From NCBI RefSeq assembly GCF_001625215.2, contig NC_030385.2, positions 31,893,598 to 31,957,597 on the forward strand: DNA of 64,000 nucleotides. Reading direction: 5' to 3'. The notes below the pieces were generated by a model that saw only the letters and a program-made list of their open reading frames with translations, searched no databases and was not told the origin of the DNA. This document shows, one piece after another, positions 1 through 64,000 of the stretch. How positions within the stretch are numbered: position 1 is the stretch's first letter; each line of letters begins with the position of its first letter. This DNA comes from Daucus carota subsp. sativus. Lineage: Eukaryota > Streptophyta > Magnoliopsida > Apiales > Apiaceae. A program made the translations under genes and the position numbers.

Positions 1-2431
1 TTTGTGTGAGAAAATATATTCGCTCTTCTTAGATTGGGGCATTGAGAAAAAGTTTTTTACAATGACTTTGGACAATGCAAGCTCCAATGCTCGTTTTATC
101 AACTTGCTGATTTCTCAATTAAATGTGCGAAATTTGCTTATTTCCAAGGGTAATTATGTGCATGTTCGTTGTTGTGCACATATTTTAAATCTTGTTGTGC
201 AAGATGTTTTAAAAGTCATCCCTGAAGGCATTGATGAGATTAGAGATAGTATTAAATATTTGAAAGCATCCGATGCAAGGAAATTGAAGTTTAGGGAGTG
301 TATGAAAAACATAGGAATTGTTGCCAAAAAAGGTCTAAGACAAGATGTTGCTCGATAGTGCAATTTATTATCGCCAAGCATTTTGTCATATGGCTCTTGT
401 TGACCCGAACTTTGCATCTTTGTGTCCTAGTTTAGATGATTGGTATATAGCTGAGAAAATATGCAAGTTCTTGAGTGTATTTTATGAGATCACACAAATA
501 TTCTCGGGAAGTAGTTATCCTACTTCGAATTTGTATTTTCCGGTGGTGCCTATAGCTCATTTGACTTTAAAGGATAAATTGGAAGATAATGATGAGTTTA
601 TAAGGATTATGGCACTTAAAATGTACGAGAAGTTCAAAAAGTATTGGGCTGATTTCAGCACTATTTTGGCAATTTCTTGCATTCTTGATCCTAGATATAA
701 GCTTAGTAGTGTTGATTTTTTCTACAAAAAGTTCTATGGTGCGAATTCCTTCCAATTTGATAATCCCAAGGAGAAATTGTTCTCGCTTTTTGATGAGTAT
801 GCTTCTACTGCTATAACAAGTGAGCAACCATCATCAAGTAAAAAACAAAGCAGGGCAGATATTTTGTATGCTAATGAAGGCCGAGACGTTTTCAAGGTAA
901 TTCAACTAAATTGCTAAATAAATTTCAGTAGGCTGTAGTCTTGTATTTGGTCTGATTTGATATATATTTTTTGTAATTAAATAGGATCTTGATGAATTTG
1001 AAAATGAGGAGTCTGTTCAGTGTGCTAGAAAAACCCAACTGGAGTTGTACTTGGAAGAGCCAAAAATTGATAGAAAAGTCAATTTAAACATTTTGGATTT
1101 TTGGAAAGGTAACGAGTTTAGGTATCCGGAGTTATCTGCAATGGCTCGTGACATACTGAGTATCCTGATATCTACTGTGGCATCGGAAGCTACTTTTAGT
1201 GCAGGTGGCCGTATACTCGAATAATATCGGAGTTCTTTTTTGCCGGATACAGCAGAAGCAATTGTGTGTACAAGAGATTGGCTATACGGAGAAAAAGGCA
1301 AGTACCATGTCAGTTTGTTACTATATTTTTTTAGTTGAATGTTATCTGACTTGCATAATATCTGTTTTTTATTGTAGCTGTTGCAAAGTTGAAGCTAGAA
1401 GAACTTACTGAAGATATCATGGATGTAGACCTTAACAAAGAAAAGTCAAATAATACTTAATCATGATGTATTCTCAGGTTAGCGTACTATCTGTACAAGC
1501 ATAACTATTTGTGCATTGATTAAGAAAGAAACAAATCTGTCCTGTTTTTACTTTTGTATTGGATCCATTTCATGCACTTCTGAGCAGCCTTAACATAAGC
1601 TAAAATATTAGCCTCAACTTCAGACTTCTTATTATAACATGATGAATAATTTCTGATTTATTATTAACAGTTATAGACTAGATAATCTATTTATTGTGAC
1701 TTGTTTTCAAATTAGGAATTCTATTTACTGTAATAGTGATATTATTTTGCTGCAATTCTAGTCTTCTTTCTTGTATACTAGTTAGAGCAATTTACTAATA
1801 TTTAATTAGATTACTTTATCAGGCATCTTGATTACACTAGTCTGTTGTTGTAGTGTTGATTCACAGAGTACTATATTAATGAATATAATTATGTGTATTG
1901 CTTTAAATGCTCCGAAATTATGTAATTGTCCTTGAATGCAGAATTGCAGAGTATGCTTTATATGTGAATGGAGGTGACTGGTAAGGAGGGGCACTGGTGC
2001 AGTCCAGCTTTCAAGCTAAATTAAATTGCAGACAGCAGATTTCCACTTCCTTGTGACATTCAAGTTGAATTTCCACTTATTTGTATTCAAGTTGTAATTT
2101 TTTTTATGAAATTTAATTATGAATGTTTGAACAATTTCTATATGTGTGTAATGAAATTTAAGCTCCTGTGAAAATATGGCAATTTCTCCTCTGAATTACA
2201 TGATTTATGGCTATTTCCAGTGAATTGTATTAATAGCGGGTCGTGTTGGGTTGGACACGAAACGAAACATTTTGGGTCGTGTCGGGTAACCCGAAATATA
2301 ATCGAGTCGTGTTCGGGTTAGGTACCTGTACCCATTAAATTTTCGGGCCGGGTTCGGGTTGGGTTAAAAATACTACCCGACAATGTTGACCCGACACGAA
2401 CCCGACCCACTACCTGAAATTGCCAGCCCTG
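1..2431 (+). mobile_element. hAT-family DNA transposon, 3' portion
   Basis: The left edge of the window lies inside a hAT element. Positions 2-1460 encode a broken transposase. Positions 2237-2420 are dense in short repeats on both strands (GGGTCG, CCCGAC, GGGTTCGGGT), the arrangement of subterminal transposase-binding sites in plant hATs. The element appears to end at 2431 with TTGCCAGCCCTG, whose complement CAGGGCTGGCAA is a hAT-like terminal inverted repeat. The 5' terminus is outside the window, so the 8-bp target duplication cannot be confirmed; CTGGGTAA (2432-2439) is the candidate right copy. The element lies downstream of MIP exon 11 and probably inside the next MIP intron. Confidence 0.85.
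2..1460 (+). pseudogene. hAT transposase (zinc-finger BED / RICESLEEPER-like), broken
   Basis: Three coding blocks match the C-terminal part of plant hAT transposases. Block 1 (2-896) contains TLDNASSN and the CCAHILNL motif, then the RNase-H-like-fold region with ILDPRYKL. Block 2 (985-1297) is the hAT C-terminal dimerisation domain (YPELSAMARDILSI, then SEATFSAGGR). Block 3 (1378-1460) is an acidic tail ending in TAA. Introns are inferred at 897-984 (GT-AG) and 1298-1377 (GC-AG). Two lesions make it non-functional: a deletion with frameshift near 340-358, where the TRWNSTY-like segment expected after LRQDV is missing, and an in-frame TAA at about 1222-1224 inside the dimerisation domain. 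The N-terminal BED finger and first catalytic part lie off the window. Confidence 0.9.
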
Positions 2432-2940
2432 CTGGGTAATGGTAATAACAAAATAATGAAAGAGATTTTGACAAAGCCCCTGTAAGTTTCTGGCTGTGAA
2501 CTTCAAAAATTGTTGCCAATTATCAAAATCCAAGTAACGATATGACCCACACACAATATAATGAAGGAAATCAAAAACCAAATTTTGTTTACCCCACTCC
2601 CCACAATTCGCAATTGCTTTTTAGATGTACTACAAGAATTAATGAGTTTCCATTCAATATAATAAAAGATTATACTTTATACATGACCCCAAACATAAGT
2701 TGGCCCTTTTTTTTTTGCTTTTTTCCTATCAAAAGACGACTTAAGCTTTTTTTAATGTTGAATCCTCTCATTTAATAATTAGAGCTACTTATTGTTTACA
2801 CTGCAACAAAGTCTTACAGATAATAAACAAGGTATTAAAATTGGAGATTTCCATTCAAAGAACAAGATAACTTCTACTGTGTTCGGTAAGAGAAACACAT
2901 TACAATATACTTTTAACAAAAATTAATTAGTCATCCATAC

Positions 2941-3163
2941 CTCATCTGGATGATATAGAGACATTTTCAGCACATCTGGATGCCATGTCTCACCAGGTGC
3001 TACAGGGATACTACGAAATGTCATACCAAATAAAGACTCGGCTAACACTTTCAGGCCCTCAATACATTGTGACAAAGGGAAATATGACGATACAACCTGC
3101 ATCCCAAAAGTGTGACAAAGGGAAGTATGACGATACAACCTACATCCCAAAAGGAGCAAAATA

Positions 3164-3202
<39 letters not shown>

Positions 3203-3503
3203 CATATTCAAGAGAGAACCATTAGAGAGAGAACCATAGAACCCTTACCTTATTAGGTAGGGTTCTGCAGCCGAACTTAAGTATTAGTTAGAGTTCTGCA
3301 GCAGAACTTCACATGCAAAAAAATGACAATATCTATATATTATATTTTAAAATTATTTTTGAACACATACAACGATGAAAAAACATGAAAAAAAACATGT
3401 ATTTAGATTTAGATCCTAAAAATCTATTTAAAATTTAGGGTTCTGCAGCAGAACCTTAGTGGTTCTATGGTTCTATTTTAAGGACTGGTTCTCTCTTGAG
3501 CGC

Positions 3504-3548
<45 letters not shown>

Positions 3549-4721
3549 TTTCCCTCCCCAAAAGATGAATTAAAAAATTGAAATATCATGTGAACACGTG
3601 AGAAGAAGAAAACTAACAGAGAAGTCCAACTCGGAAGCAGAAGATTTCATCAATCCTGTCAAATAGGTCTCATCCCACGGCTCTAGATCTCCACAATCTT
3701 GACCGAATTTTTCTTTTTTAAAATTCCAGATAGCCTCGAACTCCTGAAAAATTTTCAGGTACACTTTAGTCTCAAGAGATGTAAAAAGGTTTCAAGGCAG
3801 ATATATAGAGAGAGCGAGGTTTTGCATTAAAGTAGTTCAGAAAATAATACCTCATCGGCCATGGGCCTCACCATTTCGCTCATCTCAAGAAGAAAATTAA
3901 AAACAGCATTAGGGCTCGAAGACAAATTCAACTGCATACAATATTCCGCATACGATTTATAGCCGACAATCTGCAAAATTCCATTACCTGAAATCATGAC
4001 TTATCTGACATTTCTGCATAGTGCATAGACACGCAACTGAAAAGACTAGTATTATGCTAGGAAGCATAAGTGCGGGTGCGGGTGCGAGAATACTTGAATT
4101 CGGGAAATTAAAGAATATGGGGATATTCATGCTCGTGCAGGGGGATTCAGCAAATATTAAAATATTAAAAATATTATATATATAATATAATATAATATAA
4201 TATATATATATATATGGGTCATGTTCCAGAGAGAACCATTAGAGAAAGAACCATAGAACCCTTACCTTATTAGGTAAGGGTTCTGCAGCAGAACTTAAGT
4301 ATTAGTTGGGCTTCTGCAGTAGAACTTCACAAAAAAAATGTCAATATCTATGGATTATATTTTTAAACGGTCTTTCTAATGTGTGCCCAAGGGCACACAA
4401 TAAGCACCAACTTTCATGAAAATGGCTTGTTTTGATTGGTGGAATTGATGTGAATGCAGGGGGACCATTTACATTTATTATCCATCCACCAATCAAAAGC
4501 TAGTATTCTCATGGATGTTAGTGACTATTGTGTGCCCTTGGGCACACCATAGAAAATTCGATTTTTAAATTATTTTTGAACAAACAAAACGATGAAAAAA
4601 CATGAAAAAAACATGCATTTAAATTTAGATCCTAAAAATCTATTTAAAATTTAGGGTTCTGCAGCAGGACTCTAGTGGTTCTATGGTTCTATTTTAAGGA
4701 GTGGTTCTCTCTTGAGCGCTA

Positions 4722-4770
<49 letters not shown>

Positions 4771-7700
4771 CTGCTTAACAAAATGGAGAAGTAATACTCA
4801 AATTAAACGAAATAGTCAAATACATAAGTTCACCAAACTTAAGTCTTCAAAAGTAAAAGACATAATTTGTACACTAGTTCATGCAAAATCACTTAATAAT
4901 ACCTAAATATATAAACTAACTGACAATTAATTCTGAAAATTCAAACTAAAATAATAAGTCAACAAAAATCACCCTCCCGAGATGCATATATACATACACT
5001 AATACACGACACACACATCGGAGCAGAGATGGTGGTCGGAGCTGAGACCTTCTCCCTCGATATGTATGTGTATTCCAATTAGGGCTCAAAACTGAAATTA
5101 GGGATACAACTCCTGGCTTTTCTAGTTTGACTGGAAAATGAACAAAAATGCCCACCTCGTATCCTCATCCCGTATCCCCCATGAATCCAGTGAGCGGTGC
5201 AGTCCATAACTGTTGCACCCAAGCTTCCCAGGTATTATACATCTAGAATTGTGCTTGCGTTCAATGTCGTTACAATTAATACCTTCTCACAGAAGAAGGA
5301 TACGCAACTAATCTATCATTAACCTAATTAGCAGACAAGGTTTCAATTTCTTTTCCATAAAATATAATGCATAATTCCAAACAGCAGCCTGATTTTATGT
5401 CCATATAGTTGCACTTCCACGCAATATCTTAATAGTTCCTCCGAGTAAGGACAGGCAACTAAGTAACTAACGATTCCGTTAACTTAATCACTTGAGATGT
5501 TTTTCTTTTGAAGTTTTCAAATATCCATAAATTTCAATTTATATTTCTAAACAGCAGCCTTGATTACAATCTAACACATACAGGATTTCTTAAAAAGGAC
5601 ATAACCTGATACTTGGAAATTGGAATGGTCTTTATTTGAAATAATCTATGTTTTAAATGTATTCTATACCAGTAACAAAGGTGTCTCTGCACAGGAAAAT
5701 AGAGAAACCAGATTCCACAGAGCGCCCAAGCAATAATATAAATACACTATGCTTGATTGCTAGGCCTGAGAACCGTAAAGGCAAAAAATGTTTCTAAACA
5801 AAATGAATTATTCTATCAATACTAAAAATCAGTATATGTATGTAACCATTAAAAAAAATATTGTTACGAGTATTCATCTGACTTCATAATATATTATGTG
5901 TTACTCACCTGAGCAAGCTCATGGCGGGCAGCTATGAGCTTATCGAGAACAGCAAGGTTTGCATGTGGGACAGAATTTCCTCGGGCGTATGCAATCTTCC
6001 TAACCTGGGAAAGAACAGATAAAACAAAGAAAAAATGTTGATAACAAGGAAAACAATGAATCGTACTGAAATCATCACCACCAGATTGCCTATTTCCGAA
6101 ATTAGGTGTTATTCAGTAAGTTAGCAATTTAAAAGGGGGATTTTTATTTTTTTTTATTTTTTGAGGGGGGGGGGCTCACAATTTAGACAAAAAAAGGATA
6201 AGGAAGAATGAGGTCTCAAGACATTTGACAAGTAAAACCACTAGTTATGTCAGACAAAAAGCAACTAATGAGAACCTTATCATCAGGTACATGTTGCAGA
6301 ATTGAGTGCAGAGTATTCTGCTCAGTAACTATCCGAAATTCCTTCTCCTTGTGTCTACTGGTGGACCCCAATGATTTGTATCTTTTGATTGGTTTCACTA
6401 GATGGTGCAGATGTTTTGGTATAACTGACGCTGGAACGTCCACATGACCTGGATCATTGTCTATATTTTCACTAAACCTGGACAGCCACAAACTGAATAT
6501 AAGCATGCAAATCACACAACTGCACATATGCTATCGTCTCTGCAAAAGGAATATAAATGAAACACATTTGTATGTAAATGACTAAACTTCAACTAAATAG
6601 GACATAGATTCAGTCAAAATGACTAAAACTTCTGCGACTTTATATTTACTAATGACATAAGCATTCACTAATGAAGAGTCCAATTAATAAAAAAGAGGAA
6701 AAGTGATTATTTGTTTTAAGTATAAATCTTTCACAATCAATCAATGTAGTGAAACAGTAAAGGTTATCACTTACTCCATACAGAGTTGAGCAATATCCCC
6801 ATTTAGCTTGTTAACTCTATCCAATTTGTCTGGAAGCAAATAAGTAAACATTAGTCCAAAAGATAAAATTCATAACATGCAAATACTAGAACGACTGCAA
6901 GTAAAAATAATTACCACTACATAGATGAACTCCACCCTTCTCAAAGTCAAACCGCAGGTGATAGGCAGCCCTCTTATCTTCCTCAGTAGGCAGAGATTTA
7001 TCTTGCTCAGCTTTTGCCACAGCATTGTATAGGTTCCGGTTCGTGTTTAGTAACTGCAGGATAGAGGCCAGAAAAAAATGATGCTACACGCCTGCTGACC
7101 ATTCATAACTGTACAACCATGATTGTAAATAGATAATTTTAAGTTAAAATAGCAGATTAGGCATGAGCTGTCTAGGGTATTTTCAGTAAAACCAATAGTA
7201 CATTACGAAGTGTTGTTGACAAGCAAAATAATCATTTATTAATTGGGATTATTACATTATAAAAATTGGTATAGGCAAATATTGAAAGATGAAAATAAAA
7301 ACTGGCATCATCCATCATAGACAAGACCAAAAACAGCTCATACTATAAACATATAGAATAACCTTATTCTTTAACCTAGAATTATTGAAATGCCAAACCT
7401 ATCTTTAGTCACCTCACATGTAGATATTCGTTCATTCTCATTGATGCCTTTGTTGCCTCTTGAACAAATTCCCTGTAAGAAAATAAATGTCGAAAAAATA
7501 CTCACGATACAGTAAACTTCACAAAAATTACATGACAAACACAAAGGAGGCACTTAACAACTATGAGTAACCTGTCCGGATGAGTTTGCCTGCAGAGTGT
7601 TGTAGAATCAAGAACCGTACAGACCTAGAAGCACAAAGATACAATCAACCATTACATATAAACACTCGAATATACCTATATTATACTATAAAAAAACCAA

Positions 7701-9210
7701 ACTGAAGAGCTGTTGTAGTAGGTCAGTGTCTTCGGTTTTTGGCTAACTTTGCTTGACATGATATTTCCATAAACAAATGATATAATAGAAGATGGGAGTT
7801 TAAAAGAAAAATATGTGATATTATCTATTATCATAACTGGGTTAAACAATATAGTTGGGTAAAAATATAAAGGATCTCTAACACAGTATATTAAACAGTT
7901 CATAAGAACTGCAAGTAAGTTAAGTAGTTAACATAAATAGTTAAGTTTAAAAATTCTAAATATTACGCAACAAATCGGTAAGGCACAATATATAGCTAGT
8001 TTAGATGAAGAGGTTTAGAAAATTAATTTATAGATAAAATATAATTACACCACAATTGTACTATCTAACAATTTTTTATATACTCCCTCCATCCCATATT
8101 AGACGAGCTAGTTGAATTTGGGCACAAATGTTTAGGTGCATTGACCACATAGTTACGTAAATTATTTTTGAAAAATTTTGCTATATATAAAAGTTAAAGT
8201 ATCAAAAATTTTATTTACAAAAAGAAAATTTAAAAAAAAAAAATTACGAAACTATATAATCAATGCACCTAAACATGTGTGCCCAAAGTCATTTAGTTCA
8301 TCTAATTTGGGATGGAGAGATTACTTAGTAGTATACAGGCCCATAAAGCATAACCTCGTGACGTTTGTACTAAAACAAAATTATACATGATACACAAAAT
8401 AAAGAAAAATTTAAGATATGATCTAAGCATAAAAATTAGAGTTCATACAGGTTGGTTCACATATTCATACGTAAAAAGGTTCGCCATGTTCATACATAAT
8501 ATTACAAAAATTCGCTAATTACAGAAATCAATGATGAAACTTGCGGATTTTGTTAGCCAAAAATTTTGTAAGTCAACAGATGTCTGTACATATAACAATG
8601 TGGTAATACATAGAGCGTGCAGTTTGAAAACTTGAAACCTACTGTATCCGATATCTCGTCCATCGCCTGCAAAATTTCTTTCGAAGATGGCATTCCAGCT
8701 ATGTAATCAACAAGTTCCCCTGACCTAACATTAAAAATTACAATCCAAACTTACAAAGTTAAAAGAGAAAGTTCCACATCAGCATTGGCCAGGACGTGCT
8801 GTTTACTATCCATAATTCTGAGTTTTTAATTGTCTATCGAGATTAGTTCTAAGAAATTCACTACTAAGCATTTATTTTCGAGTACTGACTCTGACCGTCA
8901 CCCCGACTAAAACGCTGGATATAATTGGTTTACTTGCTTGTGGAAAACATAATGTTATCAACAAATTTTAACAAAATCATTATCATGGTGTAATTAACAA
9001 CTTTTAAAATCAGACAATTACACTGGTACAATTAGGTTTATTTGTTTACCTTTCGATAGCATCGTCGACGAAACGTTGAAAGCCTTGAGGAGACTTCAAT
9101 TGATGAAAACCATAGAGTCCGGTGGCGTTAGAACCGGCAGTCCAGAGGTGACGAGTTCCGGTGAGGTTTGATCGGAGATTCAAAACGGCTCGGCGGACTA
9201 GGCATGACAT
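2941..9210 (-). CDS. MIP: Mitochondrial intermediate peptidase, N-terminal half (exons 1-11)
   Basis: This gene resembles plant mitochondrial intermediate peptidase (octapeptidyl aminopeptidase, M3 family, At5g51540-like). The enzyme removes an octapeptide from imported matrix proteins after the main processing peptidase has cut. Coding exons read on the minus strand: 9210-9050, 8724-8643, 7624-7572, 7472-7418, 7053-6915, 6829-6775, 6477-6276, 6004-5909, 3970-3851, 3743-3618, 3096-2941. All junctions are GT-AG and keep frame, giving about 415 residues. Landmarks are ATGLYGFHQLKSPQGFQRF near the start, then MPSSKEILQAMDEISDTV, DDK/VRKIAYARGNSVPHAN, LEPWDETY and WHPDVLKMSLYHPDE. The start at 9210 gives a basic, acid-poor presequence (MSCLVRRAVLNLRSN). 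The HEXXH zinc site is not in the window; the gene must continue past position 1 or be truncated. Intron 8 (about 1.9 kb) is full of repeats. Confidence 0.88.
3068..3153. repeat. 43-bp tandem duplication over the exon 11 acceptor of MIP
   Basis: Two copies of a 43-bp unit (3068-3110 and 3111-3153) differ by a few bases. Each carries the 3' splice acceptor and the first codons of MIP exon 11. Only the downstream acceptor (exon start 3096) keeps frame; use of the upstream copy would add 43 nt and shift it. Confidence 0.85.
3199..3506. mobile_element. MITE-like element inside a (TA)n tract, copy 1
   Basis: The element lies between MIP exons 10 and 11, with (TA)n tracts on both sides (about 3162-3198 and 3507-3542). 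Its ends are inverted: it begins GGGTCATATTCAAGAGAGAA and the complement of its right end reads GTCGCGCTCAAGAGAGAACC. The interior carries several copies of GGTTCTGCAGCAGAAC. It is closely related to 4216-4723. Confidence 0.75.
4216..4723. mobile_element. MITE-like element inside a (TA)n tract, copy 2, with nested MITE
   Basis: Same family, orientation and (TA)n setting as 3199-3506, in intron 8 of MIP. The extra length comes from a nested 193-bp MITE at 4368-4560. Ends: GGGTCATGTTCCAGAGAGAA on the left, and a right end whose complement reads GGTAGCGCTCAAGAGAGAAC. Confidence 0.75.
4368..4560. mobile_element. Mutator-type MITE with 9-bp target duplication
   Basis: A 193-bp element flanked by the direct repeat ATTTTTAAA (4359-4367 and 4561-4569). 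The terminal inverted repeats contain a palindromic core, GTGTGCCCAAGGGCACAC. The related element at 3199-3506 lacks the insertion and shows the empty site. A 9-bp duplication is typical of MULEs. A second family member is at 37105-37285. Confidence 0.85.
8083..8321. mobile_element. Stowaway-type MITE
   Basis: Begins CTCCCTCCATCCCATATTAG after a TA and ends with a complementary end before TA (8322-8323). The inverted repeats run for about 65 bp with minor mismatches. It lies in MIP intron 2. Confidence 0.85.
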
Positions 9211-10430
9211 TGGCTTCCGTGCGCGTACTGATAATCAAAGAGAGGTTGCTTCCGACAAAAAATGCGCCGTTGCTCTTAGCTAGGTTTTATGGGAAGGCCA
9301 GAATGGTAACGATCAAGGGAGTGTCAGCTGTAAGAAAAACAAAAATGGTGAATGTAATTTTAAATAATCTAGAAAAACATGCTTGCAATTTAAAATAAAT
9401 TAATTTTTAATTTTAGCGTCAAAATCATATCATTCAATTCATTATTATTTTAATTTACATCAAAATAATTTATTTATGATGTGAAAAGAATAGATTTATT
9501 TTGTTAATAAAAATAAGCGTATTGTCAAAATGATGAAAAATTATCAAATTTAACGTAAAAATTATATCAAAATATAATTTTAACACCATATTTAGATCAT
9601 ACTATCCATTTGATGTGTTTCTTTGAGGATAATTTTACTTTTTATAAAATATATAATGTCAGAGTGTTGAACTGACAAAATATAATTTTAACACCATATT
9701 TGGATCATACTATCCATTTGATGTGTTTCTTTGAGGATAATTTTACTTTTTATAAAATATATAATGTCAGAGTGTTGAACTGACACACATATTTAGGTAA
9801 TTACTTAAATACAAAAAATATATATAAGTACGGTATATTCTAGAGTTTAGCAAAGATTACTGTTTTGAATTCTAGAATTTGACCCAACTTCGAGCTCGAA
9901 TTCGTTTATATTTATTATAAAATATTATTAAAATTCATCTTTATTATATATATTAAAAATCAATTATATATTTTGTTAAATTTCTATTATTTTTTATTAT
10001 TTGCCGATCTTACTTAAATCAGGATTGATTAACAGCAAGTAGATTTGACTCCACTCGTTTATTATACGAGTCAGGTCTGTTAGAATATTCTAACTCGCTA
10101 AGTTAAATGATCGGTTCGACCTAACTCATTTAAATATAAGATTGAATTCGTATAACAAATATCATTTTCGTTTTGTTCTACCTGATCGAATATGTTTCAA
10201 ACTAAAATAAATTTTGATCTCCAGAATTATGAACATTAATGCGAATTTCGAGAAGCCATGTATTTAATAAAAAAAATTATATTCATTTACATCAACAAGA
10301 CAGCAATATCCCTCTGAAGTACCATTTAATCTGTATCGATGTGCTCTATCCTGAAGAAACTAAAAAATTCAGCCATCCAGAGCTCAACAGAAAAATAAGG
10401 TATATAAACCGACTTCTGGAATAAAATATG
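9211..10430. other. MIP upstream region; no gene seen
   Basis: This is the spacer between the MIP start and the 3' end of the Ycf20-like gene. The first ~120 bp (9211-9333) are shared with 15181-15303 and probably hold the MIP 5' leader and promoter. The rest is AT-rich, with one 108-bp tandem duplication and no supported coding sequence. Confidence 0.6.
9568..9783. repeat. 108-bp tandem duplication
   Basis: Two adjacent copies (9568-9675, 9676-9783) are nearly identical, differing mainly at TTTAG versus TTTGG. The sequence is non-coding and AT-rich, and lies upstream of the MIP start. Confidence 0.9.
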
Positions 10431-10905
10431 TCATAAAAACATACGAAACACATCTATATCAAAATTGATAGGAGCAACAGGTAAGACAAAAATGTCATCT
10501 ATTTTATACTTAAATGCATCCAAGAAAAGACCCATAGTAACCCCTGCCTTCCAAAAATTAAACATGGAAACAAAATTCTTAATCTTTCTAAGTAAAGGAA
10601 AAGAATTGTTATACATAAGAGCCCCAATTCCCTCAACCACAATCACTGCTAGACCGGCAGCTAAAACATCCCAATCACCCGTTTGTCCGATGACAGTTGC
10701 AAAACCTGTTGCGCAATAAAATCCTACCAAGAATAACAGCAACTTCATTGGAAATTCATTCTTAATTTCTTCAAATCTTGCAAACAACTTTATTTGAAAA
10801 TCTTTAATGATCTTTACAAGCCGAGATGGACCACTGCTGCTATTTCCAGGAGAAGAGTTGAATCTGCTACTGTCCATACTGCTATTAACTGACCACGTTG
10901 TTTTC
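10431..10905 (-). CDS. Ycf20-like thylakoid protein (NPQ6/NPQ7-like), main exon
   Basis: The exon encodes a Ycf20 domain: the stretch KLLLFLVGFYCATGFATVIG, then QTGDWDVLAAGLAV, VEGIGALMY and FWKAGVTMGLFLDAFK. Ycf20-like proteins are small, mostly plastid-targeted membrane proteins; Arabidopsis NPQ6 and NPQ7 mutants are altered in non-photochemical quenching. Three hydrophobic segments are visible. The exon opens after a good acceptor (TTTGTTAG at 10906-10913, read in reverse). The first internal Met is at 10877 and gives a 148-residue product starting MDSSRFNSSPGNSSS. Codons upstream of that Met are open, so a 5' exon with the plastid transit peptide is probably missing; I could not identify it in 10.9-12.9 kb. 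The stop is at 10431-10433. Confidence 0.8.
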
Positions 10906-12903
10906 CTAACAAATATACAAGAGTAATGTATCAATTTTAATAAAAATGTTTGATGTACATATTCATTATATAAAAGTGAACTATATTTATCAATTAACAT
11001 GTCAGATTTTCAGATTTATTGTTACGTATTTCATCCATAGGTATGCACTTAAGTTTATAGGACGAGTTAGCTAGGAGTATTACATTGCTGAAAAAGTATA
11101 GTGAGGATTATCTTCTCAAAGGGGAAAAAAATTAATAATCCCTAAAAGTGAAAATAACCAAAGAAACTACTTGGAGAAATTGCGCAATTAGATGATTACT
11201 TCGGTAGATTATCACGTAGTTCTCAAGTCTACGAAGGTTGCAACACAAAACATATAGAAAAAATGTATGTATTCGGTCAAAAATGTTAAGTATAGGTCAT
11301 GTTACCTCGTATCAATACTTGAGCAAATAAAAAGATATGCATACTATATATTCCACGAACAAGAATAATGCATTTCGAAATACATATTCTGTATTGATTC
11401 ATTCAAAAGCATAACAACTTCCAAGACTTGCTTTGATACGTGGACGGGAAAAGACTGAACTAGACACATATACATAACTTCGTTACTAAGATGATCCACT
11501 ACCATGAGAATGAAATTTTAAACGAAAAAGTGACACGCAAAAAGTTGAGCTAAAAACTACAAAGAAGAGGAACAGAACATTGCAGATAGTTTGATGATGT
11601 TGTTGATGCTAAATGTACCATGTCAACCTTTTAACATCATCATAAAAACATACAACATATCGAAATTCAGTGTCACATGCAAGCAAGTATAACAACTTCC
11701 ATGTATGAGTTCTTAAGTTACAAAGAATGTAGCATAAAATAATGCTACAATAGTGTCTTAGTGGTTCCCTTAAACACCAACACAAAGAACTTTTGACCGT
11801 TTCTTATTTTTGAGGAACCGTGGTCCATCCCTCATTTCATATATATCAACATAATAATCATTTCCCAGCTTTTCTACACTTCTTTTCTCTCTCCAATAAA
11901 TTTATGATTACAATAATAATAACAACAATAATAGTAATAGTAATAAATAATTAGCAGTAGACAGTAGTAATAACAATAAACAAAGTATAAGGATTATTGT
12001 TGGAGTTGATATACAAAATATTTTCCTATATCACTACTGTTCCTTTTTCAATACCAAAATTTATAAGGAAGCTACTAGGACACTATTACTTGCTCCACGA
12101 ATCACTTACGATGTGTTCACGAGTTTAAAAAAGAAAAGAATGGAAAATTGGTTATTTTCTTTTTTCTCCTATCTTCTCATAAGTGGGAGAAATTTTGTTG
12201 GACAAATATACAAGAGATTTCTTTTCCTTTCTTTCTCAGTATACCACCGAACACGCAAGAGAAACTGAATATCTCTCTTTCTTTTTCTTTTCTATTATAA
12301 CAAGAACTCTGGAACACAGCGTTAGTTAAACTAAATCCGGTGAGAATGAAATGAAATTTGTATATGGATAAATGTTTATAATTTCCATACCTTCCTCCTA
12401 ACCAGTCATGAAATATTAAACTAGAGGTCAATATTACCAACTCAGCCATGAATGATCATATTCATTTCTACTTCCTATGCAGTCATTCACAGTCCCTTGT
12501 TACAGAAACTCGCACTCTCCTAATTCATCAACTACCCCTCTTACATCCTTCTATTTAGCATTTAGCTTTGTTTATAATTTCATAACTACCTCATTCCATT
12601 CTTTCTAACAAAACAGAGCATAATATATTAAAACGGCAATAACAACATACACACTATAAAATAGGCACACGATTCAAGAAAATATTTAGCATTGCTTTCC
12701 ATCACTTCTAGGCCTTCAATCAAACTTGCAACAAATTAAACTCTCATGATCTACTTTTCAGGCAATATCTATAGATCATACACATAATTCATACATTTCT
12801 CCTGTAGCCGTTGAAGACGAACATAGGCTAATCACGAGTTAACTAAACGTAAAGAAGAAATGCAAATAAATGTTACATTATATAATTTAAAAAAATATAG
12901 TTA
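10906..12903. other. Upstream region of the Ycf20-like gene; no exon identified
   Basis: AT-rich sequence with no convincing coding block on either strand. It should contain the missing 5' exon, first intron and promoter of the Ycf20-like gene. An open frame at 12177-12449 (minus) resembles no known transit peptide and is not called. Confidence 0.4.
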
Positions 12904-13297
12904 GAGCATCTCCAATGGGGTTGGCTATAATTGTCGGCTAAATTGGACTTGTAAGACATTATGTGAAATTTGCTGAACCTGTAAGACATTGTGCGTCAAT
13001 GGTATCGATAATATTGGTTGGCTATAATCTAAAAATAGTATGTTATTAATATTTTAGATTGTTAAAATAGAATATATCAGTTTCATATAGTAATAAATGA
13101 TGGGCAATCTTCCTACAGATTTCTTACAGGCCTGTAGAGGTTCGACAAATTTAGCCATCCATAGGAGCTTGGCTAAAATTATAGACAACAGATCAAAGTG
13201 GTTGGAGTGTAATTTTTTCAGGAGGTTGGCTATATTTTTTATATTTGGTATGTCAACTCAATTTTTTTCTAAGGGCCTTTTATGGTTGGAGATGCTC
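12904..13297. mobile_element. PIF/Harbinger-type (Tourist-like) MITE
   Basis: A 394-bp element with inverted ends: GAGCATCTCCAATGG on the left, and a right end whose complement is GAGCATCTCCAACC. It is flanked by TTA on both sides (12901-12903, 13298-13300). The GAGCATCTCCAA end is common among plant MITEs. Confidence 0.75.
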
Positions 13298-14839
13298 TTA
13301 ATAGTTTAGCACTAGAATGAGGCTAAACAGTATTAAGTTAAGTAGTACTACATTGTACATGTAGTAAATTAGTGTAAAGAGAAATGTTTTAACATAAATT
13401 GTTTTGTCCTTCTGTAAGTGGTACTTAGAATCAAAAGAAATTGCAACGAAACTCTTGTTGTTCGGGGATGGAGGCGAGGTTGGTTAAAACTGTTTATAAC
13501 TAAAATAGTGATCGGTTGCGAGACATCTATCCAACGAAAAGATCAAAACTTTGACTCGCTTGTTTCAAGTATGAAGTAAAATTAATATTTCATAATTTTT
13601 TAAAATTAAAATATGGTATATGTATTTTTATTCATAAAATTATACAAAAAAAAAAATCAATTTTAGCTATATAATCAAAATCTAGTTGAGATGTGCATAA
13701 AATTTAAGAAATGATAAGTATGAACATATAGTTTTAATATATCGGCTGAACTTTAATTCTAAAATTCGAGCTTTATTTCTATCTATCTTATTTTGGTTTT
13801 AAAATGAATCTTAATAAACTAATATTTCAATATATATATAATGTTTTTTCTCCAAGGATACATACATACTGGTATTAGATCTTAAAATAGCAGTAATACT
13901 ATATTTTTGATTTAATATTAATAATGAAATATAATTGACTCGATTAAGTTTAAATTCTCGCATCATTCACAAATATTTGTAATTTATATTGTTAGCAACG
14001 AACTTAAAACTTAAAAGCATATACTTCTAATTTGATTCAACTAAAGTATCTTTCTAATTTTGATAATTTTTCGTTTAAATTTAATAGCACAGAAGTCAAC
14101 AGGTTACAAATCAAAGATTCATGTTAATAGCCCAAGTGCACAAACCAAGTACAATTGAATAATAGGCTGGACAGGAAGGTGTAATGGACCAGTACATATA
14201 CTTCTGATATTTGTTGTTGATAAGTATAAATTTCTGCTTGTTAGAGAATATAATTCTGCCCAAGTCTGTTTTAAGGGCCAGGATTTTTTTTTTCTTTTTA
14301 ATTATAGTTCCTGCAATTCCGACCCCCCTACAATTATGGTTTATACGGCACAGTTTGGCATTGTTGTTGCACATTGTTGCCCGTACATCTTATTACCTTG
14401 TTTCTACTAATAAATTTGACGAGGTCTGATTATAAAGTGTCGGCATGTCACTATTTAGCTGAAAAAGGTCTCTATTGTCACTTTCTGAAAAAATGGCCCA
14501 AAATGTCACTTCAGAACGCAACTTCATGTCGTGTTTTCAATATCGGACAAAAACACAACTTTAAGTTGTGGTTTCAGCTGAATACGCAACTTCAAGCCGT
14601 GTTTTCCTCAAAAAATCAAACGCAACTTCAGGTGATGTTTTGAAGTGACATTTGGGGTCATTTTTCCAAAAAAGACATTGAAGCCAATTTATAAGTAGCA
14701 ACTTTTGGGACCTTTTCTCTAAATATATTATTAAATACAGGAAAAAATTAATAAGATGACATCTGTGATTATATACTAGTGGCTGGAGTTTAGGACACCA
14801 AATCAGTTTCAAAGGGTTAAGGACAAGTGATTTCGAGAG
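13298..14839. other. Intergenic region with degenerate short repeats
   Basis: No gene seen. At 14510-14640 the phrase CGCAACTTCA followed by GTGTTTTC recurs about every 50 bp, and the related CACAACTTTAAGTTGTGG lies between copies, suggesting a decayed tandem repeat or MITE. Open frames here are short and lack homology I recognise. Confidence 0.5.
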
Positions 14840-15303
14840 CAATTACACTGATACAGTGAGGGTAATTTGTATACCTTTTGACAGCATCATCGACGAGACG
14901 TTGAAAGCCTTGAGAAGACTTCAATCGGTGAAAGCCATACAGTCCAGCGGCGTCAGAACCGGAAGTCGAGAGGTGACGAGTTCCGGTGAAGTTTAATCGG
15001 AGATTTAAAACGGCGCGGCGGACTAGGCAAGACACTGGCTTCTCTTGGGGAAACTTCAATCGGTGTAAGCCATAGAGTCCGGTGGCGTTAGAGCCGGAAG
15101 TCCAGAGGTGACGATTTCCGGTGAAGTTTGACCGGAGATTTAGAACGGCACGGCGGACTAGGCATGACATTGGTTTCTGTGCGTGTGCTGATGTAATCAC
15201 AGAGCAGTTGCTGGGGACTAAAAATGCGCTTGCTCTCAGTTGGGACTTGGGTTCTATACTTGGAAGGCCAGATTGGTGACGACCAACGAGGGTGTCAGCT
15301 GTT
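14840..15303 (-). pseudogene. Orphan duplicated exon 1 of mitochondrial intermediate peptidase
   Basis: This matches MIP exon 1 and its flanks (9015-9333), including the start of intron 1 and the 5' leader. It differs in holding two exon-1-like units in one frame. The first begins MSCLVRRAVLNLRSNFTGN at about 15165. It runs straight into a second at about 15043, where the initiator Met has become Val (EKPVSCLVRRAVLN), and ends DDAVKR at a possible splice donor (AAAAG/GTATAC, about 14874). No MIP exon 2 follows on the minus strand between here and the Ycf20-like gene, so the copy cannot make peptidase by itself. It is either a dead segmental duplicate or an alternative first exon that would have to splice across the Ycf20-like gene. 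Confidence 0.8.
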
Positions 15304-15974
15304 AAAAATTTGTTTGGATACTTCACACAACAAATATGTGATTTATTTGTTTTCTGTATAATGAAAATTCATATCATTCCAATATTAACAAAGAAATCCC
15401 GACAAAAAAAGATAAAACATTAACAAAGTAATACTCTTGACATTATAAAATAGGCTAAATGCCCTCTTAACCGTCGTATTTGAAAGCTTGTATCTATATT
15501 GTTTTAATGTTTTAATTCAGTCGATTCAATCATTCAGGGGTAATGAGAACGAGCAAACTTTATCTTCAATAGTAATTGTCAAGTTTATCCTTCGTTAAAT
15601 ATCATTTTTTTTAATTTCTCCTTCATTAAATATCATTTTTTAATTTCATCTCGGTATGAGGGTTAATCAGAATATATCGAATACTTGGAGCGTTATATCG
15701 GTCGAGTTAAAACATTGATGATGTAAAGGACGTGAAGACTACAAAATATCACTAATTTGGATATTGATAAAAAAAATAGTCAATCTCAATCCTTATTATT
15801 TTCATATTATTCATCGTCAATAATAAGCTATATTAATATATTTCAACTTAAATTTTCTATTTTATTGTCAATTGTATTGATTCACCGATGTTAAATGAAG
15901 AACTTGGTCGTTTTTCTTTACTTTCATGAAAACAAAGATATATCTTAAAAACAAGAGGAATTACCTTGTATACT
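15304..15974. other. AT-rich intergenic DNA; nothing recognised
   Basis: Non-coding, AT-rich sequence between the MIP exon 1 duplicate and the inverted-repeat arm. It contains no open frame with recognisable homology. Confidence 0.5.
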
Positions 15975-16205
15975 GTTTTTCCAATCTTATTTTCAAAAAT
16001 GCTACCTTCTCCAATCTTATTTTCAAAAATATCATCTTCTCTAAAATTTTTCAAATATACTATCTTTTTGAAAATATTTTCCAAAAATACGGTGGTTGCA
16101 TATGCAACCATATATGCAACTACAAATCCTGGTTTCAAGTTCCAGTTTTCAAATGTCATTTTCGACCTCATCTTTGAAATCGATATATATATAATATATT
16201 GAATA

Positions 16206-16626
16206 TATTTTATATTGAATTAAGTTGTGTATATTTCCATACACATAAAAGACCACAAAAAGAGTTTTGTTTTGTGGTTCTTACGTTACGTATACGTCTT
16301 CTTTGACTAGAATGAGCGTTATGAAGAAACTTCATGGTACAGAAAAAAAGAGGTATTCTTTTGTTTTTATTTCCTGCTGAGAAAGCATTCATTATCTCAG
16401 CTCATTTCTTAAAATACTTCAATCGGTACACGCAAGAAATAGGCCAATTCAGCAGCTTTTTGTTCGATTTTCCGTGGAGTAACATTCTCATCAGTACGAG
16501 TTAAAGGAATGGCCCCCTGGCCTCTGATATCCATATAAAGGACACGACGAGCATAAATACCCTCTTTAACTTCTATTCTGACGGACTGGATATCCTTTAT
16601 AAGGAATCGTCGGAAGATGCGACGAT
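16206..16626 (-). other. Nuclear plastid DNA insert (NUPT): ycf4 3' end and downstream spacer
   Basis: Read in reverse, 16626-16409 encodes the C-terminal ~71 residues of plastid Ycf4, the photosystem I assembly factor, including [26 protein letters not shown] and [14 protein letters not shown], followed by TAA. The next ~200 bp (16408 to about 16206) look like the plastid spacer downstream of ycf4. The frame is open in this piece, but about 110 N-terminal residues and any plastid promoter are missing, so it is a non-functional transfer. The window is otherwise nuclear, so this is an insertion. Confidence 0.85.
16409..16626 (-). pseudogene. ycf4: ycf4 C-terminal fragment
   Basis: The last ~71 codons of ycf4 ending at TAA (16411-16409). 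The normal protein is about 184 residues; both N-terminal membrane helices are absent. It is dead as a gene here and marks the plastid origin of the surrounding DNA. Confidence 0.85.
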
Positions 16627-16679
16627 TATATATTATATTATATATATTATATATATAATATATTATATAATATTATATT

Positions 16680-16963
16680 TGTTATAAATCTAAAGTAATA
16701 AACTAAATATAATATCAAGCGAGTAAGAGAAATATGCGTCGATGAGAAGGTGAGAAAGACATGAGAGATATGTTATTGCTTATACCTTCAACTCATTTGT
16801 ACATGCTTTATTTATAGCTGAAAATTACTTAACTTGCATAATATGAATACAAGCTGGTAACCGTGTATCGAAAATAGAAAGTAGGCTACAGTTTTCAAAT
16901 TACGTGTATTGGTAATTGCATTCTTCTGGTAACTTTGACAGTCACTCTGCTTCATTTATAACA
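16680..16963 (-). repeat. Copia 3' LTR and adjacent polypurine tract
   Basis: 284-bp LTR. Immediately inside it, at 16964-16972, the complement reads AAGGGGGAG, a good polypurine tract for plus-strand priming. Confidence 0.92.
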
Positions 16964-17097
16964 CTCCCCCTTGATTGTCAATGTGAGTTATTATTACAAA
17001 GATTGACTGCCTCGTTAAAACCTTGCAAGGAAAAACCCAATGGGATAAAAACCTTGACGAAGGAAAAAGAGTACAGCCTCCCCCTGAATAAATTGTC

Positions 17098-19389
17098 TCA
17101 CATGTTGACATCTTGATGTAGTAAACCTTTTAATCTCCGCATACCCATATTATTTCTCAGCTTCTCAAATGTTGATGTCGGTAGTGATTTTGTAAGTATA
17201 TCCGCCAGATTATCGCATGAACGAACTTGTTGTACATCAATATCACCATTTTCTTGAAGTTCATGAGTGTAGAAGAATTTTGGCAATATGTGTTTTGTTC
17301 GATCCCCTTTAATATATCCTTCCTTAAGTTGTTTGATGCAGGCCGAGTTATCTTCGAATAAAACTGTAGGTTTGTCTGAAACATTTGATAATCCACATGA
17401 TTCTCGAATATGTTGGATGACAGACCTTAGCCAAATACATTCTCTGCTTGCTTCATGAATCACTAGTAACTCTGCGTGGTTTGATGAAGTTGCAGCCATA
17501 GTATGTTTTGTAGGCTTCCAAGAAATAGCAATACCACAATATGTAAACAAATAACCAGTCTGTGATCGTCCAAAGTGAGGATCTGACATGTATCCAGCAT
17601 CTGCATATCCAGTTAGTTGCGAACTTGAACTGCTTGGATAGAATAACCCAAGATCAATTGTACCCCGAAGATATCTGAATATATGTTTGATTCCATCCCA
17701 ATGCCTTTTAGTAGGGTCAGAACTAAATCTCGCCAATAGGTTCACTGCAAATGCAATATCCGGTCGTGTGTTGTTTGCGAGATACATGAGGGCGCCAATT
17801 GCACTGAGATATGGAGTCTCAGGTCCAAGAGCCTCTTCATCTTTCTTTCTAGGACGGAAAGGATCCTTTTCAACCTCAAATGATCGAACAACCATTGGTG
17901 TGGTTAGTGGATGAGCTTTGTCCATGTGGAACCGATCAAGAATCTTTTCAGTGTAGCTTGATTGATGAACAGATATTCCTGAAGGTAAGTGCTCCACCTG
18001 TATACCTAAACAAAATCTTGTCTTTCCAAGATCTTTCATTTCAAACTCATTTTTCAAATAGTTAGTAGCATTAGCAATATCTTCAGAAGTACCAACAATA
18101 TTCAAATCATCCACATATACAGCGATAATAACAAAACCAGTCAGCGAACGTTTAATGAAAACACAAGGACATATTTGGTTATTAACATATCCATCATTCA
18201 ATAAGTATTCACTAAGCCTGTTGTACCACATACGACCAGATTGTTTCAAACCATACAATGATCGTTGTAATTTAACTGAATATAAATATCGAGGCTTAGT
18301 GTCCTCTATATTTAATCCTTCAGGGATTTTCATATAAATATCACTATCAAGTGATCCATATAGGTATGCTGTCACGACGTCCATCAAATGTGTTTCTAGT
18401 TTTTCCATACAAGCCATACCTATTAGAAAACGGAAGGTAACTCCATCCATCACAGGAGAGTATGTTTCCTGGTAATCAAAACCAGGTCTTTGAGAGAATC
18501 CCTGAGCTACAAGCCGGGCTTTATATCTTACAATTTCATTTCTCTCATTTCGTTTTCGTACAAATACCCATCTATTCCCAACAGGGACTACACCAGCTGG
18601 TGTTTGGACTGCAGGTCCAAATACATTTCTTTTGCGCAATGATTGCAATTCTTCTTGAATTGCAATTTTCCATTTTGGCCAATCATCTCTTTGTCGACAT
18701 TCTTCCACACTTTGTGGTTCAGGATCAGAGTTCATAATAATATCAAATGCCACGGAAAAAGCATACACGTCATCAATTTCAGTACTCTCACGATCCAATA
18801 ATTTCCCGTTATGTACATAACTCATTGAGATCTCATAATTCTTAGGTACCTTTGCTTCTATGGAAGCATTTGCCACTTCTGGGGCATGTGCCACTTTTGG
18901 GGCAATTTCCACTTCAGGAGGTTTTGTTACAGCCACTTCAGGGGCTTGAATCTCTTCAGGAGGCAATACCACTTCTGGGGTATTTTCTGAAACTTTTGCC
19001 ACTTCTGGGGCAATTCCAATCAATTTCTGTTTTCGTGGTACAATATCTTTTGCACCAATAGGTCTACCACGCTTTTGGCGTGGCTTTGAATCACCAATCA
19101 ATTCCTCTGAAATTGATTTATTGCCAGGTATTTCACTCCTGGCCGGAGCATTTACAGCAGGTATATTAAAAGCATCTGGCATTTGATTAGCAATATTTTG
19201 CATATGTATAATTCTTTTAACCTCAGATTCACATTGTTTAGTACGTGGATCAATAGCATTTAATCCTGAGGCATTCCATGATATTTCTGAATTTAATTTA
19301 TGCAAAATTTTATCTACCCCTAATGTAGGGAACATAGATTCATCAAAATGACAATCAGCATACCGAGCAGTAAATACATCACCAGTCAA
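17098..19389 (-). pseudogene. Copia reverse transcriptase / RNase H
   Basis: A 763-residue open stretch. Residues ~1-190 are a linker rich in P-E-V repeats (APEVA, PPEVE, APKVA). Reverse transcriptase (RVT_2) starts near WPKWKIAIQEEL and carries the catalytic YVDD (AVYVDDLNIVG), preceded by RSLYGLKQSGRMWYNRL. RNase H follows, with GYADAGY, SNHAELL and the final ADILTKSLP motif. The domain looks intact, but upstream stops and the frameshift separate it from gag and integrase. It ends just before the polypurine tract. Confidence 0.93.
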
Positions 19390-19403
19390 TGGTTCCAGAT
19401 ACC

Positions 19404-20665
19404 TTATAATAGACAGAGAATCAAACCAACATATATACCAATTCTTCTTTGAGGTCCCATTTTAGTTCTTTGAGGTGGTGATATAGGAACATATACAACA
19501 CAACCAAATACTTTTAAATGAGAGATATTAGGCACTTGACCAAGAACTAATTCTTGAGGGGATTGTTTGTGGTAAGCAGAAGGTCTTATCTTAATTATAT
19601 TTGCAGCATGAAGTATTGCATGACCCCAAACAGATATAGGTAACTTTGCTCTTAGGAGTAAGGGACGGGCAATAAGTTGAAGTCTTTTAATTAAGGATTC
19701 TGCTAAACCATTTTGTGTATGTACGTGAGCTACCGGGTGTTCGACTGAGATTCCTACTGACATGCAATAATCATTAAAAGTTGCAGATGTAAATTCAACA
19801 GCATTATCTAGTCGGATTGATTTAATGGGATGATCAGGAAATTGAGTTCGTAGTTTAATGATTTGGGCAAGTAATTTGGCAAAGGCTGTGTTTCGGGTTG
19901 TAAGCAGACATACATGGGACCATCTAGTTGACGCATCAATTAAAACCATAAAGTACCTAAATGGGCCAGAAGATAGATGAATAGGAACACAAATGTCACC
20001 TTGAATTCTTTCTAAGAATTTCGGGGACTCGGTTTGAAACTTAACTGGGGATGGTCGAACAATTAGTTTTCCTAAGGAACATGCTGAACAATGAAGTTCA
20101 TCTTGGGGTATTATCTTTTGAGCTTTAAGAGGATGTCCTACAGAATTTTCAACGATACGACGCATCATTGATACTCCTGGATGACCGAGTCTTTCGTGCC
20201 AAAGGGAAAGTAGTTTTGGGTCTATGACTTTGGGGATGTTGACACTATGAGATTCAATAACTCGTATACTCGTAACATATAATCCGGAAGAAACCGAGTG
20301 GAATGTTTCTAGGACGTTTTTATTGTCAACGGTGTTTGCGGTGATGAGAAGGTATTCTTTTTCATTCTCATTAGTAGTTTCAACGTGAAACCCATTAAGA
20401 CGAATATCTTTAAAACTCAATAGGTTTCTAGTTGACTTACTAGAGTATAGAGCCTCTTGTATGTGTATGTTTGTCTTATTTGGTAGAATAAAACTAGCTT
20501 TCCCAAAACCTTCTATTATATTTGATGTACCCGATACCGTCTAGACATGTGAGTTGGTTTTAGTCAACTGTGAGAAGTATTTCTAACTCTGTAAAATAGT
20601 GTGTGTGGTTGCGCAGTCAACAATGCATATATCTTCCATCTCTATACACATATATAAATGAAAAA
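19404..20665 (-). pseudogene. Copia protease remnant and integrase
   Basis: A protease-like stretch (EDICIVDCATTHTIL, about 20650) is followed by in-frame TAG codons near 20583-20585 and 20541-20543. From 20420 the integrase is open: the zinc finger HERLGHPG...CSACSLGK, then the DDE core with D in GDICVP, D in IRLDNAVEF and E in NGLAES, and the C-terminal LKVFGCVVYVP. The reading ends at 19404 through a one-base frameshift just before the linker to reverse transcriptase. Confidence 0.9.
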
Positions 20666-20792
20666 AACATCTTTATTAAAAACACACCGAGTACATATAA
20701 CAACAATATAAAACAAGTACATAAAACGAGTACATAATGAAAAAACATAAAACACAGAGGAAATAAGTAAAGTAAGACAATACATATGAAGC

Positions 20793-21830
20793 CTAGTCGT
20801 CTAAACCATAATAAAGATTAGCACCACTATCTTTTTCATTTGAGGCCTTATTGACTGGTTCATTAACTAGATTATAATTAGCAAAGTTTGTTTCCACTCT
20901 CTTTCCAGTATTCCTTTTGAACGACTCGTAGAGATCAACAAGATGTTTGGGTGTGCGACAAGTACGTTGCCAGTGTCCCTCAGTTCCACACCAATGACAT
21001 ATGTCTCGTTTCTCTCCTTCTTGGGGTGCCTTTCTTTTGTTTGACACTTCACGTTGGCACTTGTTGTAACCATCACGTTGCCACTTCAGATGGCCAGAAT
21101 GATATTGATTGCGAAACCGACCACGGAAATTTCCACGTCCACGGTTTCGTCCATAACCTCGTCCTCCTCTATGCCCTTTCCCACGTTCATTCTTCAGGAA
21201 TGACGTGTTATGTACTTCAGGTAACTGGGCAGAGCCTGTGGGACGTATCTGATGATTTTTCAGTAGCAACTCGTTATTCTTTTCAGCCACAAGAAGGAGA
21301 GATATCAACTCGCCATATTTCCGAAAATTCCGCTCCCTATATTGTTGAGCCAGGATCATAGTGTTGGGGTGAAAAGTTGAGAGGGTTTTTTCAATCATTT
21401 CAGCATCAGTAATATTTTCACCACATAAAATTAATTTTGAGCTTATCTTGAAAAGAGCAGAATTATATTCAGCTACGGATTTGAAATCCTATAGCCTCAA
21501 ATTAATCCAGTCATATCGGGCAGATGGCAAGTGAACAAGTTTCTGGTGATCAAATCTATCCTTGAGATTATTCCAAAAGGTGAGTGGATTTTTGATAGTG
21601 AGGTATTCAGATTTTAGGTCTTCATGGATGTGATGCCTAAGAAAGATAATTGCTTTTGCATTTTGTTCAACAGTTGAGATTTTTTCTGGGTCAATAGTAT
21701 CTTTTAGGCCATTAGCACTAAGGTGTAATTCCGCATCAAGGACCCATGACAGATAATTATTTCCAGAAACATCCAAGGCAACGAACTCTAATTTTGCAAG
21801 ATTCGCCATTCTGAATTTAAAATACGACAC
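20793..21830 (-). pseudogene. Copia gag, interrupted by a stop
   Basis: A UBN2-type retrotransposon capsid protein. The N-terminal part (MANLAKLEFVALDVSGNNYL, then SWVLDAELHL) runs to an in-frame TAG at 21491-21489 and resumes in the same frame. The C-terminal part is basic and RG-rich (GGRGYGRNRGRGNFRGRF) and carries a CCHC zinc knuckle, CHWCGTEGHWQRTC, used for RNA packaging. The frame ends at TAG 20795-20793. The internal stop would remove the zinc knuckle from the product. Confidence 0.9.
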
Positions 21831-22096
21831 AATAATATAACATGTTGGTAAATAAAATAATTAATCATGTGTCACATAATAATATAACAACAATATAAAC
21901 AAGTTTAAAAAACTATAATAATGACAAGGGTGTTGATAATAACATTTATAAAATAAAATAAATAAGTTAGAGCGTACCTTCTTTGTTGAAATAAAACCCG
22001 GATAAAATCTTGTACTCCTTTATCGAAATAAACTCGGATAAAATTTTGTACTCCTCTATCGAAATAAAACTCGGGCAGAGATTCGTGCTGATAACG

Positions 22097-22380
22097 TGTT
22101 ATAAATCTAAAGTAATAAACTAAATATAATATCAAGCGAGTAAGAGAAATATGCGTCGATGAGAAGGTGAGAAAGACAGGAGAGATATGTTATTGCTTAT
22201 ACCTTCAACTCATTTGTACATGCTCTATTTATAGCTGAAAATTACTTAACTTGCATAATATGAATACAAGCTGGTAACCGTGTATCGAAAATAGAAAGTA
22301 GGCTACAGTTTTCAAATTACGTGTATTGATAATTGCATTCTTCTGGTAACTTTGACAATCACTCTGCTTCATTTATAACA
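22097..22380 (-). repeat. Copia 5' LTR
   Basis: A 284-bp direct repeat of 16680-16963 (TG...CA ends). As the element is on the minus strand, this is the 5' LTR and should carry the promoter. A candidate primer-binding site lies just inside it at about 22080-22096 (complement CGTTATCAGCACGAAT). It is not the usual initiator-Met tRNA sequence. Confidence 0.92.
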
Positions 22381-22585
22381 ATATTATATATTATATATCG
22401 ATTCCAAAGATGAGGTCGAAAATGACATTTGAAAACTGGAACTTGAAATCAGGATTTGTAATTGCATATATGGTTGAATATGCAACCATAATATTTTTGA
22501 AAATATTTTAGAGAAGGTAGTATTTTTGAAAATAAGATTGGAGAAGGTAGTATTTTTGAAAATAAGATTGAAAACTTGGTTATGA

Positions 22586-23280
22586 ATAAAAAAAGCCCAA
22601 AAACAAATACATATTTATATATGAGTTGAAATTTCTAGTTAAAATAATATAATGACTAAAGGAACGAAAGTTATAAAAATATTCTATAATCAAACACTAG
22701 ACGATCGAGCTCAAGAGATAGTCGATCCTTAAAATAGAATCTTAGAATCATGAAGGTAGAACCTTGAATTTTAAATAATTTCAACATATAATAAACAAAA
22801 ACAATATTTTTTACATGCGCAATTCTATTGCAAAATCATAATAAATAGTAAAAATAGAGATACTAAAAATTCTAAAGCCAATAATTTTTTTATATAATTT
22901 TTAATTTCATTCTCCTTTGTTCCATCTCATCTACGTGACCTTCATGAAACAGGATACCCACCGAGTCCGAAAGGGACTTTGGCCGTGAAAACAAAACAAA
23001 ATAAATCTTGTAAAAATGAAGACGGTAATATCCGGTAAATGCATCTGAGTGATGTGGGACAACGACGCTGGCTGTTAGTAATTTTGTATGCCACGTTCAG
23101 CGTAGAAATGCAAAAATCTACCCTTAAAAGGTTTGATTAATTCCATAGGCATTTTCCAGACCTGTGATATCTACAACGAGCACAAGGTGTTTGACAAATC
23201 GCGTAGCTGAGGTAAAACAAATCTCACTCTCGCAACTCGCATTGTAAAAACAAAGCAGAAGAGCTGAGTAGATCTTAGCG
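22586..23280. other. Upstream region of the nucleotide kinase gene
   Basis: Spacer between the TIR element and the kinase start. The last ~250 bp are less AT-rich and should contain the promoter and 5' leader; no clear TATA box is seen. No other gene is recognised. Confidence 0.5.
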
Positions 23281-26734
<3,454 letters not shown>

Positions 26735-27782
26735 TCAATGTTCTCCAACAGGCGTACTTCAAGGAGGGAAAAGGCAAGTCGAAAACAGAAATAGTTAATG
26801 AGACTCCCAACAGCAGTTACGCTGTTATTACTTATTTAGTAGTAAGTATGCGCGGCATAGTGAAGAACCCTATAGTTGAAGGATAGAGTGGTCGGAGTGA
26901 ACACCTATACCAAGAGATAAGTTTTCCTTGCATCTGGTAAGCAACAAACAGAATGTGATTTGGTTTGCACATAATATCAGAACATTAAACCTATGTTATA
27001 GGCATATGAAGATGTGTTGTCCTTTTATTGTCTGTAATAGTGTAACTTGCAATTATTAATACATTGCAGAAACTGAGAGCTCACCTAACATTCTCCTTTA
27101 GTGCCCGCTTGTCTGGGCTTACATGTCAAAAACTCCTTTAAAATTGTGATTCCCCTTGTCGTTATAAAATAGCTTCTTCGAATTGTTTTGGTTCTTGAAT
27201 GATATGTATCTTTCAATTTAGAACTTGAAAAAGTCCATTGTCTTATCACCGAGCTTTAAAAATAACTAGTCTTATTACTCTTGATTCAATCAACTGTTCT
27301 CGGGATGATTCAAAACTAGCTTTATAGCCCGTGCCTCGCATGGGAATGTTCTAGCAATGTTTTCATTTGAGGTTTGGATACAGATAAAGATAATGACAAT
27401 GTAGTTTGAGCATAATTTTTCCACACTGTGTCCTCCATTGGATTGGTTGATCTTCTAAATAACTCAGGGATCTATGAATATAGAGAGTGCGTTTGCTCAG
27501 GAGATTCGTACATGCATAAATCATATCTATAATATAGCAAATAAGTTGTTAATGTTGTCAAAAACTTCTCACCGAAGGCATTTGAAAAGAGTCTCAAACA
27601 CAATAACCTGGAGTTTCACATGGTTTGCATGTTAAATGAACACACTGCATTTTAAGAAGAGTCCCAAGAGCGTGGTAGAACACGCTGCCACAATAGTGTA
27701 TTCCATCGCTCCCCTTTTCTGAAAATTAGTCACTATTTGAGTCACAAAAGATGCTTTTGTCCAATAGCTACATAAACATATA

Positions 27783-28046
27783 CTTCCTCCGTCCCAAAAT
27801 AGTTGTCACATTTGGTTTTATGCCGGTCAAATTGACTAAAGTTTGACTGAAATTTATTAATATTTTATCAATTGACAAAATAAAAAAAATATGTTACCAA
27901 AAATAACTTTTAATCTACTTTAACTCTTTAAGATGTAATTTTTAGTTTTTTAAAATAATGAGTGATTGACTTATAATTTTTGATCAAAACTTAATCAATT
28001 TAACCAACAAAAATAGAAACGTGACAACTATTTTGGGACGGGGGAG
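27783..28046. mobile_element. Stowaway-type MITE
   Basis: Inverted ends CTTCCTCCGTCCCAAAATAG and complementary CTATTTTGGGACGGGGGAG, flanked by TA on both sides. Its internal sequence (TTTGACTGAAATTTA and the like) resembles 46705-46962. Confidence 0.9.
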
Positions 28047-28730
28047 TATTATTTTTTGGTCTTGTTGGTTCATAATCGTATCTATTGCTACTATTTTTTT
28101 TCTCTGTTTGTCTGTCCTCATCGAATCAATAATAACTTGCTCTTAATCCATCTCTTGAAAGGGGAAGGTCCATAACAGAGTTTAGCCTTCTATACGATAA
28201 TTCTAGCTCGCCATCTTCTTTGTATGGCATTTCCTCTCTGACTCCTTTGATCCTGACCTAAGGATTATGCTTTCTTTTTCCATTAACTTCCTCATATCTT
28301 ACGTATGGCTCATCCATGCTTAATGATTATACTGTCCAACTCATAATTGGCGAATTTGTAGATTCAATTTTTACTGAATGCACGCCAATGAGACCCTCCA
28401 ATAAATCTATTAAAATTGGTTTTGTATCAATGGAATCTCATCATCCATACATAAGGAATTAGTGTGATATATTCATATCATAGTATATGAAAAATAAGGA
28501 CTAGCGAAAAGGATGCAAGCTGGAAGGACCTGGACAAGAGTGAACAGAAGTATAAATATCTTCATAAACCAAACGCTCGTTAGTGAGCATTGCTTCTTCA
28601 AAATTCCACGACATAAAAGTTATGGGATAGGCAAGGCCAGCTAAAATTGGAAATCTTATTTATACTACAATATATCATTAAAATTAAACACACAAAATTT
28701 TGATCGATGATTTGTAACATGATGTATTAT

Positions 28731-28958
28731 GAGGCCGTTTGGGTTATCTTAAAAGAAGTGACTTCTAGTTTAAATTAACGAAGTGGAGCAGAAATGAGAA
28801 GTAAATAAGTTAATAAAGTGTTTGGAAAAGAAGCAGAAGCTGTGAGACAGAAGCTAGCATTCTCAGTTTCTTAAAAATGCTTTTGCTTTTTTACACAAAC
28901 AGATCAAAGAAAGCAGAAGTCAGAAGAAACTTTCACCTCTCCATCCCAAACATGCCCT
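28731..28958. mobile_element. Probable MITE (GTTTGGG-ended)
   Basis: Left end GAGGCCGTTTGGGTTAT; the complement of the right end reads AGGGCATGTTTGGGATGG. The interior is rich in AGAAG and GCAGAAG. The target duplication is unclear, so the superfamily (hAT or Harbinger) is open. Confidence 0.5.
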
Positions 28959-29100
28959 ATAATTATATTATTAAGATTAAACATACAAAATTTGATCGCT
29001 ATTTTATGATTCAGTAAGTTGTAACTATCGATCATTTAAATCAAATTTAGAAGAAAGGTCTTGATCAATTAAAATTGGTAAAAGTATATATATATATATA

Positions 29101-30166
29101 GGGTGGTGCTCACATGAGAACCCCAAATAATATGAGATATGAGATCTAATCTCAGCCCTCCATTTTATATAAAAGCTTTTAATCCAAGGCTTTTATCTCT
29201 CCAAAATCCCTCGTCTTCATTTACCTGCCAGTTTTGTTTTTTCATCTTGCTTTCACCCATCCACCCACCCACTACTCGCCGACATCCCTATATTGTACCA
29301 CCATCTCTCTCCACCATTGATCCCTAACCTTAGTTACTTACACCCAAAATCAATACACACGCCCTTGCTCTGTTCATAACGCAATCTCCGCCTTCCCGCT
29401 GCAACACGATATCGGCGCCGCCGTAGTCCCTCTCCACCTTCCAGTGACTACCGCTCGTCCCAGTGTTTCTCCAACGGCGTCTGCTGTAGCCTCTTGTTAT
29501 ATTTCGGCCGACGATAACGTAGCTGATGCCCCCCTCCAACAGCCATGTCCTTGTCCCGCTAGTTCTTCACCTCCGATTTCAATACTTTTCGATTGAATCG
29601 ACCGTACTAACGTCGACGCAGATCTGGAGATGGTTTTGTTGGTGGTAGTATTAGTGTGGCAGTGGTGGTATTGGTTTAATACAATGTTTTGTAAGGTGGC
29701 TGGGAAACGATTTTTCGGAAATGATGCGGTGATTATTTTTTTTGCAGTGGTGATTTTTGTTTTTCAGTGTTGATTTTGCTCTGTAGTTGGTGATTTTTCA
29801 GATTTGGGGGTTGTAGATGGTGGTGGTGGTCTGTAGATGTGATGATGTGGTGATTTTCGATTTTTGACAGTGATTTTCATTTTTCCGGTGGTGATTTTTA
29901 ATTTTCCGGTGGTGATTTTCGGTTTGCGGGTGGTGATTTTATGTTTGTCGGTGGTGATTTTCCGGTGGTCGCTGGAGGTGGGGGTGGTCGGAAACGGTGG
30001 TCGGCGGTGGTCAGAGGTGGCAGGTGGTGGAATTAGAATGAATATGGTGATAAAATATTTAAATATTAATAATTAATGTGTAGTGAAATATTGATATAAG
30101 ATTTAAAAGGTGTGGCTGAGATTAGATCTCATATCTCACAATAAAAGTGGTTCTCATTTGAGCAAG

Positions 30167-30170
<4 letters not shown>
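29101..30170. mobile_element. TIR element inside a (TA)n tract, 1.07 kb
   Basis: Flanked by (TA)n on both sides (about 29084-29100, 30171-30209). The ends are inverted for about 60 bp with interruptions: left GGGTGGTGCTCACATGAGAA, and the complement of the right end GGGTCTTGCTCAAATGAGAA; both then contain GATATGAGATCTAATCTCAG. The interior has a C-rich half (29190-29560) and a half made of degenerate GGTGGTGATTTT repeats (29690-30030). Its end motif matches the elements at 3199 and 4216. It encodes nothing I recognise. Confidence 0.75.
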
Positions 30171-30218
<48 letters not shown>

Positions 30219-30277
30219 GTAACACAGCGCCCCTCCGAGAAATTAAAATAAATCTAGGGATACTCTACTGCATTGTG

Positions 30278-30693
30278 CAGGCGTGTAAACGAGCCGAGCA
30301 GAGTTACTTCGAGCTCGAGTTCGCTAGAACTTTTAGTTTTAAGCTCGAAACTCGACTTGTAAAGTTTGATAGACTCATATTCGGCACGAAAACTCGAATG
30401 ATTTCAGCAAAATATTAACAAAAACTCGAAATATGATCGGTTTTACTCGAGTTCGATTCGATTAAATATATAAAAAGATGTAAAATTAAATATTTTATAT
30501 AATAATATAGAAATAATTATAATAATACAGGCTCGATTAGGCTCCCGAGTTTCACGAACCAAATAATATGAAGCTCGAATTTGATTCGATAGACTATTCG
30601 AATTGTCGAGTTTGAGTTCAGCTTGATTATTTTCAAAACGAATTCGAATATTTTCCGAACAGCTCACGAACTGTTATGCTCGTTTACATGGCA
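30278..30693. mobile_element. Non-autonomous hAT-like element (CTCGA-rich)
   Basis: The left end CAGGCGTGTAAACGAGC and the complement of the right end, TGCCATGTAAACGAGC, share GTAAACGAGC. Many CTCGA/TCGAG and ATTCGA motifs occur throughout, like hAT subterminal repeats. No clean 8-bp duplication was found. Confidence 0.6.
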
Positions 30694-32833
30694 CTAAACG
30701 GTCCACTGTTTACTGTTCATATATATATTGATTGGAAGAGTAAGCAGATATCTACATCATAATTTTCAATTAACATCACATATACCTGCACATGACATGT
30801 CGAATGTTATTTCACAAGACCGGAGCTATCATGATGCAGATATTTTTTACTCTTATGTGGATACCTCGACAACTGGACTAAATTTTCAGAGAGATTTTAT
30901 TACACATAAGATCTATCCATTCTTTCTATCCACTAATCTGGTTATTCTTCTGTAACAACCTTCAATGTAGTGTCAAGTGTCAACAGCATGCATGCACGCA
31001 ATTGATATTCCGGTATGTCATAACGAACTTCAATTATATACATAGTACAGTACATAGAAGAAATTGAGAAGAAAGGAGAATCGATGATGCACTGCGTCGC
31101 TGCAAACAACGATGTTTGAACACGCAAATTGTACCTGCGGGTGAATAATATATTAAGGAACAAATTGCTCTTTAAATGCACAATTTCATCCACCTACGTG
31201 TTATATCATATTTGTAAGAGCGTGCCTCTAAATTTAAAAAATATTTTTTTGTGTGATAAGTCCGAAAGTTAAAATTAAAAAAAATTCTGAAACTGATCTT
31301 AAACTATAAGTCAGTTTGAGATCGACTTAAATTTTTTATTTTTTATTATAAAACTTCGTCAGAATTCATAAATTATTCATAAATCATTTTTATTATTATT
31401 TATTATTCATTTGTACAACATGTAAAAAATCGACTTGAAACTAAAAGGTCACAAGCCAACTTAAAATTATAAAACATATATTTTGATCCACTTATTTTAT
31501 CTTTATAATTTTGTTTTAAAAAGTCAATTTCAACACTTAAATAAAAAATTATTATCATTTTTTATTTTCTGAAAACTCATAAGTAATTTATAATATAAGA
31601 TTACTTAAAATAAATTATTTAATTGAACACTTATCATATTAAATTAATTATTACTATAAATAATGATTTTTCCGGATATCATAATCTAACCTGACAATAA
31701 ACATGGGAATATAAAAGTGGAGAGTTAATATATGAACTTAAGGACAAATTCGTCGCTTTCAATCTGAAAGCATCCAAAGCAAGTCGATTCATCGGTAGAA
31801 AACTAGAGATGCAGGACTCAACTAAAGTTTTGGAGTAGCACGGTTTTTTAAATACATCGTGCATGTTTAGGAAAGGAGGAGTTGGGCTTTCTTAATAGAA
31901 AGCCGACTTGTTCTTTTCTTAATCTGTGCGGGTAAAAGGGCATAATATCTTTAATAAATTTTGGAGAGAAATATAAATTGAGAAATTTCAGTTTATTGAT
32001 AAAATTTCTGTCTTTTTTATCTTGTTTCCTATTATACTCTACACCTTTAAATGAACAAACATTTTAACTAAAATTATCTATATATATATTATATAAACTA
32101 TATTAATCAAACACTTAATAATTTATTAATAACAATCTCCTATAATAATTCATTTTTTTTTTACTTTTTCTTTTAGAAAAAAAACTACTTCTTATATTGA
32201 CCAAACCGTCTCTGACGCATATTTTAACAGCATTTCGAGTTTTCCTAGCTATCAACGTTTTGGTGTAAAAAGTTATGGAGGGTACGAAAGACGTGGAATT
32301 AAGATTGTGATCAGTTAAAAGTCATATTGATTGACATAAAGCCATGAGTGCATAATTGCAGGCAATCTAGCCCCCACAACCTAGCAGACGTCCCCGTGAC
32401 TTGCATACAGGAAGAGCACTTATTTTCTTAGCTCTGATTTTTATATTTATTTTATGGCCGACCACAAGAAATTAAAAATATGGCCACGGTGTACGTATAC
32501 ACATATCAGTCGACTTTAGTTTTAGCTGTATTGTTTTTCCGACTATATTGCTTTCTTCTATTAATAATTGGGTTCAGACTCCTTGCACCGACTTAAGGTG
32601 GTTTTTGCGTTGGCTGTTACTCGTATTACTCTATTAGTCGATGTCGGTAGCACAAGTTGTAGGGTACTACTGTATAGTTTACTTTTTATAAATCATCCGT
32701 ACTATTTCTTCTTCACACTTGACCTTTTAGACACTTAAAATTTTTAGTCTTTCTTTTTATACACTCATGTCATGTGTTATTTGTTCGGTTTTTTCCTGTC
32801 CATGAGGGTTTCGAACATGCAAAGTAGAGTATA
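30694..32833. other. AT-rich intergenic DNA; nothing recognised
   Basis: No coding sequence, RNA gene or clear transposon end was recognised. The short minus-strand frame at 31679-31864 has no family resemblance. Confidence 0.45.
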
Positions 32834-32841
32834 AGTATGAG

Positions 32842-33375
32842 TAGGGGTGATCGCGGTGCGGGCGGTGCGGTTTTTGGCTAAAACCGGAAACCAAACCGCG
32901 TATGCGGTTTTGCCAATTTCTCAAACCGCAACACGAAAAGTTAAAACCACATAAACCGCACCACGAAAATGCGGTGCGGTTGCGGTGCGGTTTATGCGGT
33001 TTATATATTATTATATGTTAAAATTAAATTATAAAATTTGTTAATAATTAAATATTTTTCTGAGAAAATATAATATGATAAAAATGGAAATACGAATACT
33101 AAAAGCCAAGGCCTGAAGAAATGAATTGAAAGCAAGCAAACCTGTCAAGATGTTTTATATAAAGTTCAGCATAAAATGCCTTAATTATTCATATTAAATG
33201 CTTTCAAATAAAGTACATATAATTTAATATATTAAGAAATGATTTTAACAGATAGGTAAAAACTAAAAATAAACAAAATAAACAGTAGGCAGAACATATA
33301 CACATCCTTACATTCCAGACCACCTGAGGCCCAAATTGATATCTAATAAAGTAGCATACTAATACATATATCCTC

Positions 33376-33410
<35 letters not shown>

Positions 33411-33639
33411 GTTAATATATTTTATTATATAATATATCAAATGCGGTGCGGTGCGGTGCGGTGCGGTGCGGTTTTAACCGCATTTTGTAAAATAAAAACC
33501 GCAACCCGCACCGCACCTTGCGGTTTGACAAATTTTCAAACCGCAACCGCACCACAAAAATTAAAAACCACGTATCGCGGTGCGGTTTGGTGCGGTGCGG
33601 GCGGTTTTTGCGGTTTATGCGGTTTGATGATCACCCCTA
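32842..33639. mobile_element. Non-autonomous hAT element with 8-bp target duplication
   Basis: A 798-bp element flanked by AGTATGAG (32834-32841 and 33640-33647). Ends are TAGGGGTGATC and complementary GATCACCCCTA. Both subterminal regions (32852-33005, 33440-33625) are packed with GCGGT, AACCGC and TGCGGTGCGG motifs, likely transposase-binding arrays. There is no transposase; the open frame over the GCGGT array is an artefact of the repeat. A Stowaway MITE begins only 4 bp past the right duplication. Confidence 0.92.
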
Positions 33640-33651
33640 AGTATGAGTATA

Positions 33652-33881
33652 CTCCGTCCGTCCCACCAGATTTTTTACGTTACGACACGTATTTTAAGAC
33701 TCCTATAAAGTATATTTACGTTATATATATATTTTTAAAAAAATTTGTGAAAAAAAATTTGAAATTTAAACTTTTATTCAAAAAAAGAAAAAATCAAAAA
33801 TGCATTATAGAACTATATTCTACGAGAGTTTCAAAATGCATACAAATAGTGTACGTAAGCTTTCTGGCGGGACGGAGGGAG
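33652..33881. mobile_element. Stowaway-type MITE
   Basis: Ends CTCCGTCCGTCCCACCAGA and complementary CTGGCGGGACGGAGGGAG, with TA on each side. About 430 bp upstream of the first PMEI gene. Confidence 0.9.
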
Positions 33882-34213
33882 TAACTTTTTATTTAAATGA
33901 CATTTCTTTGATAAATTTATGCAGTATGAATAAATTAAATGGAAAGCTTAATATTATAAGTTCGTACTTATCGGCTCAGCTAGCTTTAGACAAAAGAACT
34001 GGTTTACGGTTAATAGGACCATAATATTCAAGTCTCCGTGATTAGTGGGACATTTCAATATTTCATCCTCCCTGATTACAAAAGGCCAAATCGCACACAT
34101 CCTTGGTCTATAAAAAACAAAACAAAAATAAAAATTTAAATACAGTACAGTAACACAGTACATAAATTATCAGAGGACCCCACTCATAGACATGTAACAA
34201 ACCCCTCAGCCTC

Positions 34214-34221
34214 TATAAGTA
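34214..34221 (+). promoter_or_regulatory. Probable TATA box of the 34318 PMEI gene
   Basis: TATAAGTA lies 104 bp before the ATG, followed by a C/A-rich leader (about 34230-34317) free of upstream ATG codons. Confidence 0.6.
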
Positions 34222-34317
34222 GCAACACTCACATCCACAACTTCCCAAACATCACAAACTCACACTCTCATCATCAAATACCTAACCAAAACTTTATTTT
34301 CTCTATACCTCTCGAAA

Positions 34318-34905
34318 ATGAAGCTTTCTAAATCAACCCTTGTCTTCTCAGCCCTCCTAGTCATCCTCGCCGCCGCGGCCGTCTCAGCCGCCCCGGCCAA
34401 CCAGTTCATCAAAACCTCCTGCACCCTCACCACCTACCCCGCCGTCTGCGAACAATCCCTCTCCGCCTACGCCAAGACCATCCAAAACAACCCCCAAGAG
34501 CTCGCTTCCACCGCGCTCCAAGTCAGCCTCACACGCACCCAAAAAGCTCAAACCTTCATGAAGCGCCTCAACAAATTCAAAGGCCTCAAGGCGCGCCAAT
34601 ACGCCGCCATCCACGACTGCCTCGAAGAGGTCGAAGACAGTCTGGACCGCGTGAGCCGATCCTGCGACGAGATGAAGAATCTGAGCCACGCCAAGGGGAA
34701 TGACTTCACCTTCAGGATGAGCAATGTGGAGACGTGGGTCAGTGCTGCGTTAACGGATGAGACCACTTGCATGGATGGGTTCGCTGGGAAGGGCATGGAT
34801 GGGAAGATCAAGGAGTCTGTTAGGGCGCAAGTGGTTGCGGTGGCTCGTGTGACTAGCAATGCTCTTGCTTTGGTTAACAACTTTGCTGCAAAACATAAGC
34901 ACTAG
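34318..34905 (+). CDS. Pectin methylesterase / invertase inhibitor (PMEI), GC-rich member
   Basis: A secreted 195-residue protein of the PMEI family (PF04043), which folds as a four-helix bundle and blocks cell-wall pectin methylesterase or invertase; sequence alone does not say which. A signal peptide (MKLSKSTLVFSALLVILAAA) is likely cut after VSA (~24). The mature part begins near APANQF. The four family cysteines are C35, C44 (KTSC...YPAVC), C101 (HDCLEE) and C151 (DETTCMDGF); an extra C116 is unusual. No introns. The first half is strongly G+C-rich, with C/G in most third codon positions, falling sharply toward the 3' end. Nearest similarity in the window is with the 40119 gene and the 43-57 kb triplet. 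Confidence 0.93.
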   Translation: MKLSKSTLVFSALLVILAAAAVSAAPANQFIKTSCTLTTYPAVCEQSLSAYAKTIQNNPQELASTALQVSLTRTQKAQTFMKRLNKFKGLKARQYAAIHDCLEEVEDSLDRVSRSCDEMKNLSHAKGNDFTFRMSNVETWVSAALTDETTCMDGFAGKGMDGKIKESVRAQVVAVARVTSNALALVNNFAAKHKH

Positions 34906-36361
34906 AGTTGGGGCTTGTTTCAAGTTTTGCGAGATCTACTGTAGTGAAACGGTGTCCTGATATATGTAGTATATAATGTTATATATATGGATGAGGATGT
35001 TCGTGTGTGTAAAATGTAATATACTGGGTTTTTTCTTTTGTGTTTTTCGTTCTTTCGGCCACTTTTTGTGACCTGGGTGGAGTGAAGTGTAAAATACACC
35101 AAGGTTAATGATAACTTATAATTATTCCACTTTCCTGTCTGTCTCCATGTCATAAAAAGTTCGGTCAAATCAGAATTTTGGTAACTACAAAAAATAATTT
35201 CAGGATCGATTTTGAATTTAATCTGATTAAACTCTTGACAGTTATTTTTGGATTAGTTTTATTCATGATTTGTTTTCGTATTGGTTAAAATTTCTATATT
35301 TTAGTGCGAACTTATAGTTCAAAATTATTCAATGGAACTTCTTCTTCTGTTAGCTCCTTTTGGTGGACTATCTATTGGTAGCTGTCTGTCATTTGTGTAA
35401 TTTTAGTATTCATTGTGAGTCTGTGACGGTCAGGGTTTCTTCCTTATTTCTTTATCTCAAGTATCATATAATCGGCGGAGCGGTGGAGATATTAAAAACA
35501 ATCGCGAAATATTTCATTGAAATATTAATCCAAGATATAGCTTATATTTAGAAACATGCAGAAGAAAAGTTGATACAAAATTTTCAGAATAGATAACTTT
35601 TTTTTTTTTTTTGAACTCATGGATAACTTTTGTTAGTAAGTAAAAGATAAATTTTCATAGAAACAAGTATGGTAGTGTATTAGTACTCGTTGATAAGTTG
35701 TTCCGTTATATTTGATGATAAAATAAATTTATTTTCTTCATGTCATAGAATTTTTTCTAATATAAATTATGATATCAATGAATTAAAATGCAACTTATGA
35801 ATGATTTGATTTTAATACATAATTTCTTGATTTTTTTTTCCGTAAGGGGTACGGAAGGCAGAATATCGAATTAACTACACGGAAGGCGGCAGAATATCGA
35901 ATTAACTAGATGCATTAACTTGAAATACGTCTTTACTGGAAGGAGAATATCGAATTAACTAGATGCATTAACTTGGACTATGTCTTTACTCGCTGCTGTA
36001 GTGCTGTAGGCAGAAAAATAACATTGAAATGGAAACTTCTAGTTAAGTCTTTCCTTTAAAAATGAAAGGACGAATAGGTACATATCAGAAAGTCTAATAA
36101 AAATAATTCTAATGAGAATAAATAGTTAGTGTTCGAAAATTTAACAATACTAGCTAGTCACCTCTCAAACAGACATTACTATTATTTTCCTTCGACCAAT
36201 TCCCGTGAAAAAGAATGAAGAAATCAAAATTTTCTTGCTGATTAAATAAGAAAAATAATATATTAACTGGAAATTGATGACATAAATTTAATGTGATTAG
36301 AGAGGAAAGCTGAAGTGCTAAACGACCAAATTAATATTCAACTCATGGTAGTTATATACTA
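34906..36361. other. Spacer after the first PMEI gene
   Basis: The 3' UTR of the PMEI gene is followed by AT-rich DNA. At 35846-35985 there is a local repeat of GAATATCGAATTAACTA and GCATTAACTTG (two to three copies). No gene seen. Confidence 0.5.
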
Positions 36362-36592
36362 CTCCCTCCGTCCCTAGGTCGTTTACGTTCACTGTTTGCA
36401 CGCATTTTGAGACTCGTATAAAGTATAGTTCAATAATTTATTTCTAAAATTTTCTTTTTTTGAATAAAAGTTTCAACATCAAACTTTTATTCAGCGAAAA
36501 AAAATAAAAAAAATATATTGTGGAACTACTTTAAATGAGAGTGGAAAAACGTGCCAAAAAGTAACGTAAAGAAATGAGAGGGACGGAGGGAG
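36362..36592. mobile_element. Stowaway-type MITE
   Basis: Ends CTCCCTCCGTCCCTAGGTCG and complementary GAGAGGGACGGAGGGAG, with TA on each side. Confidence 0.9.
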
Positions 36593-37104
36593 TACTGTTT
36601 AAAATAAAACTTGGTAGTTGCGTGTCCTAGTCATATGACGTTCTTCGAACGAAATCACTCAAATCAGGGATATTATACGCACTTAGGCAATCACGGGTTA
36701 GATTGTGTGAAACGACTGATCAAATAAAAAATTCCTAATCATTCACTATGTAAAACACTAATTTGTCATTAATCTATGTCCCTTATTGTACAAGAATTTC
36801 TTTTAGCACAGTACTTGTGATGACCTCTTCAAGAGTAATTAGTGATTTTTTAGCACCAGTGCATGACCTTATTATGCAGTTTTCGTCCCAGAATGCAAAT
36901 ATGCAATAGATGTTTAATCTATTAAATCTATTCATCTATTCCACTTTGAAAGCAATAATTTCGGTAAAAATAAGTGCGCGTCTTTTTTAGTAATGAATAA
37001 CCAAACCAAACATATGCATATATCTGTTTAAAGCAGGGTATGAGGCGAATAAAATGTACGACTATGTTCATAAATTGCTTCCAAATCTTAAATATTATTA
37101 TTTT

Positions 37105-37285
37105 GGGTTTATCTAATGTGTGCCCATGAGCACATGTTAAGCACGAAAACTCATAAATTTGGTGTGTTTTCATTAGTGTGGTTTGTGTGAATGCAGGGGC
37201 CATCATTATTAAAGGAGTGTAAGCCGATCAAACCATAGAAAAAGTATTAAATTTTGTGCTTATTGTGTGCCCACTAGAAAAACCG
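37105..37285. mobile_element. Mutator-type MITE with 9-bp target duplication
   Basis: A 181-bp element flanked by TATTATTTT (37096-37104, 37286-37294). Inverted ends start TTTATCTAATGTGTGCCCAT and complementary TTTTTCTAGTGGGCACACAA. Same family as 4368-4560. Confidence 0.85.
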
Positions 37286-37382
37286 TATTATTTTAATAAT
37301 AAAATACAGATATAATATTCTTAAAATTAGTATATCAAAATAATATCCTAATGGGAATTACTTTTTAATATATTTATAACAT

Positions 37383-38606
37383 GAGTAATGCTAGGGACAC
37401 AGAAACGGCTACAGAAAATTTTCACAGAATGACGTGTCTTTGCTGAGATGTACCAACATTAAATAGGTAGTCGGCCACTGTGACATTTACTTATACTTTC
37501 TACACTGTTATACTTATATTTATCTCACAACCCTTTCCACATAATTTGACGATATATATATTTATTATCTAATTTTATTTTGTTTCATTACAACTTTTTT
37601 CTAACACACTTACTAATATATTCAATTATTATTTCCAATTCATGTTACCACATTCAACACATATTATCATTTTTTGTTATATTATTTTAAATTTAAATCT
37701 TTTCTACTCTTTATGTCCCAAAATAATAGTCGTTTTGACTTTTTACACGTAGGTTGAGGTGTAAAAAAATATGCTTTCACATACTATTTTTCCAATTTTC
37801 TTTTTTTGATTAAAAATATAAATGTTAAATTTTTATTTAAAAAAAGAAAATTTTTAAATAACGAATAGAAATATATTTTTTTTACATGCGAAAAGTGGAA
37901 GCGACAATTTGGAACAGAGGAGTATTACGTTGTATTCAAAGTATAGAAATATAATTACTTATTTTCATTTTTTTGTGAGAGAAGAGACATAACACGCCAT
38001 CACAAACTACATCAAATTACGTAAAAGAATATTATCTGTTTATATTTTTGTTTTTTATATTTATATGTTTGACATACTTATTAATATATATTTATATATT
38101 TATATTTGGCTCGTGTTTTATAATTTTGAAATCTTATGTCAAGAATAAATCGATTCAAATAAAATAAAATGGAGTATATTTAAATAAAACTTTGTAGATT
38201 TAAATAATTTGAGTTGTTGTTTAATATATATTCAATTCTAATTTAGTAGTGAACAAGTTTTAATTTGTATACTAGTCAAATTATTTTATTAAAATATTAT
38301 AACAAAAAATGATAATATGTGTTAAATGTGATAACATGAATTGGAAATAATAATTAAATATATAAAAATATATTAGTAAGTGTGTTAGAAAAAGTTATAA
38401 TGAAACAAAATAAAATTAGATAATAAATATATATATCGTCAAATTATGTGGAGAGGGTGTGTGAGATAAATATAAGTATAACAGTGTAGGAAGTATAAGT
38501 AAATGTCACAGTGGCCGACCACCTATTTAATGCTGGTACATCTCAGCAAAGACACGTCATTCTGTGAAAATTTTCTGTAGCCATTTCTGTGTCCCTAGCA
38601 TTACTC
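37383..38606. mobile_element. Long-armed foldback (MULE-like) element with nested Stowaway
   Basis: A 1,224-bp element flanked by the 9-bp repeat TTATAACAT (37374-37382, 38607-38615). Its left ~310 bp (37383-37695) recur inverted at about 38285-38606 with few differences. Ends are GAGTAATGCTAGGGACACAG and its complement; GACGTGTCTTTGCTGAGATG and TCTAACACACTTACTAATAT occur in both arms. The spacer holds a Stowaway MITE (37707-37922) and AT-rich DNA. There is no coding capacity. The 9-bp duplication points to the Mutator superfamily. Confidence 0.92.
37707..37922. mobile_element. Stowaway-type MITE nested in the foldback element
   Basis: Ends CTCTTTATGTCCCAAAATAA and complementary TTTGGAACAGAGGAG, with TA on each side. 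More diverged than the other Stowaways in the window. Confidence 0.75.
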
Positions 38607-38615
38607 TTATAACAT

Positions 38616-40118
38616 ACTCTTGTTTCTTTCTGAGTTTTTTAAATTCATGATAGTGTGTGTGTAGATCTTAAATTAGGCTGGCGGAATGGAGCGAGCACAT
38701 GGGCTTGATGACTTTTGTGATCTCCTTGATGGCCCATTATCCGTTATAATAGCACATGCTGCGTGATAATAGCTGGGGCCTACCTCAGTAGTTTGTTTCC
38801 ACCACCAAATAATAGAAGAGACACTATGATGCGTCTCAATTTGCATTCAAGAGAAAAATAATGTGTTCTGTTTAACGCATTCAACTTACTTTTCTGTGCG
38901 CGACTTGTGTATTTTTAAAACTAGCAATTTTGTCTGCAAAATGTTAGGTATTTTTCATATTCGAATTGGTTACTCACTGATGTTAATCCAAGTGTTATTC
39001 TACCTGATAATATAACCGATTAGTTTTTTCAGCACTGTCCTAACAGTTTGCATTATATGTTTGGTAAAATAGCAGATTAGAATTGAATATATTGCTCACT
39101 TTAGAAACTAAACTCACCCGAACTCTTTATAAAAAAAATAAAATTCGTCTTTTATAGTAAGAAAATGCTTATTCACACGAGCTGTCCTACTCTTATCGTA
39201 TTTGAAAAAACAGATAATCTCATTAATAACAATACGTGTGACTTCAGATTTCCCCACATCAATTTATCCACATGTGACTTAAGACTCCTCCACATCAATC
39301 CGAATTTACACTTTGTCATTATTTGTTCAATCTCATCCTCCGAAACCAAATTTTTATTGTCTTGTATATTAGTTTCACTATTGGAGAGTTCAAAAAATTT
39401 CATTTAACACAATAAAAAAATCTTTTTGCTAATATACAAAGACAATAAAATTTTGGTTAATTTCTAGAGAAGTTCAGAAAAAGGTAATGGTTGACTTAAT
39501 ATTACAGTGTCCCGACCACGAGGTACGTAAACTACACGTGGCAAATGCATGTTCACATCGCATGCAAGGCATTGTGATTTGTAATAACGTGCATGTCAAT
39601 GCACAATCCTCTTCACTTCGTGAAGCAAGCTTCAAACCAGATGAAGTTAACAGTATAAAACTATTAATACAAGATCAATTTATTCACATGAAGGTCATTA
39701 GTGAACAGTGCCTATCTAATTACAGTACTTCTTAGGGGGCGTTTGGTTGATGGTTAATGAGCCCGGTTAACGAGAATCGGAACCTAATACCCATACATTG
39801 TGTTTGGATGAGTAAAATTTTTGCTTGGAATGGGAACCTCATTCCCTCTTGAAGGGTAAATCAATACCTCCACACCCCTTGGGTTACCATTTCCCATACC
39901 CTCCATTCTCATACCTCCCATTCCCATTCCCCATTCCCATTCCCACCAATCATCCAAACACCCCATTAATTTTACAATAAATTCACATAATTAAATAAAA
40001 GATACATGATTTGCACCAACATCTCAGCAATTTCAATATGCATATATTGCCAGAATGCCAGACAAGCTAATTAACTGTAATCAATCCAAATATAATTTAC
40101 TTGTAATGTAGCTAGTAT
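38616..40118. other. Intergenic DNA with one MITE
   Basis: No gene seen; short open frames at 39165-39735 lack recognisable domains. One probable MITE is present at 39735-39965. Confidence 0.5.
39735..39965. mobile_element. Probable Harbinger/hAT-type MITE (GTTTGG-ended)
   Basis: Left end GGGGGCGTTTGGTTGATGG; complement of the right end TGGGGTGTTTGGATGATTGG. TTA occurs on both sides (39732-39734, 39966-39968), favouring PIF/Harbinger. The interior has a CCCATTCC minisatellite (about 39895-39950). Confidence 0.6.
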
Positions 40119-40694
40119 CTAATACAGATGATTAATGAGATATAAAGCATTACTGTTTAGTCTGGTCACACCTACCAGGCTGTTCTGGACCCTCTTCTTA
40201 ACAGATGCACTTACAGGACTCTCCTGGAAAGCGTCAATGCAAGTATTCTCATTCGTGATCGCAGCACTCGCCCATGTCTTGGCATTGGAGAGCTGGAAGG
40301 CCTTGTCTTCACCGCGAAGATGGGCAATTGCCAGAAGAGTCTGCTGAAGCTGATCCACCGAGTCTTCTATATTCTCAATGCAATCGCGGATGATCTCGGC
40401 TTCATAGGGTGTCAGCCGCTTGTTCTTGGCTAAATTGGAGATCAAGGTGGATGAGGCGTTCGCGGCCTTGAGGGTGAGCGAGAGGGCGAGGTAGGTCAGC
40501 TTGAGACGACTCGATTTGATGTAACCAGCGTAAGGAGATAGCGCTTTGTTGCATACGGAGGGGTACGTGGTCACATTGCAGGAAGTCTTGACGAATTGTT
40601 TGTCGGCTTTGGGAGCGGAGGCAGAGGAAGCTGAGGTTATTTGTAGGCAGAAGAGGAATAACAAGGCATACGAAACTGGCTTTGTTCCTTGCAT
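40119..40694 (-). CDS. PMEI-family inhibitor, minus strand
   Basis: A 191-residue secreted PMEI-family protein, the only one of the five on the minus strand. The signal peptide (MQGTKPVSYALLFLFCLQIT) ends near ASSASA. Family cysteines are C39 and C48 (KTSC...TTYPSVC), C105 (RDCIENIEDSVDQL) and C152 (NENTCIDAF); C16 lies in the signal peptide. No introns. It diverges from the others, with KTWASAAITNENTC where they have TWVSAALTDE, and ends in NHLY without the C-terminal extension. A TATAAAT on the minus strand (40777-40771) lies ~80 bp upstream of the ATG. Inhibition of pectin methylesterase versus invertase is not decidable here. Confidence 0.92.
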   Translation of the reverse strand: MQGTKPVSYALLFLFCLQITSASSASAPKADKQFVKTSCNVTTYPSVCNKALSPYAGYIKSSRLKLTYLALSLTLKAANASSTLISNLAKNKRLTPYEAEIIRDCIENIEDSVDQLQQTLLAIAHLRGEDKAFQLSNAKTWASAAITNENTCIDAFQESPVSASVKKRVQNSLVGVTRLNSNALYLINHLY

Positions 40695-41487
40695 ATTTGA
40701 TTATCTGTCGCAACTTGTAGATTAACGAGAGTTGTAAAATTGGTGTGCATTGGGATAAGAGAATGAAGGAATTTATAGGAGAAGATTAAATCATATTTTA
40801 GAGATGTAGATCGAGGGATCGTAATGTGCAGAATGTATATAATAATGTCTTGCTTCTGTGATACAACAAATTGTGATATGGAAGTAATGGAAAGATCTGA
40901 GTGATGGAGATAAGAAGTTAACAATGGTGGATTAGTATGAAAGGACAAGTTACTTATAATTCCAAACAACAATAAGGTTATAAAATTGGGGATAGGCGAG
41001 AAGGCAGAGGGGTACGCAACGTGCTCCAGAGATGAAGGCGCGCTGGCAGGACGGGGCGTCGGAGTAAGAATGTGCACACGTTAAAGCTGGACTTGCTGAC
41101 ACCTCTTTTATTTTAAGACAAGCAAAGTCAGCCGTTAGTTCTGGAAAATTAATACAAAATTGTCTAGAACTTGTGGTACTTTATTTCTGTACTGCTGCTG
41201 TGAACCACTTTTGCTAGCTTCTTCGGGTCTCCTGCAGATGCAGTCTGCAGGTTCATTTTAGCTAATTTGAAGCCTGTTCTATTGTTTTTTACCGTGTAAA
41301 AAATTAAACGACCTAATATCGAAGATGACGGGAGTAATGCGATCACAAATCGGGACTAGTAGTCGATAATCTGGTAATCTCAGACATTGAAATATATTTG
41401 AAGCTGACATGGTCTGAATGACTAAATCTACAAGGAAGAATAAGAAGATTAAATTAGCAGCCAAAAGTACTGTGATAATTCCATTTG
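40695..41487. other. Upstream region of the minus-strand PMEI
   Basis: Promoter and leader of the 40119-40694 gene, then non-coding DNA. Open frames on the minus strand (40637-41077, 41164-41346) have no recognisable domain and overlap the promoter. Confidence 0.5.
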
Positions 41488-41664
41488 GAGTAGTGCTACA
41501 TGCACAAAATTGGGTACATAATTTTACACAAAATGACATGGCAATCTAGGTGGGGAGTTTTAATTGGTGCTATTAATGCATGTGCAGGAGGCCCATTCCA
41601 ATCACAAGTTGACACATACTCATTCTGTGAATATTTCTGTACCCAATTATGTGCATGTAGCATT
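41488..41664. mobile_element. Mutator-type MITE with 9-bp target duplication
   Basis: A 177-bp element flanked by TTCCATTTG (41479-41487, 41665-41673). Inverted ends: GTGCTACATGCACAAAATTG and complementary ATGCTACATGCACATAATTG, continuing through GGGTACA and a TTCACAGAATGA-like stretch. Confidence 0.85.
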
Positions 41665-42412
41665 TTCCATTTGATGCATCATGAGCCGAAAAAATCCCAA
41701 GCAACTGTCCCACAGGACTGCGTATATTGTATTATATTGATCGTGGGAAAGTATGCATGAAAACGGGAGTACAATAATACACAGACACTAGCAAGAAGAG
41801 TGGGCGTTATGAGAAAGTCAGAGCTTGAACTGTACGGTCGATCATGTTAGGTGAAATTCTAAAGTCGCTCTTTCTGGAGTGGCCGATTATGGCCGTATGT
41901 GTGTAAATAATTATAGAAGTATGAATGCAAGTAGCGTTGGCCTCTTGAGTCTTGTGTATACTAGTTGAAGTTCATTGCATGATTCACATTTTCTTTTGGC
42001 TTGCTTCTACTCCTGGCCGACTTTTGTGATGGGAAGTTTGGGGCATGGCTTGCTCAACTTAAATGCTGGAAATAAGAGTTTTCTCACTGGTTTTTATATT
42101 TGCATACTACTAGTTTTCAGAATAAAGTGTAGAGAGAACGTATGGCTTCTTATCTGACCAAAACAAGCATTTATTTTTCAAGAAAACTAATAAATACATA
42201 TTTTTTCTAGAAATAATTAATTTATTCTAGAGAAATAAGATACGCAAAATATTACATTGATTAGGAATATTAGTAGTCTCTGATATTATATTTAGCTTGG
42301 TTGAATGAAAATGAAAAAATATAATAATATTTGAATTATAATATAATTCAATATTAAGAATTTCATTCATTTCATTGTTCCATTCCTGTGAGGTGTGACC
42401 ACCATTTATTGA

Positions 42413-42622
42413 GGGGGTGTTTGGATAGTTAGTGGGAATGAAAATAAGAAGTATGAGAATGAGATATGAAAAATGATAACTCAAGAGGCGGGGAATGAAT
42501 GATTTATCCAAAAGAGAATGAAATTTTCATTCTACACAAAAATTTTGCTAATCCAAATATAGTATATGAGCATGAGGTTTTGATTTCCCTTAATTGGGCT
42601 CCTTGACATGAAACAAACACCC
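42413..42622. mobile_element. Probable MITE (GTTTGG-ended)
   Basis: Left end GGGGGTGTTTGGATAGTTAG, complement of right end GGGTGTTTGTTTCATG. Similar ends to 39735-39965; target duplication not clear. Confidence 0.5.
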
Positions 42623-43432
42623 TGTAACTCAAACCTGACACTCCCTCGAGGAATCATCCTCTTTTTTAACCAAATCTCGTCATCCCCTGTCATTTGCTAT
42701 TTATCTTCATTTTTGTTTATTCTGTTATATCTATTTACTCCCACCAAACACATTATAGTAAGTCCTTGAACTATCTTGAATTTTTGAATTGCTCCGACCT
42801 TCGTAAAATTTCCGCTAAAACAATTCCTCATTTACATCGGCTGGAACAGTCTTTACGAATATGTTACCGTATTAGCTAATTACTGGCTACTGGCCTCCTT
42901 TGTTATGTCAATATGAGAAATCATCATTATTGCATTTTGGAACGTCTCACATCATCCACACTTGATCCTGCTACGGATTGGTCGACCAAAAATATGGACA
43001 CCATTGTGAAGCAAGTTGATATTTCACATTTGCCAACTAGCCAATATTTCAGTAATATCTGTTTTCCACTCTAATCCAAACGCTGAGCAGACACACAGCA
43101 TCAAAGCGGTCCAGCCTCGAAAGTTCTTACAACTTGCATTCTCCACGTTGCTTTGCCTCCAACTCTGCCCACTTCCCAACTATACTAAGTTCACTGTATT
43201 AACTCACTCTTTCATTCGTTTTTTTTTCCTTTTTTTTTTTTATCACAATTACGACTATTGGCTCTTTCTTCTTTCAGTTACTAAATCTATCATTCCCGCT
43301 ATTCGACAAAATTAAAAGAATTTGAATCATCCACTAGGCCTTGATTAACTTGGAAGTAGCCCCCTTGCGTTATTTTTCACTTCTCTAAACAAATATCCTC
43401 CGAATAATATCTAAATATAACTGCAAAGTTGC

Positions 43433-43440
43433 TATAAATA
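43433..43440 (+). promoter_or_regulatory. TATA box of the 43512 PMEI gene
   Basis: TATAAATA, 79 bp before the ATG, inside the block GCTATAAATAGG that recurs before the 49235 gene. Confidence 0.75.
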
Positions 43441-43511
43441 GGCAACATCTTTTAAGTTGAATCACTCAACCAGTTCATATTTTATAAAATTCGAATTCAA
43501 ATTTCCTAGAA

Positions 43512-44120
43512 ATGGAAGGCTCCTCAGTTAAGATCACTTCTGCCCAAGCTTTTCTTGTTCTAATCATTTCTTTCAATCTCTGCATTAGCTCAGCCTTGGC
43601 TATCGACTACGGAGCCGAAAAGGCAAGCGCCGAGTTCATCAAAACCTCGTGCAGCAAGACTACCTGGCCTAGTCTATGCTTCACCTCACTCTCGAGCCAC
43701 ACCAGTGCAATCCAGACAAGTCCTCGGCTTCTTGCTCAGACAAGTCTGTCAGTGGCTCTCAGTCACGTGGTTTCGACATCGGCAGCCATGCTAAGGCTGT
43801 CAAAAGCTCATGGCATGAAGCCTGCAGAAGTTGGGCCGATGAACGATTGTCTTGAAGAGCTGACTGACACGATAGATGAGCTCAAGCGATCCATGGGAGA
43901 GATGAGTCAGCTCAATGAATCCCCCAAGTATAGACTCTTGATAAGTGACATTCAGACCTGGGTCAGTGCGGCGCTGACAGACGAAAACACTTGCATGGAT
44001 GGGTTTGCAGGAAAAACAGGGAGCACCAAGAATGTGGTTCGGGGAAGAATTTTAAATATTGTTCATTTGACAAGCAATGCTCTGGCTCTGATAAACAACT
44101 ACAATTCTCTTCATGGATAG
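43512..44120 (+). CDS. PMEI7-like inhibitor, tandem copy 1
   Basis: A 202-residue PMEI-family protein, first of three tandem paralogues (43512, 49235, 56219) of identical length ending NNYNSLHG. Signal peptide to about residue 30 (ITSAQAFLVLIISFNLCISS), then the mature start DYGAEKAS. Cysteines are C47, C56 (KTSCSKTTWPSLC), C113 (MNDCLEEL) and C161 (DENTCMDGF). The usual Tyr before Pro in the second-cysteine motif is Trp. Intronless. Like Arabidopsis PMEI7 (At4g25260), it probably acts in the apoplast on pectin methylesterase. About 500 bp of upstream sequence is recognisably shared with the other two copies. Confidence 0.94.
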   Translation: MEGSSVKITSAQAFLVLIISFNLCISSALAIDYGAEKASAEFIKTSCSKTTWPSLCFTSLSSHTSAIQTSPRLLAQTSLSVALSHVVSTSAAMLRLSKAHGMKPAEVGPMNDCLEELTDTIDELKRSMGEMSQLNESPKYRLLISDIQTWVSAALTDENTCMDGFAGKTGSTKNVVRGRILNIVHLTSNALALINNYNSLHG

Positions 44121-46704
44121 TTCAGACTTCAGAGTAGAAATCAAATTAGTGGTGTGTGGTAGCTTGCTGTGATATCTGTTGAGAAATGAATATTAAAATA
44201 GTATCGATCTTGTGATAATATGGCATAATCAAGCCACAAATATGTATTATGTAACTGTAAACATCCATTTTTGTAATATGTATGTTGATCTTGTTACACC
44301 TTTTTTGAGACCGAACACTGATTAATTATTAGAGTACTTGATAATCCGCAAAGCTTTTATTAATTTTAACCTTAAATACAATTTTGCTAGCATCAACTTC
44401 TTTCATAGCACTGAATGTCGAGCAAAACTACAATTAACATGCGGACGTACAATACACAGCAATCTAAAACCAATTACATGCTCTTGAGACGTTATAGATT
44501 GGTGTCTACTTAAGAATCTACAGGATAAGCGGTGTGTGAGCGTGTAGCCGGGTATACATAACCCCGGTCTCCCACGTCCATTTTATTTGTCTATTTATTT
44601 TTTTCCCCACCTACTTTTAGAAAATTTGGCTTAATATTTTTTTAAAATTTATTTTTTTAATAAAAATTTAATATTTATATATTTATTATCAAAACACTTA
44701 GAAAAATATTAATTTTAGTTATTGAATAAAACAAACATCAAGTAAGTGGACGGATATATAATACGTAAATAATCTAAGTCTATCCGACTTATAATTGGCG
44801 TTCACTTATAATCTAAGTGCGTGTTTGGCTGTGTGACTTCTGGGCTTAAAGCCTCAGAAGCTCACTTCAGCTTTTACACGGACCGTTTGGCAACAAAAGA
44901 AGCTGGTGGATTAAGCGGAAATAAGCCCAGCAAAATAAGCTTTGAAATCTAGCTTATTTTTCACCCCGACTTCTGCTTCTTTCTAGGTGGTGTTTAGGTG
45001 TTGGAATTTAGGAGTTGGTTTGATTGCTGCTAAGTGTAAGGAGATGCAGAGTTTGGATCTGTCTTACTTACTGGTAATAAATTATTTATGTTCATTAGCT
45101 GATAATATTGCTCTTGATCTAGAATTTAGTGTATTAAATTTAGTCCAAATTTTTTTAATTTTAATGCGGTTATTAATTTTTTTAATTTTAATGCAACGTT
45201 TAAAATTTGGTACTTGTAAAATATTTCATGTATTAACAATAAAAAATCTTTTGTAATTATAATTGATTTTTTAAAAGAAACAAATTATTTATATTACAAA
45301 ATTACCAAACTAATACCAACTTATAAGTTAAGTTATCCAAACATTTAAAAAACTTCTGGTAGCTTATAAATCACGGTATCCAAACACTTCTGGTAGCTTA
45401 TAAGTCCAACCAACTTATCGCTTTTAATCTATTTCTTTATTTTAAGCAATAAGTCATCTCTTTTAAATTCAGCCAAACGGCCCCTAAGTCTTTCTCAAAT
45501 TGGAAAGAGCAACTTTGCGTTCACTAGAACGAATTGATGGCCGAGTAAAAAGATATATGTACTATGGGTGATCAAGGAAAATATTATAATTTTCATTCTT
45601 TTCATTCTAATAATTTAAACTACAAATTTAACCAACATAATTTGAAAGGTATGCTTTGTGTATAGTTTACATGATAGAAAATTTAGACTTACTCATATTT
45701 ATTCATTATTTTCTCATACTCCCTTCATTTTTTATTAATTTTATTTATAATTTTTCATTGCATTCTCCCCGGTTTTATCCAAGTGAATACAATCCAAAGG
45801 ACTGTTTGATTTCATAATTTTTTCTAATTTTTAGAAATTAGAAAACCGTTCTTATAATGCAGACATGGTGTCAAATAATTTTTTTAAAAAGAAAACAGAA
45901 AACTAATAACATGAAAATGTAGATTCTAAAAATAAATAGAAAATAGAAAATAATACCTTATGTTTTATTAGTGGATAGCCTATGATTTTTTTTCTTTTTG
46001 CTAAGTATTACTATCATCCTAAAAAAAATCATACATGGATTCCTTTTTTTTTTTTTTTGGTGGTCATTGTCATTTTTCAACTTGGATAGTTGCCGCAACA
46101 TATGGTGAAAGAATCGGACCCAAAGAGTTGAAGTGATATATAGGGAGCTAAAGGGGGCTTCATTCATTGGACCGAAAGGCAAGTAGGAAACCAGATTAAC
46201 CAAGGTCGGAATTATTAATTGAACTGATTGCAAGTTTAGGGTGAAGTGCCAAAATATCCATATTTTGGATAATTTTTTTTAAAATGTTTATAGGCGGAAC
46301 GGGATGCCCAGAATGATCAATTAAACGCGCATGCTATACATGCGTGGTCAAGTTTAATATTTTTAACAAAAGAACACGCATTTTGAATTTGCGTATATAT
46401 TAACAAGATTGTGATTACGCATTTTAGAAATACGTGTTGAGCATACCAACTTGATACGCATATAAGACATGCGTATGTCTTCTAAAAAAAATCACGGTCA
46501 CGTAGGGCGACCGGGTCAGGCCTAACCCATGAATAAAAAGGACTGACCAACCCAGCTTTATTATATGCGCAAGACTTGATCCTGTATCTTTGTCCTGTAT
46601 CTAGATGTGAGAATTCGTGCAGAAAGAGCGAGGAAGATGATAAATGGACACGCATTCGAGACATACGAGTTCGGTTGATTAAAAAGGACACACTCTCCTA
46701 TATA
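44121..46704. other. Spacer between PMEI copies 1 and 2, first half
   Basis: No gene seen. It contains the 3' UTR of copy 1, a probable MITE at 44817-45484, and at 46280-46480 a run of inverted and direct ACGCAT/ATGCGT motifs of unknown meaning. Confidence 0.5.
44817..45484. mobile_element. Probable Harbinger-type element, 668 bp
   Basis: Inverted ends: GTGCGTGTTTGGCTGTGTGA and complementary GGGGCCGTTTGGCTGAATT. TAA lies on both sides (44814-44816, 45485-45487). The interior repeats CTTCTGGTAGCTTATAA and holds no transposase. Confidence 0.6.
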
Positions 46705-46962
46705 CTCCCTCCATCCATTTGAAGTGTCCTGTTTGACTTTTGAATGGTCAAATTGACCAAATTTTGACTGAGATTTACATATATAATATAAATTTTAAAA
46801 GTGAAAAAATATTATATCATTATAAAGTACATATAATATACTATAAAATGTAATTTTTAGTTTTTTAAAATAATAACGAATTTGTTCTTTATGTTTGGTC
46901 AAAAGTAGATCAATTTGACCGTTGAAAGTCAAAACAGGACACTTAAAATGGGATGGTGGGAG
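46705..46962. mobile_element. Stowaway-type MITE
   Basis: Ends CTCCCTCCATCCATTTGAAG and complementary CTTAAAATGGGATGGTGGGAG, TA on each side; long internal inverted complementarity (GTCCTGTTTGACTTTTGA and its complement). Confidence 0.9.
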
Positions 46963-49152
46963 TATGTCACTTGAATTTTAGTTATTCTAGGCTTTTTCTC
47001 GCAAGTTTACGGTGCGGGCTATGAACGTAGGTGCAGTGCTTTCACACTCCACACGTACCTACATCTTTTAAGACCCCCAAGTTTTATTATACACGTATTC
47101 TTTCTCAGTATTCTTAGCTCTTTTACATCTCCATTTATTAGTTATTCAAGTCCTTATATAATTTTTTTATGAAGTCACTACTAAATAAAAATATATTTCT
47201 ATCTAACCAAAATTTATTATTAGTGAAAAATAAACTCAAAAATTGAACTAATATTCCTTATAGTTTAAACTTTCTCATATTTATGAAAATTTAAAATAAT
47301 ATAAACAATCCGTATTGGAAAGTACTAGTACCTCTTAAGTGTAGATTCATTTCAATATAATACTATTCTAATAATACGTATATTTAAAAATCAAAATAGA
47401 TACATATTTTTATTTTGAATAATTTATTATTTTATTATTTATGGATAAAATATATTACTACGATTTAAAATATTTTATAGGTTTTATTTTTAAATTTTGA
47501 AGATGGCCCTTCATAAATGATCATTAGCCGCCCGCAATTTTGTTCGATATGTATGTTTGACAATGAGTCTTTTACTACAACAGTACGTAGAGAAGAAAAA
47601 AAATACAATAATTGTAGTTTTATTCTAATAACGAATTCACTCGTTGTATAAACACCTTATACGACCCGCAGAAATAAAAAAAGGAATTCTTTAAATACGA
47701 TGGTCGTTATTTAATTATTTCTATTCCACGATTCTACGACCACGCAGACATGTGGAGATTCTTGGACACATTTGGCTGCGGCTGCTGCCTGCTTTAATCT
47801 TGAGACGCTGCAATAATGCATCAACGAACAAAATCAGATCGCAATTCTCAACATTTAAAGCAAATTTAATCATTATCAAATTGTCATCATGTATAATAAA
47901 TTCGAGTATTATTTTATGCAAGTCAAGCTGAAACACTAAATCAAATAATTTGAACGAGACATAATCGATCTAGAAGGGAAGAAGATAGAATCAGTAGAAG
48001 TGTGCGCATAAAAAATAAAACTTCTAATCAAGCATAAAAAGTTAAAACTAAAATAAAACGAGAATGAAACTTCTAGTTAAGCATGTCAGATAATTTTCCA
48101 CAGTCAACTGAAAGTCCTTGATACTATAGTGGTGTTGAATCTTTTCACCAGTTGATTCGAACTGTACTTAAGATGCGTGTATGTAACATACACGGTGACA
48201 CTAATACTTACTTTAAGCGCATAATTATAGATAACTCGATACAATACGGAAACTAATCTGAATGGTTACAACTTACAAAGGATAAGGTAGCAAAAATATG
48301 TATGATCTTTGTTGCTTCTACGTACGTTAAACTACAAAGAACGAACATCACTATACTTTGCATTATTGTACTCTTTTTTTAAAAAATTATTGTTTTGTGG
48401 CTAGTGTGTGGTCGAGTATACTTGGTCCTTATGCAGGACGTTCTCCTAAAAATCCAGCCGCTCACAGATGATGCAGGACATATATTGGGGTCATTACTTC
48501 CCTTTTAAGTGCTAAACAGCCAAATAAAGAGTTCAGTATGAGGCTACAAGACATGAGAAAGGGTATTTAATCATGTCTCACTCGTTTTTACAATTTTTAA
48601 AATCCGAATACGCGACAAACATTGTATAAGCTGAAAGTGCCGACTGCTCAGTGAATTTGAGCATCCCGCAATTATGCTGAGACATGAAGTAGGGGTGAAG
48701 TTTGCGTACATCTTACGACTCGTAAAAGTTTAGCTAAACCAAAGAGGCGGAAGGCAAGTCGATATTTTGTTGCAGTGATGTTACTCTATCCAAATGCCGA
48801 GTAGATAAGAATATCAAAACGCCCCAGCCCCCGGCCTCAGAAACTTCTCCAACTTGCCAAGTCCAATTTGCCATGCATCAAACTCAGGCGACAACGCTAG
48901 TTTGGAGTACCAGACCCCATCGTTTCATTTAATTAAGTTAAGACCACGTACCCAAATTCATTTACGACAGACTAATTGTTCAGCCTGATCTAATCACTAA
49001 TCTTATTACGCTATTGAGAAAAAAAAACAAATTGACATCAACCATAAGGAATAGATTAACTTCAATAGTGGCCCCTTTGCATCAACTTGTTGTTCTCTTC
49101 GAACCAAATCTTTCACATAATATCCAAACACATGGACAACTTCGAATTCTCC
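46963..49152. other. Upstream spacer of PMEI copy 2
   Basis: No gene seen. From about 48,720 it is homologous to the regions before copies 1 and 3 (GTCGATATTTTGTTGCAGTG, CAAAACGCCCCAGCC and similar). Segments near 48,240-48,450 resemble 57,410-57,590, beyond copy 3. Confidence 0.55.
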
Positions 49153-49160
49153 TATAAATA
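49153..49160 (+). promoter_or_regulatory. TATA box of the 49235 PMEI gene
   Basis: TATAAATA, 82 bp before the ATG, in CCTATAAATAGGTAATC. Confidence 0.75.
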
Positions 49161-49234
49161 GGTAATCAACTCCCTTCTACTTTCATCACTCCACTACTCC
49201 ATAACCTAATAAGTTCCACAATTAAAACTGAGAA

Positions 49235-49843
49235 ATGGAAGGCTCCTTGATCAAGATCACTTCTGCTAAAGCTTTTCTTCTCGTGATTATTTCTTTTAAT
49301 ATCCACATAAACTCGAGCGTGGCTATGGACTATGGAGCCGAAAAGGCAAGCACTGAGTTCATCAAAACCTCTTGCAGCAAGACTATCTGGCCTAGTCTCT
49401 GCTTCACCTCACTCTCAAGTCATACCGGTGCTATCCAAACAAGTCCTCGGCTTCTAGCCCAGACAGCGCTCTCAGTCGCTCTTGATCAGGTGGTTTCGAC
49501 GTCTGCTGCCATGCAGAGGCTGTCAAAAGCGCCTGGCATCAAGCCCGGGGAAGTTGGGCCGATGAATGATTGCCTAGAAGTGTTAACGGACTCGATAGAT
49601 GAGCTGAAGAATTCCATGGGAGAGATGAGTCAGCTTAACGGATCCCCAAACTACGCGCTCTTGATAAGCGACATACAAACCTGGGTGAGCGCCGCTCTGA
49701 CAGACGAGGACACTTGCATGGATGGGTTTGCTGGGAAAGCTGGGAACACGAAGAACGTAGTGAGGGGAAGAATTTTGAATGTTGTTCATTTGACAAGCAA
49801 TGCATTGGCTTTGATCAACAACTACAATTCTCTTCATGGATAG
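49235..49843 (+). CDS. PMEI7-like inhibitor, tandem copy 2
   Basis: A 202-residue secreted PMEI-family protein, colinear with the copies at 43512 and 56219. Signal peptide with core AFLLVIISFNIHINSS, mature start near DYGAEKAS, cysteines at 47, 56, 113 and 161. The 5' half (MEGSLIKITSAKAF, CSKTIWPSLC with Trp) is closest to copy 1. The 3' half (SQLNGSPNYALLISDIQTW, DEDTCMDGF, GNTKNVV) is nearly identical to copy 3, including silent sites. This mosaic suggests gene conversion. Intronless. A miniature LTR element has inserted 256 bp past its stop codon. Expected role: apoplastic inhibitor of pectin methylesterase. Confidence 0.94.
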   Translation: MEGSLIKITSAKAFLLVIISFNIHINSSVAMDYGAEKASTEFIKTSCSKTIWPSLCFTSLSSHTGAIQTSPRLLAQTALSVALDQVVSTSAAMQRLSKAPGIKPGEVGPMNDCLEVLTDSIDELKNSMGEMSQLNGSPNYALLISDIQTWVSAALTDEDTCMDGFAGKAGNTKNVVRGRILNVVHLTSNALALINNYNSLHG

Positions 49844-50098
49844 TTGAAAGTTTATTAATCGTCGTGTGATATATAGTTTGCTTTGATTCCTAAATCCTAC
49901 TAGACTATAGAAATTGAGCTTGTAGTGTGTGCTAATTAATATGCTGTAATTAAGTCAGAAATAGTTGTGCATCCATTGTGGTATTTTGGCCTTATATTAA
50001 TATATTTTTATAGCTATATAAGATGATTTGCGGCATGCATGCACACTCATTTTGTGTCGCACGCCTGTAAACTGTAATCCTCTAGCTCCTAGGGTTAA

Positions 50099-51377
50099 TG
50101 TTGGGATTATTTATTTAATCTAAACTTGTGTCAATTATTGTTATGGGGTGTTTTATTTGTTTAGTTGTTTTAAATAAATTATATCAGTTACGTGTGTATA
50201 AGTAGCAGTAGGAGAGATATTATAGGAGAGTCATGGGAAGTGGAAGTATATTAGGAGTCCAGTACGCTACTTTCTAGGTTAGTTGCTATTTTTGTGTTAC
50301 CCACCTCTTGCCTGTGGTTCTATTTAAACTGCATGTACCTTGTTTAGTTTATCAGAAGAGAATACAATGTAATCTTTATGTATTTTCTCCGTTTATACAT
50401 ATAAAACTACCGTCTCTATATCCTTTTTATTATTTTTATCAAATTCCAACATGGTATCAGAGCTTGCGGGGAGTATCAAGGCTTAACAGCCTTCCCTACC
50501 ATTCCTTGGAGGTACGTAAGAGCAGTTGGAGTGAGGGAGCCGGTGAAGAAAGAGTTAGGACAAAAGGTTGGTTTGATAGAGTGCGCCAACTGTTCCATGA
50601 AATGCAGGAGAGATCATCATGTGCAGTATGGGATGCATATGGAATTCTTTCATTAGTCTAAGTGTCAGATGGGCGTGCCAGACGGGCAAATTTGAAGTGC
50701 GATACAGTCAAAGAAGTAATAGCCATACGGGCTTAGAAGTAATAGCCATACGGGCTCAGAAGGATAGCCATACGGGCTTGTGAAGAATAGCTATACGGGC
50801 TCAGTGTAAAAGCCATACGGGCTTGTGAAGAATAGCCATACGGGCTCAGAAGAATAGCCATACGGGCTTGTGAAGAATAGCCATACGGGCTCAATTTAAA
50901 AGGCCACACGGGCCAATAAAGAAAGTCTTATCGGCTACCAAGGTCTTGCCAGATGGGCATCAAAGATCATGCCAGATGCGAAGAATTTGCCAGGCAGCTA
51001 AGTTTAGATTAAGGAGGAGATTGTTGGGATTATTTATTTAATCTAAACTTGTGTCAATTATTGTTATGGGGTGTTTTATTTGTTTAGTTGTTTTAAATAA
51101 ATTATATCAGCAGTTACGTGTGTATAAGTAGCAGTAGGAGAGATATTATAGGAGAGTCATGGGCAGTGGAAGTATATTAGGAGTCCAGTACGCTACTTTC
51201 TAGGTTAGTTGCTATTTTTGTGTTACCCACCTCTTGCCTGTGGTTCTATTTAAACTGCATGTACCTTGTTTAGTTTATCAGAAGAGAATACAATGTAGTC
51301 TTTATGTATTTTCTCCGTTTATACATATAAAACTACTGTCTCTATATCCTTTTTATTATTTTTATCAAATTCCAACA
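50099..51377 (+). mobile_element. TRIM-like miniature LTR retrotransposon
   Basis: A 1,279-bp element flanked by GTTAA (50094-50098, 51378-51382), with direct LTRs of 353 and 356 bp (50099-50451, 51022-51377) beginning TGTTGGGATT and ending TTCCAACA. The primer-binding site TGGTATCAGAGC (50452-50463) adjoins the 5' LTR and matches initiator-Met tRNA. The polypurine tract AAGGAGGAGA adjoins the 3' LTR. The LTRs differ by three substitutions and one 3-bp indel, so the insertion is young. The ~570-bp interior has no gag or pol and carries a nine-unit minisatellite, so mobility must be supplied in trans. Confidence 0.95.
50725..50925 (+). repeat. Minisatellite inside the TRIM-like element
   Basis: Nine imperfect units of 21-25 bp built on ATAGCCATACGGGCT. 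They mostly alternate between units continuing TGTGAAGA and CAGAAGA. The last unit is diverged (GGCCACACGGGCC). Confidence 0.9.
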
Positions 51378-52222
51378 GTTAAGGCGGTGACTTTGGTCAT
51401 TTGTTGCATTCAGGGGTTAAAACTCAATTCAGTCTTCTAAGAATAAACCGATGAACGCTGCTTAAATGTTTGTTTATTAGAACCGGAATTTTAGCAAAGA
51501 ATAAGAACGTGTGCCCTGAATGGAACACATGCAAGAACAGAAGATATTTTTGTGTGTAAAACGTTGATAACATCCGGCTCGTATAGTATATTTGCGCAGA
51601 CAGAGGATAGGCTTGAACATACTGTGGGCATGTTGTCCACATGTTTTTTAATGAAAGCAAAAAATTATTTTCAGAAATATTTTGTATTTTTGTAATAATT
51701 TGACGAATAAATTTCAGGATTGTGACCAAAGTTTTTGAAATGAAAATGTTGCAAGAAAGTAGTTGAACTTCAAAAATAGCAAATATGTAGCCGAACTTCA
51801 CCTCCGTTTTTTAAAATAATGACACCGGTCAAGTGCTGTTAGTTGAGCGCCGTTAACTAAAAATAAAGAAAATGAAGGGGTACATGAGAAAATTAACCCA
51901 ACATATCCTAACCCCGTGAAATTCACATCTCATTACTTTTACTACTTAATTGTAAACCCTAATCAGAACAAGCCCGTGTGGCCGTGTAGGAAACAGTGAA
52001 TTCTGACTCTTGCAGCGGCTCTGTGTTTTTGCATTGGACTGGCAGTATATGTTGTACACTTGTATTTACCTTTGATTTTGTGTTATTTTATTTGTTTGTT
52101 GGATTGAACCTTCTACTAAATCTCATACTTAATTATACAGAAATCTAAGTTTCATCCGTTTATCAAAACTCTATAATCACTAGTATTTGGATGACAATAG
52201 TTGAAAGTTTTGTTAGTTAATA
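51378..52222. other. Downstream flank of PMEI copy 2
   Basis: No gene. The start (51,400-51,470: CAGGGGTTAAAACTCAATTC, then AGTCTTCTAAGAATAA) corresponds to 56,940-57,000 after copy 3, showing that the tandem duplication included the downstream flank. Confidence 0.55.
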
Positions 52223-52524
52223 CTCCCTCCGTCTCAATTTATAGGTCCAGTTTGGAAAGAAAATTGTCCCAAAATACTTGTCCCTCTCTTCTTTCAATAC
52301 AAATTTATCTACATATTAATTGTGATTTTTTTGAAACTCAACATTATTCTCATTTCTCAATGCACTAAATCCCTATATTTATTGTGATTTTTTTGAAACT
52401 CAACAATATTCTCACTTATCAATGCACTAATTAATGATACATGAGATAAGATTCCATCTAACTAACTTTTTTCTTAATATGTGTGTTTATTCCAAAATGG
52501 ACCTATAAATCGAGACGGAGGGAG
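52223..52524. mobile_element. Stowaway-type MITE with internal duplication
   Basis: Ends CTCCCTCCGTCTCAATTTAT and its complement, TA on each side. Internally a ~65-bp unit (TGTGATTTTTTTGAAACTCA, then ACATTATTCTCA and AATGCACTAA) is tandemly duplicated. Confidence 0.9.
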
Positions 52525-52749
52525 TAATTACCAAGATTGCAAAGTTTATATCAAACAAAGAAGATATGTGAATTTTTCTGCCAAATAAAACCACTAAAAT
52601 GAGATGAAACTATTTTATTTTATATTTTCAAAATCAAGTGCACCTTATCCACTGCCAGTTGAGATTAAGATGTTTGCCATTACGAAGTATAGAACTTAAT
52701 GATAATCTGGACAAAATTGCATGTTCTGAATTCAATATTCCGAACGTGC

Positions 52750-52943
52750 ATGCTGGTTAGTTCTCCGGATTAGTTGAGGTGCACGAAAAATGGTCCGGAC
52801 TCCAGAAAAAAGTATGCTGGTTAGTTCTCCGGATTAGTTGAGGTGCACGAAAAATAGTCCGGACTCCAGAAAAAAGTATGCTGGTTAGTTCTCCGAATTA
52901 GTTGAGGTGCACGAAAAATGGTCAGGGCTCCAGAAAAAAGTAT
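52750..52943. repeat. Three-copy tandem repeat, 64-bp unit
   Basis: Units start at 52750, 52814 and 52878 with ATGCTGGTTAGTTCTCCG and end CCAGAAAAAAGT; only a few bases differ between copies. Confidence 0.92.
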
Positions 52944-53348
52944 AGACTTCTAGAAGATATGTGCACAGTGTTCCTCTGACAATTTTGTTAGTGTATTATG
53001 AAAGAAAGTTCACCTAAAAAGTGAACACAAAATTTACATCATACAAGAGGCAACTAAGTGATGTATAATCAGTCTATATATATCCTGTCGAATGGAAATA
53101 TCAGAAAATATATTAATTCTTTAATAATAATATCTATACCTTTGGTTCCTACCAAAAATCTGATAAAGACTCGGACCACAAGAGAGCATGACTGCATGGG
53201 TAGCCCATCTTCGACCAGATACATTATACAAAGTTATTAAATTAATTCATTGAATTAGAATCCAAAGGCAACTAGAAAATCACGGCTGATTTCTAAACAT
53301 TGAAACCAAGGCAACTTGGTTGCAGTCCTATCCAAGTGTACTGTATTA

Positions 53349-53582
53349 CTCCCTATGTCCCTCTTATTTTTTTACAATTTTTCACACTGTTCGACACGTA
53401 TTTTAAGGCGTATACAAAACATAGTTTTGAAAGTTTATTTTTTTGTATAAAAATTTAAACATCAAATTTTTATTGAGAAGAAAAAAAATTCAAAATAATT
53501 TATCGAACTACATTTTTGAGAATATTAAAATGTGTGCGGAGCCCCCGTCTCGCGATGTAAAGAAATGAGGGGACGAAGGGAG
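53349..53582. mobile_element. Stowaway-type MITE
   Basis: Ends CTCCCTATGTCCCTCTTAT and complementary TGAGGGGACGAAGGGAG, TA on each side. Confidence 0.85.
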
Positions 53583-53857
53583 TACACTCTATCGGTTAAC
53601 GCTCAAGTAGATATATCTTCGAATCAACAGCAAGTGGCATATCGGACAAGCCATTATATCAGCACCTTAAAACAAAGCGGACTGTATGGGTTGTTTATCA
53701 CAAACAAGTACATTTTTAAAGATAGTTTTATAAGACTCTTGCAGGATTCCGTCTCCATGTAACGTAGGCCGTAAATGTATGCATCATACATACATGTCAA
53801 GATGGAACACAACTAGGCACGGACAAGAGCCGAGAGCGGTATCATTTTCTTTTCCTT

Positions 53858-54047
53858 TTTTTTTTCAGGATCTACATACTTGTAGATGAGTTGTATCATA
53901 GATACAATAGCCGCATCAGAGATTACTTTCATCCAATAAAGTTTATCATCTAACCGAAAGATACGCAAAGATATCTCCGGACGTTTAGATAATAAGACTT
54001 TAAAGTCTGATAAGAAAACCCGTAATGTCTCTCTCCAAGATCCTGAA
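53858..54047 (-). repeat. Dispersed repeat of unknown type, copy 1
   Basis: Read on the minus strand, about 190 bp from GATCTTGGAGAGAGACATTA to GTAGATCCTG plus an A-run, homologous to 61776-61968 on the plus strand. An A-run at the same end of both copies suggests retroposition. In this copy one frame stays open (RIFRLDDKLYWMKVISDAAI); in the other it is broken. The family is not recognised. Confidence 0.6.
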
Positions 54048-54058
54048 AAACAAAGCAA

Positions 54059-55670
54059 GCAAAAATAAGCATAAGAATGATAAATTAAAGAAAAAAAGTA
54101 TGTTGGAGGAAAATAAACCCAATTATGACATATAAATCCTGAAAAAAATAATTATAATAATATAACAACTTATTCAAAAATAAGAATTTTAGAACTAATA
54201 AAAATAAGATACAATTATAAAAAGTGATAATGTCTAACCAAAGTAAGAACTTTGGTTAGACACGCAGTACTAAATAAATCATAATACATACTAATCTTTC
54301 TTATAAGAACAAAAATACATAAACAAATATTTTAGATTTTTTTTTTAAGGAAAAGAAGGAAATCAAAATTAAATCATATTTATATCCCAATCAACGTAAA
54401 TTTATTATTTAATTATCCAATTAGTCAACGAAAGGGTTATCATAACATCACAAAGTAAAAGAAATAATAGAATTTAATTATTAATCCAAGAACAAATTAA
54501 CCGCAAAATATTCATTTAGGACAATAGGACGATAATCGTGCCAACCCATATTGGTCCAAAAAATATATGCCACCAATTATGGCCACCCAAATTAGTACAA
54601 ACTCCTTGAACGTTATCAAGACCTAATAAAAGCCATAAATTAGGGCACCCAATAAATTTTCATAAATATTAATAAAATAACAAAATTTAATATGCCAATT
54701 AAGCGGAATAAATGCACATAAATACTTACCAAACACACATTTATTCAAAAACATCCCTAATATGTAAATATAAATTGCATTTACACAAATATTTAATACC
54801 TTCTGATGTATAACCGAAGTTTTTAATACCTTCCAATCCAAAATTATTGCATACTAACATATATACATGCATAATATATAAATTTATACCATAATTAAAA
54901 CAATTCATATTCAAATCATAACAAATCAATAATCTATTCGTACCTGCAACTAAAAACAATTTTGAAAACTAAAATTTATAAAGTAGAAGATTAAACACAC
55001 ACGAAACACATCCATCAATCAATAACTACGAAGAACACATATAAAAACTAAAACACGCCTCATTTTCGACTAATATTGTGGCCGACGACCACATCAAATC
55101 CGGCCAAGATAAAACAACTTAGAAAAATATAGGTACTACACTCAACAAAATTCACAACCTAAACCGAACAAATTCCAACAAAGTTACAAATGAATCCGAT
55201 AACCGAAAAAACCCTATACAACTTCTATATCAGAAGAGAAGAGAAAGAAACATGCAATAATGTACATATACGATCATAATAAAATACAAAAGCCAACCAA
55301 ACAAGCGAAAAGCACACAACAAACATAAGAAAAGACGTACCTTTTAAAGAGACATAGGGAATTTGATCAAAAAAATAAAGGAATGATATTACCGATTTTA
55401 AAATAAAACCCATAAATCACCATCGAATCGGAATTGTGAGGAGGAAGGAGATCGGCCATAGAATCGATCGATTATTCTATTGATCGCCATCCAAACAGAT
55501 AAATGTAATTAGCCGTTGACCACAAATCGTAAGAACTCAGATGGAGAAAGAGAATAGTGGCGGATAGCTTTCGATGGTTTTGGTTTCTTGGGGAGTAATC
55601 TCTTGTTTGTATTTTTGATGATAATTGGCCGGTAAGTTTGTCATCGAGAGCGGTATCATTTTAATATCAT
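54059..55670. other. AT-rich spacer upstream of PMEI copy 3
   Basis: Very AT-rich. No gene is supported. A short minus-strand frame from ATG at about 55,490 (MAINRIIDRFYGRSPSS) could begin a small gene but has no recognised continuation. The 18-bp phrase CGAGAGCGGTATCATTTT occurs at both 53,831 and 55,645. Confidence 0.4.
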
Positions 55671-55790
55671 AGGAACCACGACTATTAGATATTTTGCGAT
55701 TAGATATGCTGCAGTGATTTTATTGTTCATAGGAGCCGCGACCATTAGATATTTTCCCATTAGATATGTTGCAGTGATGTTATTTCTCAC
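55671..55790. repeat. 60-bp tandem duplication in the PMEI copy 3 upstream region
   Basis: Two ~60-bp units starting AGGAACCACGACTATTAGAT (55671) and AGGAGCCGCGACCATTAGAT (55731). The second leads into sequence shared with the upstream region of the 49235 gene, so the duplication is specific to copy 3. Confidence 0.8.
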
Positions 55791-56137
55791 TTTACCGAAA
55801 CGCCATGTAGACAAAAACACCAAAGAGGTCCAGCAAACAGCCTGGAAACTTTCGAAACTAGCCTTTTTCGACTTGCTATGGATCACACTATGGTGGCTAC
55901 ACTAATTGAGAGTATCAGACCCCGCCTCCCCCCCGTTTCATTCATTCATTTAAAGCCAACACATGTTGGTTAGATTCAACCATTAGCCCTTCATTTGCCC
56001 CTAAATACATTATACGCATATCGACTGAAATATGTTCTAATCACCCACTAGGCTTTTATCAACTAAAATGCCCCACCCCCTGCCTTTGGCTAGATATCCT
56101 TGAACTAATATCCTCTGAATCATTATCCAAATTTCAC

Positions 56138-56145
56138 TATAAATA
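56138..56145 (+). promoter_or_regulatory. TATA box of the 56219 PMEI gene
   Basis: TATAAATA, 81 bp before the ATG, matching the spacing in the two sister genes (79 and 82 bp). Confidence 0.75.
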
Positions 56146-56218
56146 TGTAACCCCTCCTTCCACTTTTCATCACTCAATTATTCTATAACCTTCAAACTTC
56201 TACAAACAAAAGTGAGAA

Positions 56219-56827
56219 ATGGAAGGCTTTTCAAAGAATTTCACTTCTGCTACAGCTTTTTATCTTCTATTGGTTTTCCTTTGTATCTGCATAAACTCAA
56301 GCATTGCTATTAACTATGGAGCTGAAAAGGCAAGCACCAAGTTCATCAAAACCTCTTGCAGTACTACCAATTACCCTAGTCTCTGCTTCACCTCACTCTC
56401 GAGTCATACAAATGCTATCCAAACAAGTTCTAGGCTTCTAGCTCAGACAGCTCTCTCAGTCGCTCTCAATCATGTGGCTTTGACATCTTCTGCCCTAGTA
56501 AGACTGTCAAAAGCTCCTGGCATGAAGCCGAGAGAAGTCGGGCCAATGAATGATTGCCTTGAAGAGTTAACCGACTCGATAGACGAGCTGAAGAGATCCA
56601 TGGGAGAGATGAGTCAGCTTAATGGATCCCCAAACTACGCGCTCTTGATAAGTGACATACAAACCTGGGTCAGTGCTGCTCTAACAGACGAGGACACTTG
56701 CATGGATGGGTTTGATGGGAAAGCCGGGAACACCAAAAACGTAGTCAGGGGAAGAATTCTAAATGTTGTTCATTTGACAAGCAATGCTTTGTCTTTGATC
56801 AATAACTACAATTCTCTACACGGATAG
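56219..56827 (+). CDS. PMEI7-like inhibitor, tandem copy 3
   Basis: A 202-residue secreted PMEI-family protein. Signal peptide (hydrophobic core FYLLLVFLCICI), mature start near NYGAEKAS, cysteines at 47, 56, 113 and 161, the last in DEDTCMDGF. It keeps the canonical YPSLC around the second cysteine (CSTTNYPSLC), unlike its sisters' WPSLC. Its 3' half is nearly identical to copy 2, except FDGK for FAGK and a Ser for Ala near the C-terminus. Intronless. The role is inferred as for copy 1. The three genes share promoter and downstream sequence and so arose as whole units. Confidence 0.94.
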   Translation: MEGFSKNFTSATAFYLLLVFLCICINSSIAINYGAEKASTKFIKTSCSTTNYPSLCFTSLSSHTNAIQTSSRLLAQTALSVALNHVALTSSALVRLSKAPGMKPREVGPMNDCLEELTDSIDELKRSMGEMSQLNGSPNYALLISDIQTWVSAALTDEDTCMDGFDGKAGNTKNVVRGRILNVVHLTSNALSLINNYNSLHG

Positions 56828-58538
56828 TCTACGATAGATATTACATTAGTGTTGTGTATTATGCCTCCATTGTACTACATTGTCCTTATATATTACATAC
56901 ACATTTTGTGTTGCATCCAGAACGTAATACTTGTTCGTTTCCAGGGGTCTGCATATAAAGGTTAAAACTCTATATAGTCATCTAACAATAAGTTTATAGC
57001 TTTCGAGACATCAGACAAGATACATTATATTTTGTATATAACAGCTGAAGAAGATTTTTATTGGCTTAATTCAAAACACAGGGCACGACATTTAAACAGG
57101 GGCAGAGCTACGTGGTCCAAGAGTTACCTATGGCGTCCTCTTACATGTTACATATATAAGCGATCTCCAAAATAAGATGGGCGGAGCTAGTTTGAGCTGC
57201 TAGAAGCCGAGAACAAGACTCTTTTAGATTAAAGCTGTGAGTGCACTTCCGATAAATAAAATAGTAAATTTTGAAGTACCCTAAAATCGACGGGTCTCTG
57301 CCACTCGTATCACCACCTTATCTCCAATTCATATTGAGCTCGAGATAAACCCAGACAATTTTGTTCTGGATAACATGTAGAATGAACAGATGAAGATTAT
57401 GAAACTGACTTATCACCACACCGAGCCAATTCTTATAGATAATTACTATAGATAAGGTAGTAAACATTTGCATGATATGATCTCTGTTGTAAAATTACTA
57501 GAAAGCCAATTCATGTGGAGACAAATTTCATTTACCAAGAGATTTAATATACTTGGCCCATAGGCCGATGATTGTCCAAAGTGCAACTAGGGAACATCCT
57601 TATAAATCTAAACTTACACAGATTAAACAGGGTATATTACTTCCTAACAATAAACCTAGTAATAAATTCAGCATTTGTTAACAATGAATATTTTGAGTGT
57701 TGAATCACTAAAAAGAGATGAAAAGCAAGCAAGCGAAACAATATACACTTAATAAAGTTCTTTGCCCTGTAGTTAGTTGCTATCCAGTCGGTGTTCTCAA
57801 ATCAGGAAGAAATTAGCAAATATTCTGTCACTCGAGGTTATCCTATAAATTTTTATAATTTAAATTATTTTATTATCTAGTTAATCATCGTTTCCTCCCA
57901 TCCCACAGATGAGAGCGAGAACCACTATGGCTATTCATACACCGGACCCCAACCCCAAGACATGGGTAGCCATCTTATGCTAGGATACAGATGTTTGCTT
58001 TCATACATTGCACTCTAAGCAAGTAGGATACCAAGATTCAATTTCAGTTAAATCCAAGGCAAGTTGGTTGCAGTTCTTTTAATCCATTCGCATGTAACAT
58101 AAACCATTCCTCTAACACGTGTTCTGAACTTCATATCAACAACATGTAGGTCTGCTAGCTTAAACCCCTCAAAATATTTTTAAAAAGTTTTCTCCTCAAA
58201 TAATACATCCGGACCAATTATGTTAGCAATCTTCCTAAAAGATCTAAAAAAATATATTACAATTAGAAATTTAATTGCACATCATCTTTAAGTCATAATC
58301 ATCAACAGTAAAAAATCATGCATCATTCAAAGTGTACAAGGATCCCAAACTGCTGCAAAAGAAGCTGTGTAGGAAACCAGCATACGATATGGTTTGACGA
58401 AATAAAGTAATCTGAGATCCAATGTCAAATCTTGAAAAAAAAAAAAAGAGAGACCTTTTTCAAACAATTAGGAGAAAGGAAGTACTTGTTTTGTATAGCC
58501 TGGTGAGAAATTTGAAGTAAATAAGGTTACAACAATAC
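56828..58538. other. Downstream of PMEI copy 3: probable decayed remnant of a further unit
   Basis: No gene. Stretches at 57,410-57,600 resemble 48,240-48,450 upstream of copy 2. 57,950-58,080 (CATGGGTAGCCATCTT, AAATCCAAGGCAAGTTGGTT, then GCAG) resembles 53,195-53,325 upstream of copy 3. A PMEI coding sequence is not present here. Confidence 0.45.
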
Positions 58539-61409
58539 TTAAGAAGCTCTCTTAGGAGGAGACATATTACTAATTAAAGATGTCGTCGTGCTGATAGACA
58601 ATATCTGTACCAGCAAACCTGATAATTGAAGTGAAGGCATTAAATGACAAGAAACTTTCAAGACTTCTGTTATATAATGTAATTAGTTGTAAGAAATATG
58701 GAACTCACCAACTAAGACATCACCAACACCGATAAGTTCAAATTTCTTCGCTTCCCAGACAGTGGAATCCTGGACAATCTACTGAAATTATGACTCAAAT
58801 TAGCTATCACATCTTATATAAGATTAACGTTAGAGAGGAAATTGATCAATAATATCATGCTTATATGATATAGTTTTCTTTTTGCCAGGAGAGGATGTGT
58901 TGTATGGATATGGGCAGTAAGTGTAGAAGTGGACATTTGACACTCCCAAGTAAACTTTTTATAATTGTTCCAAGGGCACTTGTAGGACTCCCATCTCCAT
59001 GTAAATTAGGTCAAAATGGTATAATTATAACTACTAGATGGCATAGAAAAGAAAACCTTACAAATGTTCCCAAATATTTATTTGCTTGCAGATTATGGCA
59101 GCATGAATACAGATTGGAGAGAAGCTAGGTGAACAAAATAGAATCAACAACAAAAGATATCTTATTTTCATTCTTAGGTCAATAAAAATAATGTGAACAT
59201 ACTCTTTCTACAATAAAAGTAGCGAAGAATCATGGGACTTCTCCGATACCCTTATGTCTTGGAAATGAACTCAATCACGGAAATGACCGGGCAAAAGAGA
59301 ATGACTACTTCTTAATTACCGAATGCCCCTCCCCATGACTAACTAAACTATAAGTAAGTGTACCGGCTTAATTAGTCATTTTATTGTTCTGCACCTAACC
59401 AATTATAGGAAGGAGCCCTTCATTTTCTTAATCCTCCAGGAAGACTCTTATATGGAGTGTTCACATTAAAGCAGTATTTTGATAAAGCTTATTGTATCCA
59501 TAAAGTGTCCCTTGGCTGGAACAATTATCTTTTAGAGACTCAGACTATACCTGACATTTCTATTATACTCCGTGATACTTAATCCTTAAATTGGGAGGTA
59601 TAGCAAGGCAGTCATCTCTTTGGGTTACAGTCGATTAAGGAGCAGGAGCGGTGAGGCAATTGACTAATCGCACTTTTGTAATAGAAATGATTTTTTTGTC
59701 TAGTAAGTGTAAGAAAATAAAGATCATATTGAGAGAGAAAAATGTAAAGAAACAGCAATTAAGAAAGTAATATTGAGAAGATGAAACTACAATCCAAGAT
59801 TTGTATATTTGTACTACTTTTACTTTGTTTCTATTTGTTTAATTTTTTTTGTTAAATTTCTATATAAAAAATTAGGATATTTATTTCTCTATTCCTTTTT
59901 GCAGATAACTCTTCCTCCTTTATAACATTTTAAATAAAAAAGATATCATTACATTTCTATAATTTAATTTTTCAATTTGAAAGATAAGCGTCTATATACA
60001 TTTTTGTAACCCTGAATAAGTATTTTCATTAAGGAGATGCCTTCAATCTCCATTAATTGATAGAAGGCAATTATCTCCCCACCTCACCTCCACTAATTAG
60101 CACTGGTTTAACTCGAACCACATGGAATCAAAATTTCTATTCTGTCATCCAAATTCATAAATATGGAAGAAGATATACTTGATTAATTCAAAGATATTAT
60201 GCCTCCATGGCGCACATTTTATATACAGTCAAGGTCATTACCTTGTCCGACACTCTGTCCGTGCATGTCTTTGGTTGAAAATAAAACCATATAGGTAGCA
60301 CATGCTTATAAATATAACTTTTTTTTGACTAATATGGCTTATAGCCTTACAAAGTGAGTATCTGTTCGAAGATATTCTCGGGGTGAGCCAGAGTCGAACC
60401 CATGACCTGGGACGACAGAGGATAAACCCTTAAATATAACTAATCATGCTAATTAGTATACTCATATGACCTTTTCAATACGATTGAGAGGGATATTACA
60501 GTACATAAGACTAAAGATGATGAAACGCTAGGCAAAATTAATAGGAGTCACCGGTCCTTACAAGTCAAAAACAACCATTGAATAGGGAAGATTATAAATC
60601 AGCATACCTCTTGTAAAATATTACTCTTCAGAACACTAACAATTGAAAGCAACATTCCCAGCGAGGAGCACACGATGTAAAACTTTAACATGTTTACTCG
60701 ACTCCGCTTCCGTCCTTGAACAAAACACCCAAAATAATATTAAGTATAAACACTACAAACAAACCATGAAAACGCCATCTAAGCTTTAGCTATTACCTAT
60801 TTCCCCAAATAGCAAAGAAAAGAAAGAAATCGCGGTGGCTGACACAGCTAGCTGATCAGTACTTCCATCCTTGGAATATGAATAGAATAACAGCAATGCT
60901 CCTAACAACTGAACAACAGCCTAAAATACAATGACAAACATAATCACGCAAAGTGAAAGTACAGAACACGCGATGCATCCAAGTGAAAAATAATATTAAT
61001 AACAAATCGCTTAAAACACACTATACTCTACAAACAACATCAGTTTCTCAATCAATAGGTAGTTAATTATCTAATTTGTCAATAACATTGAAACCCGAAA
61101 ATATCGAAATTATAATACAGTTAACAGAATTAGGAAAGAATTACCTGAGAAAAGATGAAGAAAGAGAGACGAGACTTTGCTTTGGCTACCTTTTTGTATC
61201 CTATTAATAAAATAAGCAATGATAGAATAAGAATACAACATTGAAGTATTAAGAACCCTAATTACTTATACAATACATACAGATCGGGATAAAAAAGATT
61301 AATAAGAGAAAATAGAAGGAAGCATACTGGAATCGACGACCATGCGGTAAGAGAAATCAGAGCCGTCAGTGCCAGATGGTCTTCCATTCCCTGTTTTTCT
61401 CTGCTGCAT
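58539..61409 (-). CDS. Jagunal-like four-helix ER membrane protein
   Basis: Six minus-strand exons (61409-61328, 61200-61145, 60920-60797, 60714-60608, 58778-58709, 58618-58539), all GT-AG and in frame, encode 172 residues. The N-terminus contains GTDGSDFSYRMVVDSRY, matching the GTDGSDF...R signature at the start of animal Jagunal proteins, which organise the endoplasmic reticulum and support secretion. Four hydrophobic segments are visible at ~42-63, 70-88, 95-115 and 135-156, as is the basic loop RKRSR. It ends SPPKRAS, so no canonical KKxx retrieval signal, though the tail is basic. Arabidopsis has a Jagunal-like gene (At5g51510 from memory) next to a PMEI. Intron 4 (1.8 kb) holds a SINE. 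An unnamed four-helix family is the alternative. Confidence 0.75.
60319..60431 (-). mobile_element. tRNA-derived SINE in an intron of the Jagunal-like gene
   Basis: On the minus strand, a 113-bp insert with a polymerase III B box (GGTTCGACTC) and an 8-A tail, flanked by AAATATAAC (60310-60318, 60432-60440). Small size, B box, tail and duplication together indicate a SINE. The A box is weak, so the copy is probably old or 5'-truncated. Confidence 0.75.
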
Positions 61410-64000
61410 CTCTCTCTGCCTTGGGTAGTAATATGCGTTGTTTGTTCAAACGGCAGCAGTCTATTTACTATTTAGACACTACTGCCGGTGAGCCGGTGAG
61501 GTACAGTGGTACTGGTTTCAATGATTTTACAGATTTTATAATTTAGGGGCTTATAAATAGTTTTGTCCGATTATGAAAAAAAAAAAAAATAGTTTTGTTC
61601 GATAAAAAAAAAAATCAATTTTGAGAAAATAAAACTTTATATAGAGTGGTGTATATAACAAACAATTCCTCTTTTAGAAATGATTTCTTTTTGAATATAT
61701 TATCCCTTATTATTTGTATAATGTATATACTTTTATAAATAAATTAATATTCTTCTTGTTTTTTTTTTTTTTTTAGGATCCTTGGTAGAGATTTTTATGG
61801 GTTTTTCTCCTCTCAGACATTAAAGTATTATTATCTAAACGTGTGGAGATATCCTGCATGTTTTTCGATTAGCTGATAATTTTTTTTGGATGAATGAAGT
61901 CCCTTGTAGCGGCTATTGTATCTCGAGATACAACTCATCTACGAGTATGTAGATCCTGACAAAAAAAATAACAAACAATTCAAATTTTAAAAAATAAGAA
62001 CTTTATATATTGATGGGAGGATTATTTTTTTTCTATTATGAAATTCGGTTGTATTCAACTTAAGTTTTAAAAAAATATATCACGATATTTAATTAGAATT
62101 TTAAATTATGTGATAAATATGATGATATTCAATCAAGATTTTAAATTATACTTAAAAATCCAATTATATTAAATGAGATTATTTAATATCCATTAAAATC
62201 TGAGTTGAAATTCTTTTCCATTTCAAGATATTACCTGTATTTGGACTTTGGAGAGGCTCTGCCACCATTCTCCCATATGGTCAGACTGAGGTCCAAAACT
62301 TAGCCTATCCTGGAAACATTTTGGATCCTCTCCTGGAATGCCGTGGATCACTATTGGATCAAAATTGGTATTTGGCTCCTATATAAGACTGCCAATTCTT
62401 CACTGAATTTGAGCTGTTACATGAGGCTACTGGTTCCGGTATCAACATGTACCTTGGAGATCCTAAGGCTCAATATTGTAAAGATTGATGTCTTTATTGG
62501 CATCTAGGCCACTCCTTTTAGAATTAATCTTTTTTTCTTAGATAGCAATCCACCACACCAGTTCTTCATCAGTTGGATGGAACGAGAAACCAGGAGGGAC
62601 TACATGAGAAGATGTATCCATTTTTGTCTTTCAATAATCATCTAATCCGATTCAGACCTGCAACTGATCATTAATAATAATTAATTGTCATTTAGTTATA
62701 GACGGTCCATTTTATTTTTCACGCATTCTTGGACCAAGAGAGCAAAAAATAAAGATAGGCAGAACATAGAGTGAAAACATAAACAATTCTTGTTGGTAGA
62801 AACAAGAAATTTATATCTGTTTCTGCAATGTACTCAGCATGCAGAAAGTTCAATTGCTGGCAGGAGATCTAATCAGAGTAATTCCTGAGGACTGAAGTTA
62901 CATAGCACACGATACGATGACAATGTACAATCTCCGCAATTGAGGTATATGAAGTCTAGAACCTAGTTCATATAATCACACGCACTGCAAATTATAGTCA
63001 ATAATATATACTATATTCAACCACCAACCTTTGGAGTTTTTTCAAATTAGAAGAGGGCAGGTGCCAATTTCAATCACAAAACAGTGCCTGGAATTAGCCA
63101 TGCAGCATACCCCTTGGCCCTTGGGGACAATAATACCAAGCAGCTGAGCCACGCCATAGCTCTTCCATGGCCATATTTTGGTGACATAAGGATCAAAGAG
63201 CAAACTTAGGGCTCTAAATACTAAATGACCTTCTATTTCTTAACTTTTTCTATTCCATGCTCATCGCAAAGCCAATAATTGATTAAGCAGTCAGGGAGGC
63301 ACCATTTTGCTGATCATAATGAATAAACTATTAACAGACCCCCCTTTGGCCTTGCTTGATTCTGCGTGTGGCCCTGCGATTTTTTTTTTATGTCCCCTAT
63401 CTCTAACCCTGGTAAAGGCTTCTATACATTCTAAATTAAGTAAGAACAATTATTTTAAGAGGTTGCATATATATAGTTGTAAAATCTGACTCCAGTGAGG
63501 AACTCTTGAGATCCTGTTTGTAAATATAACGAGGCTCCAATTCACAACTTGTTTTTGGACAAGTTCAGAATGTCTTAATAAGTGCCAAATATATAATTAA
63601 AAGCAGTGTCATAGTGATTAGTAAATTATTTTGGTGTATAAATTCTATCTAGCATTTCTTATAATTGTGCTTTCTTATTAACATAATAATCTAAAATACT
63701 TTATTACTGAAGAGAATGGAAAAGATGAGAGAAAGAGGTGCGACGGAAATTGAAATGAAGGAAAACAAATTTTTTTTTATTGAAAAATATGTTTTAGGAC
63801 ATGTAGACTACTTAAAAATAAGACATATGTTAAAAGTCTAAGTATTTTAAGACATAAGTGAAACATCTTTGGAACAATTGTATGTGTCAAATATCTTACA
63901 TCTTGGTTTAATACATGATTTTATGAAAATTTGCTATTATATCTAATGAGAATTATGCATGCAGGAATAAGGTACGAGTTGGCTGAGTTGTAGAGTGCAA
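61410..64000. other. Promoter of the Jagunal-like gene, then non-coding DNA
   Basis: 61410 to about 61,550 should hold the leader and promoter. Beyond it, besides the repeat at 61776-61968, no gene is supported. 62,230-62,490 has a faintly coding-like plus-strand frame (GSATILPYGQTEVQNLAYPG) broken by stops; it may be a gene relic but I cannot assign it. Confidence 0.45.
61776..61968 (+). repeat. Dispersed repeat of unknown type, copy 2
   Basis: Homologous to the complement of 53858-54047. The last 60 bp are the best conserved (GCGGCTATTGTATCTCGAGA, then TACAACTCATCTAC and GTAGATCCTGA plus an A-run). The frame open in copy 1 is broken here. Confidence 0.6.

What the first reader, a model, noticed from the sequence alone, without database searches (positions are those of the whole stretch)
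15975..22585. An inverted-repeat element that appears to carry chloroplast DNA
Two ~200-bp inverted arms (15975-16190 and 22393-22585) enclose, once the copia insertion is removed, only a plastid fragment with the end of ycf4 and AT-rich DNA. Plant transposons are known to capture nuclear gene pieces (Pack-MULEs), but capture of plastid DNA would be unusual. Such an element could spread plastid sequence around a nuclear genome. Order of events: arms and NUPT first, then copia, whose TSD ATATT lies inside the AT-rich centre.
Basis: partly seen in the sequence, partly recalled or inferred. Interest (0 to 1): 0.75.

Follow-up and report, generated by a model that had tools for sequence, protein, structure and literature searches.

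The report
Plastid fragment inside a hairpin transposon
In a plant nuclear chromosome, a scrap of chloroplast DNA and a retrotransposon sit in the TA-rich middle of a small, very common hairpin-shaped transposon; nothing shows that the transposon picked the chloroplast DNA up or spread it, although one other copy of the same transposon also holds chloroplast DNA in the same kind of spot.

Summary
The arms are subterminal parts of a non-autonomous foldback element with MULE-like features. The inner-arm core occurs 1,136 times in this genome of nine large contigs (440.7 Mb; fits carrot DH1 v3). Inside lie 415 bp of plastid DNA (end of ycf4 plus spacer; 11 mismatches and a 9-bp gap) and an LTR element with TSD ATATT. 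Without both inserts 523 bp remain, within the range of 15 other copies (376-1,088), with TA-rich loop on both sides: the plastid piece looks added, not exchanged.

The mobile plastid-carrier idea failed its own test: 0 of 15 other nuclear ycf4 rows have arms. By eye, 19 of 97 other arm places have non-family DNA right after the TA repeat, mostly recurring repeats where identified; one (L053) holds a psbK fragment, a second plastid piece at the same kind of site. Most likely: separate insertions into a TA-rich hairpin loop. A mild preference of plastid DNA for such loops is not excluded (crude P 0.035-0.085).

The parts
15946..15954 (.). left target-site duplication TAAAAACAA
   Evidence: 8 of 9 against the right side with a shift of up to 1 base allowed; 10 of 16 copies exact, 4 of 16 at 8/9; of 240 mismatched pairs 0 exact, 5 at 8
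15955..22598 (.). non-autonomous foldback MULE-like element (MITE) with later insertions
15977..16190 (+). left arm with subterminal repeats and inner hairpin arm
   Evidence: 70 genome matches from 40 scored of 1,229 candidates
16191..16212 (.). left part of the TA-rich loop; TATTGAAT at 16197 is repeated at the plastid junction (16213)
16213..16627 (-). nuclear plastid DNA: 3' end of ycf4 plus the spacer after it (gene naming by eye)
16628..16679 (.). right part of the TA-rich loop; ends in TSD ATATT
16680..22380 (-).
22381..22392 (.). second TSD ATATT and rest of the loop
22393..22574 (-). right arm
   Evidence: 81 genome matches from 40 scored of 1,061 candidates
22599..22606 (.). right target-site duplication AAAAACAA (one base short or changed)

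Best explanation
A high-copy, apparently non-coding foldback element of the Mutator-like (MULE) type inserted here with a 9-bp duplication. Its arms could pair into a hairpin around a TA-rich loop. Later a break in that loop was repaired by end joining with a free 415-bp piece of plastid DNA (an ordinary NUPT), and an LTR retrotransposon jumped into the same loop, probably afterwards. Shown: the element's ends, its family, loop sequence on both sides of the plastid piece, the plastid source, the TSD of the LTR element. Inferred: the break and its repair, and that the element was already resident when the plastid DNA arrived.
For: Without the inserts the element is 523 bp; 15 other copies with both ends measure 376-1,088 bp. 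TA-rich sequence of the family type lies on both sides of the plastid piece. The ycf4 piece is unique to this element: 0 of 15 other nuclear ycf4 rows have arms. Loops of this family take in foreign DNA: 19 of 97 arm places have non-family DNA right after the TA repeat (by eye), and in all 5 that were followed (L043, L053, L054, L061, L062) family sequence resumes beyond it. Several inserts recur (L043/L062, L043/L126, L061/L077/L130, L054/L134); one has 801 first-look candidates genome-wide. Possible microhomology or slippage trace: TATTGAAT at 16197 and 16213. PMC7037861 (passages) describes organelle DNA as filler at breaks with 1-7 bp microhomology.
Against: Element-before-plastid is not proven by age: left-arm branch about 8/234 (3.4%, by hand), plastid piece 2.65% (CI 1.3-4.7%). 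No empty site was found: in flank searches (40 candidates scored of 86 and of 88) no other match reaches the junction. The window TSD is 8 of 9, which 5 of 240 unrelated pairs also reach. A second plastid-bearing loop (L053) is slightly more than a simple chance view predicts.
Confidence: 0.85

Rival explanations
1. The element captured the plastid DNA elsewhere, as Pack-MULEs take up gene pieces, and brought it here by transposition.
For: MULE-like element with a TSD outside the arms and plastid DNA inside; a second copy with a different plastid fragment. PMC7037861 (passages) reports NUPTs multiplied together with neighbouring retrotransposons, so spread of plastid DNA by transposons has a precedent.
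Against: No second copy of arms plus ycf4 (0 of 15 rows). The L053 insert has one full-length match, itself (14 matches from 12 candidates). Loop sequence is kept on both sides of the plastid piece.
Confidence: 0.1
2. TA-rich loops of these hairpins are preferred landing sites for plastid DNA, because they extrude, break and are repaired with filler. (A special form of the best explanation, so the two odds overlap.)
For: Two different plastid pieces (ycf4, psbK) in loops of one family; 1 in 97 arm places outside the window against a crude expectation of 0.036-0.089 (P 0.035-0.085).
Against: The expectation is rough; the window case was preselected; 50 of the 97 places were picked for lacking a close facing partner, which favours loops with inserts; 12 other ycf4 NUPTs show no TA run over 6 bp within 60 bp of the junctions. 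PMC12572781 (passages) reports NUPTs correlated positively with DNA transposons in 3 species and negatively in 22.
Confidence: 0.12
3. Assembly error joining plastid reads to an element.
For: No reads were available to check the junctions.
Against: 11 mismatches and a 9-bp gap against the plastid contig point to a diverged nuclear copy.
Confidence: 0.02

Closest known systems
MuTAnT foldback MULEs of Medicago (PMC4486113, passages read)
   Same: Short non-autonomous foldback, modular long TIRs, GGGG/CCCC ends, 9-nt TSD, AT-rich targets
   Different: Here a TA repeat is the internal loop and a target for other insertions; no transposase or sequence relation was tested
NUPTs (PMC7037861, PMC12572781, PMC6215612: passages)
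   Same: Short diverged plastid fragment in nuclear DNA; association with transposable elements is reported
   Different: Sits in the loop of one hairpin element family; no listed title or abstract start names this
Pack-MULEs (recalled, nothing read)
   Same: Foreign DNA between MULE-like ends
   Different: Loop retained on both sides, insert unique, no sign of spread

Membership tests
Mutator-like (MULE) non-autonomous element | 9-bp target-site duplication | tested here: met
   of 16 copies (15 of the 27 other copies, plus the window) 10 exact, 4 at 8/9 (window among them), 2 fail (L055, L058); L047 dropped, no 5' end; 11 of the 27 lacked both ends in the stretch held; shift of 1 base allowed
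Mutator-like (MULE) non-autonomous element | Long inverted arms, foldback arrangement | tested here: met
   folding itself was not computed
Mutator-like (MULE) non-autonomous element | Related mudrA-type transposase with the same termini | not tested
   no autonomous partner was sought
NUPT | Nuclear locus matching the plastid genome, diverged from it | tested here: met
Pack-MULE-like carrier of plastid DNA | Further copies of element plus the same captured piece | tested here: not met
   0 of 15 rows, flanks about 1.5 kb; L011 (929 N) and L015 (1,232 N) partly masked
Pack-MULE-like carrier of plastid DNA | TSD flanking the whole composite | tested here: met
   8 of 9; equally expected if the element was resident first

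The most novel reading that the evidence does not exclude
TA-rich loops of foldback MULE-like elements are fragile hairpin tips that break and are healed with whatever DNA is at hand, so that this element family acts genome-wide as a trap for plastid DNA; the ycf4 and psbK loops would be two independent catches.
Probability: 0.12. Interest if true: 0.6.

Novelty: new member of a known kind. Interest (0 to 1): 0.3.

Why it matters
As it stands it is a clear example of nested insertion: hairpin transposon, plastid scrap, retrotransposon. Its use is that one genome holds over a thousand matches to the same inner hairpin arm, many beside TA repeats, a natural experiment on whether hairpin tips attract organelle DNA and other filler.

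Tried and rejected
Rejected: mobile plastid carrier (0 of 15 other nuclear ycf4 rows have arms). Rejected: a hAT assignment, first suggested by TAGGG-like ends; the duplications are 9 bp. Led nowhere: an empty paralogous site (other matches are repeats away from the junctions); dating element against plastid piece (intervals overlap); TA-rich junctions as a general NUPT habit (12 loci, the two large C1 copies and one duplicate row left out; mosaic pieces from withheld plastid could be missed). A first guess of a Brassica-like genome was dropped: nine contigs sum to 440,708,879, longest 64.56 Mb, and PMC10581907 (passages) gives carrot DH1 v3 as 440.7 Mb, nine chromosomes, longest 64.5, N50 51.1; the name is inference.

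Limits of the loop count. The 97 are arm places, some within one element: 27 of the 39 other top left-arm places (12 not fetched), 20 of the right-arm places, and 50 of the 100 places listed. Those 50 left out places already held, places with a close facing partner (13 exact pairs and a few known), and three further places, so 11 of 50 overstates how often loops hold foreign DNA. Judgement was by eye. For 14 of the 19 the far side was not followed or showed no family sequence (L008, L077), so some could be flank of a broken element. Unclear L082, L097, L119, L129 were not counted. Plastid screening of the 97 used the 45 kb of plastid held (one match, 39 bp at 84.6% in L055, outside the element) plus reading by eye, so 1 of 97 is a lower bound. 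A letter-by-letter comparison of L011/L012 with the plastid misled because of shifts and masking; BLAST replaced it.

Full report
What is there. The window lies on C5 of a genome of 441,086,747 bases in 11 contigs; nine large contigs sum to 440,708,879 (lengths, sum). C11 behaves as the plastid contig; 82,500 of its 127,500 bases read N. Size, number and longest sequence fit carrot DH1 v3 as given in PMC10581907 (passages read); the name is inference.

The arms. Inverted arms at 15977-16190 and 22393-22574 are confirmed. They are a very common family: the left arm gave 70 matches from 40 scored of 1,229 candidates, the right arm 81 from 40 of 1,061, and the 27-base inner core occurs 551 + 585 times with up to 3 mismatches, 0 in the reversed control.

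The true ends. Laying 17 copies side by side (the window and 16 of 27 other copies that show both ends) shows conserved sequence continuing outward to GGGGAATTA on the left and AAAGCCC on the right. One (L047) had no 5' end and was dropped. Of the remaining 16, with a shift of one base allowed, 10 have an exact 9-bp target duplication, 4 have 8 of 9 (the window among them) and 2 fail (L055, L058); of 240 mismatched pairs none is exact and 5 reach 8. In the window the element is 15955-22598. Foldback arms, G/C-run ends and 9-bp duplications in AT-rich targets are what MuTAnT MULEs of Medicago show (PMC4486113, passages read). No transposase was looked for, so the filing as MULE-like rests on structure.

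The plastid piece. 16213-16627 matches C11:60783-60360 with 11 mismatches and one 9-bp gap: the end of ycf4 and the spacer after it. It is the only plastid match in the window against the held part of the plastid.

The LTR element. LTRs differ at 4 of 284 positions and ATATT flanks it on both sides. Nesting makes it younger than the hairpin element. That it is also younger than the plastid piece is likely but not proven: 0.2-1.8% per LTR branch against 1.3-4.7%.

Insertion or capture. Without the plastid piece and the LTR element 523 bp remain, inside the 376-1,088 bp of the 15 other copies, with TA-rich loop sequence on both sides of the plastid piece. So the piece looks added to a whole element. 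Of 21 rows in the ycf4 search, one is the window, one the plastid contig, and four are TA-rich matches or the window again (L025, L026, L028, L029). The other 15 rows (14 places) were tested for arms within about 1.5 kb and none has them (L011 and L015 partly masked). The composite has not been seen to move. Against easy dismissal: PMC7037861 (passages) tells of NUPTs multiplied along with neighbouring retrotransposons, so such spread can happen.

A second plastid-bearing loop. Among 97 other arm places (7 + 20 + 20 + 50), I judged by eye that 19 have non-family DNA right after the TA repeat (6 of 27, 2 of 20, 11 of 50). The last 50 were picked for lacking a close facing arm, so their share is too high. 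In the five followed (L043, L053, L054, L061, L062), family sequence resumes beyond the insert. Several inserts recur and one has 801 candidates genome-wide, so these are repeats that settle in TA-rich DNA. L053 holds about 445 bp with a psbK reading frame (Pfam PsbK, E 7.8e-24); parts match scattered low-copy places, and only itself at full length. The psbK part of the plastid contig was not among the stretches held, and the rest of the insert was not identified. Screening all 97 places with the held 45 kb found one match, 39 bp in L055, outside the element.

How unusual is that? Scaling 12 small ycf4 NUPTs to the whole plastid gives about 2,700 pieces; 97 loops of 60-150 bp would hold 0.036-0.089, P 0.035-0.085 for one or more. 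This is crude, and the window cannot be counted because it was chosen for its content. Twelve other ycf4 NUPTs do not sit in TA repeats, and PMC12572781 (passages) finds NUPTs correlated positively with DNA transposons in 3 species and negatively in 22. It is a hint, not a result.

Age. The window left arm has a branch of about 8 of 234 (by hand), the plastid piece 11 of 415 (CI 1.3-4.7%). They overlap, so age does not decide between insertion into a resident element and arrival together. Flank searches found no empty site.

Literature. Searches for NUPT with Pack-MULE, MITE or capture and for carrot foldback MITEs (0 papers) listed no title or abstract start that names plastid DNA in loops of such elements; apart from the passages cited, those papers were not read, and the library lacks most subscription journals. 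PMC6215612 (passages) includes D. carota among genomes with organelle insertions joined by end joining.

Verdict. A real, nicely layered nested insertion, ordinary in mechanism as far as shown. The capture-and-spread reading is not supported. The one open point of interest is whether TA-loop hairpins collect plastid DNA more often than other TA-rich sites.

Noticed in passing
L053 421-865 (C8:21821442-21822692): A second copy of the element carries a psbK plastid fragment beside its TA repeat.
   Followed up: partly
L011 and L012 (C1 about 409300 and 253464): Two plastid-like stretches 155.8 kb apart, 100% and 99.6% identical to the plastid contig where read: a large, perhaps tandem, recent plastid insertion or an assembly artefact.
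   Followed up: partly
L043, L062, L126, L061, L077, L130, L054, L134: TA loops of the family host a few other repeat families again and again.
   Followed up: partly
window 50099-51377: A direct repeat pair of about 355 bp, 99-100% identical and 923-926 bp apart, enclosing short tandem repeats (50693-50963): looks like a young miniature LTR element.
   Followed up: no
window 37383-38606: Inverted repeat with three adjoining arm segments 95-97% complementary around a core of 598 bp.
   Followed up: no
window 34703, 43927, 49650, 56634: Four related direct-repeat copies that read like pectinesterase genes (naming by eye).
   Followed up: no
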